In this document: positions 1-64,000 of the stretch, piece by piece
Position numbering within the stretch: position 1 is the first letter of the stretch
Layout: each line of letters begins with the position of its first letter
Assembly (NCBI RefSeq): GCF_022819385.1
Contig: NZ_CP089290.1
Coordinates: forward strand, 434,001-498,000
Length of the DNA: 64,000 nucleotides
Source of the DNA: Candidatus Nanosynbacter sp. HMT-352
GTDB taxonomy: Bacteria > Patescibacteriota > Saccharimonadia > Saccharimonadales > Saccharimonadaceae
Direction of reading: 5' to 3'
The notes under the pieces: model-generated
Database searches by the model: none
Told to the model about the DNA's origin: nothing
The model's input: only the letters and a program-made list of their open reading frames with translations
Translations under genes and position numbers: made by a program

Positions 1-993
1 TTGCATTTTGAAATTAAAACTCTGGGAGCTTCTAAGTTTTTTGCCGTATGAATATTTTCCAAGTAATGTTTTTTCCATGGCAGTTGTAAGATATAACATC
101 GCTTCTTTAGAATATTGAGTTTTGTCGTTCCAGTATACGCCAGTGTCATCTCCAGCGCCAAAATCGTAACTTCTATAAAAGCTATTACCAAAAATATCTA
201 TGGTGATAGAATTTTTAGGGAATAAGGCTATAGGATTTGAAATGTACCCAACAACTCCCGTATTGGTTCTACCCGACATAACGAAAGGTATATTGCCAGC
301 AATTTGATCGTCCTTTTTCAGTCGCCTACCTTGCTTGATTTTATCGAAAATGTCCTTGAATTTGCATTCACCAAACATTATGCTGCCATAAGCGTCTAAT
401 GATTCTTTCTCTTCACTAGACAATTCGTAATTGTCTAGTCCGCTTACCGTCAGGTAAGCGGAAAGTTCGCGTATACGCTCCTCTTCGAGTTCGCGTATAC
501 AATCGTCCATAAATTCAAAATCTATTTTTCCATCTTTTGTTGGAAGTTGGATGAATTCTTTTTTTACCTTTTCCCAACCCGCCTTATCAGTCCACGCAAA
601 GTTGCCATATATAGACTTCGCGATTGCGCCTGTTAAAAATAAATATTGATTATCATTAGGTATGTATTCCTCTTTAAACGATATAGCGTATGCATCTTGC
701 AACACTGTAAATTCTTTATTCTGGTAAAAAGTCGCTCCCGTATTTGCTCCATTTGCAGAAATAGAGATTACATTCTTTAATATAGTGGCATTATCTCTAG
801 GAGCATAATTGTTAAGACCTTGGTTTTCAATACCCGCAGTCAAAACAGGAAGAGTAAACTCTGCTATTTTTTTTGGCGATAAATCGCCTACCTTCATCTT
901 TAAATTGTTCGTTTTTAATTTCTCAAACAAATCCCCGATTCTATACTCGCCCCACTGAACGTCTTTAAGCTTTTTGTTCAGTGAGGAATCTAT
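1..993 (-). CDS. BcgI-type/type I restriction specificity (S) domain, partial, expressed by -1 frameshift
   Basis: Reading leftward from the end of the nuclease/methylase gene, an open frame in the -1 register encodes two target-recognition domains. The first opens with WGEYRIGDLFE, a typical start of a type I/BcgI S half-subunit. The second ends near the window edge with YSYGKKLRSS, a motif common in S subunits. Between them lies a charged linker with repeats (IRELEEERIREL). The domain would choose the DNA sequence bound by the methylase. No ATG, GTG or TTG lies between the preceding in-frame TGA (1018-1020) and the first recognition domain, and only CTG and ATA are available. Translation by frameshifting from the upstream gene is therefore the best reading. 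The C-terminus lies outside the window. Family assignment is confident; the expression mode is inference. Confidence 0.8.
   Translation of the reverse strand, partial: MDSSLNKKLKDVQWGEYRIGDLFEKLKTNNLKMKVGDLSPKKIAEFTLPVLTAGIENQGLNNYAPRDNATILKNVISISANGANTGATFYQNKEFTVLQDAYAISFKEEYIPNDNQYLFLTGAIAKSIYGNFAWTDKAGWEKVKKEFIQLPTKDGKIDFEFMDDCIRELEEERIRELSAYLTVSGLDNYELSSEEKESLDAYGSIMFGECKFKDIFDKIKQGRRLKKDDQIAGNIPFVMSGRTNTGVVGYISNPIALFPKNSITIDIFGNSFYRSYDFGAGDDTGVYWNDKTQYSKEAMLYLTTAMEKTLLGKYSYGKKLRSSQSFNFKMQ
415..500 (-). repeat. Tandem palindromes and 24-bp repeat in the S-domain linker
   Basis: Two perfect hairpins lie back to back in coding sequence: an 11-bp stem with a 3-nt loop (415-439) and a 10-bp stem with a 4-nt loop (439-462). 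Next to them the 13-mer AGTTCGCGTATAC occurs at 464-476 and 488-500, a 24-bp period encoding 8 residues of the linker between the two recognition domains. Confidence 0.85.
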
Positions 994-1013
994 TTTCCCA
1001 GGCGATTGTCCTC
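950..1013 (-). promoter_or_regulatory. Putative programmed -1 ribosomal frameshift signal
   Basis: On the minus strand the methylase frame reads CTG GGA AAA TAG, which contains the slippery heptamer G GGA AAA (999-993) abutting the stop codon. An SD-like GAGG (1013-1010) lies 10 nt upstream. After a 6-nt spacer, CCTCACTGAAC (986-976) can pair with GTTCAGTGGGG (960-950) as an 11-bp stem with one U-G pair and a 15-nt loop. A -1 slip continues as ATA GAT TCC into the specificity domain. The layout matches bacterial dnaX-type and IS-type -1 signals. Confidence 0.75.
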
Positions 1014-3029
1014 GCTCTCATTTTTAATCAAGCTTGACACTTCCCACGCCAGATAGTCAGCCACGGTCTTTTTAAAGTCCTCTAGCGTCGGTCTTGTGTC
1101 TATTGGCGCCGTCTGATTCCAGTCTGAGCCGTTTTCTGGGTCAATGTGTCCTTCGTAATATTCTTTTTCCGTAAAGATATTTAGCTTACTCTTTCCGAAT
1201 CGCACAAGGTCTACTACTTCCTGGTATCTTTCTTTTGCCCTGTCGGTATCTCTTAGATTTACACTAGCCTTTTTCCTGTTGGTCCTTGTGTAGCCGTCGT
1301 TTGAAAAGTCTATGAATTTAACAACTTCGTCTCTTTGGTGCGCTTCTCCCGCCCTAAACACGTATATATTTGTCTGTACGCTTGATTTCCCAACGAATAA
1401 ATCTATAGGCATTTTAATACTTGCAAGTAGTGTATTCTTCGTAAGAATCTTCTTATTGAGTTCCTTTGCTTTTCCACTACCTGCTGAATTTTGAATGATA
1501 ATGGCTGCGTATCCTCTGTTCATCATGGAAAGCGCTTTTTCTACGAAAATCATTCCATTGCCCTCTGCTGAATAAGGTGGATTAAGCACAAAGGCGGTTG
1601 CTGGGAATTTTTCATCCGTTTTGCCGAAACCGTATTTACCATCAAAATCAAGAAGTGAATCTTTATTTAAGATGTTTGAACTTCCATCTCCCATGAGTAT
1701 CATGTTTAAGATTGCAAGCATATAGATATTTGACAATACCTCTAGTCCCAAAAGCTGCTCTGCTTTTATTTTGAGTTGTTTTTGTTCTAACTCTAATGGA
1801 GATGTTATTTTTGCTTTTGCGTCTATAATCATCTCGTTCATTGCGGCAACAAGTAGTCCTGCACTTCCTGTCGCAAAGTCCCAAACATAGCTGTCTTTAT
1901 CTACCCTTGCTAGTTTTACTAAAAGATTAGCGACATAAGACGGCGTTAACACTACGTCATTTAGCTTATCTTGCGTAAAGCCGAGCCACGAGTACATTTC
2001 GTTAAATAGCTTACCTGTAAAGTCTGTGGTCAGTCCTATCTTATAGTAAATACCCAAATCATCAACTATCTTTGAAAATATTCTCTTAAGCTGACTTTCT
2101 CCGTTTATCGGCTTATTAATATTTTCAGATAATAATGTGTTTTTTAGAGTTCTTACGATAAGGTCTTGTTTTGTCTTAGGTAAGTTTTTCTGTTTTAAGA
2201 ACGCCTCTATCTTTCTAACAATGATATCCCCGTCCGTATTTCCCTCTTCTGTAGATGATTTTAATTCGGATTTTTCAAGAGGTCTTACTTTATCTGGTAT
2301 TCCGAGTGTTGCCATAATTGAAGCTGAAACAAGATATACTCTGTCATTTTCACTAAGCCCTTTTTCGTTTGCATAGATGTCATTGTTAAGCTTTACGAGG
2401 CTTGCATTTATTTCTTTCTCTCTTTTGTCTTTGAGTGCTTCCAATTCTTCACTTGATAAAGAGAGTTCGTTTACTTTCTTAATAAAATCATTAAAATTTT
2501 CTTTTCTCAAAAACGAAAGGTCGCTATATTTCCCTACTTCTTGTCCAATACCCAAGTTATCTTTGGATACATAATAAACGCCTATGGAATGTTCTATTTC
2601 GCCGTCGGCTTTTTTATATCCCGTAACACCAATAGCGATTACGTCAGTGTAGCTTGTATAGTGAAGTACGGCATTTGCGTAGTGCACTGCGCCATTTACG
2701 GCATAACTATTGATATTTTTGTAGTTGGGCTCATTTTTGCTTGTTCTGTTGTCTACTCTGCCATCTTCGTCAAGTCTAATCAGTTTATCTTTATAACCTT
2801 TGTACTCTATAAGTATTGGGTAGTGATTCAAAGCCTCATCTTGTATTAAAAGTTTAGCGTCTGGTCTGTTGCCGCCTGCGCCACCACTCTTTGACTTATA
2901 TTCGTCTAAGGCTTTGTCTATTTCTTCATTGAGGCTTTCTTGCTCTAGCTTGTAGTCTAATTTGTAATCTTTAAGCCAGCCGTTCACGAGGTCGGCAATT
3001 TTTGGTTCTATCGATTGTTGCTTAATCAT
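990..3029 (-). CDS. BcgI-like restriction nuclease/adenine methyltransferase subunit
   Basis: About 679 residues. The N-terminus has a PD-(D/E)xK nuclease signature: RPDAK near residue 57 and LIEYKG near residue 77. The centre and C-terminus form a gamma-class N6-adenine methylase with AdoMet motif DFATGSAG near residue 382 and catalytic NPPY near residue 482. A nuclease fused to an M domain, with a separate S unit, is the BcgI (type IIB) plan. The ATG at 3029 is chosen because AAGGAG lies 8 nt upstream; the in-frame TTG at 3047 has no SD. The start overlaps the end of the upstream gene by 8 nt, implying coupling. It ends on G GGA AAA TAG and probably continues by frameshifting into the specificity domain. 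It cuts and methylates foreign and self DNA respectively. Confidence 0.85.
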   Translation of the reverse strand: MIKQQSIEPKIADLVNGWLKDYKLDYKLEQESLNEEIDKALDEYKSKSGGAGGNRPDAKLLIQDEALNHYPILIEYKGYKDKLIRLDEDGRVDNRTSKNEPNYKNINSYAVNGAVHYANAVLHYTSYTDVIAIGVTGYKKADGEIEHSIGVYYVSKDNLGIGQEVGKYSDLSFLRKENFNDFIKKVNELSLSSEELEALKDKREKEINASLVKLNNDIYANEKGLSENDRVYLVSASIMATLGIPDKVRPLEKSELKSSTEEGNTDGDIIVRKIEAFLKQKNLPKTKQDLIVRTLKNTLLSENINKPINGESQLKRIFSKIVDDLGIYYKIGLTTDFTGKLFNEMYSWLGFTQDKLNDVVLTPSYVANLLVKLARVDKDSYVWDFATGSAGLLVAAMNEMIIDAKAKITSPLELEQKQLKIKAEQLLGLEVLSNIYMLAILNMILMGDGSSNILNKDSLLDFDGKYGFGKTDEKFPATAFVLNPPYSAEGNGMIFVEKALSMMNRGYAAIIIQNSAGSGKAKELNKKILTKNTLLASIKMPIDLFVGKSSVQTNIYVFRAGEAHQRDEVVKFIDFSNDGYTRTNRKKASVNLRDTDRAKERYQEVVDLVRFGKSKLNIFTEKEYYEGHIDPENGSDWNQTAPIDTRPTLEDFKKTVADYLAWEVSSLIKNESEDNRLGK

Positions 3030-4365
3030 TTTTACTCTCCTTTTCAATATTCTCTAGCTTCTTGTCCAAAACCACAAGGTGCTCAATGTGCGGCGTCCTC
3101 GGGAAGAAATTGTAGCCTTGATGATGCACGATTTCGTATTTTTCCTGAAGTAGGCTGACGTCTCGCGCTTGCGTGACGGGATTACAACTCAGATAAATAA
3201 TTCGAGGCGGCTCTGTTTCCAGTAGTCTGTTGGTGACATCCGCGTGAAGTCCAGCGCGCGGCGGATCAACGATGACAATTTGCTCGTCCGTTATATATTC
3301 CAGAGATTTTTCGCTCGGTGCCAAAATCGCCTTGGCATTCGGTCGATTCAGCTTGGCAATATTCCTCTGCATTTCCGCGACGGCATGCTCGTTAATCTCC
3401 ACGAGCGTCACGTCGTCGCCTCCAATTGTCAAACCGATTGTCCCAACTCCAGAATAAAGGTCGAGCGTCGGCAATTTTTCATTGCAATCGATCCACGCTT
3501 TCATATCACTCAGGGCTTTTTCGTAAACGGGAATGTTGACTTGGAAAAATCCTTCGCAAGCGTAGTTGAAGGCGACGCCTAAAATCGTGTCGCTCAGTGT
3601 CGTGTCGCTGAATTTGTTTAAGCGCTCGGTGATTCGGCTGGCTGGGCTTTTGGGGTCGGAATAAATTATTTCGCCGCCCGCAGCTGATAGCAATTTGGCT
3701 TCATCGTCGGAAATCAGGTTTTCTATCTTATCTTTTACGTACAATTGCCAGACGGCGTTTCCCTGTTGGTCTGAGCGAATCAATAGTGTTTTTAATTGGC
3801 GCGCGACAATCGGTTTTTCTCGTAATAGGTCGCGGATTTCAATTGCCAATTTATTTATGCTCGGGTGTGCCAAGCTGGTTCCGTCGACGATGACTTTCCC
3901 CTTACCGCCACGCTTGAAAAACGCCAAGTCCAGAGTTTCTTTTTCGTCGTCGTTCGTTTTGTCGCCGAACCAACTGAACTCGACTTTATTGCGATAATTA
4001 AATTCTACGACGTCAGAAAATACCTTGATTTTTTCAGGCAATGTGATATCGTGAAGTAAAAAAGCCTCTTCGATTAGCGACGCTTTGTACGATTGCTCGC
4101 TGGACATCGGCATTATTTGCCAAGGACTGGTGCTTAAATAGCTATTTTCATCCTTCGGCGTAATTCGCTCTGGACTTTCCTCGATAATTTCCGTCACTAT
4201 TCCTTCGACGAAGTGCGATTTTTTCTTTGTCAGGCGAATCGTTACAAGTTCTTTTGGCAGCCCTCTCCAGACGAACGCTTTGCGGCCGTCGTCAAGTGTC
4301 CCGATGGCTTGCCCGCCGCCAACGATTTTTTCCAATCTTAAAGTCTCAAAAATTTGTTTTCTCAT
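3022..4365 (-). CDS. 23S rRNA/tRNA (uracil-5-)-methyltransferase, RlmD/TrmA family
   Basis: 447 residues. An N-terminal TRAM-like domain (about 1-65) precedes an AdoMet methyltransferase with LYSGVGTIGL near 303, DPPRAGL near 370 and the nucleophile motif SCNP near 392, which together are diagnostic of RNA m5U methyltransferases. The Fe-S cysteine cluster of E. coli RlmD (CGGC-type) is absent; the matching stretch reads STSPWQIMP. Which uridine is modified cannot be told from sequence. The start is a likely leaderless one: TATAAT sits 8 nt before the ATG and no SD is seen. The gene runs into the R-M gene with a short overlap, so the two are probably cotranscribed. Confidence 0.9.
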   Translation of the reverse strand: MRKQIFETLRLEKIVGGGQAIGTLDDGRKAFVWRGLPKELVTIRLTKKKSHFVEGIVTEIIEESPERITPKDENSYLSTSPWQIMPMSSEQSYKASLIEEAFLLHDITLPEKIKVFSDVVEFNYRNKVEFSWFGDKTNDDEKETLDLAFFKRGGKGKVIVDGTSLAHPSINKLAIEIRDLLREKPIVARQLKTLLIRSDQQGNAVWQLYVKDKIENLISDDEAKLLSAAGGEIIYSDPKSPASRITERLNKFSDTTLSDTILGVAFNYACEGFFQVNIPVYEKALSDMKAWIDCNEKLPTLDLYSGVGTIGLTIGGDDVTLVEINEHAVAEMQRNIAKLNRPNAKAILAPSEKSLEYITDEQIVIVDPPRAGLHADVTNRLLETEPPRIIYLSCNPVTQARDVSLLQEKYEIVHHQGYNFFPRTPHIEHLVVLDKKLENIEKESKND

Positions 4366-4438
4366 TAGGTTATATTATATCAGGATGTGTGGATTTTTTC
4401 TGGCTGGCGTGCTATAATCGTCATTGTCCTGGCAATAG

Positions 4439-4513
4439 TGGGACGTCGCCAAGTGGTAAGGCACTGGGTTTTGGTCCCAGCATTCGCAGGTTCGAATCCT
4501 GCCGTCCCAGCCA
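4439..4513 (+). tRNA. tRNA-Gln (TTG anticodon)
   Basis: The acceptor TGGGACG pairs with CGTCCCA. The anticodon stem CTGGG/CCCAG holds loop TTTTGGT (anticodon TTG), the T-arm contains GTTCGAATC, and CCA is encoded. A TATAAT box lies about 20 nt upstream (near 4412). Its 3' end and downstream sequence are duplicated at 5669-5728. Confidence 0.95.
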
Positions 4514-4561
4514 AATTTGACAGGCATAAATTATCGCTCTTTTGGGCGATTTTTGTTTTTA
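4503..4561 (+). repeat. Direct repeat, left copy (tRNA-Gln 3' end plus terminator)
   Basis: This stretch begins inside the tRNA acceptor stem and includes the downstream hairpin ATCGCtcttttgGGCGAT with its T-rich tail. A copy with about four differences lies at 5669-5728. The pair flanks about 1.1 kb holding two minus-strand genes, like attL/attR of a tRNA-targeted insertion. Confidence 0.85.
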
Positions 4562-4864
4562 AGCAATCAAGCCGTTTTTATCTAGTAAATTCATAAAATC
4601 GTCAATAAACAAATCAGTCCTCTCGACAATTTCTTTTTCTCCGAATTTTTTATAAACATTGCTTATATTCTTGAGCTCAAGATTTTCTGTTCCGCCTATG
4701 CGCTGTCCTCTACTGTTGTCAAAACCCTGGTAGTATTTAATTTTATCTTCGAATTTATAGTCGGATGCGCGAATATTGATCCGTTTTTCTAAAAGAGATT
4801 TATTGCCAAGGAGGTCGATTTGTCGATTATTAGATAACCCTTTCTCATTTTCCTGTCGCTTCAT
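4559..4864 (-). CDS. Hypothetical protein in tRNA-flanked cassette
   Basis: About 101 residues, charged, with no recognised domain and no membrane segment. It follows the DUF2268-like gene by about 20 nt on the same strand, and its stop codon overlaps the end of the left tRNA-derived repeat. The ATG at 4864 is preferred, with GAAGAGG upstream; an in-frame TTG at 4885 is possible. Its position between the two repeats suggests it came with the cassette. It could be a truncated tail of a longer protein. Confidence 0.5.
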   Translation of the reverse strand: MKRQENEKGLSNNRQIDLLGNKSLLEKRINIRASDYKFEDKIKYYQGFDNSRGQRIGGTENLELKNISNVYKKFGEKEIVERTDLFIDDFMNLLDKNGLIA

Positions 4865-4886
4865 ATCGCGACGGGGCCTCTTCAAT

Positions 4887-5552
4887 TTATAGGATAAAAT
4901 CCTTGTAACTTGCCAAAGTCGCCTGTGAGATAGTCTGACTAGTTTGATGTAGGTGTTGCTTCACAAAGTAATACCCAAGTTTATATCCCGCCCAGCGCGG
5001 TAAAACACCATCGCCGGTGAAAAATATTTTGGTATAATCGTAAACCTTGTCTTCAAAATTGCCTTGTAGTGCAGCAATTATCTTATCAATTTCAGCTTGA
5101 GAAGTTTTCTGCATTTCTCTCAAGAAAAATTGTTGGTTTCGCCGTCCGAGTTTATTCATCGCTTCCTCTTCTAGCGCGACCGCCAAGCCCTCCAAAATCA
5201 CCCCATCAAACATAGTTTCGGCATATTCGGGCAGTTTTTCCCAACGCAGCGAGTGCGACATTTCGTGGCAAATTGTTTCGAAAATAAAATCCTCGTTAAC
5301 CCCGTGCTGGCTTTTATCAACAGAAATCATAATCAAGCGCGAATGAAGCGTTTTGCCAGCGATTCCGTCCTCGGCGATAGTTGGCAGCGTAAACGAAGGT
5401 GTAGTGATAATTACATCAACTTCGTAATCAAACTGCGCGAACTCGCTCGAAACAAAAGTCTCGGCTTGTTGTGCTGTATTTTTGAATATGGCAATTTCGG
5501 CATCGGTGAAAGTTTGGCTGGCGTTAGCGATGTGTAGGTGGAGCTTGCTCAT
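4887..5552 (-). CDS. DUF2268-like putative Zn-dependent protease
   Basis: About 221 residues. The motif ICHEMSHSLRW near residue 97 contains HExxH, the zinc-binding and catalytic signature of gluzincin proteases. The surroundings (a downstream GLAVALEEE segment and a C-terminal YKLGYYFVK) resemble the predicted Zn-protease family DUF2268. No signal peptide is seen, so it is probably cytoplasmic. The ATG at 5552 is chosen over one 63 nt upstream because TATAAT lies exactly 6 nt before it, a leaderless arrangement seen at many genes here. It is the first gene of the tRNA-flanked cassette. The substrate is unknown. Confidence 0.7.
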   Translation of the reverse strand: MSKLHLHIANASQTFTDAEIAIFKNTAQQAETFVSSEFAQFDYEVDVIITTPSFTLPTIAEDGIAGKTLHSRLIMISVDKSQHGVNEDFIFETICHEMSHSLRWEKLPEYAETMFDGVILEGLAVALEEEAMNKLGRRNQQFFLREMQKTSQAEIDKIIAALQGNFEDKVYDYTKIFFTGDGVLPRWAGYKLGYYFVKQHLHQTSQTISQATLASYKDFIL

Positions 5553-5668
5553 GATCTTATTATATTGCAATAACATAAGTATTACTATAGAGGCAACGCT
5601 ATTTATTAAGTGCAATATTTAAATGGAAATCACTAAAATCTCAGCAGCGACCTTAGGTGGGTTGCTAG

Positions 5669-5728
5669 CGTCCCAGCCAAATTTGAACAGGCATAAATCA
5701 TCGCTCTTTTGGGTCATTTTTGTTTTTA
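5669..5728 (+). repeat. Direct repeat, right copy of tRNA-Gln 3' end
   Basis: It matches 4503-4561 with one inserted base and three substitutions. The sequence upstream of it (5640-5668) does not form the rest of a tRNA, so this is a partial copy starting in the acceptor stem rather than a decayed whole tRNA gene. Confidence 0.85.
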
Positions 5729-5767
5729 TATTAAATTTCAGAAACGGAATAAGATACTATTAAAAAT

Positions 5768-5799
5768 ATAAAAAAGCTCCCACTTGCCAGTGAGAGCTA
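5768..5799 (-). terminator. Rho-independent terminator of the Gre-factor gene
   Basis: On the minus strand AGCTCTCACT and AGTGGGAGCT pair around a short loop, with one mismatch, and are followed by TTTTTT. Confidence 0.85.
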
Positions 5800-5823
5800 A
5801 ACTGTTGTGGTGGACAATTGAGA

Positions 5824-6282
5824 TTAGCTAATTTTAACGACTTGTAGCTGTCTGGTCATCAAGCCATTTTTCCAGGAGACAGTTTCGGACTTCTTGTGAT
5901 TTAACAGGCTTTTCCCCAGCGGGCTATCCACGGAAATTCGCCCGTCCAGAGGGTTCGCTTCCAGGCTATGAACCAGCGTGTAGCGGAAGATTTTTCCTTG
6001 TTGATCCACCAAGTCCACGACTGAGCCAATAGCAATTTTCAATCGATCGCGTTTCCTTGGCAGCGGCTTAGCGTGACGCAAAATATCCTTCTTCATAAAG
6101 ATTTTTGATTGGATATTTTCCAGCTGCGTAATTACATCACCTCGGTGCAATTTGTCATCACGCGATTTGGCGCGCCCAATTTCCTTCAATTCCAACGTGA
6201 GCGCTTTCTCTGAAATCTCTAGCCCAGAAATTTCTTTCTGAAGCTCCTTAAATCCTTTTTTGCTTAAAAATGTTGTACTCAT
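5824..6282 (-). CDS. GreA/GreB-family transcription elongation factor
   Basis: 152 residues, close to the usual 155-160. The N-terminal half (about 8-70) is a predicted coiled coil (FKELQKEISGLE onward). The C-terminal half carries the GreA/GreB FKBP-like domain with the hallmark ISVDSPLGKSLL. The protein enters the RNA polymerase secondary channel and rescues backtracked complexes by stimulating transcript cleavage. The ATG follows an AAAGGGG SD. It stands alone with its own terminator. The coiled-coil tip acidic residues are less clear than in E. coli GreA, so a Gre-like anti-cleavage role is possible. Confidence 0.85.
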   Translation of the reverse strand: MSTTFLSKKGFKELQKEISGLEISEKALTLELKEIGRAKSRDDKLHRGDVITQLENIQSKIFMKKDILRHAKPLPRKRDRLKIAIGSVVDLVDQQGKIFRYTLVHSLEANPLDGRISVDSPLGKSLLNHKKSETVSWKNGLMTRQLQVVKIS

Positions 6283-6359
6283 ACTTCCCCTTTCGGATCG
6301 GCAATTTTGCCAATCGACAATCCTATTACAACATCTAATTCTGAAAAATAGCTGAAAAT

Positions 6360-7310
6360 TTACAGAATCGGCAAGGAAATTGTGAAAATGGTTGAGTTTT
6401 TCGAAGTGCTAACAGAGATTTGTCCGCCTAGCGCTTTTGTCAATTGTTCCGCTAATGGCAGTCCTAATCCATAGCCTTTTGTGCTTTGATTGCCGCGGAA
6501 AAATCGCTCAAAGACGTGCGGCAGAGTTTGTTGTGAAATTGTGCCGTCGTTGATGAAATTGACGGTGATGTTTTGTTTCGATGGAATGATGCAAATTTTT
6601 ACCACAGAATTTTTCGGGCTATGTTTCAATGAATTGTCGAGTAAAATCGCGCACAATTCTCGCGTGGCGGTGTGATGAAGCGGAATATTTATGTGTTCTG
6701 GGCAATTCATTTTAACTCGCGCTTCGGCTTTTCGTTCGCGAACGAGTTCGGATATCAATTCCGTCAAGTTAAAGCTTTTATCTTCCAGCGCCAACTTATT
6801 TTCTGTTCGCGATAACTCCAGGAGCATTGCTGTAAGCTCAGTCAACTTATTTATTTCCTCCAAATTGCTTTCCAGAGTTTCTGTAAGTTCCGCCTTATTC
6901 GCCTTCTGATTTTTTAGCGCGAATTCAGTTTCTGCTTTCATAATTGCCAGAGGCGTTCGGAGCTGATGGCTGGCATTAGCAACAAATCGCGATTGAGCTT
7001 TGTGGGCAGTTTCTATCGGCCGCAAAGTGATTTTCGCCAATAAATATGAACACCAACCGCCAGCGAGCAGAACGATAAGATTTATATAGCCCAGACTAAT
7101 CAAAAGATTTCGAGTTGAATTATCTATTCTTTCCGACAAATTGATTGCAGGAAAATCGCCCTTCCTTTGAACGATAATTTTATGAATTTGCGCATCAACT
7201 TCCGAGCGCGCCACCTGAAAAATAATGCTACTAAACAGCAAACTGACGATCATCAAAATCATCAAATACCAGCCCGCCAACTTAATTGTTGCTGAAGTAA
7301 AAATTTTCAT
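6360..7310 (-). CDS. Two-component sensor histidine kinase
   Basis: 316 residues. Two membrane segments (about 12-34 and 69-92) bracket a short external loop of about 35 residues. The HisKA H-box ASHQLRTPLAI has phospho-acceptor His115. The ATPase domain shows the N-box LLDNSLKHSP and the G-box GYGLGLPLAEQL. The ATG overlaps the response-regulator stop by 4 nt, so the pair forms one operon. The external sensor part is too short for a large ligand domain. The signal is unknown; the divergent ABC exporter is a plausible target. Confidence 0.93.
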   Translation of the reverse strand: MKIFTSATIKLAGWYLMILMIVSLLFSSIIFQVARSEVDAQIHKIIVQRKGDFPAINLSERIDNSTRNLLISLGYINLIVLLAGGWCSYLLAKITLRPIETAHKAQSRFVANASHQLRTPLAIMKAETEFALKNQKANKAELTETLESNLEEINKLTELTAMLLELSRTENKLALEDKSFNLTELISELVRERKAEARVKMNCPEHINIPLHHTATRELCAILLDNSLKHSPKNSVVKICIIPSKQNITVNFINDGTISQQTLPHVFERFFRGNQSTKGYGLGLPLAEQLTKALGGQISVSTSKNSTIFTISLPIL

Positions 7311-7975
7311 GATTCAATCCTATAACCGAAGCCGCGCACGGTTTTTATCAATTGCTTTTTGAACGGTTTGTCGATTTTTTGGCGCAGATTTTTTATGTAT
7401 GCCTCGACATTATTCGGTAAAATATCAGCGTCAAAATCCCAAACGTGATCAATCAGCGTTTCTTTACTGAGAATCTGATTCGGATGCTGCATCAAATATT
7501 CCAGCAGCGCATATTCTTTGCTCGTGAGGTCGATAATTTTTCCTGCGCGAGTTACTGTATGTTGCTGCTTGTCAATTCTCAAATCGTCAATTTTCAAGAT
7601 GTCTGGTTGCTGAATTGGTGGACGACGAAGCAAGGCTCGCACTCGCGCCAACAGCTCATCAATTGCAAAAGGCTTAGTCAAATAATCATCGGCTCCCACG
7701 TCCAGTCCGAGCGTTTTATCTTCGGTCGTACTCAGTGCCGTCAGAAACAGAATTGGCATATTTTTCCCGTTCTCGCGCAATTTTTTAACAATCTCCGTGC
7801 CTTCTAATCCCGGCAACATTCGATCAACAATCAACAAATCATACGGCTGACTATCCGCCAAATTAAAGCCCTCTTCTCCGTCGTACGCCGCATCAACCGC
7901 GTATTTTTCGCGTTTCAAAGATTCGGTTATGACCCTCGCAATTTTTCGTTCGTCCTCAATGACTAGTAGTCGCAT
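7307..7975 (-). CDS. OmpR/PhoB-family response regulator
   Basis: 222 residues. The receiver domain has acidic pair E7-D8, phospho-acceptor D51 in LLIVDRMLPG, T79 and K101 (DDYLTKPF). A C-terminal winged helix (about 125-222) ends with TVRGFGYRIES, typical of OmpR/PhoB regulators. It is the first gene of the pair with the kinase. TATAAT lies 6 nt before the ATG and no SD is present, so the mRNA is probably leaderless. It shares a 63-bp intergenic region with the divergent ABC transporter operon, which it may control. Confidence 0.95.
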   Translation of the reverse strand: MRLLVIEDERKIARVITESLKREKYAVDAAYDGEEGFNLADSQPYDLLIVDRMLPGLEGTEIVKKLRENGKNMPILFLTALSTTEDKTLGLDVGADDYLTKPFAIDELLARVRALLRRPPIQQPDILKIDDLRIDKQQHTVTRAGKIIDLTSKEYALLEYLMQHPNQILSKETLIDHVWDFDADILPNNVEAYIKNLRQKIDKPFKKQLIKTVRGFGYRIES

Positions 7976-8038
7976 ATTTATATTATATCTTTTTTCCTGC
8001 GCTAAGTGCTATAATTTTATTTAAAGAAAAGGAGGCGT
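7976..8038. promoter_or_regulatory. Divergent promoter region, response regulator versus ABC exporter
   Basis: The minus direction has TATAAT 6 nt before the regulator ATG. The plus direction has TATAAT at 8010-8015 followed by an AAGGAGG ribosome site before the ATG at 8039. With only 63 bp, a regulator bound here would affect both sides. Confidence 0.75.
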
Positions 8039-8788
8039 ATGCCAGATAATAAAAAAATGGTTGAGATTCGTCATTTTAAGATGAGTTTCGGCGATAAAAC
8101 TGTTATTAAAGATCTGAGTTTCGACGTTTTTCGCGGCGAAGTTTTTGGTTTTTTGGGAAGCAATGGTTCGGGAAAAACTACGACGTTGCGCGCATTGTTG
8201 GGGCTATATCAGCAGACCGCGGGCGATTTATTGATAAACGGCAAGCCATATTCGGTGGAAAGCCAGATTCGCCTCGGATACCTTCCTGAGGAGCGCGGTT
8301 TGTATAAAAAAGAAAAAGTCTTAGACGTGATGCTTTACTTTGGTCAATTGAAGGGCTTGAGTCGCAAAGAAGCTAAGGATTTTTCTCTGAAGTTTTTGGA
8401 GCGCGTCAATTTGAGCGATAAGGCTAATACGCAACTTGATAAATTATCTGGCGGACAGCAGCAGAAAATTCAGCTGGGCGTAACAATTATGGGCGATCCG
8501 GAACTGCTGATTATGGACGAGCCAGCCAAAGGTTTTGATCCGGTGAATCGCCGTTTGTTGATGAACATAATTGAGGAGCAACGAAAAGCTGGCGCGACAA
8601 TTATTTACGTTACACACCAGATGGAGGAAGTTGAAAGATTGTGCGATCGCTTGATTTTATTGAAGGACGGTCAAGCGGCGGCGTACGGCACATTGGAAGA
8701 AGTAAAAAGTCAATTTGGCGGCGCTTCAATGGACGACATTTTCGTACAAGTGTACGGCGGCGAAGCGAAGGAGTTGAGCGATGAGTAA
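8039..8788 (+). CDS. ABC transporter ATP-binding protein (NatA-like)
   Basis: 249 residues, a single nucleotide-binding domain. Walker A is GSNGSGKTT near residue 40, signature LSGGQQQKIQLG near 140, Walker B LLIMDEPAKG near 160, and the H-loop VTHQMEEVE near 195. A C-terminal extension typical of the DrrA/NatA exporter group follows. It pairs with the membrane protein encoded immediately downstream (8-nt overlap). The start has a strong AAGGAGG. It energises an ABC-2 type exporter; the substrate (ion, drug or peptide) is unknown. Confidence 0.93.
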   Translation: MPDNKKMVEIRHFKMSFGDKTVIKDLSFDVFRGEVFGFLGSNGSGKTTTLRALLGLYQQTAGDLLINGKPYSVESQIRLGYLPEERGLYKKEKVLDVMLYFGQLKGLSRKEAKDFSLKFLERVNLSDKANTQLDKLSGGQQQKIQLGVTIMGDPELLIMDEPAKGFDPVNRRLLMNIIEEQRKAGATIIYVTHQMEEVERLCDRLILLKDGQAAAYGTLEEVKSQFGGASMDDIFVQVYGGEAKELSDE

Positions 8789-10013
8789 AATGCATAATTT
8801 GGGGACGGTTTTCAAATTTGAAACGCTTAGAACACTGAAGAAACCGACGTTCTGGTTGACGGCATTGGGATTCCCTTTGTTGATTGGCGTGCTGTATGGC
8901 ATTATGTTTTGGTCGCAAAGCACGACTATTGAAGCGTCAAAAAATCTGGAAAAGCAAGAATTTTCACTGGAAGTCACGGACGATTCGAAGTTGGTGAAGC
9001 CAGAATTACTGACGGCAATTAAAGCCAAAACTGCCAAATCGAAAGAATCTGGAATTGACGACGTAAAAAATAATAAGGTTGATGCGTATGTTTATTTTCC
9101 AAAAGATTTGAGCAAGCAAAAGGTCGAAGTTTACGGTAAAGATGTTGGGTTATTCCAAAACGGAAAATACGGCGCAGTGGCGCAGAGCTTATTGAGTCAA
9201 TCAGTAGCAAGTGACGTTAATCCAGCACAAGTTGCGATTTTACGCGACAAAGTCCAATTGTCATCAACCACATATCTGGACGGAAAAGAGCATGGCGGTA
9301 TTAATGAGATGATCGTGCCGGGAATGTTTTTGGTTGTTTTGTTCATTCTCATTAGCATTTTTGGCAATCAAATGCTCATTAGCACCACTGAGGAAAAAGA
9401 AAATCGCACGGTGGAAATGCTGCTTACGACCGTTAAAACTGACACTTTGATTACGGGTAAAATTCTGTCTTTGATGGTGTTGGCTTTAATTCAGATTTTG
9501 GTAATTGTTTTGCCAGTTTTGGCGGGCTATTTGGCATTTGGCTCGAAGTTGCAATTGCCTAATCTGGACTTGAGTACGCTTGTGTTTGATCCTGTGAGAA
9601 TTGGTCTGGCGATCATAATTTTCTCTGCAAGCTTCACTTTATTTACGGGAATGTTGGTGACTTTGGGCGCGATGATGCCGACCGCCAAAGAAGCCAGTCA
9701 GTGGTTCGGAATTGTAATTATGCTATTCATTGGTCCATTTTACGGAATCACGGCGTTCGTCTCCTTCCCTGATTATTTCTTCGTTAAGTTCTTATCGCTA
9801 TTTCCATTCACCGCGCCGATTCCATTGTTATTACGAAACGCAATAGGCAATTTGCCGATTTGGGAAGCTCTGCTCGGTACGGCAATTTTGGTCGCTACAG
9901 CGGTGTTTGTCATGTGGCTATCCGTGCGCGTTTTCCGTTACGGCGCGATGTCTTATGATAGTAAATTATCTTTGTCGGCGTTGCGGACACGTCGAAAAGC
10001 TGGTAAAGTTTAA
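8781..10013 (+). CDS. ABC-2 type transporter permease (NatB-like)
   Basis: 410 residues. One N-terminal membrane segment (about 25-47) is followed by an external domain of about 130 residues and then five or more membrane segments. The motif STTEEKENRTVEMLL after the second segment is characteristic of the ABC-2/NatB permease family. The start overlaps the ATPase gene by 8 nt, indicating translational coupling and a two-gene exporter. The role is efflux across the cytoplasmic membrane; the substrate cannot be inferred. Confidence 0.9.
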   Translation: MSKMHNLGTVFKFETLRTLKKPTFWLTALGFPLLIGVLYGIMFWSQSTTIEASKNLEKQEFSLEVTDDSKLVKPELLTAIKAKTAKSKESGIDDVKNNKVDAYVYFPKDLSKQKVEVYGKDVGLFQNGKYGAVAQSLLSQSVASDVNPAQVAILRDKVQLSSTTYLDGKEHGGINEMIVPGMFLVVLFILISIFGNQMLISTTEEKENRTVEMLLTTVKTDTLITGKILSLMVLALIQILVIVLPVLAGYLAFGSKLQLPNLDLSTLVFDPVRIGLAIIIFSASFTLFTGMLVTLGAMMPTAKEASQWFGIVIMLFIGPFYGITAFVSFPDYFFVKFLSLFPFTAPIPLLLRNAIGNLPIWEALLGTAILVATAVFVMWLSVRVFRYGAMSYDSKLSLSALRTRRKAGKV

Positions 10014-10015
10014 TT

Positions 10016-11149
10016 ATGAAAGTACGTATAGAGATAGACACGAAAACATTTGTGCGATTTTGGCTGGTCGTGATGGGCTTTGGTCTGGCTGGTCTGGCAA
10101 TTTATTCCGCAAAGGACGCGCTGGTTTTATTGGGAATTTCCCTGTTTTTGGCGTTGGCATTGAACCGTCCAGTTGCGGCAATTGCTAAGAAGCTTCCTGG
10201 AAAAAGCCGATTGGGCGGCACGGCACTGGCGTACACGACGCTGGTTCTGCTTTTGGGTTGTGTGATCTGGTTTGTTATTCCGCCAATTGTCCAACAATCT
10301 GCCAAATTTGTCGAAAGCATTCCTAGCATAATTGATCAAGCCAGCTCACAGTGGCGTGGCGTCAATGATTTTATTGATAAGAACAATTTGCGCCCACAGG
10401 TCGATTCGATGATGGAAAACATTAAGCAGCAATCTTCGTCTTGGGCCACGAGCGTTGGCACGAATCTGTTGTCCAGCGTTGGTTCTTTGGCGTCGTTCTT
10501 AGGCTCGCTATTCTTGGTGCTGGTATTGTCATTCCTGATGCTTCTCGAGGGTCCAACTTGGGTGAAGCGTTTGTGGGGACTATACAACGACGAAGAAAAA
10601 ATGGAGCGTCATAAGAAGCTGGTTGGCCGAATGTATAATGTGATTACGGGATATGTTTCTGGGCAATTGACCGTTTCTGGAATCGATGCGATATTGTCAG
10701 GTTTCGTAGTGTTTGTGCTGAGCTTGACATTCCCTGTCATAAATTCCAATTTGGCAATGCTCACCGTTATGGCGACGTTTGTGTTGACGCTAATTCCGAT
10801 GTTTGGCGCAACGATTGCTGGTGCGTTGATATCACTGTTACTATTCTTCAATAATATGACCGCGGGCGTTATTTACGCGATTTATTTCGTGATTTACCAA
10901 CAGATTGAGAACAACTTTGTCTCCCCTTCTATCCAATCAAAGAAGGTTGAATTGTCGGCTCTGACTGTCTTGGTTGCGGTGACAATTGGTTTATATGTCG
11001 GCGGTCTATTGGGCGGTTTGGTTGCTATTCCAGCCGCTGGCGTCGTAAAAGTTTTGCTGGATAATTACTTGGAGCAGGCCAAGTCTGAGCGCGTTGAAAG
11101 CGAAAAGCCTCTTAATAAATTAGTTAAGAAATTGAAAAACGAGGATTAA
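10016..11149 (+). CDS. AI-2E family transporter
   Basis: 377 residues with about eight predicted membrane helices and a soluble stretch after the second or third (QSAKFVESIPSI), the usual AI-2E/PerM layout. The C-terminal region with IENNFVSPSI and GLLGGLVAIPAAG matches the family. It begins 3 nt after the permease stop, so it is in the same transcript. Family members include quorum-signal exporters and Na+/H+ antiporters; which activity applies here is unknown. Confidence 0.88.
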   Translation: MKVRIEIDTKTFVRFWLVVMGFGLAGLAIYSAKDALVLLGISLFLALALNRPVAAIAKKLPGKSRLGGTALAYTTLVLLLGCVIWFVIPPIVQQSAKFVESIPSIIDQASSQWRGVNDFIDKNNLRPQVDSMMENIKQQSSSWATSVGTNLLSSVGSLASFLGSLFLVLVLSFLMLLEGPTWVKRLWGLYNDEEKMERHKKLVGRMYNVITGYVSGQLTVSGIDAILSGFVVFVLSLTFPVINSNLAMLTVMATFVLTLIPMFGATIAGALISLLLFFNNMTAGVIYAIYFVIYQQIENNFVSPSIQSKKVELSALTVLVAVTIGLYVGGLLGGLVAIPAAGVVKVLLDNYLEQAKSERVESEKPLNKLVKKLKNED

Positions 11150-11167
11150 TTAGCACGAAATAAAAAT

Positions 11168-11195
11168 ATAGCCCGTTGAATCTCTAGCGGGCTAT
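11168..11195. terminator. Bidirectional terminator
   Basis: ATAGCCCG (11168-11175) pairs with CGGGCTAT (11188-11195), with T-rich sequence on both sides. It serves the transporter operon on the plus strand and cysS on the minus strand; the cysS stop codon lies inside the stem. Confidence 0.85.
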
Positions 11196-12625
11196 TTCCA
11201 TGTCCAGATGCTGCCACTTGGAGTGTCGCGAACGGCAACGCCAGCCTGAAGAAGTTCATCGCGAATTCTGTCGGATTCTTCCCAATTTTTCTCTGCACGC
11301 GCTTGACGTCGCTGGATAATCAACCTCTTCAAATCGTCAGTAATATCAGGCGTAGACTCAGCCAAATCCAGCCCTAAAATCTCGTCAATCTCATCAATAA
11401 ACTGCACTAGACTCTGTCGATGAATTTTATCAAGCGACGTATGATCCAACTTTGAAAATACTTCATCAATCAACGCCAGTGCGCCTGGAGTATCCAAATC
11501 GTCATTCAATTTCTCGACCAACGCCTGACGTCCCGCTAGCAACGAAACCGAATCGTCCTGCTCGTCCTTATCATCGTCATCTTCCAGTGTGTCGTGAGTC
11601 TGATGTCTCAGAACCGCGTAATCCCGCCAATGGTTCAATCGCGCCTGTGCTGCTTCCAGGATTTCCCAGGTAAAATTGCCCTCCGTTTGATAATGCTTGC
11701 TGAGAATCGCCAGCTTAAACGCCATCGGACTAAACCCTCGCGAAATAATATCTTCCAGCGTAATAATATTCCCCAGAGATTTGCTCATCTTTCGACCATC
11801 GACTTTTATGTGATTATTATGTAGCCAAATCTGAGAAAATTGCTTCCCAGTCAGACTTTCGCTCTGGGCAATCTCATTCGTGTGATGAACTGGAATATGA
11901 TCAATTCCGCCTGCGTGAATATCGATGGAGTCGCCGAGCGTTTCACGGGCAATCGTCGAACATTCCAGATGCCAGCCAGGAAAACCGATTCCCCACGGAC
12001 TATCCCACTCCATGTCGCGCTTGGCGTCTTTTGGCGAAAACTTCCAGACGGCGAAGTCAGTAATATTGCGCTTTCCTTCAACGCTCACTCTGGCGCCAGC
12101 CTCCAGCCCCGCCACGTCCAGCCGCGCTAATTTCCCGTAATCCTTCAAAAGTGACGTATCAAAATACATGCCGTCGCCGTCGATTTTATATAAAAATCCT
12201 TTTTCGTCCAGTCCTTTTGCGAAGTCAATCTGCTGTTGAATATAATCCGTCGCCCGCACCAAATAGTCAGGTTTTATCAATTTCAACACGTCGTAAGCCT
12301 CGTGATTAGCTATGGAAATATATCTTTCCGCCACATCCCAGGCAGTCTTCCCTTCACGGCGGGCACCTTTTTCCATTTTGTCTTCGCCGTTATCGTCATC
12401 ACTTGTCAAATGACCAACATCAGTGATGTTTTGCGTTCGAATAACTGGGATATCTTGCCAGCGTAGCAGTCGTACTAACACATCCCAGTAAATATAGCCA
12501 ACCCAGTTGCCGATGTGCGGTTGCGAATAAACTGTTAGACCACAGGTGTAAAACTTGACCGTTTCTCCGTCAAGCGGCGTCAGTTCATCTTTTCGTCTAG
12601 TGAGCGTGTTATAGAGCTTTATCAT
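11192..12625 (-). CDS. cysS: Cysteine--tRNA ligase
   Basis: 477 residues, full length. The class I signatures are present: QPHIGN (35-40) for HIGH, and RKMSKSLGN near 277. Zinc ligands are retained (YTCG near 28, ECST, and HTNEIAQSE), so this enzyme still uses zinc although several other proteins in the window have lost zinc sites. An acidic insert (DTLEDDDDKDEQDD) sits in the C-terminal helical region. The start has TACAAT 7 nt before the ATG and no SD, which suggests leaderless translation. It charges tRNA-Cys. Confidence 0.97.
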   Translation of the reverse strand: MIKLYNTLTRRKDELTPLDGETVKFYTCGLTVYSQPHIGNWVGYIYWDVLVRLLRWQDIPVIRTQNITDVGHLTSDDDNGEDKMEKGARREGKTAWDVAERYISIANHEAYDVLKLIKPDYLVRATDYIQQQIDFAKGLDEKGFLYKIDGDGMYFDTSLLKDYGKLARLDVAGLEAGARVSVEGKRNITDFAVWKFSPKDAKRDMEWDSPWGIGFPGWHLECSTIARETLGDSIDIHAGGIDHIPVHHTNEIAQSESLTGKQFSQIWLHNNHIKVDGRKMSKSLGNIITLEDIISRGFSPMAFKLAILSKHYQTEGNFTWEILEAAQARLNHWRDYAVLRHQTHDTLEDDDDKDEQDDSVSLLAGRQALVEKLNDDLDTPGALALIDEVFSKLDHTSLDKIHRQSLVQFIDEIDEILGLDLAESTPDITDDLKRLIIQRRQARAEKNWEESDRIRDELLQAGVAVRDTPSGSIWTWK

Positions 12626-12670
12626 TAGTTCTATTGTACGGTACTCTGGTCAGTTTTTCAAAATTGACAT

Positions 12671-12695
12671 AAAAAACAGTCCCAGTTGGGACTTC
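12671..12695 (-). terminator. Probable terminator
   Basis: On the minus strand AGTCCCA/TGGGACT pairs around a 2-nt centre and is followed by GTTTTTT. It lies downstream of the unknown gene at 12814 and just upstream of the cysS promoter. Confidence 0.65.
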
Positions 12696-12723
12696 TGTTT
12701 GTATATTGAATTCAAGGAATAGC

Positions 12724-12750
12724 GACAAGCAGATGAAGATATAAGATTAG
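12724..12750 (+). repeat. Inverted repeat, left arm
   Basis: GACAAGCAGATGA followed by ATATAAGATTA recurs in inverted orientation at 13546-13573, with a small indel. The two arms flank the unknown 193-residue gene. Confidence 0.75.
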
Positions 12751-12813
12751 ATGCCGGGTGTGACATCAGTTCGATATCACCGTCCGCTTATCGCTACCCG
12801 TCAGGAGACTTGC

Positions 12814-13392
12814 TTAGAACAGCTCGTATTCTACCCCTCCGACAAACCTAAAGCCTCCTCCGCTGACTGTTCCAGCGCAGGCTTCATATCGGTCGGAGAA
12901 AGAGGCGACGAGTATGGACTTGTCGCCAACTATTGCATGGATCTGCCATCCATGCATAAGAACCTCTTTGTCTTTATACCAGGGCACGTTGTCGGACCTG
13001 TAGCAAGTGGCGTCCCCTTTCTGAGTGAAAAGTGTCGCGTCTTCGTGTTTGACTATGATTCCCTCGCCACCGATCACTACCTCTCCCATGTCGTCGAAGA
13101 GGTGGATTGTTCCTCTTGAAACTAGGATCAATTTATCACCCATTTTCAATCTCACGTCTGATCCTTTGATTTTGAGATACGATCCGTCAGGGTTGATGAC
13201 CATCTCTCCCTTTAACGCGAAGAGGTGGTCATTTCCTACTGTGACATCAAGATTTTCTCCGTCTTTGACGTAAAACCTGCGACCTTCATCGATAGATGTG
13301 ATGATACCCCTAGAGCCTTTAATGCTTACAAGAGTTCCATCTTTCAGCGTGAATGTTGCAGTCTTCTCTTCATTGGAGGTCTTGGAGATCAT
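12814..13392 (-). CDS. Unknown beta-rich protein with long structured leader
   Basis: About 192 residues, no recognised domain. The sequence is built of short alternating segments (TFTLKDGTLVSIKGSRG, YLKIKGSDVRLKMGDKL), suggesting an all-beta fold. No signal peptide or membrane segment is seen. The ATG at 13392 is chosen because GAAGGGAAAG precedes it; an upstream in-frame start lacks this. Composition is richer in G+C than its neighbours, and the coding sequence has a perfect 9-bp hairpin (TGCATGGAT/ATCCATGCA, 12934-12956). The locus is bounded by an inverted repeat, and its promoter is nearly identical to that of the Gly-rich gene at 22204. It may be acquired DNA; function is unknown. Confidence 0.65.
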   Translation of the reverse strand: MISKTSNEEKTATFTLKDGTLVSIKGSRGIITSIDEGRRFYVKDGENLDVTVGNDHLFALKGEMVINPDGSYLKIKGSDVRLKMGDKLILVSRGTIHLFDDMGEVVIGGEGIIVKHEDATLFTQKGDATCYRSDNVPWYKDKEVLMHGWQIHAIVGDKSILVASFSDRYEACAGTVSGGGFRFVGGVEYELF

Positions 13393-13470
13393 TTTCTTTC
13401 CCTTCTCTTTCTCGCAGCGACTGTCGCCATCTTTGCCTTTCAACAAAGAACTTCATACGGCCATCTAGCC

Positions 13471-13535
13471 AGCATGAAACGAGATTTCAATTGTCAATTA
13501 ATTTTCTATCAACAACCAAAACCTCGCTTCATGCT
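13471..13535 (-). promoter_or_regulatory. Long hairpin in the 5' leader of the unknown gene
   Basis: On the minus-strand RNA, AGCATGAAGCGAGGTTT (13535-13519) pairs with AAATCTCGTTTCATGCT (13487-13471): 17 bp including two G-U pairs, with a 31-nt loop. No U-tract follows, so it is not a terminator. The wobble pairs are valid only in minus-strand RNA, pointing to an RNA role. Confidence 0.7.
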
Positions 13536-13545
13536 TAATTTCGTC

Positions 13546-13573
13546 TTATAATCTTATAATCATCTGCTTGTCA
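13546..13573 (-). repeat. Inverted repeat, right arm (promoter-like)
   Basis: It is the inverted partner of 12724-12750. On the minus strand it reads TTGACA, a 17-nt spacer, then TATAAG, so it could also act as a second promoter for the unknown gene. Confidence 0.7.
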
Positions 13574-13626
13574 AGGTACGCCTTCGGACAAGGATTTGCT
13601 CGACTTGTCAACAAAAGCTGTACTCA

Positions 13627-13655
13627 TTTATATCACTAATAGAATAAAATGTCAA
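13627..13655 (-). promoter_or_regulatory. Canonical promoter of the unknown gene at 12814
   Basis: TTGACA (13655-13650), 17-nt spacer, TATAAA (13632-13627). The 19-mer TTGACATTTTATTCTATTA is identical to that in the promoter at 22571-22599. Confidence 0.75.
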
Positions 13656-13657
13656 TA

Positions 13658-14638
13658 CTATTCTGCTTCTCGTAGAGCCTTATCTGTCGCTGTAACTAAT
13701 TCTCGGACGATTTCATCATAACTTTCATATACGCGGAATCCTGCCGCATACGGATGACCGCCGCCACCGAAGTATCCAGCCACGGTATCGGCAATTGGTA
13801 AATTACCCCGTAAGCGTGCGGTTAATTTGCCGTCAGGATAAGTTTTAATAACACAGCTAAGCGCCACGCCTTCAACCAGCCTCAATTCATCGCCAATCAA
13901 CGCGCCGGGGTTATAGGAATCGCTGTAGGCTTGGATTTCTTCAAATGGCACATGCACCAGCGCCAATTGTCCGTCTAATAAATATTCGATTCGCTCGATC
14001 AATTTCCCCTTGTACGCCAAAATTTCTGGCGATTTCTTCATAAATTCGCGTCGTCGCTCTTCAATTTCCGCATTGGATGCGCCCAGCTCTGTAAGTTCTC
14101 CCGCCGTATGAAAAGTCTGAGCTGTGGTGTTTTGCGTAGTAAGTCCCAGGCTATCGCTCATAATAGCTATCAATAAATCTTCGGCAGCCTGAGGATTTAT
14201 CTTCCAGTCGGAATGCTTGAACAGCTTATACAGTAATTCCCCGGTCGCCACGACGGTTTCGGATAACATAATATGGTCAAAGCTAAGTGTCGATTCGGCT
14301 GTGTGATGATCAATAACCAGAGTCGGGTGTGTTTCCAGAAAATGTCGCGCCCCAGGAGTTTCTAATACCTTGCTGAGAAGGATATCCGCGCTCGTATCGA
14401 CAATTATCGCAGCGTCGGCTTGAAACGGAAAGTCGTTCTGCACTCGATCCCAACCGCGAATATAATGAAGATATTTCGGTATATCTACTGGACAATATAA
14501 AGTAACAGTCTTCCCTAGGTCGCTTAAGACTTCTTCTAGCGCCAAGCTTGAACCCAAGCTGTCGCCGTCGGGATTTTCGGCTTGAATAATAACTATATTG
14601 TTTGCGGATTGAATGAATTGTTTAGCTGTGTCTAGCAT
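13658..14638 (-). CDS. DHH-family phosphoesterase, NrnA-like
   Basis: 326 residues. DHH domain motifs are NPDGDSLGSSLAL near 24, IIVDTSAD near 88 and the namesake VIDHHTAES near 110. The C-terminal DHHA1 domain has the GGGGHPYAAGF nucleotide-binding loop near 293. This matches bacterial oligoribonuclease/pAp-phosphatase enzymes, which degrade 2-5-nt RNA fragments and pAp; cyclic-dinucleotide phosphodiesterase activity is also known in the family. TATAAT lies 7 nt before the ATG without an SD, fitting leaderless expression. It appears to be a single-gene unit. Confidence 0.9.
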   Translation of the reverse strand: MLDTAKQFIQSANNIVIIQAENPDGDSLGSSLALEEVLSDLGKTVTLYCPVDIPKYLHYIRGWDRVQNDFPFQADAAIIVDTSADILLSKVLETPGARHFLETHPTLVIDHHTAESTLSFDHIMLSETVVATGELLYKLFKHSDWKINPQAAEDLLIAIMSDSLGLTTQNTTAQTFHTAGELTELGASNAEIEERRREFMKKSPEILAYKGKLIERIEYLLDGQLALVHVPFEEIQAYSDSYNPGALIGDELRLVEGVALSCVIKTYPDGKLTARLRGNLPIADTVAGYFGGGGHPYAAGFRVYESYDEIVRELVTATDKALREAE

Positions 14639-14773
14639 GTTATTTATTATAACAAATGATTTTTACTCTAATATAATATATATTGTTTTTAATTACATAA
14701 GTGGTATAATATGTGATGGACTATTAAAAATACTGCGCAATCGAAAAAACATAAACATTTTTATAAATTATTA

Positions 14774-14802
14774 TTGACAAAATATAAAGATTGTGCTAGT
14801 AT
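14774..14802 (+). promoter_or_regulatory. Canonical promoter of the PKD/LPKTG surface protein
   Basis: TTGACA (14774-14779), 17-nt spacer, TAGTAT (14797-14802). A 44-nt leader and GAGGAG ribosome site follow, unlike the leaderless genes nearby, which suggests strong expression. Confidence 0.75.
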
Positions 14803-14846
14803 GAGGACATAAAGCCTGAAGATAGGGCTGGAAAAGAGGAGTTTTT

Positions 14847-16034
14847 ATGAACAAATTTAAGAAAATCGGCATTGCTATCTCTTTGGGATTTGCTATGCTC
14901 GGTGGAATCTGGTTGGCATCACCTTCACAGGCTGCCGGCTGTAACAGCTTTAACGTTGTATACTGTGGTACACATTCTATGTCAGAATTGCAAACAGCAT
15001 ACAGCCGTACAGAAATTAAAGAGCTATACAAAGAGTGGTACGTTACTGAGACTATGGTTCAGGGCGGATCAAATATGCGCGAAGGCGTAGTTGACGCAAA
15101 TGGTAACATTACAGTTGACGGTCGTGTTGTAGCTACAAACGCTATAACCGTACAGTCTAAAGCTGGTACTCGTCAACCTCAGCCACAACGTAGCTATAAG
15201 ACCTCAAACGGATATACTTACTACCAATACACAACTGGTCAGAGCTTCGTTGACGGACCTAAGAGCTACAATATTTACGCATGGTTTGACAATAGCGGCT
15301 CATTTATCACTGGTGTGATTAAAGACTGTGGTAACCCAGTTTGGGGTAACCCAACAACACCTCCAGCAAAGCCTGCTCTAACATGTGACGCTTTGCAAGT
15401 AACTGAGATTTCTCGAAACACCTTTAAGTTCAGCGTTAAGGCAACTGCCAAGGGTGGCGCATCTATCACTAGCTACACATACAACTTCGGTGATAACAAC
15501 ATCAAGACAACTAACTCATCAGAAATTCAATACACTTACGCAAAAGAAGGCAACTACACAGTTACTATTACTGTAAACGGTAAAGAAACTGGTGAAGTTA
15601 AGAGGCAAAACCCTAACTGTCAAAAAACTGTTACGGTTAAGCCAGAGCCAAAAATGATCGTTTGTGTAATTGAAGAAGGTGGTAAGAAGTACACTAAGGA
15701 GATTAAAAAGGAAGAGTTTAACGAAAAGATTCACAAGACTAACTTGGACGAATGTAAGGAAACTCCTGCTAAGATCACAGTCTGTGTAATTGAAGAAGGT
15801 GGTAAGAAGTACACTAAGGAGATTAAAAAGGAAGAGTTTAACGAAAAGATTCACAAGACTAACTTGGACGAATGTAAGGAAACTCCTACTCCTACACCAA
15901 ACACTCCTTCAACACCAACACCTAGCCCAGAATTGCCAAAGACTGGTGCAAGTGACGCGATCATGTCAGCACTAGGCCTAGGTGGACTAACTACAGCTAC
16001 TATCGCTTACATCGCTAGCCGCCGCCAAATGTAA
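14847..16034 (+). CDS. PKD-domain cell-surface protein with LPKTG anchor
   Basis: 395 residues. A signal peptide (about 1-30, ending SPSQAAG) is followed by a domain of about 150 residues with no recognised family. A PKD-like beta domain lies at about 195-250 (YNFGDNN, then EGNYTVTITVNG). Two 40-residue repeats (from about 268) are followed by a Pro/Thr spacer, the sortase signal LPKTG near 363, a membrane helix and a short basic tail RRQM. The protein should be exported and attached to the cell envelope by a sortase, which is not encoded in this window. The repeats are identical over 103 bp, so copy number may vary. It could serve in adhesion to a host cell; that is inference. Confidence 0.88.
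   Translation: MNKFKKIGIAISLGFAMLGGIWLASPSQAAGCNSFNVVYCGTHSMSELQTAYSRTEIKELYKEWYVTETMVQGGSNMREGVVDANGNITVDGRVVATNAITVQSKAGTRQPQPQRSYKTSNGYTYYQYTTGQSFVDGPKSYNIYAWFDNSGSFITGVIKDCGNPVWGNPTTPPAKPALTCDALQVTEISRNTFKFSVKATAKGGASITSYTYNFGDNNIKTTNSSEIQYTYAKEGNYTVTITVNGKETGEVKRQNPNCQKTVTVKPEPKMIVCVIEEGGKKYTKEIKKEEFNEKIHKTNLDECKETPAKITVCVIEEGGKKYTKEIKKEEFNEKIHKTNLDECKETPTPTPNTPSTPTPSPELPKTGASDAIMSALGLGGLTTATIAYIASRRQM
15663..15885 (+). repeat. Tandem 120-bp repeat in the surface-protein gene
   Basis: Copies at 15663-15765 and 15783-15885 are identical over 103 bp with a 120-bp period, encoding CVIEEGGKKYTKEIKKEEF and the following residues twice. Complete DNA identity, synonymous sites included, indicates a recent duplication or ongoing homogenisation. 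Confidence 0.92.
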
Positions 16035-16052
16035 TCAGCTAAGCTAGCAACG

Positions 16053-16080
16053 AAATACCCGCCGAGATGGCGGGTATTTT
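16053..16080. terminator. Terminator after the surface protein
   Basis: AATACCCGCC and GGCGGGTATT pair around GAGAT, followed by TTT on the plus strand. It lies between convergent genes and may also stop recR transcription. Confidence 0.9.
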
Positions 16081-16103
16081 TATTGGTGATGAAGCTGTTG
16101 AGT

Positions 16104-16721
16104 CTATAACTGTTTTCGACCTTCCAGTGCGTGAGTTAGTGTAATTTGGTCTGCATATTCAAGGTCAACGCCGACTGGAATGCCTCTAGCCAAGCGTGTG
16201 ATAGTCGTATTTAATCCAGCTTCTTGGATGTAGCGCTGTAGGAATAGCGCGGTCGACTCGCCCTCAACTGAAGCATTCGTGGCGATAATAATCTCTTGAA
16301 CGTCGTCGGTTTTTATACGTTCAATTAGCTCTGGGATATGCAATTGCTCTGGTCCAATATTGTCAATTGGTGAGATAACGCCGCCCAGCACGTGGTATGT
16401 ACCCAGGAACTGCCCTGTTCTTTCTATAGCGACAATGTCTAGCGGCTCCTCGACTACACAAACGACTTTTTTATTCCTGTTCGAATCTGCATATAAAGGC
16501 GACACATCGTCATCTGAGTCGATCAACGCAAATGTCTTCGGGCAGGTTTTTACGCGGTCGTGTAATCGGTCTAATGAATGCGCTAATTGCTTTGCGGATT
16601 TGGGATTACGGCGTAAAACCGCGTAGGCATATCTTTCAGCCGTACGCGGTCCAACTCCAGGTAAATTACCAAAATCATCAATTAAAGCAGTCAGAGCTTT
16701 TGGTAAAATGTCGATTGACAT
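16104..16721 (-). CDS. recR: Recombination protein RecR
   Basis: 205 residues, normal length. The helix-hairpin-helix LPGVGPRTAERYAYA (20-34) and the Toprim core CVVEEPLDIVAIE through GGVISPIDNIGP are well conserved. The C4 zinc finger is degenerate: where RecR normally has CxxC...CxxC, this protein has TCPKTFALIDSDDD with a single cysteine. RecR acts with RecO to load RecA at gaps. It lies directly downstream of the YbaB gene, the usual dnaX-ybaB-recR neighbourhood, with dnaX further upstream here. Confidence 0.95.
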   Translation of the reverse strand: MSIDILPKALTALIDDFGNLPGVGPRTAERYAYAVLRRNPKSAKQLAHSLDRLHDRVKTCPKTFALIDSDDDVSPLYADSNRNKKVVCVVEEPLDIVAIERTGQFLGTYHVLGGVISPIDNIGPEQLHIPELIERIKTDDVQEIIIATNASVEGESTALFLQRYIQEAGLNTTITRLARGIPVGVDLEYADQITLTHALEGRKQL

Positions 16722-16725
16722 GGCC

Positions 16726-17016
16726 TTAGAATGGCAAGTTGCCCAAGCCGCCCATCAATGGCTTCATAGTTTCAGCAGCGACTTCCTGAGCCTTTGTCAT
16801 GCCGTCGCGAACTGCGATTTCGATCCAGTGTTCCAACTCTTCGATATTCTCCAAGTCGACCATTTCTGGGTCAATCTTTACAGATTTAATCTTTAACTCG
16901 CCAGTGATTTGCACGATCACAGCGCCATCGCCAGCCTCAACTTCGATGATTTCTTTGCCTAATTGTTTCTGTGCTTTGCGTAATTGTTGCAGCATTTTTA
17001 CCTGATCAAACGCCAT
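16726..17016 (-). CDS. YbaB/EbfC nucleoid-associated protein
   Basis: 96 residues. An N-terminal helix (MLQQLRKAQKQLGKEI) and a central beta sheet with VQITGELKIKSVKIDPE match the YbaB/EbfC DNA-binding dimer family. The family usually sits between dnaX and recR; here recR follows 4 nt downstream. An AGGAGG-type SD precedes the ATG. It binds DNA as a tweezer-like dimer; the exact role is unclear in all species. Confidence 0.93.
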   Translation of the reverse strand: MAFDQVKMLQQLRKAQKQLGKEIIEVEAGDGAVIVQITGELKIKSVKIDPEMVDLENIEELEHWIEIAVRDGMTKAQEVAAETMKPLMGGLGNLPF

Positions 17017-17048
17017 ATTCCTCCTTATTTAACACTTACAATTATACC

Positions 17049-18509
17049 CTATTTGCGGTCGGATGTGTAGATATAGAATCGGTCGCCGTCCTTATGGTCA
17101 TTGACAATTACTGACGACAAGTGCCCAGAGTAAGTCTGCGGAATTTGAGACTTTACGCTGTGGCTAACGTATAAAGTTTGTCCGACGTTTGCTGGTGCTG
17201 TGTGGATAATTGATATTTGGTGATAGTTGTGCTTTTTAAGCGCTTCGTAAATTGGCGATTCTTCTTTGCTGACCAATAACGAGAATGAATCGGTCGGCGC
17301 GGTATTCTTACGGAGCAGAGACAAATCTTTATTGAAGCGTGAAGTTGCTTCTGGGAAATAACGATAACTATCAATGTAGCGGAAGCTGCCGCCTGCCACC
17401 ATAACGATGATTAGCATTGATATGAGAACCAGTCCGGTACCGCGAGCATATGGGTTGCGCGGGAAAAGTCCGTACCACATGTTCATTAGGGATTCCAATC
17501 CGACTGCCAAGAGAATGAATAGCGGGATGATGATTATTGGGGTGAGGCTTGGCTGGAAGATGAGCAGCGCCAATGCTAAGATTAGCCACGACCAAATCAT
17601 AAACGAGCGGGCGCTGGAGATTTTTTGGAAGCTGCGGAATAGCCCTAGTCCGATTAGCACCATTGCGTTGACGTCCATAATTGGCGTGATTTGGTTTCCT
17701 ACGACTGATGGGAAAATGCAAATATATGTGTAATATAAAGTCCTGAGGTTTGCGACAATGTCAAAACTTAGGCTGTTGATGCCGATGAGGCTGTAAAATA
17801 GCGCGTGGGATTTATAGCAAAGAAAACTAATCGCACAACCAATCGCGAATAAAATAGCGGACGGCACAATCCAAGACTTGCGATGTTTTCGGGAGACGAG
17901 GAAATAGCGTGGATGCGGATGTAAAAAGGCGATGATCAGAAGTCCCAGATTGATATACCAAAAATACGGGGTGAAAAGGCTGAGCGCCGTGGTGATCGCT
18001 AAGCTGATTCGCCAAATGGAGGCGTTCTGGGCTTTCTGGAGAATCAATGTGGCAAAAAGCAAAGTTAGCGCGGTGTAAAAGATGTATAAAATGCCAACAG
18101 TTGCGCTTTGTCCGATGAATAAGAATTGTCCGGTCGTTGCCATGATTAATAGCGATAGAATCGTTGTGGACGGCTTAAACCAGCGTTTTAAGAGGAAGAA
18201 AATTGCGACGGAGCTGGCGATTGAAATGATTACGGCGGGCGCTTTAATTGTTAATAAACTGACGCCAAACAGTTTGAAGAATAGCAATTGAATAAGATGG
18301 AATGGCAGATTTGTGACGGCGATTCCTTCTATACTAAAATTCAAGTGATTTGTCGTATTGACCATGTTGATTTCTGCTTGTGACAAACCTCCCGGCACGT
18401 GCAACGCGGAAATTATAATAGCCCCCACGTATAGTAACGCCAGCAACGTATAGCCGAAAACGTAGCGCCATCGGTAAAGGAATATATCGGTAACTTTTTG
18501 CTTTTTCAT
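17049..18509 (-). CDS. Multi-pass membrane protein, GT-C/PMT-like glycosyltransferase
   Basis: 486 residues with about 11-12 hydrophobic helices across residues 15-370, then a soluble C-terminal domain of about 110 residues. The N-terminal external loop after the first helix (GGLSQAEINMVN) is where GT-C enzymes keep their catalytic acidic residue; here that would be E42. Overall shape fits the ArnT/PMT-like lipid-linked sugar transferases, but no decisive motif is seen. TATAAT lies 7 nt before the ATG with no SD. It may add sugars to surface proteins or lipids. Confidence 0.6.
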   Translation of the reverse strand: MKKQKVTDIFLYRWRYVFGYTLLALLYVGAIIISALHVPGGLSQAEINMVNTTNHLNFSIEGIAVTNLPFHLIQLLFFKLFGVSLLTIKAPAVIISIASSVAIFFLLKRWFKPSTTILSLLIMATTGQFLFIGQSATVGILYIFYTALTLLFATLILQKAQNASIWRISLAITTALSLFTPYFWYINLGLLIIAFLHPHPRYFLVSRKHRKSWIVPSAILFAIGCAISFLCYKSHALFYSLIGINSLSFDIVANLRTLYYTYICIFPSVVGNQITPIMDVNAMVLIGLGLFRSFQKISSARSFMIWSWLILALALLIFQPSLTPIIIIPLFILLAVGLESLMNMWYGLFPRNPYARGTGLVLISMLIIVMVAGGSFRYIDSYRYFPEATSRFNKDLSLLRKNTAPTDSFSLLVSKEESPIYEALKKHNYHQISIIHTAPANVGQTLYVSHSVKSQIPQTYSGHLSSVIVNDHKDGDRFYIYTSDRK

Positions 18510-18530
18510 TGGTATGATTATAGCACAATT

Positions 18531-19883
18531 CTATTCATGCTTGCGATCCAGGCTCATAAAGCGTAGGCGCTCTGGGTGGAAGTACAATTGGACTTTACCG
18601 ACTGGGCCGTTACGATGCTTGGCGATGATGAGGTCTGTAATATTCTGAACTTCCGGGTTGTCAGGCTCGTAATATCCAGGGCGATAAATAAAGCTCACGA
18701 TGTCGGCGTCCTGCTCAATGGAACCAGATTCACGCAGGTCGGCTAGTTGCGGAATTGGTGGCGTGCGCGATTCGACAGAACGGCTCAGCTGACTCAGGGC
18801 AATTAGCGGCACATTCAATTCGCGAGCAATAAGCTTCAGTCCACGGGAAATTTCCGAAACTTCCTGAACGCGGTTCCCGTTGTGGTTTCCGTTGGCTTGC
18901 ATAAGCTGCAAATAGTCGACGATAATTAGCCCTAATGGATTTTCGTGGGCAATTCGACGCGCTTTAGTGCGCATTTCCAAAACTGACAGCCCCGGTGTGT
19001 CATCGATGTAAATTGGCGCCTCAGCCATTTCACCCATAGCTTCAGACAATTTAGCAAAATCTTCGTCGCTCAGATTTCCGGTGCGAATATTCCAGCTATC
19101 AACACCCGATGCATCTGCCAGCATACGGTCGACCAGCTGTTCCTTACTCATCTCCAGACTGAAGAATAGGACGGGACTCTTTTCAATTGTTGCCACGTTA
19201 TAAGCCAAATTCGTCACCAGCGTCGTCTTACCCATGGCTGGACGCGCGGCCAGAATGATCAAGTCCGATTTTTGTAGACCAGCGGTCATATTGTCCAGAT
19301 CACGATAACCAGTGCGAACTCCCCTGAGAGAGCCTTTATTCTTACTAAGCTCTTCAATTCGGTCAAAGCTATCCGTCAGAATACTTTCCAGGCTGACCAA
19401 ATCTTGCTTGGTTGATTGGTCTGACACGCTGAAAAGTTCAGCTTCAGCCTTCTCTAATAATTCCTGCGTGGTCGTCGATTCGTCATAGCCAAGTTCTGAA
19501 ATATCGCCGCTCGCTTTTATTAGGCGCCTGCGAACCGCTGCTTGCGCAATCATTTCCGCATAAGCCGATGCGTGCGCTGCCGTTGGGACGTAATTTGTTA
19601 GCTCTGTCAGATATGCCGAGCCGCCAACCAATTCCAGTTCATCCTTACGTTTCAACTCGTCGGTTAAGGTCAGGAGGTCGACGGGCTTATGTTTTTCAAA
19701 TAGCCGCATCATTCCAGCAAAAATCAATCCGTGATTCTTGTCGTAAAAATCGCTAGGGTGAGTAATTTCTGCGGCGTCCGCCAAAACTTCCTCGTCAATT
19801 AAAACCGCCCCAAGCAAACTCTTTTCTGCGTCCAAATTTTGTGGCGGTATCTTCCCTTTTACTTCTTCACTCTTGTCTGCCAT
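18531..19883 (-). CDS. dnaB: Replicative DNA helicase DnaB
   Basis: 450 residues. The N-terminal DnaB domain begins PPQNLDAEKSLLGAVL, and the RecA-like domain has Walker A ARPAMGKTTL near 214, Walker B LIIVDYLQLM and the family motif LRESGSIEQDADIV. It forms the hexameric replication-fork helicase. The ATG shares its base with the dnaX stop region, so dnaX and dnaB are coupled, a CPR-type arrangement that puts loader and helicase in one operon. No intein is present. Confidence 0.97.
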   Translation of the reverse strand: MADKSEEVKGKIPPQNLDAEKSLLGAVLIDEEVLADAAEITHPSDFYDKNHGLIFAGMMRLFEKHKPVDLLTLTDELKRKDELELVGGSAYLTELTNYVPTAAHASAYAEMIAQAAVRRRLIKASGDISELGYDESTTTQELLEKAEAELFSVSDQSTKQDLVSLESILTDSFDRIEELSKNKGSLRGVRTGYRDLDNMTAGLQKSDLIILAARPAMGKTTLVTNLAYNVATIEKSPVLFFSLEMSKEQLVDRMLADASGVDSWNIRTGNLSDEDFAKLSEAMGEMAEAPIYIDDTPGLSVLEMRTKARRIAHENPLGLIIVDYLQLMQANGNHNGNRVQEVSEISRGLKLIARELNVPLIALSQLSRSVESRTPPIPQLADLRESGSIEQDADIVSFIYRPGYYEPDNPEVQNITDLIIAKHRNGPVGKVQLYFHPERLRFMSLDRKHE

Positions 19884-21331
19884 TAAATATCCTCCAGCTT
19901 AACTTCTTCGCCGCCACCCATTAATTCTGCAATTTCCGCCAATTTTTCGTCCTCTGGCGGTTTCTTCTCTCCAATTATATCAATTTCCAAATCCATCGCG
20001 GTTTCTTCTGAGATAATTTCCGAGATCAATGGTTTGTTTTTTGCGTCGTCCAGTTTTTTCTTATAAAACGCAGAACCTGCGTAAATTGTCAATTTTTCAC
20101 CGTCAAATGACCACTGACTTTTCTGCAATAATGACGCCAGCCCGAGGGATTTTTCCTTCGCTCTTTCAATGACTTTTTCCCAATTTAGCGCTAGTGGCGC
20201 GTCGGTTTTCTTTGGTTTTGCGGCAGTTTTTTTTGCTGGATCGGCTGGTTTTTCTTCTTTTTCAATCGGCTTTTCGGTCGGTTTTGCTGACTCTGCGGGC
20301 TTAATTGGTGTTGGTTTTTCGGCGGGTTTTTGGGTCGCAGTTTGAGTTGTATCTTTCTTTGTCGCAACTGGCTTTTCTGTTGGCTGAGAATTGCTATTCA
20401 TGAATATCGTCAATAATTTCAAGTCTGGGTGCGGGTGTCGATCAACCTCGATCAATTGCTGAACTAACCTAATAAGATTCGGATTTTTCCGTAACCTATT
20501 GCGAGCAATCGACAATAATTGATGTGACACGATAACTGAATTTGCGCCGCTATTTTCTAATTCCTGAAAGATGTTTAAGACTTTTTCGTTGTCGTCGGAT
20601 GGATATGAATCCAACAAATTGCCGAGCATCGTCGCGTCGCTCAGCCCCAAATATTCGGTAACCATATTCGCTGTCAACGGCTGGTCTGGAGTTGCTAAAA
20701 TCGACAATTGGTCAAGCGTACTGATGCCGTCACGGAATCCGCCACGGGAACGTTCAGCGATTAACCTGGCGGCGTCCTCTTCAATTGCGAATCCCTCTTT
20801 TTTCGCTATATTCATTAACTGGCGCGTCATAATTTCCGTCGGAATTGGGCGGAAGAAAAATTGCTGCACACGGCTAAGAATGGTGGCTGGAAGTTTGTCG
20901 GCGTCGGTTGTAGCTAAGATAAATACCACGTGCTCTGGCGGTTCTTCCAGGGTTTTTAATAGCGCGTTAAATGCCGATTTTGACAGCATGTGAACTTCGT
21001 CGATGATATAAACTTTTTTCGGCGCAGAAACAGGCGCGACTTGGGCTTTTTCCCTTAAGGCTCGAATGTCATCAACGCCGTTATTGCTGGCTGCGTCAAT
21101 TTCAATAATATCCAAGTTTGAAGAATCGTCATCATATGGCAAATGGTTAATCTCGTGCGCCAGAATTCGCGCCACCGATGTTTTTCCCACGCCACGCGGT
21201 CCAGTCAACAAGTACGCATGAGCAATTTTTCCCTGCTCTAACGCTCGACGTAAAATACTAGTCACGTGATCTTGACCTAAAACTTCATCCAAACTGCGAC
21301 TGCGATATTTACGATATAGCGCCTGACTCAT
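19883..21331 (-). CDS. dnaX: DNA polymerase III subunit gamma/tau
   Basis: 482 residues. The AAA+ clamp-loader core has Walker A GPRGVGKTS (44-52), IEIDAASNNGVDD, and IIDEVHMLSK. The cysteine zinc module normally inserted after Walker A is missing, replaced by NHLPYDDDSSNLD. A Pro/Lys/Thr-rich linker (about 315-385) leads to a tau-like C-terminal domain. In the linker, GCA AAA AAA ACT (A8 run, 20227-20234, near residue 366) is a slippery site; a -1 slip ends after about 20 codons, which would give a shorter gamma form. The start has GAGGAG upstream. Confidence 0.95.
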   Translation of the reverse strand: MSQALYRKYRSRSLDEVLGQDHVTSILRRALEQGKIAHAYLLTGPRGVGKTSVARILAHEINHLPYDDDSSNLDIIEIDAASNNGVDDIRALREKAQVAPVSAPKKVYIIDEVHMLSKSAFNALLKTLEEPPEHVVFILATTDADKLPATILSRVQQFFFRPIPTEIMTRQLMNIAKKEGFAIEEDAARLIAERSRGGFRDGISTLDQLSILATPDQPLTANMVTEYLGLSDATMLGNLLDSYPSDDNEKVLNIFQELENSGANSVIVSHQLLSIARNRLRKNPNLIRLVQQLIEVDRHPHPDLKLLTIFMNSNSQPTEKPVATKKDTTQTATQKPAEKPTPIKPAESAKPTEKPIEKEEKPADPAKKTAAKPKKTDAPLALNWEKVIERAKEKSLGLASLLQKSQWSFDGEKLTIYAGSAFYKKKLDDAKNKPLISEIISEETAMDLEIDIIGEKKPPEDEKLAEIAELMGGGEEVKLEDI

Positions 21332-21377
21332 CCCCTCATGCTCCTCATGAGATAATTATAGCAGAAAACGGCATTTT

Positions 21378-21770
21378 TTATGGATAGCGCAGATCGATTT
21401 TGTGTTTTGTTTCGGCGACATAAAAACGGTAGTAACTATTAGGGCCTGACACGGTTGGATTTTCAAGTATCTCGTCGTTTTCTTTTATTTCAATATGCTC
21501 ATTGTTACTGTACGGCTTGATAAGCTTAGTAAATTCAAATGCATATTCACCAGAGATATTCTTTAACTCTTGACTTTGATTTATTGGGTCGGCATAGTCG
21601 GTCATAACTAGTATAAGAAAGTATCCATCCTTACCGCCGAATAGATGAAAAGTCGTATCTGGACTAAGCGGTATCAGTGGTGCGAATTGTCGAACATAAC
21701 CCAATTTTTTCAGAATTGGAAATGCTTCAAAAACTACAGACGGAAATACAAAATTTGAGTAATTGTTCAT
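21378..21770 (-). CDS. Hypothetical protein
   Basis: About 130 residues from the ATG at 21770 (MNNYSNFVF); an upstream in-frame start would overlap the preceding gene heavily. No domain is recognised; no signal peptide or membrane helix is apparent. Aromatic-rich beta-like segments (DTTFHLFGGKDGYFLILV, YYRFYVAE) suggest a compact globular fold. It follows the 111-residue gene by 16 nt on the same strand, so the two probably act together, possibly as a small paired unit. Confidence 0.55.
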   Translation of the reverse strand: MNNYSNFVFPSVVFEAFPILKKLGYVRQFAPLIPLSPDTTFHLFGGKDGYFLILVMTDYADPINQSQELKNISGEYAFEFTKLIKPYSNNEHIEIKENDEILENPTVSGPNSYYRFYVAETKHKIDLRYP

Positions 21771-21786
21771 GTCTATAGGTGATAAT

Positions 21787-22122
21787 TTATTCGCCAAATT
21801 TATTTTTACCGTATTCGATAAATTGATCAATAGGTTTAGCAAACTCGGCGGCCCAGCCGTCATCTTCTTTCTTTCTCTTTGCGTTGGCTAGGACTGTTCC
21901 TATATATTCTTGTAACGACATACCGAGGCCGTCCGCACCCTCTTCTCCATTATCGCGCAGCCGTACGCACAACATACCAAAAATTGCCAATGCTATATCA
22001 TTGGCACGTGTTAAAATCTTAACATTATCAAGATTTTCATCGGCAAGCTGCTTGACTGTTTTAATAAGTTCCCAATCAGATTGGGTGTACGACTCAAAAT
22101 CTTTTTCTGTCCATTCTGACAT
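21787..22122 (-). CDS. Hypothetical helical protein
   Basis: 111 residues, predicted mostly helical, acidic N-terminus (MSEWTEKDFESYTQSDW). No family recognised. An AGAGGATTCACT stretch precedes the ATG. It is the first of two small cotranscribed genes downstream of a Gly-rich small gene on the same strand. No catalytic motif is seen. Confidence 0.6.
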   Translation of the reverse strand: MSEWTEKDFESYTQSDWELIKTVKQLADENLDNVKILTRANDIALAIFGMLCVRLRDNGEEGADGLGMSLQEYIGTVLANAKRKKEDDGWAAEFAKPIDQFIEYGKNKFGE

Positions 22123-22203
22123 AGTGAATCCTCTAGGTAAGTGAGTAGTTTTATATCATACTCAGGATAAGACATTTTTCAGGTCATGTCCAGGACGATG
22201 GGT

Positions 22204-22476
22204 CTAGTGGCCAGGGCCGGTGGTGTACTGGCCGCGGTTGGTACCGTTGTTGTTGGATCCGTTGCCAGACCCGTAGTGGTCGTGGTTGTCGCTCTCGAGG
22301 AACGAGTAGTGCGTCGCACCGTCGGCGAGACCACCGCCGACGCCCATACCGCCGCTGCGGTCGCCATCTCCGATGAGGGTGTGTCCCTCCTTCGGACCGC
22401 TACCGAACGACATGGTGATGGGGTTGCCCTCAGAGTCGCAGCCACCCATCGGCTCGCTCCACCAGTTCTTTCCCAT
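22204..22476 (-). CDS. Small Gly/Asn/His-rich protein, GC-rich gene
   Basis: 90 residues, MGKNWWSEPMGGCDSEG onward, ending in an Asn/Gly-rich, His-containing tail (GSGNGSNNNGTNRG). No signal peptide, membrane helix or family is recognised. The ATG is fixed by AAGGAG 8 nt upstream. G+C is far above the neighbours. The coding sequence has nested hairpins: GTCGGCG/CGCCGAC (22321-22341), and TCCGA-GAGGG paired with CCCTC-TCGGA. The leader also has hairpins GCGTC/GACGC and GCGGAG/CTCCGC. Its promoter matches that of the unknown gene at 12814. It may be acquired; function unknown. Confidence 0.6.
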   Translation of the reverse strand: MGKNWWSEPMGGCDSEGNPITMSFGSGPKEGHTLIGDGDRSGGMGVGGGLADGATHYSFLESDNHDHYGSGNGSNNNGTNRGQYTTGPGH

Positions 22477-22570
22477 GATAACTCCTTCTGGAGTCGGGCG
22501 GAGAAAATAAATCCTCCGCAAAACGGTGCGTCGATTTGACGCAAGCTAACACGCGTTGTGAAAGCTAATA

Positions 22571-22599
22571 TATATATCAATAATAGAATAAAATGTCAA
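22571..22599 (-). promoter_or_regulatory. Canonical promoter of the Gly-rich gene
   Basis: TTGACA (22599-22594), 17-nt spacer, TATATA (22576-22571). Through TGATATA it differs from the promoter at 13627-13655 at only one position. Confidence 0.78.
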
Positions 22600-22666
22600 G
22601 CAATTTTGTCAAAAATATATCACAATAATAATGTCATCTCTGTTAAAAAAGGAGATTTTGTGTCTT

Positions 22667-23542
22667 TTAAAATAACGTTAATTGCTCGGTTGGTAAATCC
22701 AGCTCAATTTCTCCGTCAACTTTTTGCGCCCGATAGCCAATAAGCTTTTTAACGTTGTAAGCCAGCAGCTGATCGTCGTAATCAGTGATGACAATTGAGC
22801 CGATGATACTGCGTACATGTCCGACTAATTGACTGCAATCCTTCATTAAAACGACACGTGACAAATCAACGCCAGCGGTTTGAAAATAATCTTCGCAAGG
22901 AATTAGCTCGGATTTCGGAAACGACACGCCAATTTTCTGCTCAATTTCAAGTAATTTTTGTCGCAATTCTTTTTCGCCAATCACACGATCAAAAGGTAGT
23001 TTTATCAATTCCAGCTTTTTGTGAACTGGCAGAGTTTCAACTATTCCGTCCAGCTTGGAAATTTTTGCCTCATATTGCCTGGCGATTAATGCCGAAGAAA
23101 ACGTTTCTAATTTTATGGCTAATCGCGCTCCCTGCTCCAATAATCTCCGAATTCCGCGCTCTTCTTGCGAGATTCCAACTTTTATGACGTTCGGCGCGAA
23201 GTACGCCAAGTAAACAAAGTGCGGATTTTGATTGATTTTTTCTTGTTGAGCGGAAACCGAATTGGCGTTGTAAAATGCTGGATTGAAGCCGGTTTTATCG
23301 CGGCATTTTAAGCAATTTTCATACTTTTCATCAACCGTGGCGTAATCTGGACAAATTTGGCTACAGCGATTCTCAAAATCCACCCAACCCGCGCAATATT
23401 TAACAGAAAAATCGAACTCAAGAGATAAATCTTGTCCGAATAATTCATAACGCTCAATTTTATCGCCAACTTGACATCCAATAAAGGGTTTATTGTCGGC
23501 GTTAAAACTGGCATAACTGAGCAGAAACTCGCTCGGTAGCAT
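22667..23542 (-). CDS. DUF2797-family protein
   Basis: 291 residues. Cysteine pairs near residues 50-80 (C..RCSQIC, NCLKC) could bind a metal. The central segment FVYLAYFAPNVIKVGISQ followed by RRLLEQGAR is the DUF2797 hallmark, resembling a GIY-YIG nuclease core. The family is widespread but uncharacterised. An AAGGAAA stretch precedes the ATG. It lies 10 nt downstream of the 171-residue conserved gene on the same strand, so probably one operon. A nucleic-acid role is likely by analogy. Confidence 0.75.
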   Translation of the reverse strand: MLPSEFLLSYASFNADNKPFIGCQVGDKIERYELFGQDLSLEFDFSVKYCAGWVDFENRCSQICPDYATVDEKYENCLKCRDKTGFNPAFYNANSVSAQQEKINQNPHFVYLAYFAPNVIKVGISQEERGIRRLLEQGARLAIKLETFSSALIARQYEAKISKLDGIVETLPVHKKLELIKLPFDRVIGEKELRQKLLEIEQKIGVSFPKSELIPCEDYFQTAGVDLSRVVLMKDCSQLVGHVRSIIGSIVITDYDDQLLAYNVKKLIGYRAQKVDGEIELDLPTEQLTLF

Positions 23543-23551
23543 CGAGTTTCC

Positions 23552-24067
23552 TTACAATGCAGCTTCGACTGCAGCCCAAGTTGCGTCAGGATTGTCTTCA
23601 GGGATGATGATTGTAACTTGGTCGCCGACGTTAATTCGGAAGTAAGTTACGCTAGCAAGCAAAATACGATATTCGCGGCCAGAAGCCTCGACGTAGTAAA
23701 TTCCGTCGTGCTGGACAAGTGTTCCGATAACTTGCTTTCGTGGTACAGGGCCGATTTGCTTATAAATAAAGCTGCCATCTTCAGCGATTGTCAATTTCAT
23801 CAAGTCGCCCTCAACCAGTTTCGACTTTGAAGCGTAGTTGGCTGGGATTGGGTAATTTTTACCATCCGGGCTAAGCATCATTTGTCCGTCAAATACGCCT
23901 TCGATAATCTTTCCCGCTACGTTATCTGACGAAGTTTTTGGCGTAACAACTTGACCATCATCGCCAATAATACTAATCAATAACTCTTTTGCGGCAGCTA
24001 AATTGGTTTCCGCCTCTTGAATAAGTGTTCTCAGACGCTTAATTTGCTTTTCTGGTAATTCAGACAT
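23552..24067 (-). CDS. Conserved CPR-type protein of unknown function
   Basis: 171 residues. An N-terminal coil (KQIKRLRTLIQEAETNLAAAKELL) is followed by two beta-rich modules: GKIIEGVFDGQMMLSPDG with NYASKSKLVEGDLMKL, and GREYRILLASVTYFRINVGD. The repeated GD at strand ends suggests tandem OB- or TRAM-like barrels. I recall similar unnamed proteins in Patescibacteria, but this is from memory, not a search. It lies upstream of the DUF2797 gene. RNA or ribosome binding is a guess. Confidence 0.65.
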   Translation of the reverse strand: MSELPEKQIKRLRTLIQEAETNLAAAKELLISIIGDDGQVVTPKTSSDNVAGKIIEGVFDGQMMLSPDGKNYPIPANYASKSKLVEGDLMKLTIAEDGSFIYKQIGPVPRKQVIGTLVQHDGIYYVEASGREYRILLASVTYFRINVGDQVTIIIPEDNPDATWAAVEAAL

Positions 24068-24317
24068 GGTTCTCGCAATTCCTTTGTCTATTTTTTATAA
24101 TACTTAACTAATATATAGCATATCCTTACATTTATATCAAGTCGCGTTATCTATTTTTATCCAATTTTCCACAGCGCTATAAGATATGAATAAAAAAGTG
24201 TTGCAAATTTTACTCTTGAAATTGACGTGCGGTTCGTGATATTAAGATTGGCGACATAAAAATCACCGCCCAGAGCGGACGGTGATTAAACGAAACAAAT
24301 TGGCGTTATATAACAAA
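24068..24317. other. Intergenic region without a gene
   Basis: 250 bp, A+T-rich, between rplL and the conserved CPR gene. It holds the rplL terminator (24261-24287) and, on the minus strand, the promoter area for the downstream gene. No reading frame or RNA is recognised. Confidence 0.6.
24261..24287 (-). terminator. Terminator of rplJL
   Basis: AATCACCG and CGGTGATT pair around an 11-nt loop and are followed on the minus strand by TTTTTATG. Confidence 0.88.
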
Positions 24318-24695
24318 TTATGAAAGCTCGACAGTAGCGCCAGCGTCTTCCAAAGTTTTCTTTGCAGCTTCAGCTTCGTCTTTAGAAACTTTTTCCTTGA
24401 CTGGTGCTGGAGCGCCGTCAACGATAGCTTTTGCTTCACCTAGACCTAGGCCAGTGATTTCTTTAACAGCCTTGATGACTGCAACCTTCTGAGAACCAGC
24501 GTCTTTCAAAGTAACTGTGAACTCAGTTTTTTCGTCAGCAGCAGCGGCGTCACCACCAGCAGCTGGACCAGCAACAGCGACAGCTGCAGCAGCTGGCTCG
24601 ATGCCGTATTCTTCTTTAAGATGATTTTTCAATTCGTTAACTTCTAGAACTGTCAATTTTACAAGTTCTTCAGCCAATTTCTTAATATCAGCCAT
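24318..24695 (-). CDS. rplL: 50S ribosomal protein L7/L12
   Basis: 125 residues, normal size. N-terminal dimerisation helices ([20 protein letters not shown]), an Ala-rich hinge (37-55), then the C-terminal domain with [13 protein letters not shown] and [16 protein letters not shown]12 dimers on L10 form the ribosomal stalk that recruits translation factors. It follows rplJ in one operon ending in a clear terminator. Confidence 0.98.
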
Positions 24696-24760
24696 TGATA
24701 TTCTCCTTTATTATTATGTTGTTGCGATTGTTGCAACGTTACTAGTGTTGATTGCTAAAC

Positions 24761-25285
24761 TTAAGCAGTAGCTTTGGCTTCGATGCCGTCCAAAAGTCCG
24801 TGCAAATTGCCGCCAAGCGCGTTGACCGTGTCGTGTACTGGTGATAGCAATTGTGATACCACTTGAGCAACGAGTTGGTCTTTGCTTGGTAGGCCTGCCA
24901 ATGCTTTAACGTCAGCTTCGCTAATTGCCAAGCCTTCGCCTGAGAAGCCACCTGCAAGTTGTAATGCTGGATGTGTTTTTGCAAACGTATCCAATACCTT
25001 TGCTGGCATAACTTCATCTTCGCTACTTACGGCGTAAACCAATTGACCAACCAATAAGCTGGTGTCGGTTTCTTTGTAAGTGTCGATTTCCTGAAGAGCT
25101 ACACGTACCAATCGGTTTTTAACAACCTTGATGGTAACGCCCGCTTCGCGAGCTGCCTTGCGTAGTTCTTGTAGGTCGGCAACGGTAAGAGTTTGATATC
25201 GAGCAAAAGCCGTACCCTTAGCGTCTTTTAATAGCTCTGTCAGTTCAGCAACCAAAGTTTGTTTTTTATCGCGTGAAATTGCCAT
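24761..25285 (-). CDS. rplJ: 50S ribosomal protein L10
   Basis: 174 residues. FARYQTLTVADLQELRK and VKNRLVRVAL are typical L10 N-terminal sequences; the C-terminal helix (QLLSPVHDTVNALGG) binds L12 dimers. The ATG is preceded by AAAGGATTTTT, the same SD context as rplA. It is preceded by a recognisable L10 leader RNA, so synthesis is probably autoregulated. rplA and rplK, the usual upstream partners, are separated from it here by a surface-protein gene, eno and tsaC. Confidence 0.97.
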   Translation of the reverse strand: MAISRDKKQTLVAELTELLKDAKGTAFARYQTLTVADLQELRKAAREAGVTIKVVKNRLVRVALQEIDTYKETDTSLLVGQLVYAVSSEDEVMPAKVLDTFAKTHPALQLAGGFSGEGLAISEADVKALAGLPSKDQLVAQVVSQLLSPVHDTVNALGGNLHGLLDGIEAKATA

Positions 25286-25347
25286 AAAAATCCTTTCTTT
25301 GATTGAGTTAATTTGTTATGTGCCAATTTGTTAACGTACGGTAATGG

Positions 25348-25464
25348 AGAATCAAAAAACGTCTTTGATTCTCGCACTACCAAAGACGTCAAATAAAACT
25401 GTTAGTTTCATCCCTCGGTGGCATTTTTATACTTGTTTTACACCAAGTCGCCACTGTCTTTGGT
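25348..25464 (-). promoter_or_regulatory. Ribosomal protein L10 leader with alternative terminator
   Basis: In the minus-strand RNA, ACCAAAGACAG (from 25464) pairs with GTCTTTGGT (25386-25378), enclosing GCCACCGAGG, the pattern of L10-binding leaders. The same GTCTTTG arm can instead pair with CAAAGACGTTTTTT to form a terminator, and CAAAGACG can also join GAGAATCAAA/TTTGATTCTC. A TACAAT -10 box lies just upstream near 25478. Confidence 0.82.
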
Positions 25465-25592
25465 AATGTTCTAGATCATTGTAGCAGAAATGACAACGAA
25501 AAACAAGAGTTATGGCGATTATTTTCCAGCCGATTATTTTACAATAATAACGTAATAAAATCAATAGGTGTCTATGTCTAACCAAAGAGAAA

Positions 25593-25615
25593 ACCCGCTC
25601 CGTAATGGAGCGGGT
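25593..25615 (-). terminator. Terminator of the LPITG surface-protein gene
   Basis: ACCCGCTCC and GGAGCGGGT pair around a 5-nt loop, followed on the minus strand by TTTTCTCT. Confidence 0.85.
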
Positions 25616-25649
25616 ATGGAACCTCCTTTCTCTCTGTACCTGAGTTCTC

Positions 25650-25690
25650 CGCTGAGGGGCGCTAGTCGATTAAACTAACACCCCTCAGCG
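25650..25690 (-). repeat. Perfect 10-bp hairpin in the 3' UTR
   Basis: CGCTGAGGGG (25650-25659) pairs with CCCCTCAGCG (25681-25690); the inner TAGT/ACTA can extend it. It lies just after the surface-protein stop codon and has no U-tract, so it is an extra structure ahead of the real terminator. Confidence 0.75.
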
Positions 25691-25699
25691 AAAGGTTGG

Positions 25700-27301
25700 T
25701 TATCCTTCTGGGTGTGTCGTCTGGCGGCGGCGCATCCAGAAGGTGGCGACTCCGGCAGTCAGAAGCGCGACCGCGACAGCGATCGCACTGCTCCCGGCGC
25801 CGCCGGTTATCGGCAGTCGGAACTGCCGGGGCGGCGTGCTCGGGGTCGGAGTCGGCGTGGGCACGGGTGCCGGTGTTGTCGACGGCGTGGGTGTCGGCAC
25901 CGGTGTTGCCGACGGTGTCGTCGATGGGCTCGGAGTCGATGTCGGTTCCGGCGTGGGTGCCGGAGATGTCGACGGCGTTGCCGACGGACTCGGTTCCGGC
26001 GTCGTGCTCGGAGTCGGCTCCGGAGATGTCGACGGTGTTGGGCTCGGACTCGGTGATGCCGATGGCGCCGGAGTTGGCGTCACAGGCGTTGGCGTCGGGC
26101 TCGGACTCGGTGTCGGGCTTGGTGCCGACGGACTCGGGCTCGGAGTCGGGGTCGGCGTGGGCACCACGGGGTTGGTGTCGAATCCGGCGTTACCGCCAGA
26201 TTCTCGACGTATGATTCGGGCAGCCACTTCCCAGGATTTATCCTGGGAAGTGATATTGGCAACGTCACGCCACGGACCGGGGTCCGTGGCGCTGACGCTG
26301 ACGTTAAGTTGGAAACGGGCCTTTTCGCCCTTATCCAACTTAACGTTGATGGTCGCCCTAGTATTATCGCAGCTAACGACATCAGGCTCGATGTATCTTG
26401 TATACATCGGCTGACCCCAGTCGCCAGCTTCAGAATAGACGCCAATCCGTCCAGTCAGCAGTTGGTCACAGGTAAAAGACTGACCTGGTGAGGTCAGTGT
26501 GTCTGTGACCGTAAATGTCTGTCCGTCGTGTTCTGCCGTTGGCAGAACCAAGGTGACGTGCTGCTTAGAGTCATCTACAGAACCCCATTTAGAGGGCTCT
26601 GCGCCGATGGTGGAGCAGCCGTCGCAGACACCTACTTGGATGGTCGTCCTGCGGACGACCCCGTCGATATTCCAAACCAATTCCCGGGTTTCCCCGGGAA
26701 CAAGGACGGAGCTCATGTGCACGAGCCACCACGCGTCTGCGTGGAAGCCCTGACGCTCAGAAACCTCGACCTCGTCGGTCAACGTAACGGTCACCTTGTG
26801 GGCGGTACCATTATACGTGGCGTATCCGATGATAATTCCGGAAGGAGTCGTCATCGGGATGGGGCTATCATTACCGTCTGTCCCGAGCTCACTCGGGACA
26901 GTAATGTCGATATGGTCCCCCGCACAATGACCCTCCTCGAGGGTCAAAGTAACCGAAAATCTCACCGCCTCGTAGGCGGTGAACTCCAAGGAACCGTCTG
27001 AGGTTACTAGGGACGTTTCGATTTCCCCAGGAGAAATGTCCCGGGAAATACACCCGTGTCCGCTGTTGGCGGGTTGAGCGTCGTTGTTAGCAACCGCTGC
27101 AGCATTACTGCTGCTGCTCGACTGAGCCTCGTCGGTGACCGCTACCGTAGTAGCACCGACCGACTGGGCGGTGGTCGACTGGGCTGCTGACTGCGCCTCG
27201 TCGGCGGCGTGCGTTACTCCTCCGAAGAGGAGCATCGCAAAGATCGTGACGAAAATCGCCACGACCGAGACTCCCAGCGGAGCCTTGTTGCGGTTACGCA
27301 T
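25700..27301 (-). CDS. GC-rich LPITG-anchored surface protein with hairpin-dense coding sequence
   Basis: 533 residues. A signal peptide (about 1-32, [20 protein letters not shown]) leads to a mature region of about 340 residues with predicted beta structure and few cysteines. A long Pro/Thr/Ser stalk (about 380-487, [14 protein letters not shown]) follows, then the sortase signal LPITG near 496, a hydrophobic helix and basic tail MRRRQ. It is probably linked to the envelope by a sortase. G+C is much higher than in neighbouring genes. Inside the coding sequence at least ten perfect 8-13-bp hairpins with 2-5-nt loops occur. The ATG has AGGAGG. It sits alone, with its own promoter and terminator, between rplA and rplJ. 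Transfer from a high-GC actinobacterial host is one explanation. Confidence 0.85.
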
Positions 27302-27329
27302 TTCTGCGCCCTCCTATGGTTGTTGGTAT

Positions 27330-27401
27330 CTAGATGCAGAGATAGATGTTAAGGTCCTTATCCAGCCATGCTGGAAATCGGATCCGAACATCAGCATCTA
27401 G
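27330..27401 (-). promoter_or_regulatory. Four-tier stem in the 5' leader of the LPITG gene
   Basis: Nested pairs: CTAGATGC/GCATCTAG, GATGTT/AACATC, GGTCC/GGATC and TCCAG/CTGGA with loop CCATG. The stem lies between the promoter and the AGGAGG ribosome site. The third tier contains a pair that is a wobble on the plus strand but a mismatch in minus-strand RNA. Confidence 0.65.
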
Positions 27402-27413
27402 GTGGACTTTACT

Positions 27414-27441
27414 ATTTTATCATAAAAAATGAAAAATGCAA
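27414..27441 (-). promoter_or_regulatory. Promoter of the LPITG gene
   Basis: TTGCAT (27441-27436), 16-nt spacer, TAAAAT (27419-27414), followed by a structured leader of about 105 nt. Confidence 0.65.
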
Positions 27442-27498
27442 TAGTAACACAAAAATCCCGCCAGAATCGACGGGATTTAATTGCCTGAAATATAAAGA

Positions 27499-28506
27499 TT
27501 ATAGAGAGTTCTCTACTTTAATGCCAGGACCCATAGTTGTGGCAATTGCAACGCTCTTAACGTAAACGCCCTTTAAGCTGGATGGCTTTTGGGAGTTCAA
27601 GCTAGTTAAGAATGCGCGTGCGTTTTCTGACAATTTTTCAGCGCCGAATGACACCTTACCGATTGACAAGTGAACGATGGCTTGCTTATCAACGCGATAT
27701 TCAACTTTTCCGGCTTTTGCTTCAGAAACGGCTTTAGCGACGTCAGTAGCGACAGTGCCAGACTTTGGATTTGGCATCAAACCGCGTGGACCAAGCAAAC
27801 GTGCGTATTTACCAAGCTTTGGCATGTACTGTGGAGTTGCGACTAAAATGTCGAAGTTCAATTCTTCCTTGTCCAATTGGCTTAGGAATTCTTCATCACC
27901 GATGATGTCGGCGCCAGCTTTTTTAGCGGCAGCGTGTTCTGATTCTGGTGCAAAAACTGCTACGCGAACGTCCTTACCTGTACCGTGTGGCAATGCTACG
28001 GTTGAGCGAATGTTTTGGTCGGCTTGGCGTGGGTCAACACCCAAGCGGATGTGGATTTCAACGCTAGCGTCGAACTTGACTGGACTGGTTTCAGTAGCCA
28101 ATTTCAAAGCTTCGTCTAAGCTGTACAATTTGTTCTTTTCAACGTTTTTTGCAGCGTCTTGATATTTTTTACCGCGGCGCTCCAAACGTGGACGAGTAAC
28201 TGGCTTTGGACCTTTCTTTACGTGAGCTTCAGCGTCGTCTGATTGTGGAGTAGTGTCGCCAGCTTCCTTGCGAGCTTCCTTCTCTGCTTTTTCAGCAGCT
28301 TCATCTAGGGCTTTTTGGCTGCGTTTGCCAGACTTAGCGACAGTAGCTTCGCGCTCAGCAACAACGTCTTTGTCTTTGTTGTCGTGAGATTTGCTTACGT
28401 CTGTAGCTTCTGCAATTGCTGCTTCAATTTCAGCGATTGTATTTTTCTCACTGACCTCTAATTTTAGTTCTGCTGCTTTTTCTAGCAACTCGGCTTTCTT
28501 TGCCAT
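27499..28506 (-). CDS. rplA: 50S ribosomal protein L1 with N-terminal extension
   Basis: 335 residues, about 105 longer than typical L1. The C-terminal 230 residues are ordinary L1 (RRGKKYQDAAKNVEK, LGPRGLMPNPKSGTV). The extension begins with a HeH/SAP-like helical module (ELLEKAAELKLEVSEKNTI) and continues with a charged, Ala/Glu/Lys-rich stretch, probably disordered. L1 forms the mobile stalk that releases E-site tRNA. The ATG follows AAAGGATTTTT. It shares a divergent promoter region with eno. Confidence 0.95.
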   Translation of the reverse strand: MAKKAELLEKAAELKLEVSEKNTIAEIEAAIAEATDVSKSHDNKDKDVVAEREATVAKSGKRSQKALDEAAEKAEKEARKEAGDTTPQSDDAEAHVKKGPKPVTRPRLERRGKKYQDAAKNVEKNKLYSLDEALKLATETSPVKFDASVEIHIRLGVDPRQADQNIRSTVALPHGTGKDVRVAVFAPESEHAAAKKAGADIIGDEEFLSQLDKEELNFDILVATPQYMPKLGKYARLLGPRGLMPNPKSGTVATDVAKAVSEAKAGKVEYRVDKQAIVHLSIGKVSFGAEKLSENARAFLTSLNSQKPSSLKGVYVKSVAIATTMGPGIKVENSL

Positions 28507-28584
28507 AAAAATCCTTTCTGTGGTACGAACGGCAATTTGTCATCTTAACAAATCAGCCTCCCAACATTGATTGATAATGTCGAA

Positions 28585-28635
28585 ATTATACCATATTTTC
28601 AGAGATTGAGGCAAATGTTTGGTAAAATAGTAATT
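28585..28635. promoter_or_regulatory. Divergent rplA/eno promoters
   Basis: On the minus strand TATAAT (28590-28585) serves rplA with a leader of about 70 nt. On the plus strand TAAAAT (28623-28628) lies 7 nt before the eno ATG, giving a probable leaderless eno mRNA. Confidence 0.7.
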
Positions 28636-29916
28636 ATGGATATAACAATTACAAACATACAAGCAAGGCAAATTTTAGATTCGCGTGGAAATCCGACGGT
28701 TGAGGCGGACGTTACTTTGAGTGACGGTTCGTTCGGTCGTGCGGCTGTTCCGTCTGGCGCAAGCACTGGCTCTTTCGAGGCTGTTGAGCTTCGGGACGGC
28801 GAGTTGGCGTTTAGTGGTAAAGGCGTGCTTCGTGCGGTCGAAAATGTCAATGGTGAGATTGCGCAGGCTTTGAAAGGTTCTAATCCGTTCGACCAGACCG
28901 CAATTGATGAAAAAATGAAGAGTCTGGACGGTACGCCGAATAAGGCACGTTTGGGTGCGAATGCTATTTTGGCGGTGTCGCTGGCTGTAGCGAAAGCTGC
29001 CGCTAAGTCGCGTGGCGTGGAGTTGTATCAATACGTCAATAGCTTAGCTGGAAGTCCTGCAATGTGCCTGCCGATGCCGATGATCAACGTGATGAACGGC
29101 GGTCAGCATGCGTTGGGCGCGACTGATTTTCAGGAATATATGATTATCCCAACTAGCGCGGCAACTTTTGCGGACGCAGTTCGAATGAGTGCTGAAGTTT
29201 TTCATGCATTGGCAAAAATCCTGAAAGATGAAGGCTATCCTACAACGGTTGGCGATGAAGGCGGCTATGCGCCTCATGTCAGGAATGGTAATATGGAGCC
29301 TATTTTGTTACTATCTCGCGCCATCGAGCAGGCTGGCTATAAATTAGGCGTGGACTTTGGCTTTGCGCTGGATGTTGCAGCGAGCGAGCTTTACAAGGAC
29401 GGCAAATATAACTTGGCGACTGAGCACCGAATTCTGTCGGCTGACGAAATGATTCGCACGTATAAAGCTCTGCTGGAGCGCGTCCCTGTTCTCTCGATTG
29501 AGGATGGATTGAACGAAGAAGCTTGGGAGGATTGGGAGAAAATGACGGCTGATTTGGGCAATTTTGCGCAATTGGTTGGCGATGATCTTTTGGTGACGAA
29601 TGTCGAGCGATTGAAGCGCGGAATTGAAGAAAAGGCTGGCAATGCTATCTTAATCAAGCCGAACCAAATTGGTACATTGACTGAGACAATTCAGGCTGTT
29701 TTGATGGCGAAGAACGCTGGCTGGAATACAGTGATGAGTCACAGATCTGGCGAGACGGAGGACGTAACGATTTCTCACTTGGCGGTCGGTTTGGGCACGG
29801 GTCAAATTAAGACTGGCTCAATGTCGCGGTCAGAGCGAATTGCTAAGTATAACGAGCTGCTGAGAATTGCGGAAAAGCGCCCAGATTTGGAGATTGCACA
29901 TCCGTTTGTGAAGTAA
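28636..29916 (+). CDS. eno: Enolase
   Basis: 426 residues. Characteristic segments are [15 protein letters not shown], the substrate loop [21 protein letters not shown] and the active-site SHRSGETED. It interconverts 2-phosphoglycerate and phosphoenolpyruvate in glycolysis; membrane or surface moonlighting is known for the family. The ATG at 28636 is chosen because the standard enolase N-terminus starts there and TAAAAT lies 7 nt upstream; a longer frame exists but is not conserved. A clear terminator follows. Its position between rplA and rplK breaks the usual ribosomal gene order. Confidence 0.97.
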
Positions 29917-29927
29917 CTCTCACAAAA

Positions 29928-29962
29928 AGACTTCCCCGTAATTCAGAGGAAGTCTTTTTTAT
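29928..29962 (+). terminator. Terminator of eno
   Basis: AAGACTTCC and GGAAGTCTT pair around a 12-nt loop, followed by TTTTTTA. Confidence 0.88.
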
Positions 29963-29992
29963 TTGGCGATTTTTTTGACAATTATTCGAGGA

Positions 29993-30550
29993 CTATCTTC
30001 TTAAAAACTCAATTTCCCCGCCCTCATTGATTCGGACAATTTGCGACGGTTGAGTGTTGGCGACTTCTCCAGAATCGACATAAATCGGCACTAATTCGTG
30101 GAAGTAATTTATCGCTTCGGTGATGTTTTTTGCCGGTTCTTCTCCCGATGGATTTGCGCTGGGCGCGACCAAAAGACCAACGGTTCGAATTAACTCTGCC
30201 AACGGAGATTCTGGCACGACTCTGAATGCCAATGTTCCACCATTTCTCGGAAGATGTGGCAGAAAATTAGGACTTACTTTGGTGATGATTGTTGTTGGTC
30301 TATTTTTGGAGATTTCTTGATATTTGCGTTTGATCGACGGCGCAAGATTAGGAATGTCGTCAATATCCGCAACCAAAATAATAACGGGTTTATCTAAGGA
30401 GCGCCGCTTAACCTTATATAATCTCTCGACGGCTTTTTCTGAATTGGCAGCGGCTAATATTCCGTAAATCGTGTCAGTTTTAGCAATTATCAATTGCTCA
30501 TTTTTAAGCGCGGAGATTACACCGTCATCTAAAATATTCTTCACAATCAT
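29993..30550 (-). CDS. tsaC: L-threonylcarbamoyladenylate synthase, Sua5/YrdC family
   Basis: 185 residues, a single YrdC domain without the Sua5 C-terminal domain. KTDTIYGI near 24, VKRRSLDKP, and LLVAPSANPSGE are family motifs that bind ATP, bicarbonate and threonine. The product is used to make t6A37 in ANN-decoding tRNAs, an essential modification. It lies between eno and rplK on the rplK strand, downstream of the rplK terminator, so it needs its own promoter. Confidence 0.92.
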   Translation of the reverse strand: MIVKNILDDGVISALKNEQLIIAKTDTIYGILAAANSEKAVERLYKVKRRSLDKPVIILVADIDDIPNLAPSIKRKYQEISKNRPTTIITKVSPNFLPHLPRNGGTLAFRVVPESPLAELIRTVGLLVAPSANPSGEEPAKNITEAINYFHELVPIYVDSGEVANTQPSQIVRINEGGEIEFLRR

Positions 30551-30569
30551 TTATTACATCTTCCCATAA

Positions 30570-30598
30570 AATAACCCCGAGAAGTCCGGGGCTATTTG
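30570..30598 (-). terminator. Terminator of the secE-nusG-rplK unit
   Basis: On the minus strand TAGCCCCG pairs with CGGGGTTA (one G-T pair), followed by TTTTATG. Confidence 0.75.
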
Positions 30599-30614
30599 CT
30601 AAAAGTTCTGTAGA

Positions 30615-31040
30615 TTAGTCGACGACTTCAACGCCCATTGATCGTGCTGATCCGGCGATAACTTTCATTGCTCCTTCGATGTCGATTGCGTTCAATTGGT
30701 CTTTTTTCGCTTCAGCGATTTCTTGCAATTGTGCGCGAGTAATCTTACCAACCTTGTCTGAGTGTGGTTTGCCGCTACCCTTTTGGATGCCAGCTTTTTC
30801 GCGAATCATATCGTCAACTGGCTGACCAAGTGAGTTCCAAGTAAATGTTCGGTCTTCGTAAACTTGAATGTGAACAATTACGTCCTTACCCATCATGTCT
30901 TTTGTAGCATCATTGAATGGATTGATAAAGTCCATCATGTTTAATCCCCACTGACCAAGCGTTGATCCCACTGGAGGACCTGCTGTTGCTCGACCGGCTG
31001 GAATGCGTAATTTCAAATTACCAATAATTTTCTTTGCCAT
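30615..31040 (-). CDS. rplK: 50S ribosomal protein L11
   Basis: 141 residues, standard length. GRATAGPPVGSTLGQWGLNMMDF is altered from the usual but recognisable L11 N-terminus; the RNA-binding C-terminal domain has KGSGKPHSDKVGKIT and RSMGVEVVD. It binds the GTPase centre of 23S rRNA. It follows nusG, the common secE-nusG-rplK order, but rplA is not next, being displaced about 2 kb. Confidence 0.97.
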   Translation of the reverse strand: MAKKIIGNLKLRIPAGRATAGPPVGSTLGQWGLNMMDFINPFNDATKDMMGKDVIVHIQVYEDRTFTWNSLGQPVDDMIREKAGIQKGSGKPHSDKVGKITRAQLQEIAEAKKDQLNAIDIEGAMKVIAGSARSMGVEVVD

Positions 31041-31106
31041 AGTTCTTCCTTATAGTTTGTAGTGCGTAACTCGAATATTATATCGAAAAATGCTTAAAAT
31101 TGCAAG

Positions 31107-31652
31107 CTAAACTTTTTTAACCTGCAGGGCGTCCAACTCGACTGGAGTGTCACGGCCAAACATGCTGACCATAACCTTCAAAGTACCCTTAGATGCGTCA
31201 ATTTCGCTCACTGCGCCATCAAAGCCCTTGAACGGACCGTCGATAATTGAAACAACTTCGCCCTCTGAGAAGTCAATCTGATGCTTTGGTTCTTCAACGC
31301 CCATTCGCTTCTTAATTTTCGCAATCTCTTTTTCAGAAACTGGAGTTGGCGTAGTGTCGGCGCCTACGAATCCTGTTACACCTGGCGTGTTGCGGATGAT
31401 GTACCAAGTTTCATCGGTCAATTTCATCTCAACCAAGACATAGCCCTGGAAAATTTTAGCCTCAACAATTTTACGTTTGCCGTTGCGAATTTGGATCTGT
31501 TTTTCCTTTGGCACGATAACGTCAAAAATCTTATCAGCCATATCGACACCGTTGATTCGCTGGCGGATTGATTCGGCAACTTTTTCTTCATAGCCAGAAT
31601 AAGTGTGAATTGCATACCATTGCTTGCTATCGTCATATCGTTTTGAACTCAT
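31107..31652 (-). CDS. nusG: Transcription termination/antitermination factor NusG
   Basis: 181 residues. The NGN domain starts WYAIHTYSGYEEKVAESI and includes GYVLVEMKLTDETWYIIRNTPGVTGFVG; a C-terminal KOW domain (FSEGEVVSIIDGPFKGFDG) follows. NusG binds RNA polymerase and couples it to Rho or to ribosomal S10. It lies between secE and rplK, the conserved order, with 10 nt separating it from secE. Confidence 0.98.
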   Translation of the reverse strand: MSSKRYDDSKQWYAIHTYSGYEEKVAESIRQRINGVDMADKIFDVIVPKEKQIQIRNGKRKIVEAKIFQGYVLVEMKLTDETWYIIRNTPGVTGFVGADTTPTPVSEKEIAKIKKRMGVEEPKHQIDFSEGEVVSIIDGPFKGFDGAVSEIDASKGTLKVMVSMFGRDTPVELDALQVKKV

Positions 31653-31662
31653 AATCTCTCCC

Positions 31663-31992
31663 TTACTTCAAAATTTGGTTAAAGCCCCAGTTAAATGCGG
31701 CGTCAAGTAATAAAATCAGAACGACAAACACAAAGGTGAAGATAAGCACTGCCGCTGTCATTGCCCAAGTGGCTGAGCGGGTTGGCCAGCGAACTAGCTT
31801 CAGCTCTTCCCAGGCGCCCTTAAAATATCCAATCAATCCACCTTTTTCGCCAGACTTTTTAGGTGTTTTTGTGGTGATTTTTGTTGGTTTATTGATTTTT
31901 TTCGCTACAGTTTTTTCTTTTTTTGGCGCGTCGTCAGTAGCCTTGATTCGACGAACCGTAGTTTTGCTGCTTGCCTTGCCCTTCTGTGCCAT
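31663..31992 (-). CDS. secE: Preprotein translocase subunit SecE
   Basis: 109 residues from the ATG at 31992, which follows GGGAGAAAAT; a longer frame exists upstream but lacks an SD. The first 50 residues are Lys/Thr-rich. The conserved SecE core is FKGAWEELKLVRWPTRSATW followed by one membrane helix (about 78-100). SecE clamps SecY in the Sec channel. It precedes nusG as usual. Confidence 0.93.
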   Translation of the reverse strand: MAQKGKASSKTTVRRIKATDDAPKKEKTVAKKINKPTKITTKTPKKSGEKGGLIGYFKGAWEELKLVRWPTRSATWAMTAAVLIFTFVFVVLILLLDAAFNWGFNQILK

Positions 31993-32081
31993 ATTTTCTC
32001 CCAATTTAAAAAGTCTGTTTTTCACAGACTGTCAATAGCCATTGTAATTCATCCAGTCCAAAAAAACAAGTTGACCGAATA

Positions 32082-33278
32082 TTATTTGTCATTTTTTTTG
32101 AACTCTTTTAGTTTGAATCCGAACGTCGATCCGTGGTTCAATCGGCTTTCTACCTCAATTTTGCAGCCCAATTTCTTCGCCAACTTAGCGGAAACATATA
32201 GACCTAATCCCGTGCCTTTCGTCTCGCGAGTTCTATAATCTTCTGCGCGGTAAAACTTATCGAAAATTTTTGCCATGTCGGCTTTGCTAATGCCAATTCC
32301 CGTGTCAATAACCTTGAAGGTGATTTCGCCAGATTTATTTTTCTTGATGGATAAAGTTATGGAGCCTTTTTGTGTATATCGAATAGAGTTGGTAATGAAG
32401 TTTTGGAGAATTTCCTCCAGATATAGACGAGAAACCTTAACCACGCCAAGTCGCCCGCCGATATCCAAATTGAAAGCTAAGCCTTTTTCGCCCGCCTGAG
32501 GTGAATATTCGGAATTTATCTGAGCCGCCAACTCTGTCACGTCAATTATTTCCGTTTCATCGGCTACTCCTCGCTCGGCGCGTGATAACGTACTGAGGTC
32601 GTTGATCATTCGCGCTAAGAATAAAATTTGTTTATGAGATTCGTCAATGGCTTCGGGAATTTTGCTAGTCATTTTACGCTCGACCAGTAATTTGGCGTTG
32701 CTCAGCGAACCTTCAGCAATAGCAATTGGCGTGCGTAATTCGTGACTAACTACGCTGATAAACTCATCGCGCTCCTCTTCGAGGCTCTTCGTCTTCGTAA
32801 TGTCGCGCAAAATAAGCACATATCCGTCCGGCGTCATCTTGTCGCCGCCCTGAACTGGCGCAAGCGTAACTTCCAGGCGAATATAATCGCCATCTTCGAT
32901 TTTCATCAGAACGTCGTCGCGCTGGCGAATTGCGGAAGACTTGGTGAGTTCCTTAAAAATGTCAATCGGCTTTTTATCCGTCGTTTCAAGGTTCAATACT
33001 TGACTGATATGTTCGCCGTTAATTCCGCTATTCGTGTCAATTAAATTAAGTGCCGCCGAATTGTATGTATTGATAATTCCATGCTCGTCCGTACTGAGGA
33101 TCGCGTCGGTAATATTATTGATAAGCGTGATCATTCTTTGGTGTTCACTGAAGCTTTTTTTATGGTTTTTCTTACAATCAGATTTATCGCTAATTTCCGA
33201 CAATATTTTATGTAAAACAATAGCTATAACACCTAAAGCAACACTCAGAGTGATCAATAGAAAAATTAGCGCCCACAT
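32082..33278 (-). CDS. Orphan PAS-domain sensor histidine kinase
   Basis: 398 residues. One N-terminal membrane helix (about 2-24), a PAS domain (about 48-160, ILSTDEHGIINTYN), then HisKA with H179 in VVSHELRTPIA and a full ATPase domain (N-box LQNFITNSIRYT, G-box GTGLGLYVSAKL). This is the PhoR/WalK-type layout with little extracellular sequence. No response regulator is adjacent, so its partner is elsewhere, possibly the regulator at 7307. The start shows TATACT 6 nt before the ATG and no SD. Confidence 0.92.
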   Translation of the reverse strand: MWALIFLLITLSVALGVIAIVLHKILSEISDKSDCKKNHKKSFSEHQRMITLINNITDAILSTDEHGIINTYNSAALNLIDTNSGINGEHISQVLNLETTDKKPIDIFKELTKSSAIRQRDDVLMKIEDGDYIRLEVTLAPVQGGDKMTPDGYVLILRDITKTKSLEEERDEFISVVSHELRTPIAIAEGSLSNAKLLVERKMTSKIPEAIDESHKQILFLARMINDLSTLSRAERGVADETEIIDVTELAAQINSEYSPQAGEKGLAFNLDIGGRLGVVKVSRLYLEEILQNFITNSIRYTQKGSITLSIKKNKSGEITFKVIDTGIGISKADMAKIFDKFYRAEDYRTRETKGTGLGLYVSAKLAKKLGCKIEVESRLNHGSTFGFKLKEFKKNDK

Positions 33279-33308
33279 AGCTAAAGTATAACATAAGCAT
33301 ATGCGTTT

Positions 33309-34001
33309 CTATATGTATGGCGAATATTTTTTCAATTCATTTCGGTGGATTTTATAATGCGGATCAAATTTGGCAACTTCGTCCCAGAATTTCGTCGAGT
33401 GATTCATATGCCTGGTGTGGCACAATTCGTGGATAATTACGTAATCAATTAGCTCAAATGGCAAGTTCATCATCCCGATGTTCAAGCTAATCGTTCCAGA
33501 TGAAGAGCAGCTTCCCCAGCGACTTGACGAGTGCGTGATTTTACTTCGAGCAAAAGAAAAGCCGTGTTCTTTCGCTAAAAATGACAATCGCCTCGGCAGA
33601 TATGACTTGGCTTCTTTTCTGAGTGCGATCAGAATTTTACTGCGAATAAGTTGTTGGTTTGTGGTAGATTCAACAGATTCTGCTTCATTTATTTCTGCCA
33701 ATATCTGCGTTCCGACGATTTTCACGCTCGAAGGTTTCGTGGTCGTTTGTATCAATAAATTATGACTTTTGCCGATCTGCTGATTCTCCGTGTAAGAAAG
33801 TTCTTCTCGGTATTGAGAAACTAATTCGCGTATTTGCTTCCGGGAGGTTTTAACCAATGTCTTTGCAGTCAGCAGCGGCGCATATGGCGGCATTGTGATT
33901 TGTATTCGTCCATCTGGCGCAATTTTCAAACTAACAGTCTTCGCTAGGCTGCGTTTTTTAACGACAATTTCTCCGAATTCTTCGTCGGTAATAATTGCCA
34001 T
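33309..34001 (-). CDS. YgjP-like (DUF45) zinc metallopeptidase
   Basis: 230 residues. The C-terminus carries VIIHELCHTRHMNHSTKFW, the YgjP/M48-like zinc motif: HExxH with a further histidine in HMNHS. Upstream are SRWGSCSSSGTISLN and the beta-rich N-terminal half (IQITMPPYAP), both characteristic of the family. No membrane segment, so cytoplasmic. Its stop is 3 nt from the start of the neighbouring kinase gene's end region, suggesting cotranscription with the P-loop protein. Biological substrate unknown. Confidence 0.85.
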   Translation of the reverse strand: MAIITDEEFGEIVVKKRSLAKTVSLKIAPDGRIQITMPPYAPLLTAKTLVKTSRKQIRELVSQYREELSYTENQQIGKSHNLLIQTTTKPSSVKIVGTQILAEINEAESVESTTNQQLIRSKILIALRKEAKSYLPRRLSFLAKEHGFSFARSKITHSSSRWGSCSSSGTISLNIGMMNLPFELIDYVIIHELCHTRHMNHSTKFWDEVAKFDPHYKIHRNELKKYSPYI

Positions 34002-34003
34002 GA

Positions 34004-34546
34004 CTAACCTATGTTAATGCGATTTCCGGCAATTGGGCGGCGTGGAGCTTCTGGGCGGCTGGCACCAATTTGCTTAAGAACGGTGCGAGCTTGGCTACTT
34101 AAGGTGTGTCGACCGCTAATCACAACGTAAGATTCGCTGCTGTGCGGCGCTGAGAATTGCTTCAATCGTCGCTCGAAAGATTCGTCATTTCCACCATAAG
34201 CCTTTATCCAGCGATGTTTGGCTGTGGTGGGATCGGTTTGTACCCAAACAAATAGGACTTTATATCCATATTCCCTGGCAAGGCGATTGATACGCATACG
34301 ATTCGTGCGCTGATCCGTTGATCCGTCCAAAATAACAGTCTGCTTAGTCTTCAAAAATTCTTCCAAAAGCGACAATGTTGCGTCAGAAATGGTTTTTGTA
34401 TTGTCCGTAAAAACTTCAAATTGTCGAGAACTTACCACTGGAGAATTGAAAATCTTCGCAAATTCTACAGCGAATTGCGTCTTCCCTGAACCTGGCGCAC
34501 CAACCATGGCGATAATATGCGGAAGTGAAGGTGATAAAGGTTTCAT
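34004..34546 (-). CDS. P-loop kinase, AAA_33/zeta-like
   Basis: 180 residues. Walker A MVGAPGSGKTQFA (about 14-26) and a Walker B-like VILDGSTDQ, with Arg-containing NRMRINRLARE downstream, match small nucleotide or RNA-repair kinases of the AAA_33 group. The C-terminal 25 residues are Arg/Pro-rich. TATAAT lies 8 nt before the ATG, a leaderless-type start. No toxin or antitoxin partner is adjacent. Substrate unknown. Confidence 0.75.
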   Translation of the reverse strand: MKPLSPSLPHIIAMVGAPGSGKTQFAVEFAKIFNSPVVSSRQFEVFTDNTKTISDATLSLLEEFLKTKQTVILDGSTDQRTNRMRINRLAREYGYKVLFVWVQTDPTTAKHRWIKAYGGNDESFERRLKQFSAPHSSESYVVISGRHTLSSQARTVLKQIGASRPEAPRRPIAGNRINIG

Positions 34547-34578
34547 ATTGAAAAATTATAGCAGATTTTTGACTAATA

Positions 34579-34606
34579 AAAAAGATTCTCTTTCAAGCGA
34601 GAATCT
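34579..34606 (-). terminator. Terminator of tRNA-Trp
   Basis: On the minus strand AAGATTCTC and GAGAATCTT pair around GCTTGAAA and are followed by TTTTTATT. Confidence 0.85.
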
Positions 34607-34683
34607 TGGCAGGAGTGGAGGGACTCGAACCCCCGACACCTGGTTTTGGAGACCAGTGCTCTAGCCACCTGAGCTACACTCCT
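34607..34683 (-). tRNA. tRNA-Trp (CCA anticodon)
   Basis: The acceptor AGGAGTG pairs with CACTCCT; the anticodon stem CTGGT/ACCAG holds loop CTCCAAA (anticodon CCA). The T-arm has GTTCGAGTC and 3' CCA is encoded. Confidence 0.95.
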
Positions 34684-34810
34684 ATAGCAACTATTTTATC
34701 ACGAATTAGCTTTGTCGCAAATGTTAAAATTGTGAAAAATAAAAAACTCGTGAAAAAGATCCCAAAATCCCTTGAAAAAACATAAGCGTAGTTCTACAAT
34801 TAACTCAGAG

Positions 34811-36013
34811 ATGAAAATTTTAATGCTTGGGTGGGAACTTCCTCCGCACAATAGTGGCGGACTTGGCGTTGCTTGCTATCAGATGTCGAAGGCGCTTGCT
34901 TTGGAGGGCGTTGATATCGACTTTATCATTCCCTACACCGCTGAGCATCCCGGAATTGACTATATGAATATCTATTCAGCTACTCCTTTGCCGCCGAATT
35001 ATCACGATTTGGGTGCGTATAATAACGGTTCGGAGGAAGATCGTGAGAACGCTAAGGACGAGTACGGTCTTTCACCGATGCGTGCCGTACAGAGGCGTTA
35101 CGGTAAATATGTTCGGAAGTTTGTAAAAAATCATCAGCCCGACGCGATTCACGCGCATGATTGGTTGACGATGGAAGCTGGAATAATTGCTAAGGAAATG
35201 ACGGGCGCGCCGCTAATTGTGCATGTTCACGCGACGGAATTTGACCGTTCTGGCGAGCAGTCCGGAAATCCTCTGGTTCACGAAATTGAGCAACAAGGCT
35301 TGCTGATGGCTGATCGGATAATCGCCGTTAGTGAAATTACGAAGGAAATAATTGTTAAGAATTATCACATTCCGCCAGAGAAAATTGAGGTGGTTTATAA
35401 CGCGATTGATTTGGCTGATTTGCCGCCACATGAGTATGACGCCAGTACTTACAGATATTTGGAGGAGTTGAAAAAGGATGGCTATACGGTTGTTGGCGCG
35501 TTGACGCGACTCACGGTTCAGAAAGGTTTGACGTATTTTGTGCGAGCTGCAGCGAAGGCGCTTGATAAATATGAGAAAATTGTTTTTGTTTTATCTGGAA
35601 ATGGCGAGCAAAGAGATGAACTGATTGAACTGGCGGCAGATTTAGGGATTAGCGATAAGATGATTTTTACGGGATTTGTGCGCGGAAAACAGTGGCGAGA
35701 TATTTACTGTTTGATTGATGTTTTTGTGATGAGTTCGGTTTCTGAGCCATTTGGTTTAACTGCTTTGGAGGCGGCGCATCATGACACGGCGTTACTTATT
35801 AGTCGTCAATCTGGTGTCGGCGAGGTTCTGAATAATATTATGCGGTTTGATTATTGGGACGTAAATAAATTGGCGGATGAAATTGTTAATATCGCTGAAT
35901 CGCCTGCTTTACAGAAATCTTTGAAGAAAAACGTTAAGAATGAATACGCGAGAATTTCCTGGCAAGATGCCGCTAGAAAATGTCTGAAACTGTATAAAGG
36001 AGCGCTGGCATGA
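34811..36013 (+). CDS. GT4-family glycosyltransferase, glycogen-synthase-like
   Basis: 400 residues from the ATG at 34811 (MKILMLGWELPP); a TTG 39 nt upstream is less likely. N-terminal PHNSGGLGVACYQMSKAL and C-terminal SEPFGLTALEAA (the E-x7-E nucleotide-sugar motif) fit GT-B family 4. The start of the next gene overlaps its TGA (ATGA), so it is coupled to a GH57 enzyme. In CPR and many other genomes this pair handles alpha-glucan. It probably elongates or builds a storage or surface glucan. TACAAT lies 10 nt before the ATG. Confidence 0.85.
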   Translation: MKILMLGWELPPHNSGGLGVACYQMSKALALEGVDIDFIIPYTAEHPGIDYMNIYSATPLPPNYHDLGAYNNGSEEDRENAKDEYGLSPMRAVQRRYGKYVRKFVKNHQPDAIHAHDWLTMEAGIIAKEMTGAPLIVHVHATEFDRSGEQSGNPLVHEIEQQGLLMADRIIAVSEITKEIIVKNYHIPPEKIEVVYNAIDLADLPPHEYDASTYRYLEELKKDGYTVVGALTRLTVQKGLTYFVRAAAKALDKYEKIVFVLSGNGEQRDELIELAADLGISDKMIFTGFVRGKQWRDIYCLIDVFVMSSVSEPFGLTALEAAHHDTALLISRQSGVGEVLNNIMRFDYWDVNKLADEIVNIAESPALQKSLKKNVKNEYARISWQDAARKCLKLYKGALA

Positions 36014-37212
36014 ATAAAAATAAAGGAATAGTTTTATATCTACACGTGCACCAACCGTGGCGAATACGCGAGTATAGTATATTTGACGTGGCTTGGAAGC
36101 ATAATTATTTTTCTGGCGGTCAAAATCCAGATCAGGACAATCAAAAAATATTCCAAAAAGTTGCAGAAAAGTCGTATTTACCGATGAATGCTTTGCTTGA
36201 AAAATTATTGAAAAAATATCCTGATTTTAAGATCTCGCTGAGTTTTAGCGGAACGTTTTTAGAGCAAGCCGAAAGGTTTAATCCTGAGGTTTTGGAGAGC
36301 TTCAAGCGCTTAGCAAAAACTGGTCAAGTAGAAATCTTATCAAGTCCGTATCATCACAGTCTGGCGTTTTTCTATTCGCGCAAGGAATTCGAGCGTCAAG
36401 TTGAGCTTCACCGCTGGAAGATTCGTGAGATTTTTGGTGCGGAAACGCGAGTTTTGGCAAATACAGAATTGGCATATAGCGATGACTTGGCAAAATGGGC
36501 TGAGCAGGATGGTTTCAAGGGCGTGTTGGCTGAAGGCTGGGATCCGATTTTGAATTGGCGCAGTCCGAATTATGTATATCGCCCAAGAGGCACGAAGAAA
36601 ATTGGATTGCTACTTAAGAATTATCGATTGAGCGATGATTTGGCGTTTAGGTTTAGTGATCGAAAATGGAATGAATGGCCGCTGACCGCGGACAAGTTTA
36701 ATACGTGGGTGGAGGATTCTGTTCGTTACGCGCCGCTACTTAACTTGTTTATGGACTATGAAACTTTCGGCGAACATCAATGGGCGGAATCTGGGATTTT
36801 CGGCTTCTTTGAGAAGTTTGTTGATAAATGGCTGAGTGCTAGTGGCAATACCTTCTATACCGTTAGCGAAGCATTAGACGCGAATGCGCCTGCTGGTGAA
36901 ATAAGTATGCCGTCGCCTGTAACGTGGGCGGACGCCGAGCGGGACTTGACGGCTTGGAACGGAAACAGTCTGCAGAAAGAAGCTTTGCGATATGTCTATG
37001 AGCTTGAAGATGAGGTCTTGAATAGCAAAGACGAAGGTTTAATTAGCGATTGGCGAAAGTTGCAAACTTCAGATCACTTCTATTACATGGGAACGAAGAA
37101 TTTCACCGATGGCGACGTCCACGCTTATTTTAGCCCGTATGATTCGCCATACGACGCTTTTCTTTACTATATGAATACCATTCGTGATATGAAATCTCGA
37201 TTGAGGAAATAG
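36010..37212 (+). CDS. GH57-family alpha-glucan enzyme
   Basis: 400 residues. The conserved GH57 regions are visible: LYLHVHQPWR (1), SFSGTF (2), VLANTELAYSDDL with the catalytic glutamate (3), and FMDYETFGEHQ with the catalytic aspartate region (4). The family includes alpha-amylases, 4-alpha-glucanotransferases and branching enzymes. No signal peptide, so intracellular. It is translationally coupled to the GT4 gene upstream; together they likely synthesise and remodel an alpha-glucan. Confidence 0.9.
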   Translation: MNKNKGIVLYLHVHQPWRIREYSIFDVAWKHNYFSGGQNPDQDNQKIFQKVAEKSYLPMNALLEKLLKKYPDFKISLSFSGTFLEQAERFNPEVLESFKRLAKTGQVEILSSPYHHSLAFFYSRKEFERQVELHRWKIREIFGAETRVLANTELAYSDDLAKWAEQDGFKGVLAEGWDPILNWRSPNYVYRPRGTKKIGLLLKNYRLSDDLAFRFSDRKWNEWPLTADKFNTWVEDSVRYAPLLNLFMDYETFGEHQWAESGIFGFFEKFVDKWLSASGNTFYTVSEALDANAPAGEISMPSPVTWADAERDLTAWNGNSLQKEALRYVYELEDEVLNSKDEGLISDWRKLQTSDHFYYMGTKNFTDGDVHAYFSPYDSPYDAFLYYMNTIRDMKSRLRK

Positions 37213-37233
37213 CCAAACATTCTTGCCAAATAA

Positions 37234-37260
37234 AAACTCCCTCTGAATGCGAGGGAGTTT
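37234..37260. terminator. Bidirectional terminator between GH57 gene and rpmG
   Basis: AAACTCCCTC and GAGGGAGTTT pair around TGAATGC, with A-rich sequence before and T-rich sequence after. Confidence 0.88.
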
Positions 37261-37278
37261 CTGTGTAATCCTGTTAAA

Positions 37279-37497
37279 TTAGCTTTTACGAGCTTTAACT
37301 TCGTTGCGACCAAGGTTTTTCTTAGTCTCAGTGTAAGTAGCATGTTGCTTTGCAATCGGGTCGTACTTACGTAGTGTCAATTTACCCTGACCTTTTGTGG
37401 TGCGGTTCTGGGTGTTAACAGTAGTATAGTAAGTTCGGTGGTTGCTCAAGTTACTCACCAAACCAATCAGCTTTCGTTTCGTATTCTTCTTTGCCAT
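37279..37497 (-). CDS. rpmG: 50S ribosomal protein L33, zinc-free type
   Basis: 72 residues. NRTTKGQGKLTLRKYDPIAK and the following HATYTETKKN are the L33 core. The two CxxC pairs of the zinc form are absent (RTYYTTVNTQN at the first site), so this is the C-minus paralogue type. About 12 extra N-terminal residues precede the core. AAAGAG lies before the ATG and TATAAT near 37537. Confidence 0.92.
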   Translation of the reverse strand: MAKKNTKRKLIGLVSNLSNHRTYYTTVNTQNRTTKGQGKLTLRKYDPIAKQHATYTETKKNLGRNEVKARKS

Positions 37498-37626
37498 CTC
37501 TTTACTCGTTAGATTTTATAAAACGTCTTGACTAATTATAGCATGGGTGAAGTGAAAATGCTAGTACCATATCAGATTTTACTAATTTTCATACTTACTT
37601 CGCCAATTGATAAGGCGCGCCGGACT

Positions 37627-38751
37627 CTAATCTTTCTTTTCCAAGTACAAATATTTATCCAGCCATTCGTCTGTCGGCTCAAGGTGCCTGCCGTCAATCT
37701 TTTTAAGCGGCATATTTTTTGCCATATCATCCGCAAGCTCCAATATTACGTCCTTGAGTTCAATATTATCTTTGTAATAATCCGGTATGTTTTTATAGCC
37801 GACCCTCGCCCCAACGATATTTCCAGTTATTGCCGCCGTTGAGTCCGAATCTCCGTCGTGATTTGCCGCCGCAATGATCGCCTCCTCAAAATCATCTTGA
37901 TACTTGATCGAGCAATAAATAGCAATCGCAACCGACTCTTCGGCTACCCAACCCTCTCCGAGTTGATAAAGGGCCTCTTGATCTTCAACGTCAGATTTGG
38001 CTAAGCGAACGGCGTTATTAAACAGTTTGGTCAGCTCAGCTTTTTCGCTATCACAACCAATCTCAAAAGGATCTTGATCTCCATAAACCTTCTCGGTAGT
38101 CCAGTCGTTCATTTTCTGGATTGCGATTTGCACAGCTTCTTCTATCGATTTTCCGTCCAGTGCATAATAAATTATATATCCCAGCGCATACGCAGAAAGA
38201 ATTGCCAGAGGATGTCCGTGAGTCAGCGCGCAAGATTTGGCGGAAATTTCACCGACAACGTCTTCTTTGCAATACAGGGCAATTGGCGCAATTCGCATAA
38301 CCCCGCCGCAACCTTTACTGCCATTGAGACCGCTTTCTAATGTTCCCATCTCTCCCGAGGAAAGTGAATCAAGGCACGTCATTCCTGGACTTCGCACGGC
38401 GTTTAACTCTGGAATATTTTTTATCCAAGCTACTGGCGTGTGCTCGACCTGTCCAGCTTTTTGTTGCGTATCAAGCCAATCCAAATATGCCAAATATATC
38501 GCCCTCGACGGAAGCGGCGCTATGCCACGCGTTTGAAGTCGCGTAGATCGCCATAAAAGTCCGCAAGCTGTAAATAGCGTCATCTGCGTATCGTCCGAAA
38601 TTATACCAATTCCATCCGTAAATCGAGTCGTTGATCTCGGCACTATGTCGCGCTCAAACTCTATTTGATAGCCGAGCGCATCGCCAATTGCCCCGCCCAA
38701 CATTGACCCGCGCACTTTATCAATTCTCTGCTCTATCGATTGTTTCGTCAT
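37627..38751 (-). CDS. ADP-ribosylglycohydrolase (DraG/ARH family)
   Basis: 374 residues. Metal-binding motifs are SDDTQMTLFT near the N-terminus and HDGDSDSTAAITGN near residue 300; GGAIGDALGYQIEFERD begins the domain. The family removes ADP-ribose from proteins, nucleic acids or O-acetyl-ADP-ribose using two Mg ions. Start fixed by AGGAGG 8 nt upstream. It is transcribed divergently from the large R-M gene; the shared 109-bp region holds a TATAAT in each direction. Whether it belongs functionally to that locus is uncertain. Confidence 0.9.
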   Translation of the reverse strand: MTKQSIEQRIDKVRGSMLGGAIGDALGYQIEFERDIVPRSTTRFTDGIGIISDDTQMTLFTACGLLWRSTRLQTRGIAPLPSRAIYLAYLDWLDTQQKAGQVEHTPVAWIKNIPELNAVRSPGMTCLDSLSSGEMGTLESGLNGSKGCGGVMRIAPIALYCKEDVVGEISAKSCALTHGHPLAILSAYALGYIIYYALDGKSIEEAVQIAIQKMNDWTTEKVYGDQDPFEIGCDSEKAELTKLFNNAVRLAKSDVEDQEALYQLGEGWVAEESVAIAIYCSIKYQDDFEEAIIAAANHDGDSDSTAAITGNIVGARVGYKNIPDYYKDNIELKDVILELADDMAKNMPLKKIDGRHLEPTDEWLDKYLYLEKKD

Positions 38752-38860
38752 AACACCCTCCTAACCTTGTTAAGATTATATCATTAGCCAAACTTTTAGT
38801 GGTCGTTTTATAGTATAATTATCAGAAAGGTTACTCACTTAGTGACTGCGGAGGATATTT

Positions 38861-41800
38861 ATGAATGATGATAAGAAAATAATAAAAACCACAAAGAGGA
38901 TTTATCCTCAAATATACTCTTATACTCTGCCAGATATTCCAGCAAATAAAGGTTGGCAAAAAGTCGGATATACAGAACGTAAAGACGTTGATTCGCGAAT
39001 ATTAGAACAGACTAAGACTGCGGCTGTAAAATTGCGATATGAGAAATTGTGGAGTGCTAGTTCTTTTTCTAACGCAACTCACGAATTCTTCAAGGACAAA
39101 GATCTTCACAAATATTACATAAAGAATGGAATCAAGAAGAGTAAAAAACAGGACGATGGCGGATTAGGTGAAGAGTGGTTTTACTTCAATGGTACGCCAG
39201 AAAAATCTAAAGAATTGTTTGATGATTACGCTAATGGCAATTTATTCAGTCGATCTTCCGAGAAAAGTCCGTATAAGTTGAGAAAGGAGCAAGAACGTGC
39301 CGTTTCTCAAACCCTTGCTTATGCAGAATCTCACCAGACTACAGATTTTTCTTCGCCAAATAAAGAAGCGGAATTTTTATGGAACGCAAAACCGCGTTTT
39401 GGTAAAACTCTCTCTTCTTACGATTTTGCAAAAAAATTCAATGCTAAGAATGTTTTGATAGTTACTAATCGTCCAGCAATCGCTAATTCGTGGTTTGATG
39501 ATTTCGATAAATTTATTGACGGATATTATTTTATTTCGACCGCGGATTCATTGAAAGAGCGTGAAACTTTGTCTAGGGATGATTTTATCAATAAAACCAA
39601 TTCATCAAGTGAGGATAAACAGATAACTTTCTTAAGTCTACAGGACTTAAAGGGTGGCAAGGTTTTTGGTGGACCGCACAACAAATTAAAATGGGTGGCG
39701 GATCTGAACTGGGATTTGTTGATTATAGATGAGGCTCATGAGGGCGTTGATACAGACAGAACTAATGAAGCTTTTGAGAAAATTAAACGCAGGTTCACGC
39801 TACACTTATCTGGGACGCCATTTAAGGCAATAGCGGATGGACATTTTAAGGACAATCAGATATTTAACTGGACTTATATTGATGAGCAAAAAGCTAAGCA
39901 AGAAGAACTGAAGAACTTGGACGATTCGGGTGATCACGTTAATTTGCCAGATATGAGATTGTTTACCTACAAGATGTCTGATATTATCTCTGATCGGCTT
40001 GAAAAAGGCATGGAGATGGATGATGAAAATATCGATTATGCTTTTGAGTTGAATGAAATGTTTGCAACAGACGCAAGCGGCAAGTTTATTCATGAGGATG
40101 ATATTTCAACATTCTTAAATCAATTAACTTCAAATGAAAAATATCCATTCTCAACTCCTGAGTTAAGAGACCAGTTAAAACACACGTTTTGGTTGGTAGG
40201 AAACCGTGTTGCTTCAGCGAAGGCTATGGAGAAAATGTTGCGCCATCACCCAGTATTTAGTGAATATAAAATAGTGCTTGCTGCGGGCAATGGAAGATCT
40301 CAGTCTGACGGTAATTCATCTGAAGATGAAATGAAGGATACTGCAGCTAACGAGAAAGCTCTGAGTAGGGTTAAAAAGACCATCAAGGAGAATGACCGCA
40401 CCATAACCTTATCTGTCGGGCAATTGACAACTGGAGTTACCATTAAAGAGTGGTCTGCTGTGCTTATGCTGTCTGATATTAAATCTGAATCGTTGTATAT
40501 GCAGGCAATATTTCGTTCTCAGAACCCATATGAATTTATAGATAATAACGGCAACCCCTGCCGTAAAAAGTCGGCTTATGTCTTTGATTTTTCGCCGAAT
40601 CGCGTGCTTAAAGTTTATGACAAGTTTGCCAATAGTCTATTGGCGGACGTAGCGAGAGGTGAAGCTACAGAAAAAATCAGAGAGCAGAACGTAGCAGAAT
40701 TGCTGAACTACTTCCCTGTCTTAGCGGAAGATGAATCCGGCAAGATGATCGAATTGGATGCAGAGCAAGTTTTGACTTTCCCTAAAGCCATCGTCGCGAA
40801 GGAGGTTGTTAACCGCGGTTTTGTTACTAATTTGCTATTTGTAAACATTAACAACGTCTTTAATATTCCTTCTGAGGTGATTGCGGCACTGAATAAGGCT
40901 CCTTCGACTAGCGACACTGATAAGCAGACTAAAAGCGAAGAAGTTCAACACGACCCAGATCGTAAAAAGAATCGAGACCACAGAATATCTGTAAATAAGG
41001 ATAAACTACTCGGTAATAAGGTTTACACTTCAAGAATGCAGGATATTGTGTTGTCTGCGGTTGATTCGGATATGGAGGCAGATGAGATCGTTGAAAAAAT
41101 TATCGCTGACTGCATGTCTGAAATATCTGAGCCCCTTGAGAAATATAAAGATTCCTCCTATTCTCCTTCAAAGACAGAGCTTGACAATATTAAAAGTGGA
41201 CTCTACGAAAAGGTTAAAGAAGCGGCAGAAGAGTTTGTGTCTGGCGATATAGCAGACAGAATAGCTCAGGATAAGTTAACGGATAGTCTGGCGAATATAA
41301 TTGAGAAAGATCTCCCTAACGATACCGTCATTCATAAAGAAGAGGATAAGTACGAAAAAGAAGAAAAATCTGAAATGGACCAAATTAGGAGGAAATTGCG
41401 TACATTTACTCGCGCTATTCCTTCATTTATTATGGCTGCCAGTACAGATGTAGATAAAATCACATTAGATAACATCGAGGATACTGTTTCTGACAAGGAT
41501 TTTGAGGAATTATTCACAGAAAAAGACAGTGAGCCATTTACAAAAGACGACTTCCGTAAAATTCGCGGCCCATGGACAAATCCAGAAACCGGCGAAACAT
41601 TCGAAGGATTTTTTAATCGCTATACATTTAACGCCGCCATTCGAGAGTTTGAAGAGAAGCGACAGGAAATTGCAGATTACCTCTCCCCTGGCGCCAAAGA
41701 AGACATTTTCTCTTACATTCGCCCGTTAAAAACAAATCAGATTTTTACGCCGAGGGGAGTTGTGAATAAAATGCTTGATTTGTTGGAAGAAAATAATCCT

Positions 41801-43129
41801 GGCATATTTGAAGATCCAAATACGACATTTGCGGATTTATATGTAAAGAGTGGATTGTATCTTACGGAAATAGCAAAGAGGTTAAATAGAGGACTTGAGA
41901 GTAAAATACCAGACAAATCGGAAAGAGTAAAACACATCCTTGAGAAGCAACTTTATGGATTTGCGCCAACGAATATTATCTACAATATCGCACGCAAGTA
42001 CATTTACGGGACATTTTCGGGTATTGATGATAGCAATCTTAAGCAATTAGATTTAACTGACGCGTTTAAAAAGGGAGAGACGTTAAACATGAAATTTACA
42101 GCAGTAGTTGGAAATCCGCCGTATCAGGGAGAGAATCGTCAGCAGATTTATCCAGATTTCTGGACAGCATCCATAAAGATTGCTGATGTATCTTGCATGA
42201 TCTTCCCTGTTGGATGGCAGGAGCCTAAGGATGCTAATAATCTGCGAAAGATGAATAAAGAAAGCGTAAAAAGAGATAGGCAGATAGTAAAAATAGATAA
42301 TATAGAAGATGCGTTTCCTGGTGTTTCTGGGGCAAAGTGGACAAACATAATATTATGGAAAAAAGGATACAACAATGGTCTAGATGGAAGACAGTTGGTA
42401 TTTGAAAATGGAGAAAATCCGATAAAAAGACTTCTTCCTATAAGTAAATTGGATATTAAAAAACCTCAAGAAATTATAGACCTGGCTGAAAAAATTCAAT
42501 CATTTTCTGGGTTTTTGTCAATGCAAACGATAACGTCGGTGCTCAAGCCGTATGGCTTGCGCACCGACGTTATCAGGGATTCTTCAAAATATGGATTGCC
42601 TGATATACATGATAAAAGAATGAGCAAAACAGATATAAGATTATATTCATCCAAGGGGAAGGTATTTTATGTACCGCATGATTATCCGTTTCCTAGTTTA
42701 GATAATCAATTGTCAAAATATAAGGTATTCGTACCTTATGCATGGGGAAATTGGTCTGCGAGTTCGCCATTTTTAGGTGGTGCCTATGCTAATGTTATCG
42801 TAGCTGGACCGAATGAAGCCTGTACTGAAACTTTTCAAGAACAAGGAGGGTATGACGATGAGGAGTCTGCCTGGAATCTTGCAAAGTATATAAATACAAA
42901 ATTTGTTAGAGCACTTTTATATCTAAATAAGCATAGTCAACATTCAACTACATCATGGGGTGCTGTGCCAGTTCAGGACTTTTCTGAAAAATGGTGGTGT
43001 TTATCAATTGACGAAATAGACAGATGTCTGATGAAAAAGTATGATATTCCCCAGGATATTCAAGATTTTGTTTTTAATAACATTCAACCCTGCAGTGAAT
43101 CAAATATTATAAATATTTCGCGCCAGTAG
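38861..43129 (+). CDS. Single-chain R-M enzyme: GIY-YIG-like nuclease, SF2 helicase, N6-adenine methylase
   Basis: 1422 residues. N-terminus (about 18-110): YTLPDI...WQKVGYTER with SRI and EEWFYF resembles the T5orf172/GIY-YIG nuclease. Helicase: motif I KPRFGKTL (177-184), DEAH box IIDEAHEG (288-295), LSGTPF (316-321), GQLTTGVTI near 520 and QAIFRSQNP near 550. Methylase: NQIFTPRGVV near 960, FADLYVKSGLYL near 988, catalytic NPPY near 1084. The last 250 residues are a likely target-recognition domain. This resembles type ISP enzymes (LlaGI-like) but with a different nuclease at the N-terminus. It would translocate on DNA and cut unmethylated sites. Start fixed by GGAGG and TATAAT upstream. 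A partner gene follows 7 nt downstream. Confidence 0.82.
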   Translation: MNDDKKIIKTTKRIYPQIYSYTLPDIPANKGWQKVGYTERKDVDSRILEQTKTAAVKLRYEKLWSASSFSNATHEFFKDKDLHKYYIKNGIKKSKKQDDGGLGEEWFYFNGTPEKSKELFDDYANGNLFSRSSEKSPYKLRKEQERAVSQTLAYAESHQTTDFSSPNKEAEFLWNAKPRFGKTLSSYDFAKKFNAKNVLIVTNRPAIANSWFDDFDKFIDGYYFISTADSLKERETLSRDDFINKTNSSSEDKQITFLSLQDLKGGKVFGGPHNKLKWVADLNWDLLIIDEAHEGVDTDRTNEAFEKIKRRFTLHLSGTPFKAIADGHFKDNQIFNWTYIDEQKAKQEELKNLDDSGDHVNLPDMRLFTYKMSDIISDRLEKGMEMDDENIDYAFELNEMFATDASGKFIHEDDISTFLNQLTSNEKYPFSTPELRDQLKHTFWLVGNRVASAKAMEKMLRHHPVFSEYKIVLAAGNGRSQSDGNSSEDEMKDTAANEKALSRVKKTIKENDRTITLSVGQLTTGVTIKEWSAVLMLSDIKSESLYMQAIFRSQNPYEFIDNNGNPCRKKSAYVFDFSPNRVLKVYDKFANSLLADVARGEATEKIREQNVAELLNYFPVLAEDESGKMIELDAEQVLTFPKAIVAKEVVNRGFVTNLLFVNINNVFNIPSEVIAALNKAPSTSDTDKQTKSEEVQHDPDRKKNRDHRISVNKDKLLGNKVYTSRMQDIVLSAVDSDMEADEIVEKIIADCMSEISEPLEKYKDSSYSPSKTELDNIKSGLYEKVKEAAEEFVSGDIADRIAQDKLTDSLANIIEKDLPNDTVIHKEEDKYEKEEKSEMDQIRRKLRTFTRAIPSFIMAASTDVDKITLDNIEDTVSDKDFEELFTEKDSEPFTKDDFRKIRGPWTNPETGETFEGFFNRYTFNAAIREFEEKRQEIADYLSPGAKEDIFSYIRPLKTNQIFTPRGVVNKMLDLLEENNPGIFEDPNTTFADLYVKSGLYLTEIAKRLNRGLESKIPDKSERVKHILEKQLYGFAPTNIIYNIARKYIYGTFSGIDDSNLKQLDLTDAFKKGETLNMKFTAVVGNPPYQGENRQQIYPDFWTASIKIADVSCMIFPVGWQEPKDANNLRKMNKESVKRDRQIVKIDNIEDAFPGVSGAKWTNIILWKKGYNNGLDGRQLVFENGENPIKRLLPISKLDIKKPQEIIDLAEKIQSFSGFLSMQTITSVLKPYGLRTDVIRDSSKYGLPDIHDKRMSKTDIRLYSSKGKVFYVPHDYPFPSLDNQLSKYKVFVPYAWGNWSASSPFLGGAYANVIVAGPNEACTETFQEQGGYDDEESAWNLAKYINTKFVRALLYLNKHSQHSTTSWGAVPVQDFSEKWWCLSIDEIDRCLMKKYDIPQDIQDFVFNNIQPCSESNIINISRQ
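42529..42574 (+). repeat. Perfect 14-bp palindromic insert in coding sequence
   Basis: GATAACGTCGGTGC (42529-42542) pairs with GCACCGACGTTATC (42561-42574). Inside it CAAGCC/GGCTTG pairs around GTAT. It lies in-frame between methylase and recognition regions of the R-M gene and encodes TSVLKPYGLRTDV. It is more GC-rich than its surroundings. Confidence 0.92.
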
Positions 43130-43136
43130 AGCAATA

Positions 43137-44102
43137 ATGCAGTTGAAGCAAGTTGACATTCTTGAAAACACCATTCGCCGCCACGGCGACTTGTTGGATG
43201 TTCTTTTACTGGACAGGACGCGGACGACGAAGCGAAAATCGCATAATATCTTGTGGGCTACCGACTCTTACGTCGGTCATAATCCAAAGCAAGAAATATC
43301 GATTTTAGACATCACGGGGTCAAATACATATTTGATACAGCCCAGGATTGCCAAATCAAAGGAAGAGCAAAAAAGCCGCACAAAGGATAAGGCTGAGGTT
43401 TTTACGCCAAAGAATATTGTCAGCCAGATGAATAGACAGATAGACTGGAGTTCAGGAAACTGGCCTGCAGACGAGAGTAATTGGAAGGATTACGTCAAAG
43501 AACTTCGTCTGGAGATAACCTGTGGTGAGGCGCCGTTTATAGTCGGTCGATACAATGCCGCCAGCGGGAAAAAAGTATTGAAACTGTCTGACAGAGTGGG
43601 ATTTTTAGACCGTAAACTTCAGGTTGTCGGTTCGTATTGTAATGATAAGGAAGAGTGGTTGGAATGGGCGGTTGTTGCTTTTCAATGCTCTTACGGATAT
43701 GAATGGCAAGGTGATAATCTTCTTCTAGCCAGAGAGAATCTTTTATACACTTTCATCGACTACTGGAATGATAAATTCCCTAACGATAAGATAAATCTTG
43801 ACAGGAAAATATCAAAAGAAAAAATGGAAATGTTATTACGGGTTGCGGAAATTATTTCTTGGAACATTTTCCAGATGGACGGAATTAAAAACGTGATACC
43901 GATGAGTTGTCGCCATGAAGTGATAGAAAAAGAAATTCCCCCTATGATCAAATTATGGGGCGAATCTCCAAAGATTATTAAGAATGAGTGTGCTGGGTGT
44001 AAAAATAACGATCACTTTAAGCATAATGGCAAATATGTCTTTATTATGGATTGGGAAAAAGGAAAAACAGTTAAATTTATAAACTTAATGAAGGCGAAAT
44101 AA
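43137..44102 (+). CDS. Methylase-like partner protein of the R-M locus
   Basis: 321 residues. AEVFTPKNIVSQM is a motif X-like sequence, and LRLEITCGEAPFIVGRY resembles AdoMet motif I. No NPPY-type catalytic motif is visible, so it may bind AdoMet or DNA without methylating. Cysteines near the C-terminus (ECAGCKN) form a half zinc knuckle. It starts 7 nt after the large R-M gene, implying one operon. Proteins annotated as restriction subunit M share this layout from memory. It may assist the big enzyme or be an inactive methylase paralogue. Confidence 0.65.
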   Translation: MQLKQVDILENTIRRHGDLLDVLLLDRTRTTKRKSHNILWATDSYVGHNPKQEISILDITGSNTYLIQPRIAKSKEEQKSRTKDKAEVFTPKNIVSQMNRQIDWSSGNWPADESNWKDYVKELRLEITCGEAPFIVGRYNAASGKKVLKLSDRVGFLDRKLQVVGSYCNDKEEWLEWAVVAFQCSYGYEWQGDNLLLARENLLYTFIDYWNDKFPNDKINLDRKISKEKMEMLLRVAEIISWNIFQMDGIKNVIPMSCRHEVIEKEIPPMIKLWGESPKIIKNECAGCKNNDHFKHNGKYVFIMDWEKGKTVKFINLMKAK

Positions 44103-44105
44103 AAA

Positions 44106-44128
44106 AAGATCCGCATCTCTGCGAATCC
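44106..44128 (-). terminator. Terminator of tRNA-Thr
   Basis: On the minus strand GATTCGCA and TGCGGATC pair around GAGA, followed by TTTTTTT. It also lies at the 3' end of the convergent R-M partner gene. Confidence 0.75.
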
Positions 44129-44138
44129 GTGTTTCATG

Positions 44139-44214
44139 TGGAGCCACGATCGGGGCTTGAACCCGAGACCTCATCCTTACCATGGATGCGCTCTACCAAC
44201 TGAGCTATCGCGGC
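44139..44214 (-). tRNA. tRNA-Thr (GGT anticodon)
   Basis: The acceptor GCCGCGA pairs with TCGTGGC (one G-T). The anticodon stem CATCC/GGATG holds loop ATGGTAA (anticodon GGT). GTTCAAGCC T-arm and encoded CCA. Confidence 0.94.
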
Positions 44215-44261
44215 GTAACAGGCTTAATTTTAGCATATTAAGCCGTATTTAATCAACTGAG

Positions 44262-44549
44262 TTATTTTTTACGAGTGGATTTTTTGGCTGGCGTGCCGGC
44301 TTCTTTTGGCAGTTTTGGCGTGACAAATGCCTCTACTATTCCCCACGCTATGCTATTGACTAAGAATGTAACGAACAATATTCCTGAAGCTGATGCCGCC
44401 AAGTGCGCTGATGAAGCGTTAAATAATGTCAATAATCCCGCTACAGCCAGCCCAATTATGGCCAACATGATGTAGGCGTACTGTAATTTCAATCGTTGGT
44501 TTTTTTCGCTATTCCATAGTGTCAGAATAGATTTTGTAAATTCAAACAT
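44262..44549 (-). CDS. Small membrane protein
   Basis: About 95 residues from the ATG at 44549 (MFEFTKSIL). Two membrane helices (about 20-42 and 50-75) and a basic Lys-rich tail (PAKKSTRKK) predict an inner-membrane protein with cytoplasmic C-terminus. The start is chosen because TATTAT lies 6 nt upstream, the leaderless pattern; earlier in-frame starts exist. No family recognised. It lies between two tRNA genes on the same strand. Confidence 0.6.
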   Translation of the reverse strand: MFEFTKSILTLWNSEKNQRLKLQYAYIMLAIIGLAVAGLLTLFNASSAHLAASASGILFVTFLVNSIAWGIVEAFVTPKLPKEAGTPAKKSTRKK

Positions 44550-44642
44550 ACCCATATAATAGCACATATGCTTATAAAAGTCAATATTACTACTTTGTAC
44601 TATCAAAAAAGTCGCCCGAAGAAGGCGACGATGTTTCAAATT

Positions 44643-44727
44643 TGGTGCTGGAAGTAGGACTCGAACCTACGAAGCCTTACGGCGGGAGATTTACAGTCTC
44701 CTGTGATTGCCACTACACGATTCCAGC
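44643..44727 (-). tRNA. tRNA-Tyr (GTA anticodon)
   Basis: 85 nt with a long variable arm (class II). The acceptor GCTGGAA pairs with TTCCAGC; the anticodon stem GGAGA/TCTCC holds CTGTAAA (anticodon GTA). GTTCGAGTC T-arm and encoded CCA. The acceptor does not start GG as many bacterial tRNA-Tyr do. Confidence 0.93.
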
Positions 44728-44733
44728 GTGATG

Positions 44734-44810
44734 TGGAGCCGCTTCTCGGGCTCGAACCGAGGACCTACGGTTTACAAAACCGTTGCTCTAGCCAACTGAG
44801 CTAAAGCGGC
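44734..44810 (-). tRNA. tRNA-Thr (TGT anticodon)
   Basis: The acceptor GCCGCTT pairs with AAGCGGC; the anticodon stem ACGGT/ACCGT holds TTTGTAA (anticodon TGT). GTTCGAGCC T-arm and encoded CCA. Six nt separate it from tRNA-Tyr, so the two are one transcript. Confidence 0.94.
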
Positions 44811-44853
44811 AACTGAATTTATTTTATCAATTTTTTCTCTCTGTGACAAGAGT

Positions 44854-45537
44854 TTACATAACTATTTTTCGTGGTTGATGTATTTTGCGCTGTTGGCGTG
44901 GACGTGGCGCGTCAGCTTTCTTTGATGATGTCGTCGGAGTTAGCATTTTTGTGGCTTTCTTACGCAATTCTTCAGCCAGCTCGGTCTGTCCAGCATTGTC
45001 ATACGCTTCCGCTAAAATCTTCAATGTCTGAGGAATCGGCTCTAATTCGACAGCTTTTTCTAGGGCGTTGATAACCTTCTTTGTGTTTCCTATTTTTTCC
45101 TGAACCTTAGCGTAAGCGATGTAGCGTGCCGCCAAATCATCTTCCATTTCCAGTGCTTGCTCAAATGCTAGCGACGCCTTTTCGTAATTCTCTGTTTCAT
45201 AGTAAATTAAGCCGACGTTATGAAGGCTGGAAGCACTTGGCTCCAAACTCTGGGCAATCTCAAAACACTCGATAGCGTCTTTATATGCGCGCTGCTTGGC
45301 GTATAAAATTCCTAAACGATTGTATGCCGTGGCGTTTTTCTCGTCGACTCGCAAAATTGTCAATAAAGCCTTTTCCGCTCGCAAATATTTATTCTCACGA
45401 ATTGATTCCTGGGCAATTTCCCATAATTGATCAAGTTTATTAGTAATCTTAGTTGGCAAATCGCCAGTTTCTTTGATTGACGGATGATAAAAAATCGCCC
45501 AAATCATTAAAATCAGAATGAGGAGTAATCCAAACAT
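44854..45537 (-). CDS. Membrane-anchored TPR protein
   Basis: 227 residues. An N-terminal membrane helix (about 2-17) is followed by about four tetratricopeptide repeats (NATAYNRLGILYAKQRAYKD and similar), then a basic C-terminus. TPRs mediate protein-protein contacts, so it may be a scaffold on the membrane. TATAAT lies 9 nt before the ATG, close to the leaderless pattern. It is just downstream of the holB gene on the same strand. Confidence 0.82.
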   Translation of the reverse strand: MFGLLLILILMIWAIFYHPSIKETGDLPTKITNKLDQLWEIAQESIRENKYLRAEKALLTILRVDEKNATAYNRLGILYAKQRAYKDAIECFEIAQSLEPSASSLHNVGLIYYETENYEKASLAFEQALEMEDDLAARYIAYAKVQEKIGNTKKVINALEKAVELEPIPQTLKILAEAYDNAGQTELAEELRKKATKMLTPTTSSKKADAPRPRQQRKIHQPRKIVM

Positions 45538-45547
45538 ATCTATACTA

Positions 45548-46357
45548 TTATATCACAAGTTGTGTCAGTGCCAGCCTGACGTTGGCGTTGGATTTTAACG
45601 CGCTCGCAACAGAGGTGGTTTTTTCAAGTTGCTCCTCAAGCGACGAATTCATCCCGCGAGATAAAGATTGAAAACGAATCATATTCACTATAATATCCGT
45701 CAGCAATATCGCTTTTTGGCGGTCAGGAAAGTATTTGATGAGATTCTTAAACGTGTCGTATTCCCGATTTGTGGCTAAAATTTGCTTTGCGTCGGTGGCT
45801 AATTGTCGATATTCGGCGAATTTTTCTGGATTTTCCGCCAATTCTTTAATCAACAATGGTCGCCCAGCCGCGAGGAAAAGGATCTGCTGGCTAGAAGCTG
45901 GGTCTAAATTGTACTTTTCAAGCAGTTTCTTATCCTGAGCGGATGTCGTTTTATGAAGTGTTAATGTCTGGCAACGAGATCTAACAGTGTCAAGCATCAA
46001 CTTCGGGTTTTTCGCGACAAGGATAAAATTGGTATTTTTATTCGGCTCCTCCAGTGCTTTCAGGAATGCATTTTGCGATGGCTCGGTCATTGAATCGGCT
46101 TCGTCAATGACAATAACTCGACGATTTATGGCGTAAGTTCGGAGCATAGAGATGAGCTCGCGGATTTGATCAACAGATATGGTTTGCTTTTCTGGAAGCG
46201 GCTTCAGGTGAAAAGTATCGTTATTTTTTGCTAGCATTTTAGCCACGCCCAGTCCATCGAGCCCGTAATCCGCAATTGCCAAAAGCGCGTGAGGCAACTG
46301 CGATGAAATCTGGCTGATTTTTTGAGCGTCTCGAGCGGATATAATCATTTCAGACAT
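45548..46357 (-). CDS. DNA polymerase III delta' subunit-like clamp-loader ATPase
   Basis: 269 residues. The conserved IDEADSMTEPSQNAFLKALEEP and VRSRCQTL (SRC motif) are typical of delta'. The Walker A region is degenerate (LAIADYGLDGLGVAKML), as in E. coli HolB, which does not hydrolyse ATP. It would join DnaX and delta to load the beta clamp. The start follows immediately after the RluA-family gene stop, so the two are coupled. Confidence 0.88.
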   Translation of the reverse strand: MSEMIISARDAQKISQISSQLPHALLAIADYGLDGLGVAKMLAKNNDTFHLKPLPEKQTISVDQIRELISMLRTYAINRRVIVIDEADSMTEPSQNAFLKALEEPNKNTNFILVAKNPKLMLDTVRSRCQTLTLHKTTSAQDKKLLEKYNLDPASSQQILFLAAGRPLLIKELAENPEKFAEYRQLATDAKQILATNREYDTFKNLIKYFPDRQKAILLTDIIVNMIRFQSLSRGMNSSLEEQLEKTTSVASALKSNANVRLALTQLVI

Positions 46358-47503
46358 CTATGAATCCTCTGGGAAGAATTTCTTGAATTCGTCAGGAACT
46401 GCGGCTTCAAAAACTTTTCTCTCGCCAGACGGCAAAATTATCTCTAATTTTTGAGCATGCAACATCATACGACAATCCGAAGACTTTCCATAAACTCGAT
46501 CGCCAAGAATCGGTGCATTCAAATGAGCCAAATGGACGCGCAATTGATGAGTTCGACCAGTGGTCGGCTTCAGCTCCACGAGTGATTGAGTGTTATTTTC
46601 CGCCAAAACATGGTAAGTTGTCTGAGCTGGTTTTCCGTTCGGCTCTATGCGGAACGTGCTCGGCGCCGAAGGATTGCGACCAATTGGCAGGTCAATTTTT
46701 GCAGCATTCAACTTTGGCTTGCCGTCGGTTATCGCTATGTAGGTTTTCTTGGCGGTTCGCTCGGCAAATTGCCTCTGTAGATACGCAGCAGATTCTGGGT
46801 TTTTGGCTATAATTAACAGTCCCGAAGTATCGCGGTCAAGCCTATGAACAATTCCCGGACGATCCGTGTTCGTCGCAAATGAAGTTTTCGGGCGAATTAT
46901 CTCCGCAACCGTTGGCTCGTCAGAAAGTCCGCCCTTCGCGTGCGTCAGTAGCCCGCTTGGTTTATTGACGACAATCACATCATCGTCCTCATATAAAATC
47001 GGCAAATCTACGTCCGTTTGCTCTTTTTCTGGCAAATTAAGCGCAATTTCATCAGTTTCATCAACCTCAAACTTCGGCGTCGTCGCGACTTTATTATTGA
47101 CCGAAACGTATCCGGCTTTTATGTATTTTTGCCAAAGACTTCGAGAAATTGTCGTGTCGAATTTGGTCGATAAATAAATATCCAAGCGCACTTTGGTTGG
47201 CGAAATTTTGAACATTATGACATATTTTCCCTGGAACGGCGTTTCGATAAATTCTGGATCTAGTGGATTCGGTAAAATCTCGGCATTATCTGGTCTTTCT
47301 GTCCACAATTCGTCAATGGACTCTTCGTCGACAATCGAACCATAAAGCAGTGCAAAATGCTGCTTGTTCAAAATAAAATCCGCAAAAACATGAGATTTGT
47401 CTGTTTGAATTTCTAATCGACGCAGTGATTTGACGGGCGTATTGTCATCTGCTAATTTGTACAATCTAGCTATTTTCAGCACTGTCCGAGGTAATATTTT
47501 CAC
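46358..47503 (-). CDS. RluA-family pseudouridine synthase with extra N-terminal domain
   Basis: 381 residues. After an S4-like domain (SLWQKYIKAGYVSVNNK, about 123-160) comes the catalytic domain with GIVHRLDRDTSGLLIIAKN, the RluA motif II with the catalytic Asp. LLTHAKGG and GRTHQLRVHL also match. The first 110 residues (MKILPRTVLKIARLYKLADD onward) are not part of the usual family architecture and have no recognised domain. It converts uridine to pseudouridine in rRNA, target unknown. Confidence 0.9.
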   Translation of the reverse strand: MKILPRTVLKIARLYKLADDNTPVKSLRRLEIQTDKSHVFADFILNKQHFALLYGSIVDEESIDELWTERPDNAEILPNPLDPEFIETPFQGKYVIMFKISPTKVRLDIYLSTKFDTTISRSLWQKYIKAGYVSVNNKVATTPKFEVDETDEIALNLPEKEQTDVDLPILYEDDDVIVVNKPSGLLTHAKGGLSDEPTVAEIIRPKTSFATNTDRPGIVHRLDRDTSGLLIIAKNPESAAYLQRQFAERTAKKTYIAITDGKPKLNAAKIDLPIGRNPSAPSTFRIEPNGKPAQTTYHVLAENNTQSLVELKPTTGRTHQLRVHLAHLNAPILGDRVYGKSSDCRMMLHAQKLEIILPSGERKVFEAAVPDEFKKFFPEDS

Positions 47504-47515
47504 GCGATTTGCCCC

Positions 47516-48568
47516 CTATTTTCGAAGCCCTACAGCTTTTTGAACGCGATACAAAGTTTCATTAGCGACGATATTCATGCCTCTTTCGCTAGAAGCCAGC
47601 TTTTCTTCAATTGCTTGCTCATCAACCGCCGCAAGCCGATTCTGGAAATTCTCCAAAAATTCCGCAACTTCGTCAGCCACGATTCGCTTGAAATCGCCAT
47701 AACGATCCATACCGAAGTACTCGTTGGCGATTTGCTCCAGAGTAACTTCCCTGCCAGCATCTTGCCGAACCAAAGTCAAAATCTCTAGCAAATTAGAAAT
47801 TCCCGGCTGGTTTTCCTTGTCGTATTGAACTTTACCAATTGAATCTGTTGTTGCGCTCATTATTTTCTTATGTGCCGATTTTGGATCGTCAGAAAGGAAG
47901 ATAATTCCCTTGCCGCTTTCGTCAGATTTGCTCATTTTCTTCGCTGGATTCACGAGATCTTTAATCCTCAATCCTTGATCTTTTCCGAAGAATTGATGTT
48001 GCTGAATTACGAGTTTTGGCACGATAAATAGATCACCAAACTTACGATTCATTCGCTCAGCGATATCACGCGTGAACTCCAAATGCTGAGTCTGGTCGTC
48101 GCCGACTGGCACGTAAGTTGCGCCGTAAAGCAAGATGTCGGCAGCCATCAGAACGGGATAGTTAAATAGCCCAACGGAGACATCGCCTTTACTTCCCTTA
48201 TCCTTAAACTGCGTCATTCGGCTCATCTCGCCAAATCCAGTGAAGCAGTCCAGAATCCACGCCAGTTCGCTGTGCGCCGAAATGCGACTTTGGCGGTAAA
48301 GATGAATGGAAGGATTGTCCAGCGGCAATCCAGCGGCGGTATAAACTCGCGCGTTGTTCAGGATGCTGCCATACAACTTGCTGTGGTCAATTGGCGTCGT
48401 AAAACTGTGGAGATCTGGGATGAATAGATTGATGTCATATTCGTCCGAGCGACGTTTCGCCATGTTGATAATTGGCAAAATAGCCCCAAAGTAATTACCT
48501 ATGTGGATGTTGTTGTTGGCGCGCACGCCAGTGAGGATGACGGGTTTTGATGGTTTCATTGTATTCAT
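47516..48568 (-). CDS. trpS: Tryptophan--tRNA ligase
   Basis: 350 residues. Class I motifs are NIHIGNYFGA (20-29) for HIGH and KKMSKSDESGKG near 213 for KMSKS. GDDQTQHLEFTRDIA is characteristic of TrpRS. It charges tRNA-Trp. AAAGGAG lies 7 nt before the ATG, which overlaps the racemase stop by 1 nt. It is the last gene of a unit that begins with a Trp-containing leader peptide and a terminator hairpin, which suggests attenuation control. Confidence 0.96.
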   Translation of the reverse strand: MNTMKPSKPVILTGVRANNNIHIGNYFGAILPIINMAKRRSDEYDINLFIPDLHSFTTPIDHSKLYGSILNNARVYTAAGLPLDNPSIHLYRQSRISAHSELAWILDCFTGFGEMSRMTQFKDKGSKGDVSVGLFNYPVLMAADILLYGATYVPVGDDQTQHLEFTRDIAERMNRKFGDLFIVPKLVIQQHQFFGKDQGLRIKDLVNPAKKMSKSDESGKGIIFLSDDPKSAHKKIMSATTDSIGKVQYDKENQPGISNLLEILTLVRQDAGREVTLEQIANEYFGMDRYGDFKRIVADEVAEFLENFQNRLAAVDEQAIEEKLASSERGMNIVANETLYRVQKAVGLRK

Positions 48569-49276
48569 TATAACACTCCTTTGATTGTTAAGTAACGTAA
48601 CAAAATGTTTATTGGGTCAATGGTGTTTGGTTTTTCGGCGAAGGCGCAGGATAATTCGGTGCAGCCTAATAATACTGGCGGACTGCTGGGGCAATTATTG
48701 ATATAGTTTACTGCGTTTGCCTGCTCGTACTGGGTTGTTATTGGTATTTTATCCAGTACCGACTGCGGTATTGCCTGATCAGAAATTACTGCGCGAATTA
48801 TCACTTCCAGCGCTTGTTCTTCGTCCTTATCCGGCGTTAATACGGTTACTCCGGCGGCTTTCAATGGCTTGTCATATAGTCCAGTGTGGATGGTCGTCGG
48901 CGACGCTAGCAGCCTAATTGTTTTATAATGGCGGCTTAATATAATCAATTGCGGCATCTACCATGGAAGTTATGCGAATATTCAGCCGCTGTTCAATATC
49001 GGGCTGCAACAAATGCGCAGTATTGCAGGCAATTATAATAACGTCGTCCGTCGACGCGTCAATGTTTTTCAGTTCGTTTATGATAATTTCCAAGGCTTCG
49101 CTGCGCCGCGATTCATTGGCGATAAAATCAGGAACCGGCAGCGACAAATGAACTATATGCGGAAAATCCGTGCCATCCTTCGCGCCATCTGCCAGCGCCT
49201 GCTGAATCATCCGCCGGTGTAGTTCCAAGCTTGCCTGCGGCCCCATGCCGCCGATGATAATTATTCTTTGCTTCAT
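48568..49276 (-). pseudogene. Aspartate/glutamate racemase family, frameshifted
   Basis: Two overlapping frames together make one racemase. The N-terminal part (48923-49276) has GGMGPQASLELH and IIACNTAH, the first catalytic cysteine. The C-terminal part (48568-48957) has LLGCTELSCAF, the second. They overlap by 35 nt and the match shifts by +1 near the CCATTATAAAA stretch, where removing one T restores one frame. It would be a cofactor-independent amino-acid racemase. It is most likely an inactivating mutation; a sequencing error or a real two-piece product is possible. It heads the trpS unit with AAAGGAG before its ATG. Confidence 0.75.
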
Positions 49277-49298
49277 AATTTCTCCTTTGGGTTATATA

Positions 49299-49323
49299 AA
49301 AAAGACCGCGCGCGGCCTCTAGC
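49299..49323 (-). terminator. Leader terminator upstream of racemase-trpS
   Basis: On the minus strand AGAGGCCG pairs with CGGTCTTT (two G-T pairs) around CGCG, followed by T's. It sits directly before the AAAGGAG ribosome site, so readthrough is needed for expression. GCCGCG of the stem can instead pair with CGCGGC in the leader-peptide region. Confidence 0.7.
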
Positions 49324-49349
49324 CATGGTTGGTATTTTCAGAAGAAATT

Positions 49350-49427
49350 TACGAACAATTCAACAAGCCGCGGCGAAAACGCGTGCTTTGCCAGGCGGTG
49401 TTGATGAATTGCCGTTTTATAGTCATG
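49350..49427 (-). CDS. Putative leader peptide of the racemase-trpS unit
   Basis: 25 codons: MTIKRQFINTAWQSTRFRRG and five more residues, with one Trp codon at position 12. TATAAT lies exactly 6 nt before the ATG, so the mRNA would begin at the start codon. The peptide ends about 27 nt before the terminator stem. Together these suggest attenuation by ribosome stalling at the Trp codon, though a single Trp is weaker than the usual two or more. Confidence 0.5.
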
Positions 49428-49433
49428 GGGTGA

Positions 49434-49439
49434 TTATAA
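49434..49439 (-). promoter_or_regulatory. -10 box of the leader-peptide transcript
   Basis: TATAAT followed by CACCCC and then ATG. No SD is possible, which fits the leaderless arrangement seen at many genes in the window. Confidence 0.65.
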
Positions 49440-49466
49440 CGCTAATTGCTAAAATTCGCAAACGTT

Positions 49467-49691
49467 CTATAAAACAGCTCGCTTGGATATGAGCCAAACC
49501 CATAAAATGATGTAAATAGATAAACCGATTGAGAATAAGAGAGATAGGACGGCCATCGGATTTGCTTTCCATAATATTGTCCATGTTGGCAGCGAAATGA
49601 TAAATTCTACCATCGCTAAGAACCCGATTTTAGTATAAATATGCAGCGATTCAGCCAGACAAACAGCGAAACCGATTACCATACCGAACAC
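49467..49691 (-). CDS. Small membrane protein, start uncertain
   Basis: At least 74 residues with hydrophobic helices and the ending WLISKRAVL. The open frame continues upstream of the ATG through another hydrophobic stretch (LLNVILLIVASVFG) to a TAG near 49742, preceded by AGGAAG and a CTG, so the true start may be a CTG near 49734. No family is recognised. It overlaps nothing and lies upstream of the attenuator region. Confidence 0.4.
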   Translation of the reverse strand: MFGMVIGFAVCLAESLHIYTKIGFLAMVEFIISLPTWTILWKANPMAVLSLLFSIGLSIYIILWVWLISKRAVL

Positions 49692-49806
49692 AGAGGCTAC
49701 GATTAGTAAAATGACATTAAGGAGCGGCAGTCTTTCTTCCTAGCTCAGCTTAGTTGTTGCTTTATAATCTTTAAAGATTTTTTATATGTAGACGCTATAT
49801 CATTTT

Positions 49807-50049
49807 CTATCTTTCGTATAGTTGATGCATCACTGGCTTGGATGTTGCTATGCCATCAAAGTTACTTGCTAAATCATCCCAGTCAATTGTTGGATAGTCA
49901 ACTTTATCGCAGTCAGTCAATCTCGCCATTGCAAAACACAATACATCAAGCGACACGGCCGTCCCGATTTTGTCTTGTGAATCTCGGTAGAGATCAATGA
50001 TTTCGCGAGCAATGATAGTCTGTCGTATACGGTTATTATCAGCTTTCAT
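49807..50049 (-). CDS. Hypothetical protein
   Basis: 80 residues, acidic, mostly helical (MKADNNRIRQTIIAREIIDLY), no recognised family. Its start overlaps the stop of the upstream Ham1-like gene by 4 nt, so it is translated from the same transcript. No catalytic motif or membrane helix is seen. Confidence 0.6.
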   Translation of the reverse strand: MKADNNRIRQTIIAREIIDLYRDSQDKIGTAVSLDVLCFAMARLTDCDKVDYPTIDWDDLASNFDGIATSKPVMHQLYER

Positions 50050-50636
50050 GCATCTATTAAATAATCCCGCAGCATCGCGAGCCCATCAACTTTCTCAATT
50101 ATCGTCAGATATTCCTGCCATTCTTCGTCGTTCAGTTCTGCCAAACTACGGCCAGGAAAGCTCGGGTGTCCATAAATATATAACAATTCCGTCCAGCCAT
50201 GGAGATTATTGCCACGTGGCTCGTCGACGATAAATCCCTCTTCGTTGGCTACAAAAATATGGTCTTCATTACCGTCAAAATAGCCAACCGCAAAAGAAAA
50301 AATAGCTCGACGATCAGCCTCGCCTTTCATCAACTTGATAATGCCGGGATAACTAAAGCTATTCAGTAGCAATTTAACAAATGGTCCCGGAAAACCTTTC
50401 AGCGCCGGAATGAAAAAACCGCGGTCATCAACGACCAGGCGCTTGTTCGGAAACGCTTTCTTGGCTTGAGATAATTTGCTTTTTGCAATCGTCTGAATAT
50501 CTAGTCCTCGCCCTTCGTCAAAATCATAATCGAGCTGCCTTAAATCAACACCAAGCGGCTGGAGGAGTTCTTGAAAGCTAGTGAATTTACTGTGATTGGA
50601 AGTGATGAAATAAATTGGGCTATTCTCTTGTTTCAT
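50046..50636 (-). CDS. Ham1/RdgB-like nucleoside-triphosphate pyrophosphatase, divergent
   Basis: 196 residues. ITSNHSKFTSFQELL, LVVDDRGFFIPALKGFPGPF and FSFAVGYFDG correspond to the Ham1 (ITPase) motifs (T/SxN-K, DDSG-like, and GxPG). The family hydrolyses ITP, dITP and XTP to keep them out of nucleic acids. This copy is more divergent than the one at 62955, so a different substrate is possible. TATACT lies 7 nt before the ATG; that promoter lies in a repeat copied from the 3' end of the CYTH gene. Confidence 0.8.
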   Translation of the reverse strand: MKQENSPIYFITSNHSKFTSFQELLQPLGVDLRQLDYDFDEGRGLDIQTIAKSKLSQAKKAFPNKRLVVDDRGFFIPALKGFPGPFVKLLLNSFSYPGIIKLMKGEADRRAIFSFAVGYFDGNEDHIFVANEEGFIVDEPRGNNLHGWTELLYIYGHPSFPGRSLAELNDEEWQEYLTIIEKVDGLAMLRDYLIDA

Positions 50637-50642
50637 ACTAAT

Positions 50643-50699
50643 AAGTATACGCTAACTAACGTTATTCTGCAGATTTCTAATGCTTGTGTCGTGCGGAAT
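50643..50699 (+). repeat. Direct repeat, distal copy of the CYTH 3' end
   Basis: 57 bp matching 51255-51311 with three substitutions. It lies downstream of the GrpB gene and no longer codes; it provides TATACT for the next gene. Confidence 0.9.
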
Positions 50700-50712
50700 G
50701 TGAATGAGGAGA

Positions 50713-51234
50713 TTAGCCGCCATTTTTCCACTGCCTGGCACGTTGCAATAACTTATCGACATAAGCTGCTTTAAGTTTTTTATACGCTGACCTGTCGTAA
50801 TTTGCTTGCTTGGCATATTGATATTTTATCTTTGAATATTGATCAGCTTCGTCATTGTGAGACCTTAGATAATCTCTGATAATTAAGAAGTTATCGTGCG
50901 TTTCAGTATTCGCGACCGCGAGGTGAATATGAATATCGCCCTCGCCAGTTTCTTCTTGTCGGGACGCCAGGAAGATATACCCTTGACGGGAACTTGGATT
51001 TAATGAAGGAAAATATCCAATTGCTACCAATTTGTCCCGCAACTCGTTCATGTGTTCGCTATCTTTAGCAGAAATAAGGATATCTAGGATATTTTTACCA
51101 TCCAAGCCAAGTACCGCGGTACTGCCGACATGATGAATTTGCGGACTATCCGCAAGCACTAGCGCTAATTTATTTTTCACGCGCGTAAAGACAGCCGATA
51201 TGTCTTTTTTGGATCTTTTAATTTCAACCGACAT
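50713..51234 (-). CDS. GrpB/UPF0157 family protein
   Basis: 173 residues. QIHHVGSTAVLGLDGKNILDILI is the family signature (HVGSTAV, then D residues), placing it among nucleotidyltransferase-fold proteins related to CoaE-fused GrpB. Function is unknown; transfer of a nucleotide to a small molecule is plausible. Start fixed by AGGAGG. It is flanked by a direct repeat of the CYTH gene's 3' end, so it appears to have been inserted there with its own promoter copy. Confidence 0.85.
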   Translation of the reverse strand: MSVEIKRSKKDISAVFTRVKNKLALVLADSPQIHHVGSTAVLGLDGKNILDILISAKDSEHMNELRDKLVAIGYFPSLNPSSRQGYIFLASRQEETGEGDIHIHLAVANTETHDNFLIIRDYLRSHNDEADQYSKIKYQYAKQANYDRSAYKKLKAAYVDKLLQRARQWKNGG

Positions 51235-51254
51235 AAGACCTCCTAAATTTAATC

Positions 51255-51311
51255 AAGTATACGCTAACTAACGTTATTTTGCAGATCTCTAATGCTTGTG
51301 TCGTACGGAAT
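51255..51311 (-). repeat. Direct repeat, CYTH 3' end and promoter
   Basis: It encodes the last residues of the CYTH protein (PYDTSIRDLQNNVS) and carries TATACT for the following gene. Its copy is at 50643-50699, 612 bp away. Confidence 0.9.
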
Positions 51312-51839
51312 TTTCCATAATTTGCCGTCAATGTTCAGGTTTTTCAGAAAATTGCACATTTGTTGCTGAATGTTTTTTACGTTGGCATCGTCTTCTGTCA
51401 GGATTTCCAGTTCAATAAATAGTCCTAGTCCAGCAACTTCGTCGATGCAGATCGTATAGTCCTCAGTTTTCGATTCAAGGCGGACTTTATCAACCGTAAC
51501 AATTTCTTGCCAGCCCAGCGCTGTGAGCATTTGGCGCGCCGCATTTCCGTCATCAACCGCAAATTCATATTCATCAGACACCAATTTTGCCTGTCCTTCA
51601 ACTTTCAGCGTCATCAAGCTCCGTTGCAGCTCACCAGTTTCCGGATTAAGAACATCGCGCACTCGCATAATTTTGGAGCCGAGAACAATTGGCGCATCAA
51701 CTTGCTCGGGCAATAAAAACACTGTATCAATTTGGCGTTTGCTTGAGATGGGTGCGATGAATTGGCTTTTTAGTATGGCGAGAAGATCGCGCTGCGTTAT
51801 GCCACCCGATATCTTAAATTTAGACTCTACTTCAATCAT
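51264..51839 (-). CDS. CYTH-domain phosphatase/cyclase
   Basis: 191 residues. It begins MIEVESKFKI, the ExExK signature of CYTH tunnels, and has the later basic and acidic residues (SLMTLKVEG, KVRLESK, CIDEVAGLG, IELEI) lining the channel. Members hydrolyse inorganic triphosphate or thiamine triphosphate, or make cAMP; which is unclear. The start overlaps the end of the alpha/beta hydrolase gene by 4 nt, so they are coupled. Confidence 0.88.
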   Translation of the reverse strand: MIEVESKFKISGGITQRDLLAILKSQFIAPISSKRQIDTVFLLPEQVDAPIVLGSKIMRVRDVLNPETGELQRSLMTLKVEGQAKLVSDEYEFAVDDGNAARQMLTALGWQEIVTVDKVRLESKTEDYTICIDEVAGLGLFIELEILTEDDANVKNIQQQMCNFLKNLNIDGKLWKIPYDTSIRDLQNNVS

Positions 51840-52699
51840 AAGCTTCCTCGTTTGGACCTTGCTATAAGACGACTCGTTTTCGGTGAATATTTTCCCGTCA
51901 GATATTCTTTCATAATTTCCGACAATTTCTTCGCATATTTGTCGGTTATTTCGTGCCGCTGAGTTGCCATTGACGTATGAGTGATATTGTTATGATCTTT
52001 TGCTAATTTCTTCAGGTTTCTCTCTACAATCAGTGGATCAAGCTTTCCAGACAAAATAGCAATCGGAAGAGTGAGCTTAGCAATGTCATTCATTGTCGTC
52101 TGATTGATAATCGCGGTGTTCAGGGCGATTAAAAACGACTCGGAGGTAACCTCATCAGCCTTAAATCCAGCGTCAGGCCAAATATTGTGCCGATCAGCAA
52201 ATTGCAAAAAGCGTTTCGAACTGCGCGGATGACTATTGAAAAACTCATAAAGCGCACGCAAAATCTTCTCTGGATGATGAATTTTTTCGTCGACCCTCGG
52301 ATAATATATCGGCGGGCTGCACAAAATCAGCGACTTGCTCAACTTCGGATATTGCTTGGCGAGCTCTACGGCAGTCAGCGAGCCCATAGAATGACCGATG
52401 ACGATATCGACGTGATTTATGAATTCCCTACGCAAAGTGGCGACGATGCTTGCGGCTTGGTCGTGGGCGTTGTAGGACTTCCAATCAGGCTTGGGCGAAT
52501 TGCCAAATCCCAGCATGTCAATTGCTATAACTCGCGTGTCCTTCGGTAAATACGGCTCCAGCGGCATCCATGTTTTCCAGGATGCGCCTAATCCATGAAT
52601 AAGTAAAATCGTCGCTTTCGGTTTTTCTGGACGAGAAAAATAATGCACGTTCAATGCATACGGAATCCGCAACCAGCGATGGATAATCTTGTCCAACAT
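51836..52699 (-). CDS. Alpha/beta hydrolase
   Basis: 287 residues. LIHGLGASWKTWMP (oxyanion region), the nucleophile elbow VIGHSMGSLTAVE (Ser in GHSMG), and a late Asp (SGKLDPL) and His (QRHEIT) complete the catalytic set. No signal peptide. Substrate unknown; esterase- or lipase-like enzymes of this group may help use host lipids. TATACT lies 6 nt before the ATG (leaderless pattern). It heads a unit with the CYTH gene. Confidence 0.87.
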   Translation of the reverse strand: MLDKIIHRWLRIPYALNVHYFSRPEKPKATILLIHGLGASWKTWMPLEPYLPKDTRVIAIDMLGFGNSPKPDWKSYNAHDQAASIVATLRREFINHVDIVIGHSMGSLTAVELAKQYPKLSKSLILCSPPIYYPRVDEKIHHPEKILRALYEFFNSHPRSSKRFLQFADRHNIWPDAGFKADEVTSESFLIALNTAIINQTTMNDIAKLTLPIAILSGKLDPLIVERNLKKLAKDHNNITHTSMATQRHEITDKYAKKLSEIMKEYLTGKYSPKTSRLIARSKRGSL

Positions 52700-52716
52700 A
52701 TTTTTAGTATACTATG

Positions 52717-52751
52717 AAAATACTCCGCCTGCATGTGAAACGGAGTATTTT
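52717..52751. terminator. Terminator of rpsI
   Basis: AAAATACTCCG and CGGAGTATTTT pair around a 13-nt loop. It ends the long ribosomal unit on the minus strand. Confidence 0.88.
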
Positions 52752-52769
52752 GTGATAGCCTTTTCTGTA

Positions 52770-53168
52770 CTAACGCTTAGAGAATTGTTCGCGTTTACGA
52801 GCAGAACGAAGACCATACTTCTTGCGCTCTTTCTCGCGTGGGTCACGTTTCAATAGCTCAGCCTTCTTCAGAACTGGACGTAGATCAGCGTGAGCAGCTG
52901 TCAAAGCCTTTGCGATGCCAAGCTTGATGGCGTCAACTTGACCAGCCAGACCGCCACCCTTAACTAAGATAGTAACGTCGAACTCTTTTTGCTTGCTGAC
53001 GATAGCAAGTGGGTCAGTTACTTCTGCTAGTAGGGTTTTGTTGCCGTCCAGGTACTCAGCGGCAGGTTTGCCATTGATTGTAATGGTGCCTTTGCCAGGA
53101 AGTAGGCGAACGCTTGCTGAAGCACTCTTGCGTCGTCCTAGGCCGTAGAAATAAGTATCAGCAGCCAT
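52770..53168 (-). CDS. rpsI: 30S ribosomal protein S9
   Basis: 132 residues. GRRKSASASVRLLPGKGTI near the start and the C-terminal RRDPREKERKKYG-like tail (LLKRDPREKERKKYGLRS) ending in SKR, which reaches the P-site tRNA. It follows rplM by 1 nt, the universal L13-S9 pair. Confidence 0.97.
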   Translation of the reverse strand: MAADTYFYGLGRRKSASASVRLLPGKGTITINGKPAAEYLDGNKTLLAEVTDPLAIVSKQKEFDVTILVKGGGLAGQVDAIKLGIAKALTAAHADLRPVLKKAELLKRDPREKERKKYGLRSARKREQFSKR

Positions 53169-53169
53169 A

Positions 53170-53601
53170 TTACTTTACCTCAACTTTCTCTGGTGTTTGT
53201 GCTGTGTGAGCGTGGTCGCTGCCAGCAAAAATGCGTAGACGCTTTAGGCGCTCTGCTTGCAATTTGTTCTTTGGCAACATACCTTTAACAGCTTCTTCAA
53301 TAATTCGTTCTGGGTGGCGTTCGCGCATTTCTTTGAATTGCGTTTCCTTAATTCCACCTGGGAAACCACTGTGGCGATAGTAATACTTATCAGTTTCCTT
53401 GTATCCAGTAACGACTGTCTGTGCAGCATTGATAACAACTACGTAGTCGCCACCATCAATATGAGGAGTGTAGGTTGGCTTGTATTTACCAGTCAAATGC
53501 TTGGCAATTTCTGTAGCCAAACGTCCAAGTGGTAATTCGCTAGCGTCAAACAATACCCAACGGCGAGAAACTTCAGATGGTTTTTGTGAATAAGTCTTCA
53601 T
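53170..53601 (-). CDS. rplM: 50S ribosomal protein L13
   Basis: 143 residues from the ATG at 53601 (MKTYSQKPSEVSRRWVLFD); AAGGAAAATAAG upstream sets the start, and a longer frame overlapping rplQ is rejected. GRLATEIAKHLTGKYKPTYTP, HSGFPGGIKETQF and GMLPKNKL are L13 signatures. It is an early assembly protein of the large subunit. Confidence 0.96.
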   Translation of the reverse strand: MKTYSQKPSEVSRRWVLFDASELPLGRLATEIAKHLTGKYKPTYTPHIDGGDYVVVINAAQTVVTGYKETDKYYYRHSGFPGGIKETQFKEMRERHPERIIEEAVKGMLPKNKLQAERLKRLRIFAGSDHAHTAQTPEKVEVK

Positions 53602-53602
53602 C

Positions 53603-53989
53603 TTATTTTCCTTCCTTTGGCATTGGTTTAATATCGTCAACAAACTCGATGATCGCCATTTGAGCGCCGTCGCCGACTCGCAAACGTGTTCGTTCAACGC
53701 GAACGTGTCCGCTGGTTCGACCACTTAGCTGTGGTGCGATTTCATCAACTAGTTTGTAAGCAGCGGCGCGTGTGCTTAATGCTGCAATCACCTGACGTCG
53801 GCTTGCTAGGTCGCCCTTTTTAGCCTTGGTGATGATTTTTTCAATGTGACGCTTTAGTTCCTTAGCCTTTGGCAAGGTGGTCTCGATCTTTCCGTACTCA
53901 ACCAAGCTGGTAGCCAGACCTTTGAGTAGGGCTCGTCGCTGATCACGCTCGCGGCCGAACTTGCGCCCTTGATATCCGTGTCTATGCAT
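53603..53989 (-). CDS. rplQ: 50S ribosomal protein L17
   Basis: 128 residues. MHRHGYQGRKFGRERDQRRA is the L17 N-terminus; TLPKAKELKRHIEKIITKAK and the C-terminal RVGDGAQMAIIEFV complete the family. Its ATG lies 2 nt after the rpoA stop, as in most bacteria. Confidence 0.97.
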   Translation of the reverse strand: MHRHGYQGRKFGRERDQRRALLKGLATSLVEYGKIETTLPKAKELKRHIEKIITKAKKGDLASRRQVIAALSTRAAAYKLVDEIAPQLSGRTSGHVRVERTRLRVGDGAQMAIIEFVDDIKPMPKEGK

Positions 53990-53991
53990 AG

Positions 53992-54915
53992 TTAAAACTC
54001 CAACTCCGCCATCTTGTCACGTACTTCGTCTAGTGCCTTTGAACCGAAGCCTTTCAATTCTCGCAAATCTTGCTCAGTCAAAGTTACCAAATCGCGAATA
54101 GTGCGGATTTCATTGTTAATTAGCGCGTTTGTCGTGCGGGCGCTTAAGTTTAATTCTTCGATTGGCATTGCTAACTCCGACTCTTCGTCTTCCTTAGCTG
54201 CGCCAAGTGCTGGTGCGCCAGTTACCATCGTGTTGCCAGCCAAAGCTGTGTATTGATTGACAAGAATCGCTGCTGCTTCTTCAAACGCTTCACGAGGTGT
54301 GATTGTGCCGTTAGTTTCAACAGTGATTGCCAATTTGTCCAAGTTTGTCTCCTGACCAACACGAGTTGAGTCGACTTTGTAGCGAACGCGTAGAACTGGT
54401 GAGTACATTGCGTCGATAGCAATCATGTCACTGTGCAAACGCTTTTCGCTTGACTCTTCAATTGTCTGGTAACCGCAACCTGCCTCAACTACCAAATCCA
54501 TAACCAAATGCTTGTTCGGGTCGTCGATTGTAGCAATTACTTGCTCTGGGTTAACAACTTCAACATCAGCATTAGTTTTAATGTCAGCGGCAGTTACTTC
54601 GCCAGCGCCAGTTTTCTCAATGCGTAGCTCAACTGGATCGTCAGTAAATACGCGTAGGTGAACGTTCTTCAAGTTCAACATAATGTCGACAACATCTTCT
54701 TTGATGCCTTCAACAGTAGTAAACTCGTGAGTTGCGCCCTCAATCCTGAAAGCTACAACCGCGCCACCGCGAACGCTTGACAATAGAACGCGTCGCAATG
54801 AGTTACCAAGAGTATTACCGTAGCCTGGGTGAAGTGGCTCGATTAGAAAAGTAGCACTGTTTGCTGAAATGTCATCAACGCTCGCGAGTGCTGGATTGTA
54901 AATTGCTTTTGCCAT
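53992..54915 (-). CDS. rpoA: DNA-directed RNA polymerase subunit alpha
   Basis: 307 residues. LEPLHPGYGNTLGNSLRRVLL (N-terminal assembly domain) and a C-terminal domain with LSARTTNALINNEIRTI and LRELKGFGSKALDEV that binds UP elements and activators. Usual operon position between rpsD and rplQ. AATTATGG context; stop overlaps no neighbour. Confidence 0.98.
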   Translation of the reverse strand: MAKAIYNPALASVDDISANSATFLIEPLHPGYGNTLGNSLRRVLLSSVRGGAVVAFRIEGATHEFTTVEGIKEDVVDIMLNLKNVHLRVFTDDPVELRIEKTGAGEVTAADIKTNADVEVVNPEQVIATIDDPNKHLVMDLVVEAGCGYQTIEESSEKRLHSDMIAIDAMYSPVLRVRYKVDSTRVGQETNLDKLAITVETNGTITPREAFEEAAAILVNQYTALAGNTMVTGAPALGAAKEDEESELAMPIEELNLSARTTNALINNEIRTIRDLVTLTEQDLRELKGFGSKALDEVRDKMAELEF

Positions 54916-54936
54916 AATTCTTCCCTAACCCTTCTT

Positions 54937-55557
54937 TTATCGTGAGTAATACTCAACAATTAATTGCTCGTTGATGTCAGCTTCTGCTTCCTCGCGCTTT
55001 GGCAAACCAGTTACTTCAATCTTCAGCTTCTTGCTATCCGCTTTTAGCCAGCTTAGTGGGCCTTGGACTGAATTGTTGATTACATCGTCAATTCGTGTAA
55101 AGTACTCTGACTTGGTACTCTTTGGACGAACTGTGATGACATCGCCAGCTTTAACGCGAATCGATGGAATATCGACGCGTCGGCCGTTCAATTCAAAGTG
55201 TCCGTGGCTAACTAGTTGACGAGCTGCGCGACGTGATACGGCAAATCCAGAACGATAAACGACGTTATCCAAACGGCGCTCTAATAGCTTCAACAAGTTT
55301 TCGCCCGCCAAACCTTCTTGAGCGCGTGTTGCTTCTTTCATCAAGCGAGCAAACTGCTTCTCGACTAGACCATACAAGCGACGAACCTTCTGCTTTTCAC
55401 GAAGCTGTGTAGCGTATAGACTTGGCTTATTCTGACGACCATGTGCGTGCTGACCTGGAATGCCAGATTTTTTCGCCAAAATTTTATGTGCTTTTGGATG
55501 AAGCGCATAACCTTCGCGGCGGCTTTGCTTGACAATTGGTGAATTATCTCGTGCCAT
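54937..55557 (-). CDS. rpsD: 30S ribosomal protein S4
   Basis: 206 residues. The S4 domain LLKLLERRLDNVVYRSGFAVSRRAARQLVSHGHFELNGRRVD-type core is conserved. The N-terminal zinc knuckle cysteines of some S4 proteins are absent (VKQSRREGYALHPKAHK). It nucleates 30S assembly. Gene order rpsK-rpsD-rpoA as usual. Confidence 0.97.
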   Translation of the reverse strand: MARDNSPIVKQSRREGYALHPKAHKILAKKSGIPGQHAHGRQNKPSLYATQLREKQKVRRLYGLVEKQFARLMKEATRAQEGLAGENLLKLLERRLDNVVYRSGFAVSRRAARQLVSHGHFELNGRRVDIPSIRVKAGDVITVRPKSTKSEYFTRIDDVINNSVQGPLSWLKADSKKLKIEVTGLPKREEAEADINEQLIVEYYSR

Positions 55558-55559
55558 AA

Positions 55560-55949
55560 TTATGCCCTCCGTGCCTTTCGTGGACGAACACCACCGTGAG
55601 GCACGCCAGTTACGTCCTTAATGCTTTCTACTGAGATGTCGAAGGCGCTGACCGCACGAATAGCGGCGTCACGACCCAAGCCGACACCTTTCACGAAAAC
55701 GTCAACAGACTTCAAGCCGTATTGAGATTTCGCAGCTTCAGCAGCTTTTTCAGCAGCAACCTGTGAAGCATAGGCTGTACCTTTTTTACTTCCACGGAAA
55801 CCACATGCACCAGCTGATGAAGCGGTTAGCACGTTACCCTTCTTGTCGGAAAAAGTAACGATAGTATTGTTAAATGTTGCCTGAATATGCAGCTGACCAG
55901 CTGGGACTGATCGGCGCTGCTTCTTCTTGGTAGATTTTGCGTCTGCCAT
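55560..55949 (-). CDS. rpsK: 30S ribosomal protein S11
   Basis: 129 residues. HIQATFNNTIVTFSDKKGN, GFRGSKKGTAYASQVAAE and GVPHGGVRPRKARRA are highly conserved S11 sequences. It lies on the 30S platform near the mRNA exit. 2 nt separate it from rpsD. Confidence 0.98.
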   Translation of the reverse strand: MADAKSTKKKQRRSVPAGQLHIQATFNNTIVTFSDKKGNVLTASSAGACGFRGSKKGTAYASQVAAEKAAEAAKSQYGLKSVDVFVKGVGLGRDAAIRAVSAFDISVESIKDVTGVPHGGVRPRKARRA

Positions 55950-55964
55950 TTCTTAGTCCTTTCT

Positions 55965-56351
55965 TTAGGTCTTACTTGCTGCTTTTGGTTGTGTACCGCC
56001 CACGGCGATGGCGCGACCCTTGCGAGTTCGTGCATTCGTACGAGTCCGCTGTCCGCGTGTTGGCAGTCCTGCTTTGTGGCGAAGACCGCGATAGGCGTTG
56101 ATATCCTTCAAGCGCTTAATATTATTTGTCACCAAGCGCTGGAGATCACCTTCAACGGTGTATTCGCTGTCAATAATTTCGCGAATCTTGTTTTCTTCAG
56201 CCTCGGTGAGATCTTTCACCCGAGTGGTCGGCTCAATTTTAGCCGCCGCAAGGATGCTCGAAGCGTGCTTTGGCCCAATACCGTAAATATAGGTGAGCGC
56301 AATTTGCACCTGCTTCTCTGTTGGGATAACTACCCCAGCAATTCGAGCCAT
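55965..56351 (-). CDS. rpsM: 30S ribosomal protein S13
   Basis: 128 residues. [20 protein letters not shown] and [21 protein letters not shown] are S13 signatures, with a Lys-rich tail. It contacts tRNA and L5 in bridge B1. It starts 2 nt from the rpmJ stop. Confidence 0.98.
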
Positions 56352-56353
56352 GC

Positions 56354-56470
56354 TTAACCCTGCCTTTGCTTATTCTTAGGTTTTTTCTTGTTGATGATAT
56401 ATAGTCGGCCTTTGCGGCGAACGAACTTATCATCGGGACTGATTTTTTTCACACCTGCACGAACTTTCAT
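56354..56470 (-). CDS. rpmJ: 50S ribosomal protein L36, zinc-free
   Basis: 38 residues beginning [14 protein letters not shown] and ending [10 protein letters not shown], a clear L36. The four zinc ligands (three Cys and a His) of the standard form are gone: ISPDDKF replaces the first CxxC, and [10 protein letters not shown] the second. It lies between infA and rpsM, the usual position. Confidence 0.93.
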
Positions 56471-56524
56471 AAAGTGCTTAAATCTCCCTTCCCGAGTAAA
56501 CCCGAGATTACCGTTAATATTTAA

Positions 56525-56767
56525 CTACCGACCTTGAGGTCGATCGTCACGTAGGCGGAAGCTGATTCGTCCCTTTGTAAGATCGTAAGGGGTCATCTCA
56601 ACCTCAACCTTATCACCAGGCACTAGACGAATATAATGCTTGCGCATTCGTCCTGAAATGTGCGCGATGATACTATGGCCATTCTCCAGTTCCACCTTAA
56701 ATTGAGTATTAGGCAGTGCTTCCACTACCTTTCCTACCATTTTGATGACTTCCTTTTGACTCGCCAT
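56525..56767 (-). CDS. infA: Translation initiation factor IF-1
   Basis: 80 residues, an OB-fold. [53 protein letters not shown] are conserved IF-1 features. It blocks the A site during initiation. It begins the infA-rpmJ-rpsM-rpsK-rpsD-rpoA-rplQ-rplM-rpsI series, with its own promoter; adk and map, often found between secY and infA, are absent. Confidence 0.97.
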
Positions 56768-56782
56768 AAGTTACAGTTGTCA

Positions 56783-56811
56783 ATTATACAGTACTAAATA
56801 CAGTTTGACAA
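56783..56811 (-). promoter_or_regulatory. Promoter of the infA operon
   Basis: TTGTCA (56811-56806), 17-nt spacer, TATAAT (56788-56783). Confidence 0.78.
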
Positions 56812-56873
56812 GGGGTTTTCGCTGTAAATTTGCGTGCTATAATTGAGTCATCAAATTTAACATAAGGATTTTT

Positions 56874-57449
56874 ATGGCAAGCAAGAAAAAACCAGCAAAC
56901 TTTAAGGTTACAAAATCGAAAAATAAGACAATGACCGCGGTGCTAATCGGTCTGGCGACGGCTTTGATAGTAATAGTTATTGGCGTAATTTTATTACACG
57001 CCAACCAAACTTCCGACAAGACGTTTCAAACAGTCGAAAATGTTGACGGTGGATCCGTGAACTTGGGTTCTCTAGGCTTCCGAATTGAAGGAGATAAATT
57101 AGTTATTCGCAACGATTCAGTCACACAAGAGATTCGCGATTTTCTGAAAGCAGACGTAAAAAAGTCGGGCTGTAAGGATAACAACGGCGTAACTGCGGTA
57201 ATTGCCCATTCCCAGGATGAGAAACAATTACTACTAGGCTATGGCTGCGGCAATTCTGCGGCGCGAATGTTCGCAGTTAAGCAAGATAACGGATGGAAGG
57301 CGATTTCCCCAACCAATCAATTTAACCTATTTGAAATTCCGAGCTGTAAGATGGTTGATGAAAATAATATTAGTAATGAGATTGCGCCAGTCTGCCAAAA
57401 TGAGAAAAAAGTTGGCGACAATTTATCTTACGATTACAAAATACGATAA
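56874..57449 (+). CDS. Membrane-anchored extracytoplasmic protein, unknown
   Basis: 191 residues. A basic N-terminus and one membrane helix (about 20-42, AVLIGLATALIVIVIGVILL) anchor an outside domain with four cysteines (SGCKD, GYGCGN, PSCKM, PVCQN) that could form two disulfides. No family recognised. AAGGATTTTT precedes the ATG. It points against the ribosomal genes on both sides, between infA and secY where adk and map often sit. A shared terminator with secY follows. Confidence 0.7.
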   Translation: MASKKKPANFKVTKSKNKTMTAVLIGLATALIVIVIGVILLHANQTSDKTFQTVENVDGGSVNLGSLGFRIEGDKLVIRNDSVTQEIRDFLKADVKKSGCKDNNGVTAVIAHSQDEKQLLLGYGCGNSAARMFAVKQDNGWKAISPTNQFNLFEIPSCKMVDENNISNEIAPVCQNEKKVGDNLSYDYKIR

Positions 57450-57465
57450 TCCATTCACAAAAAAA

Positions 57466-57495
57466 GAATTCCCCGCTTTTCGGCGGGGATTTTTA
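57466..57495. terminator. Bidirectional terminator, membrane protein and secY
   Basis: TCCCCGC and GCGGGGA pair around a short loop, with A-rich sequence on one side and TTTTTAAT on the other. Confidence 0.85.
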
Positions 57496-57502
57496 ATGTC
57501 AA

Positions 57503-58978
57503 TTATTTTTTCTTAAACAAACGACGCTTCTTGCTCTTCTTTTTGTCGTTATCAAGCAGCTCGTCTGGATCGAAATCGTCATATGTAACCATCAGCGCAC
57601 GAGAGTTGACTTGTCGCAGAGTCTCAAGGGCAACTGATACGACAATCAAGATTCCTGTACCGCCGATTGACAAACGCAAACCTTGCAAGCCTGTTAAATT
57701 GTACGTGAGATATTCCGCGACGAATGGCAAAATAGCCACGATTCCCAGGACAATTGAGCCGAACAAAATCAAGCGATTGACGGTTCTCATAAGGTATTTT
57801 TCAGTCTGAGCGCCTGGACGCACACCTTCAATAAATCCGCCTTGCTTCTGCAGATTTTCGGCAATTTCGTTAGCGTTAAAGACGATTCCAGTATAGAAAT
57901 ATGTAAAGGCGATAACCAGGATAAAGTATAGCGTTGGGTAAATAAATGCTTCTGCGGTACTGCCGGTGAATGAGCCGGCGTTTGGAGCTTGGAACCAAGT
58001 GATAAGCTTGTTGGCGGTCGGCAGAAGATCGGCGTTACCAGACGCTTTCATAACTTGACCAACGAATTGCGGCAAGCTTAGGAATGCAACCGCGAAGATG
58101 ACCGGAATAACTCCCGCAGCAATCAACTTAACCGGCAAAATGCTTTTTACGTCGCCGTAATTACTGTTTCCATGAACGCGCTTTGCGTAGTTAATTGTAA
58201 TGACGCGCTGAGCTTCGTTGATTTTAACTAGGAAGTAAAGGACGATAAGTCCGGCGATTGACATGATTAATATAGTCCAGAACATAACTGGGTTTACAGG
58301 GAGAGTAAACCAGTTGAAGACGTTCAAGCTGCCAGATGAGGTGTTGAATAATGATGAAATTAATGACGCGAGCATTTGTGGCAATTGGCTAATGATACCA
58401 GCGAAGATTACGATAGAAATACCATTACCGATTCCCTGTTCTGTAATTAACTCGCCAAGCCACATCAGAAGAACAGATCCTGCTGTCATTGAAGTAATTG
58501 AAACGATCCATTCCATCATCGTAGGGTCGGCTAATGTCGTACTACCGCCTTGAAGAACTGTTTGCCTTAAGATGAAGATGAAAGCGATTGACTGGACAAT
58601 AGCAAGCGGCACAGTAATAACACGCGTCCATTGCTGAATTTTTCGACGTCCAGATTCACCATCTTTATGTAGTTCCTCAAGCCTTGGAATGGCTTTGGTC
58701 AGAAGCTGAATAATAATACTAGCGGTAATAAATGGGCTAAGACCAACCAACACCAGAGAGAAGCTCGACAACGCACCGCCAGATAGCAAGTTCAAAATTC
58801 CACCGAGGTCAGATTGCCCAAGCACCGACGAAATCGCGTTACGCAGTTGTGTTGGTTCCGCCAATGGCACTGGAATGTGCGCTAATAATCGATAAACAAC
58901 GATTATTCCCACGACAATAAATAGTCGTTTTTGCATATCTTTATTTTTCAGCGAGCGGAAAATTATTCTCCAATTCAT
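57503..58978 (-). CDS. secY: Preprotein translocase subunit SecY
   Basis: 491 residues with ten membrane helices. GISIVIFAGII, EQGIGNGIS and QKQGGFIEGVRPG are conserved SecY segments (LGRxxP-like and cytoplasmic loop C5). It forms the protein-conducting channel with SecE. GAGGGG lies before the ATG and TATAAT at 59021-59026. The Lys/Arg-rich tail (KKKSKKRRLFKKK) is longer than usual. It is separated from rplO by an oppositely oriented gene. Confidence 0.97.
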   Translation of the reverse strand: MNWRIIFRSLKNKDMQKRLFIVVGIIVVYRLLAHIPVPLAEPTQLRNAISSVLGQSDLGGILNLLSGGALSSFSLVLVGLSPFITASIIIQLLTKAIPRLEELHKDGESGRRKIQQWTRVITVPLAIVQSIAFIFILRQTVLQGGSTTLADPTMMEWIVSITSMTAGSVLLMWLGELITEQGIGNGISIVIFAGIISQLPQMLASLISSLFNTSSGSLNVFNWFTLPVNPVMFWTILIMSIAGLIVLYFLVKINEAQRVITINYAKRVHGNSNYGDVKSILPVKLIAAGVIPVIFAVAFLSLPQFVGQVMKASGNADLLPTANKLITWFQAPNAGSFTGSTAEAFIYPTLYFILVIAFTYFYTGIVFNANEIAENLQKQGGFIEGVRPGAQTEKYLMRTVNRLILFGSIVLGIVAILPFVAEYLTYNLTGLQGLRLSIGGTGILIVVSVALETLRQVNSRALMVTYDDFDPDELLDNDKKKSKKRRLFKKK

Positions 58979-59114
58979 GTTTTAGCCCCTCATAGTCACT
59001 AACAATTCTTAACTCTGTTAATTATACATTACCTGAGCGGATATTTCCATACTAAAAACATAAAAGCGTATGCGTTATAATTGAGTCAATAATATAACGT
59101 AAACGAGGTATTAT

Positions 59115-59828
59115 ATGCAGCAGCAACCTGAAATCCCATCAACTCCGCCAATTACGCCACCGCCAAACCCAGAATTTCCCCAAAATTATCCACCAAAGAA
59201 AAGTAAATTATGGCTATGGGTTACATTGGCAATCGTGGGAGTGCTGGCGATAATCGGAATAGTGGTGGCAATTGTTCTTATGTCAAATAAAACCGCTCCT
59301 TCAAAAGACACGAATATTTCGCGCAAAGAAGCAGTCAAACCTAAGGATGAGAAGAAAAACGAAGACAAAAAGCAGAATTTAGCTAAATCAAATTCAAAAT
59401 GTTTAACGTCTGCTGATTTTCGAAAAGCTGGCTATGACTATATGAAAGACGGCTATTTTACGCTTAGCGACGGTAAATATAATTTTAAAAATGTTTTCTT
59501 CAATGCGGATTCGACGCAATATACATACGAAGAAATTGCCGTTGACGAACTAGCTAAACTGGGGTCGCTATACAAATCAAATAGTCAAAAGGAATTTTCA
59601 ATTGAGCTGGTCGGTCAGACGTACGAAAGTTCAAAGACAAGTGCTGGCACAAAATTAGCCATGGAGCGCGCCGATAAAGTCAAGCAAGGCTTAGTTTCGC
59701 AAGGTTTTCCTGAGAATAAGATTATTATCTCTGAACCGAAAATTGCCAATCATGACAGTAGCGATGATACCGCCGACAGGAACGTGACTATTTATCTAGT
59801 CGTGCCGCAAGAATGTAGCGAAAAATAG
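59115..59828 (+). CDS. Membrane-anchored OmpA-like protein
   Basis: 237 residues. A Pro-rich cytoplasmic N-terminus (1-28), one membrane helix (about 33-56), a Lys-rich linker, then a domain with FFNADSTQYTYEEIAVDELAKL, GTKLAMERADKVKQGL and DRNVTIYL, the pattern of OmpA/MotB-type peptidoglycan-binding domains (alternating RAxxV and the final R). It likely tethers membrane to cell wall. TATAAT and GAGG precede the ATG. It sits between rplO and secY, reading the opposite way. Confidence 0.75.
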   Translation: MQQQPEIPSTPPITPPPNPEFPQNYPPKKSKLWLWVTLAIVGVLAIIGIVVAIVLMSNKTAPSKDTNISRKEAVKPKDEKKNEDKKQNLAKSNSKCLTSADFRKAGYDYMKDGYFTLSDGKYNFKNVFFNADSTQYTYEEIAVDELAKLGSLYKSNSQKEFSIELVGQTYESSKTSAGTKLAMERADKVKQGLVSQGFPENKIIISEPKIANHDSSDDTADRNVTIYLVVPQECSEK

Positions 59829-59849
59829 TCCAGAATATCAAAGCAAAAG

Positions 59850-59877
59850 AAAATCCCCTTCTCTTTCGAAGGGGATT
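59850..59877. terminator. Bidirectional terminator, OmpA-like gene and rplO
   Basis: AAATCCCCTTC and GAAGGGGATTT pair around TCTTTC. It ends rplF-rplR-rpsE-rplO on the minus strand. Confidence 0.88.
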
Positions 59878-59897
59878 TATCGTTATCGAGAAAAAAA

Positions 59898-60371
59898 TTA
59901 TTTCTCTTCAGCTTCTTTCGCGCTTTGGCGTAGAGGTGTAGCTACTTTCTCGAATGAGCCACCGGCTTTTTCGATGGCAGCAACAACTGAAGCTGAGGCA
60001 GCTTGTACTTTCAAGTCAACCTTAGCCTTCAATTCACCACGAGCAATCACCTTAACCGTGTGGAAAGGAGTTGCAATATAGCCTTCAGTGAACAGCAAAG
60101 CATTGTCAACAGTCTTGCCGTCAAATGCGTTCAAATGATCCATGTACACAACTTGTGCTGGAGTTCGCAAGCTCTTAAATCCGCGAGCCTTTGGCACAGC
60201 TTGGGCTAGTGGACGCTGACCGCCCTGGAACATTACGCGAAGCTTCTTACCTGTTCGGGCATTCTGACCTTTAGTACCGCGACCAGCAGTTTTACCTTGA
60301 CCAGCAGCAATACCGCGACCAACACGCTTTTTATTCCTGTTTGCTGAAACTTGGAGATCATTGTACTTCAT
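59898..60371 (-). CDS. rplO: 50S ribosomal protein L15
   Basis: 157 residues. Glycine-rich KRVGRGIAAGQGKTAGRGTKGQNAR and FQGGQRPLAQAVPKARGF are L15 signatures. It follows rpsE directly with a 1-nt overlap: rpmD (L30) is missing, a hallmark of CPR genomes. Confidence 0.97.
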   Translation of the reverse strand: MKYNDLQVSANRNKKRVGRGIAAGQGKTAGRGTKGQNARTGKKLRVMFQGGQRPLAQAVPKARGFKSLRTPAQVVYMDHLNAFDGKTVDNALLFTEGYIATPFHTVKVIARGELKAKVDLKVQAASASVVAAIEKAGGSFEKVATPLRQSAKEAEEK

Positions 60372-60961
60372 TATTTAGCCTCCTTTTTAGCAACCTTTTT
60401 TACAGGCTGAGCGCTTAGCCATTGATCGCGTGGAACTAATGACTTTAGAGCTTCAATAGTCGCGTAAGCAATGTTAACCTTGTTGGTTGAGCCAAGAGAT
60501 TTGGTCAATAGGTTACGAACACCTGTTACACCGATAATTTGGCGAACTACACCACCAGCGATAATACCAGTACCAGGAGCGGCTGGCTTGATCAATACGC
60601 GTGCGCCAGAGAATTTAACTTCGCTGTCGTGCGGGATTGTTTCGCCGTTTAATGGCAATGTAATTAGGTGCTTTTTAGCGACTGATGTAGCCTTAGCGAC
60701 TGCAGCTTGAACATCTGCACCCTTAGCAACACCGACACCAACTTTATCTTTGCGGTTACCAACAACCACCAAAGCCTTAAATCGGAAGCGGCGACCACCT
60801 TTAACCACGCGAGAAACGCGGTCAATGTTGATTACCAATTCTTCAAATTCTTTTGGTGCGTCATCGCGCACATTTCGCCGGTCATCGCGGCGACCACCAC
60901 GTGGATTTCGAGGTCGACGACCTTCTGCACGTGGGGTAGTATTTGCAGCTTGCTCTGCCAT
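60371..60961 (-). CDS. rpsE: 30S ribosomal protein S5
   Basis: 196 residues. An Arg/Gly/Asp-rich extension (about 1-38, RPRNPRGGRRDDRRN) precedes the S5 core: INRVSRVVKGGRRFRFKALVV and GAGIIAGGVVRQI-like IIAGGVVRQIIGV. It helps proofreading at the decoding site. 1 nt from rplR. Confidence 0.97.
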   Translation of the reverse strand: MAEQAANTTPRAEGRRPRNPRGGRRDDRRNVRDDAPKEFEELVINIDRVSRVVKGGRRFRFKALVVVGNRKDKVGVGVAKGADVQAAVAKATSVAKKHLITLPLNGETIPHDSEVKFSGARVLIKPAAPGTGIIAGGVVRQIIGVTGVRNLLTKSLGSTNKVNIAYATIEALKSLVPRDQWLSAQPVKKVAKKEAK

Positions 60962-60962
60962 A

Positions 60963-61313
60963 CTAGAACTCCAATCCTTCTTGGCGCGCAGCGTCAGCCA
61001 AAGCCTTTAGACGGCCAGCGTATTGACGACCATTGCGATCAAACACTACTGCGCTAATCTTAATTTTCTTTGCTTTCTTAGCAATTTCAGTACCGATAGC
61101 AGCACTTTTTTCAGTCATCGTGCCAGTTGCTTTTGTTCCAACTGTAGTTGCTGCAGCCAATGTTTTACCAGCCACATCGTCAATTAATTGCGCGCTAACA
61201 TGCAAATTGCTAATAGTAACTGTCAAGCGTGGACGCTCTGCTGTACCTGAAACCTTAGCGCGAACGCGGTTTTTGCGAAGAGCGCGGTTGAGTAGCTTCT
61301 TATTTTCAGCCAT
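60963..61313 (-). CDS. rplR: 50S ribosomal protein L18
   Basis: 116 residues. RKNRVRAKVSGTAERPRLTV and the C-terminal VVFDRNGRQYAGRLKALADAAR are L18 sequences that bind 5S rRNA. Cotranscribed with rplF and rpsE. Confidence 0.97.
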   Translation of the reverse strand: MAENKKLLNRALRKNRVRAKVSGTAERPRLTVTISNLHVSAQLIDDVAGKTLAAATTVGTKATGTMTEKSAAIGTEIAKKAKKIKISAVVFDRNGRQYAGRLKALADAARQEGLEF

Positions 61314-61315
61314 GA

Positions 61316-61855
61316 TTACTTACCTGTCTTTCCTGCTTTACGCAAAATCTGCTCGTCGACGTACTTGATACCCTTACCCTTGTATGGTTCAGGCTTCTTC
61401 AGTGCGCGGATTTCCGCTGCAACTTGGCCGACTTGTTGTTTATTGATACCGCTAACAACGATAATCATTTTTTCGTTGGTAACAGTTACGCCTTCTGGGG
61501 CTTTGTATTTGACTGGATGTGAAAATCCAAGTGCCATTTCTAGCTCATTGTTGCTTGAGCCAACACGGAAACCAACACCGTTAACCTCTAGGCGCTTTTC
61601 ATAGCCTTTGGTTACACCGATTACCATGTTGTTAATTAGCGCGCGCATCAGGCCATGCTGACTACGGGCTACTTTGGACTCGTCCTTAGGATGTACCGTG
61701 ACTTGTCCGTCTTCGACTTTCACCTCAACTGCTGGTGTGATGAATTGCTTCAATTCACCCTTTGGTCCTTTAACGACCACATCACCAGAGTCAACCGTGA
61801 TTGTCACACCGGCCGGAATAATCACCGGCAGTTTTCCGATTCGACTCAGACTCAT
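61316..61855 (-). CDS. rplF: 50S ribosomal protein L6
   Basis: 179 residues. SRIGKLPVIIPAGVTI and RKPEPYKGKGIKY-like KKPEPYKGKGIKYVDE are L6 signatures. It is the first gene of this unit: TAAAAT and an AAAGGTGAG ribosome site lie upstream, and the genes that usually precede it (rplN to rpsH) are not in the window. The unit is therefore split at the rpsH/rplF junction. Confidence 0.97.
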   Translation of the reverse strand: MSLSRIGKLPVIIPAGVTITVDSGDVVVKGPKGELKQFITPAVEVKVEDGQVTVHPKDESKVARSQHGLMRALINNMVIGVTKGYEKRLEVNGVGFRVGSSNNELEMALGFSHPVKYKAPEGVTVTNEKMIIVVSGINKQQVGQVAAEIRALKKPEPYKGKGIKYVDEQILRKAGKTGK

Positions 61856-61931
61856 TACTCACCTTTCGTGTGATTTGATATTAACTTCAGTATTTTAACA
61901 CAGATTAGGGGTAAAAAGCAAGGTTTTCAAG

Positions 61932-62876
61932 CTACGAATTAACCTCATATATATCCAACTCGATTGAATTAACCATTTGCCTTATTCGAGCACTATCCGC
62001 CATTTCCAACCAACCTTTGCCGCCAATAACACACCCTCCAAGGATCGCATTTAGCGTACTCCTATTTAATATAACCTGTTTATGATTATCCGAACATCGA
62101 ACAAGAGCTTTTTGTAAATTATCACAAAAGACGGACGACGATAAAATTTTTATATATTCTAAGAAATCATAACTCAATTGATTAATTATTTTGTCATCTT
62201 TCTTCAATAGTCCAAGAAACATTCTGTATCCAACCGAAATTGACGCCTCCGACCACTGATCGCCACGATCATACACTGTATATTTTTCTCGCACGACCGT
62301 CAAGAAATTGAGAGCCACAATCTGCATAACAATTGCCGCCAGAGCTTGATCAACAGGCGTCTGTATGTGACTTTCATCAATTGAATACTCCAGAACGCAT
62401 TCACGAAAAAGATCGTCAGACTCTTTACTGTATTTTATATACGAAGTACGAAAAAGCGTATTAACAGAGCTTTCATCGTGAGCCTTACGATACGCCATAT
62501 CAATTTGCTTACGCCACAGAGAAATCTGAACTTCGCGTAGCTTTTTACTCAGTTCACTTCGGTCGACTTCTACTATATTTCGATTCATTTCTATTCCACA
62601 CTCGCCAGCAGCCCTCAAAATATCATCTTCTGGAATGACTAATTTATCAAACTCTCGCAATGCCTCGTCGTATGTCTTTTTCGCTTCCGGACTATATAAT
62701 TCAGCATCTATAAAACAAGTGTCGCCATATGTTTTTGCGGACAGTATGATATCGCTCAGAATAAAGAACTCATTGTCTTGAAGACGCTTCAAAACGTACT
62801 GAGCTAATAAATGTTCATAAATATGAGCGATTAGTCCGTCGTTATCGGCTGTTTTGTATATGGATGAAATTATCAT
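61932..62876 (-). CDS. M16-like metallopeptidase-related protein
   Basis: 314 residues. AHIYEHLLAQYVL near residue 17 contains HxxEH (H18, E21, H22), the inverted zinc motif of M16 peptidases, and acidic residues in GECGIEMN (92, 96) lie about 70-75 downstream, near the distance of the third ligand. Full M16 proteins are longer and paired; this is a single half-domain with a divergent C-terminus. No signal peptide. It may be a small peptidase or an inactive relative. Confidence 0.55.
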   Translation of the reverse strand: MIISSIYKTADNDGLIAHIYEHLLAQYVLKRLQDNEFFILSDIILSAKTYGDTCFIDAELYSPEAKKTYDEALREFDKLVIPEDDILRAAGECGIEMNRNIVEVDRSELSKKLREVQISLWRKQIDMAYRKAHDESSVNTLFRTSYIKYSKESDDLFRECVLEYSIDESHIQTPVDQALAAIVMQIVALNFLTVVREKYTVYDRGDQWSEASISVGYRMFLGLLKKDDKIINQLSYDFLEYIKILSSSVFCDNLQKALVRCSDNHKQVILNRSTLNAILGGCVIGGKGWLEMADSARIRQMVNSIELDIYEVNS

Positions 62877-62954
62877 TGCTTGGTTTGATAATATTATAAT
62901 GCCGTCAAATTAGCAATTTTTCGATATTTATGATAATTGATATAATCATACTCA

Positions 62955-63602
62955 ATGACAGCAACTATACTTTTCGCCACCAGAAACCCAGGCAAATACG
63001 CAGAATTTGTCGCCGCGTTTCATAAATTCGCTCCGCAGACGTCAATTATTTCGTTGGCAGATTTAGACTATCAAATGCCTGACTGCATAGAAACAGGCAC
63101 GACATTTGAACAAAATGCCCTATTGAAGGCGCGACACACAAGGAATCATTTACATGAAAATGATAAAAACCTGATAATTATTGCCGATGATTCCGGCATG
63201 GAGATTGACGCCCTAAATGGCGAGCCTGGCGTATTTACAAGACGCTGGAATGGTCACGAAATGAGCGATCAAGAAATCGTAGATTATTGTCTGAAGAAGC
63301 TTGAAAATAAGGCAAACAGACGAGCACAATACACGACGTGTCTTGTAATAAATTTTCCTGATGGTCGTGAGGAGGTAATTTTTGGAGAAAATTCTGGCGT
63401 TATCTTAACTGAGTCACGCGAGGAATCACGGCTCAAAGGAATGCCGTTTCGGGAATTATTTTTCGTGCCCGAACTTAATATGATGTTTCACGAAGTGCGC
63501 GAACTGCCGAAGTTGAAGCGTAATGGATATTTACTCGGACATGAGGTTGCGGTCGAAAAATGTGCTAGTGTGATACAGGAAAATTTATTTGGCTCTGTAT
63601 AG
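62955..63602 (+). CDS. Ham1/RdgB-family NTP pyrophosphatase
   Basis: 215 residues. FATRNPGKYAEF, ETGTTFEQNALLKARH and IIADDSGMEIDALNGEPGVF are canonical Ham1 motifs. It hydrolyses non-canonical purine triphosphates to monophosphates. The C-terminal region with RLKGMPFRELFFVPELN is a little unusual. TATAAT lies 8 nt before the ATG, without an SD. It overlaps the convergent Nudix gene by 38 nt at the 3' end. Confidence 0.92.
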   Translation: MTATILFATRNPGKYAEFVAAFHKFAPQTSIISLADLDYQMPDCIETGTTFEQNALLKARHTRNHLHENDKNLIIIADDSGMEIDALNGEPGVFTRRWNGHEMSDQEIVDYCLKKLENKANRRAQYTTCLVINFPDGREEVIFGENSGVILTESREESRLKGMPFRELFFVPELNMMFHEVRELPKLKRNGYLLGHEVAVEKCASVIQENLFGSV

Positions 63603-64000
63603 CGGCCTGCAACTCCGCGCTCTCACTTGCCCATGGAATGTGTTGTGTGAGTTCATCAACTGTTACAAATTTAGCATATCGTATCTGTTCTTCCTGCATT
63701 TGTTCTTCGTCCTCGTTCTGTTGATGTAAGATATACTCATCGGCATTCTTACTAAGTTTCAGACTAACCCTAAGCTGTAAGTACTCGTCATCATTTTTTA
63801 ATCTATCTGTTTCCAAGATATCGTAATAGCCAAAGAACTTATACTGACTAGACACGCTGTCTGTATTAATTCCCGTCTCTTCAGCCACTTCACGTACAAT
63901 GGTCTGCAAGTAAGTCTCGTTCTTATTTGGTTTTCCACCGGGCAGCTGCCACTTTCGACCATCTTTAGAGACGATAGCTATTTTATTATCGTGAGTAAAA
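63565..64000 (-). CDS. Nudix hydrolase, partial
   Basis: The Nudix box GGKPNKNETYLQ followed by REVAEETGI (G-x5-E-x7-REVxEExG) is complete and lies close to the right edge. The start is outside the window; at least 144 residues are seen. The family hydrolyses nucleoside diphosphates linked to another group. The C-terminus is acidic and Gln-rich (QQNEDEEQMQEEQ). It converges on the Ham1 gene and overlaps it by 38 nt. Confidence 0.88.
   Translation of the reverse strand, partial: FTHDNKIAIVSKDGRKWQLPGGKPNKNETYLQTIVREVAEETGINTDSVSSQYKFFGYYDILETDRLKNDDEYLQLRVSLKLSKNADEYILHQQNEDEEQMQEEQIRYAKFVTVDELTQHIPWASESAELQAAIQSQINFPVSH

What the first reader, a model, noticed from the sequence alone, without database searches (positions are those of the whole stretch)
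950..1013. Programmed -1 frameshift joining nuclease/methylase to specificity domain
The methylase ends CTG GGA AAA TAG, whose G GGA AAA is a canonical X XXY YYZ heptamer touching the stop. GAGG lies 10 nt upstream and an 11-bp stem lies 6 nt downstream. The specificity domain is open in exactly the -1 frame and has no ATG, GTG or TTG before its first recognition domain. All parts of a dnaX/IS-type signal coincide. It would set the ratio of free nuclease/methylase to a methylase-specificity fusion. I know of no described R-M system controlled this way.
Basis: partly seen in the sequence, partly recalled or inferred. Interest (0 to 1): 0.87.

Follow-up and report, generated by a model that had tools for sequence, protein, structure and literature searches.

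The report
Ribosome frameshift builds restriction enzyme
A bacterial DNA-cutting defence enzyme has its target-finding part encoded one base out of step, and signals kept in many bacterial groups indicate that ribosomes deliberately slip back one base to fuse it on, so copies annotated as broken may be intact.

Summary
On the minus strand, a BcgI-like nuclease-methylase (RM, 679 aa) ends G GGA AAA TAG. GAGG lies 10 nt upstream of the heptamer, an 11-bp stem starts 6 nt after it (z -4.4), and the specificity region (S) is open in the -1 frame without a start codon before its first recognition domain.

The signal is conserved. Of 80 readable junctions (window plus 79 relatives, 12 phylum-level groups), 79 carry X XXA AAR in frame and 56 an SD-like core. 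In 78 aligned sequences 97% of stem cells pair, with compensatory changes and 110 G-U versus 5 A-C cells, so RNA is selected. The stop moves up to 24 nt while heptamer and stem stay. Other members use A AAA AAG, C CCA AAG or unrelated stems in the same place.

Best explanation: programmed -1 frameshifting makes RM and an RM-S fusion from one mRNA (about 0.95). Supplying the known 2RM:1S stoichiometry is a likely purpose (about 0.5); natural in-frame fusions of two-domain size weaken it. Ten searches of an open-access library found no description; one paper read an apparently equivalent Helicobacter pylori junction as inactivating. No frameshift product has been measured.

The parts
990..3029 (-). 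RM gene: nuclease-methyltransferase, 679 aa, ends ...EDNRLGK stop
   Evidence: PF02384; 75-92% identity (best segment) to the 80 relatives
2799..2864 (-). PD-(D/E)XK nuclease motif region: P56-D57 ... E75-Y-K77
   Evidence: P56, D57, E75, K77 invariant in 32 rows; P56, E75, K77 invariant in 31 rows that include five BcgI-like outgroups
1572..1583 (-). NPPY catalytic motif (residues 483-486) of the N6-adenine methyltransferase
   Evidence: invariant; PF02384
1010..1013 (-). SD-like GAGG, 10 nt upstream of the heptamer
   Evidence: 56 of 80 junctions have an SD core 6-14 nt upstream
993..999 (-). slippery heptamer G GGA AAA
   Evidence: 79 of 80 junctions have X XXA AAR in frame
990..992 (-). 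zero-frame stop TAG of RM, directly after the heptamer
   Evidence: 0 nt after the heptamer in 75 of 80, 3 nt in 3, 12 and 24 nt in one each
987..992 (-). 6-nt spacer between heptamer and stem
   Evidence: register kept in relatives, stems begin 4-6 nt after the heptamer in the 15 further loci
976..986 (-). 5' arm of the 11-bp stem (CCTCACTGAAC)
950..960 (-). 3' arm of the stem (GTTCAGTGGGG)
1..993 (-). S (specificity) region in the -1 frame, 331 codons to the window edge, no own start codon before the first domain, two Methylase_S stretches
928..930 (-). first ATG/GTG/TTG of the S frame (TTG), inside the first recognition domain; the same codon is TTG in 41 of 79 relatives only

Best explanation
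This is a programmed -1 ribosomal frameshift site of the dnaX/IS3 kind that decodes a BcgI-like (Type IIB) restriction-modification gene pair. Ribosomes translating RM reach G GGA AAA, held by the SD-like GAGG behind and the stem ahead. Some stop at TAG and release RM (nuclease + methyltransferase). The rest slip back one base and read on, making an RM-S fusion that carries the target-recognition domains. One mRNA thus gives RM and RM-S. The likely purpose is to supply the 2RM:1S stoichiometry known for BcgI and BsaXI: one RM plus one RM-S, the composition that an engineered EcoKI M-S fusion needed in vitro. Shown here: the anatomy, its conservation, RNA-level covariation, and constancy of heptamer class and spacing. 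Inferred: that slippage happens, its efficiency, and its purpose. My estimate is about 0.95 for programmed frameshifting and about 0.5 for the stoichiometry role.
For: Heptamer: in 80 readable junctions, GGGAAAA 53, GGGAAAG 22, AAAAAAA 4, GGAAAAG 1. Before GGA the amino acid varies (L, P, S, E, M) but all 75 codons end in G. Among further relatives, A AAA AAG occurs in L091, L119, L152 and C CCA AAG in L154-L156. C CCA AAG, G GGA AAG and A AAA AAG are the three most efficient heptamers measured in E. coli with stimulators (PMC4066793, passages).

Stem: 12 pairs in 78 sequences, 97.2% of 936 cells paired against 92.9% shuffled and 33-47% slid; 53 double-changed cells against 5.8; G-U 110, A-C 5. 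Unrelated stems begin 4-6 nt after the heptamer: L060, L121, L125 in one class, L091, L119, L124 in another; L160-L162 have a similar layout.

Stop position: 0 nt after the heptamer in 75 of 80, 3 nt in 3, 12 and 24 nt in one each, with heptamer and stem in register.

SD-like core: 56 of 80, mostly 9-11 nt upstream.

S-frame codon 0 is ATA 48, GTA 20, ATG 7, others 5, so there is no conserved initiator.

A second RM family (L104, 39% identity, 35%; with L121, L124, L125) has GGGAAAG and -1 S. P0153 contains in frame the peptide LGKIDASLNEKL that slippage would make (one sequence, a sequencing indel is not excluded).

Stoichiometry: 2RM:1S for BcgI/BsaXI (PMC4027205, PMC3874165, PMC4081073, PMC9159934 passages; PMC11997821 abstract and passages); the EcoKI fusion needs added M in vitro (PMC3510504, abstract and sections 19-20).
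Against: No protein, reporter or ribosome-profiling evidence was available. The window's own heptamer ends AAA, not AAG, the best form in E. coli. Natural in-frame fusions exist: among the 120 listed proteins, 38 of one-domain size (848-894 aa) and 14 of two-domain size (1036-1066 aa) hold most of an RM part, so free RM is not always required. In the Campylobacterota sample 9 of the 29 new loci L134-L162 are in-frame (one interrupted) and two (L150, L159) have S in the +1 frame; that query was itself an in-frame fusion, which favours such loci. Seven of 80 junctions have an ATG at codon 0 and 32 of 79 relatives some start in the first 13 codons. The tree-based test of paired changes is in the right direction but underpowered: 3.7 pairs same way, 0 other way, median p 0.125. 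H. pylori systems of this layout were reported inactive, and S with an engineered start gave an active methylase in one of two systems, so a separate S can work (PMC3936762, passages). L030 and L003 have early stops in S (13 and 82 codons).
Confidence: 0.87

Rival explanations
1. Termination-reinitiation: S is a separate protein started at or near the overlap (ATA/ATT/GTA or another weak codon, ATG where the stop is TGA), helped by the SD-like sequence, as in EcoKI hsdM/hsdS.
For: Distant relatives (27-46% identity: L082, L083, L085, L086, L088) have ATG-started S overlapping the RM end. Seven of 80 junctions have ATG at codon 0. EcoKI genes overlap by 1 nt and are coupled (PMC3510504 abstract). 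IS911 combines AUU initiation with frameshifting (title of a reference seen).
Against: Codon 0 is not a usual start in most (ATA 48, GTA 20, also GCA, GTC). Reinitiation explains neither the heptamer nor its change between G, A and C classes, nor why heptamer and stem keep register when the stop moves 12-24 nt downstream. The distant ATG relatives use the -2 frame.
Confidence: 0.06
2. Inactivated or phase-variable locus: S is out of frame by mutation or assembly error and is switched by indels, as annotators and one paper assumed.
For: RefSeq marks S as incomplete in one E. coli locus. H. pylori BcgI-like systems were called inactive, most likely for lack of an S start (PMC3936762). Some S genes carry G tracts (L067, L155, L156). 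L030 and L003 have early stops in S.
Against: The same -1 junction occurs in all 80 readable junctions, with S otherwise mostly open: 72 S frames end inside their contig and 68 of them have at least 356 codons. Stems show compensatory change. The GGGAAAR heptamer holds at most 4 A. Decay would not keep these.
Confidence: 0.03
3. Transcriptional slippage on the A run makes a mixed mRNA population.
For: Four of the 80 junctions have seven A; 70 of the 120 nearest proteins end in KK, compatible with A-rich sites.
Against: 75 of 80 junctions are GGGAAAR with at most 4 A, and C CCA AAG has three. A downstream stem and SD-like element have no known role in polymerase slippage on such short runs (recalled).
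Confidence: 0.02
4. The inverted repeat is a DNA element, for example a recombination site for exchanging S genes, and not an RNA stimulator.
For: S N-terminal types and their stems appear to travel together across the two RM families, so S exchange with its stem is likely.
Against: G-U cells outnumber A-C cells 110 to 5, which a DNA repeat does not explain; position relative to the heptamer is nearly fixed.
Confidence: 0.02

Closest known systems
BcgI / BsaXI / Sau42I-like Type IIB R-M systems
   Same: RM chain with PD-(D/E)XK and N6-adenine methyltransferase motifs, followed by an S gene; the methyltransferase part matches HsdM folds, with BsaXI among the structure hits.
   Different: In the BcgI-like outgroups examined (L082, L083, L085, L086, L088) S has its own ATG and lies in the -2 frame; here S has no start and lies in the -1 frame behind a slippery site.
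H. pylori HP1471/HP1472 and JHP1364/JHP1365 (Hpy99XXII)
   Same: Described as a BcgI-like pair with a stop after RM, no start for S and a G repeat in S (PMC3936762, passages). Unnamed Campylobacterota loci L155 and L156 show such a layout with C CCA AAG and a G tract in S.
   Different: The paper reads the junction as the likely cause of inactivity; no frameshift signal is mentioned in the passages I saw. I could not fetch those named genes, so their heptamer is not verified here.
dnaX, lambda G/GT and IS3/IS911 -1 frameshift signals (details partly recalled)
   Same: V VVA AAR heptamer, SD-like element about 10 nt upstream, stem about 6 nt downstream.
   Different: Products are a restriction-modification subunit and its fusion to a specificity subunit; no Rfam match in window 800-1200.
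EcoKI engineered M-S fusion (Type IMS)
   Same: Fusion of modification and specificity chains works and needs extra free M in vitro (PMC3510504, abstract and sections 19-20).
   Different: Made by removing the frame change in the laboratory; natural EcoKI uses coupled translation of overlapping genes.
AloI / TstI single-chain Type IIB
   Same: Covalent RM-S; in-frame 1036-1066 aa relatives here resemble this.
   Different: Only one chain type (1RM:2 domains, PMC3874165 passages), whereas frameshifting would yield two chain types.

Membership tests
bacterial programmed -1 frameshift signal | X XXY YYZ heptamer in the zero frame at the end of ORF1 | tested here: met
   window 999-993; 79 of 80 junctions
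bacterial programmed -1 frameshift signal | stimulatory RNA structure 5-9 nt downstream | tested here: met
   6-nt spacer in the window, z -4.38; covariation; stimulation itself not measured
bacterial programmed -1 frameshift signal | SD-like element upstream (often present) | tested here: met
   GAGG at 10 nt in the window; 56 of 80 junctions
bacterial programmed -1 frameshift signal | downstream ORF open in the -1 frame without conserved start | tested here: met
bacterial programmed -1 frameshift signal | trans-frame product made above background | not testable with these tools
   no expression or proteomic data held
BcgI-like Type IIB R-M | RM chain with nuclease and N6-adenine methyltransferase | tested here: met
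   motif residues invariant, PF02384; structure matches cover mainly residues 200-648, so the nuclease rests on the motif
BcgI-like Type IIB R-M | S subunit with two recognition domains | tested here: met
   two Methylase_S stretches in the window S although cut; of four complete relatives tested, two in L001, L006, L084 and one in L069
BcgI-like Type IIB R-M | S made as a separate polypeptide from its own start | tested here: not met
   no ATG, GTG or TTG in the window S frame before the first domain
BcgI-like Type IIB R-M | 2RM:1S complex cutting both sides of a bipartite site | not testable with these tools
   biochemistry needed
Type I R-M (HsdR/M/S) | separate HsdR motor subunit beside M and S | tested here: inconclusive
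   upstream gene is an RNA uracil-methyltransferase homologue; the other side is beyond the window edge

The most novel reading that the evidence does not exclude
The ribosome is the assembly counter of a whole class of R-M enzymes. A tuned slip of about 50% makes RM and RM-S in the 1:1 ratio that gives (RM)2S directly, with one RM covalently tethered. The need for a frame change is strong enough that the family has moved between G, A and C heptamers, taken up unrelated stems, and in two related genomes (L150, L159) replaced the -1 site by an RF2-like +1 site (CTT TAG C). Many R-M loci annotated as broken would then be active.
Probability: 0.4. Interest if true: 0.93.

Novelty: new variant of a known kind. 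Interest (0 to 1): 0.86.

Why it matters
Both halves are known kinds (BcgI-like R-M, -1 frameshifting), but I found no report joining them. If true, many R-M systems are decoded by recoding and are mis-annotated, with S given a start 68 nt downstream of the RM stop or marked incomplete. It offers a concrete explanation for the H. pylori pair judged inactive for want of an S start, a natural answer to how an M-S fusion gets its free partner, and specificity modules whose stem travels with S. It can be tested with standard reporters in E. coli K-12.

Tried and rejected
Rejected: decay or assembly error (80 of 80 readable junctions share the frame); a conserved alternative start; a DNA-level repeat (G-U 110 against A-C 5); polymerase slippage as the general mechanism (at most 4 A in 75 of 80).

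I first thought hard-wired fusions with two recognition domains would be absent if free RM were essential. The search listed 14 of two-domain size with an RM part, so I lowered the stoichiometry claim. I printed the junctions of seven such in-frame loci and saw no clear heptamer-plus-stem for a reverse, dnaX-like slip; no systematic scan was made.

Led nowhere: no whole genome is held for the window; no solved structure by sequence; no Rfam family; an exact-pattern scan of viral contigs returned one contig, already seen. Supplements of the GeneTack and heptamer papers could not be read (no look-ups allowed), so a cluster of this family in their tables is not excluded; the main texts showed none under the terms I searched.

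Limits: the 80 loci are the best 80 of 281 relatives found, so close relatives are over-represented. L043 runs off its contig and was dropped. Eight of the 80 S frames run off their contig or the window (L039 shows only 17 codons). L039 (short) and L060 (different stem) were left out of the stem count. Viral locus L094 (partial match, 52%) was not classed. The sixteen relatives of at most 33% identity and the six of at most 36% were classed by eye from printed junctions: in-frame extension, or S in the -2 frame usually with a nearby ATG; none has S in the -1 frame. In one search loci were made for only the best 30 matches.

Full report
WHAT IS THERE. On the minus strand the window holds an RM gene (990-3029) whose product has an N6-adenine methyltransferase domain (PF02384), an NPPY motif and a PD-(x17)-ExK nuclease motif, both invariant in 32 aligned relatives. 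P, E and K of the nuclease motif are also invariant in an alignment of 31 rows with five BcgI-like outgroups. An AlphaFold model (mean pLDDT 72) matches Type I HsdM chains over residues 200-648, with BsaXI chains among the hits; the nuclease domain is not independently confirmed by fold. RM ends CTG GGA AAA TAG. The next 331 codons to the window edge encode an S region with two Methylase_S stretches in the -1 frame with no ATG, GTG or TTG before the first recognition domain.

CONSERVATION. A scan of GTDB species genomes found 281 relatives and kept the best 80. Eighty junctions could be read, the window included and L043 dropped. In each, S lies in the -1 frame behind the end of RM: GGGAAAA 53, GGGAAAG 22, AAAAAAA 4 and one GGAAAAG (L027), the only one that is not X XXA AAR. 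S is cut short by a stop in L030 (13 codons) and L003 (82). GGA makes up 32% of Gly codons in the gene bodies but 75 of 75 here. The stop follows directly in 75, and 3, 12 or 24 nt later in five, while heptamer and stem keep their register. The rows fall into 12 phylum-level groups (two rows ungrouped) and the phyla are mixed on the tree, which suggests horizontal transfer. Of the 120 nearest database proteins 47 end LGK, 70 end KK and 3 end with a short extension, compatible with such a site.

RNA STRUCTURE. In 78 aligned junctions (L039 and L060 left out) a 12-bp stem pairs in 97.2% of 936 cells, with 53 double-changed cells against 5.8 in shuffles; slid controls pair 33-47%. The clearest pair joins the silent third base of a Leu codon to the first base of the Lys/Glu/Gln codon before the conserved Trp: CTT-AAG 29, CTC-GAG 25, CTT-GAG 14, CTG-CAG 4, six others. 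No coding reason links these. G-U cells number 110 and A-C cells 5, so the sense-strand RNA is selected. A phylogenetically corrected test on this pair had too few independent changes to be significant, though none went the wrong way. SD-like cores lie 6-14 nt upstream in 56 of 80, peaking at 9-11 nt.

INDEPENDENT REPLACEMENTS. L060 (family A) and L121, L125 (family B, RM 35-39% identical to the window's for L104) share a second S type with an unrelated stem; L091, L119 and L124 share a third; their stems begin 4-6 nt after the heptamer. L091, L119 and L152 use A AAA AAG; L154-L156 use C CCA AAG; L160-L162 (47% identity) use GGGAAAR with the stop one codon later. The three best heptamers measured in E. 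coli (PMC4066793, passages) are thus all used. L150 and L159, which are related to each other, have S in the +1 frame with CTT TAG C at the stop, resembling the release factor 2 site (recalled); only two cases, untested.

OTHER SOLUTIONS IN RELATIVES. BcgI-like outgroups (L082, L083, L085, L086, L088) start S at an ATG in the -2 frame. In-frame RM-S fusions exist: L092 has one Methylase_S stretch, and L122, L123 and L140 have extensions of that size. Of 120 proteins listed, 80 hold RM sequence reaching residue 600 or beyond; 38 of these are 848-894 aa (one-domain size) and 14 are 1036-1066 aa (two-domain size, such as P0162). P0153 carries the exact in-frame peptide that slippage is predicted to create (one sequence). 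Among 29 new Campylobacterota loci (L134-L162, the best matches to an in-frame fusion query), 18 have a -1 heptamer, 9 are in-frame (L137 interrupted) and 2 are +1; 74 of 397 sampled genomes of that phylum had a match at E 1e-60.

FUNCTION. BcgI and BsaXI are (RM)2S. An engineered EcoKI M-S fusion needs free M in vitro. Frameshifting would yield such a mixture. The in-frame fusions of two-domain size show that the mixture is not indispensable in every lineage, so I hold this purpose at about 0.5. Other purposes (keeping S scarce, delaying active nuclease) are not excluded.

LITERATURE. Ten searches of the open-access library and passages or sections of fourteen papers showed no report of recoding at an RM-S junction. 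PMC3850674 (passages) tested for a frameshift in a control protein-endonuclease fusion and saw no product. PMC3936762 (passages) notes a stop after RM and no S start in H. pylori BcgI-like systems, calls this the most likely cause of inactivity, and reports an active methylase for one of two systems after an S start was engineered and S corrected. Most subscription papers are not in that library, and supplements were not searchable.

ANNOTATION. 29 of 5426 E. coli genomes carry a match to the PhiR12_3 version (20 covering at least 80% of the query). In the three looked at, S is annotated as starting 68 nt after the RM stop, as incomplete, or from an upstream start inside the RM gene.

Noticed in passing
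L150 and L159 (junction CTT TAG C): S lies in the +1 frame without a start, and the RM end reads CTT TAG C behind an AAGGA, resembling the +1 site of release factor 2 (recalled). The two loci are related (about 90% DNA identity over 2157 nt).
   Followed up: partly
window 38861-43129 (+): 1422-aa protein with a ResIII helicase-type domain and an Eco57I-type methylase domain, likely a second, single-chain R-M system (Type ISP-like) in the same window.
   Followed up: partly
window 3022-3029: RM start (ATG at 3029) overlaps the end of an upstream RNA uracil-5-methyltransferase homologue by 8 nt, so RM translation may be coupled to it.
   Followed up: no
L067, L155, L156 (S region): Runs of 8-16 G inside S near the middle of the gene, so some members may also be phase-variable.
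   Followed up: partly
L092, L122, L123, L140: In-frame RM-S fusions of one-domain size in both RM families, beside frameshift relatives.
   Followed up: partly
P0128, P0134, P0141, P0195: Specificity-domain proteins that also carry a PF00717 (peptidase S24 / LexA-type) domain, without an RM part.
   Followed up: no
L118, L119, L120: RefSeq annotates S after this junction inconsistently: late start, incomplete, or an upstream start inside RM.
   Followed up: yes
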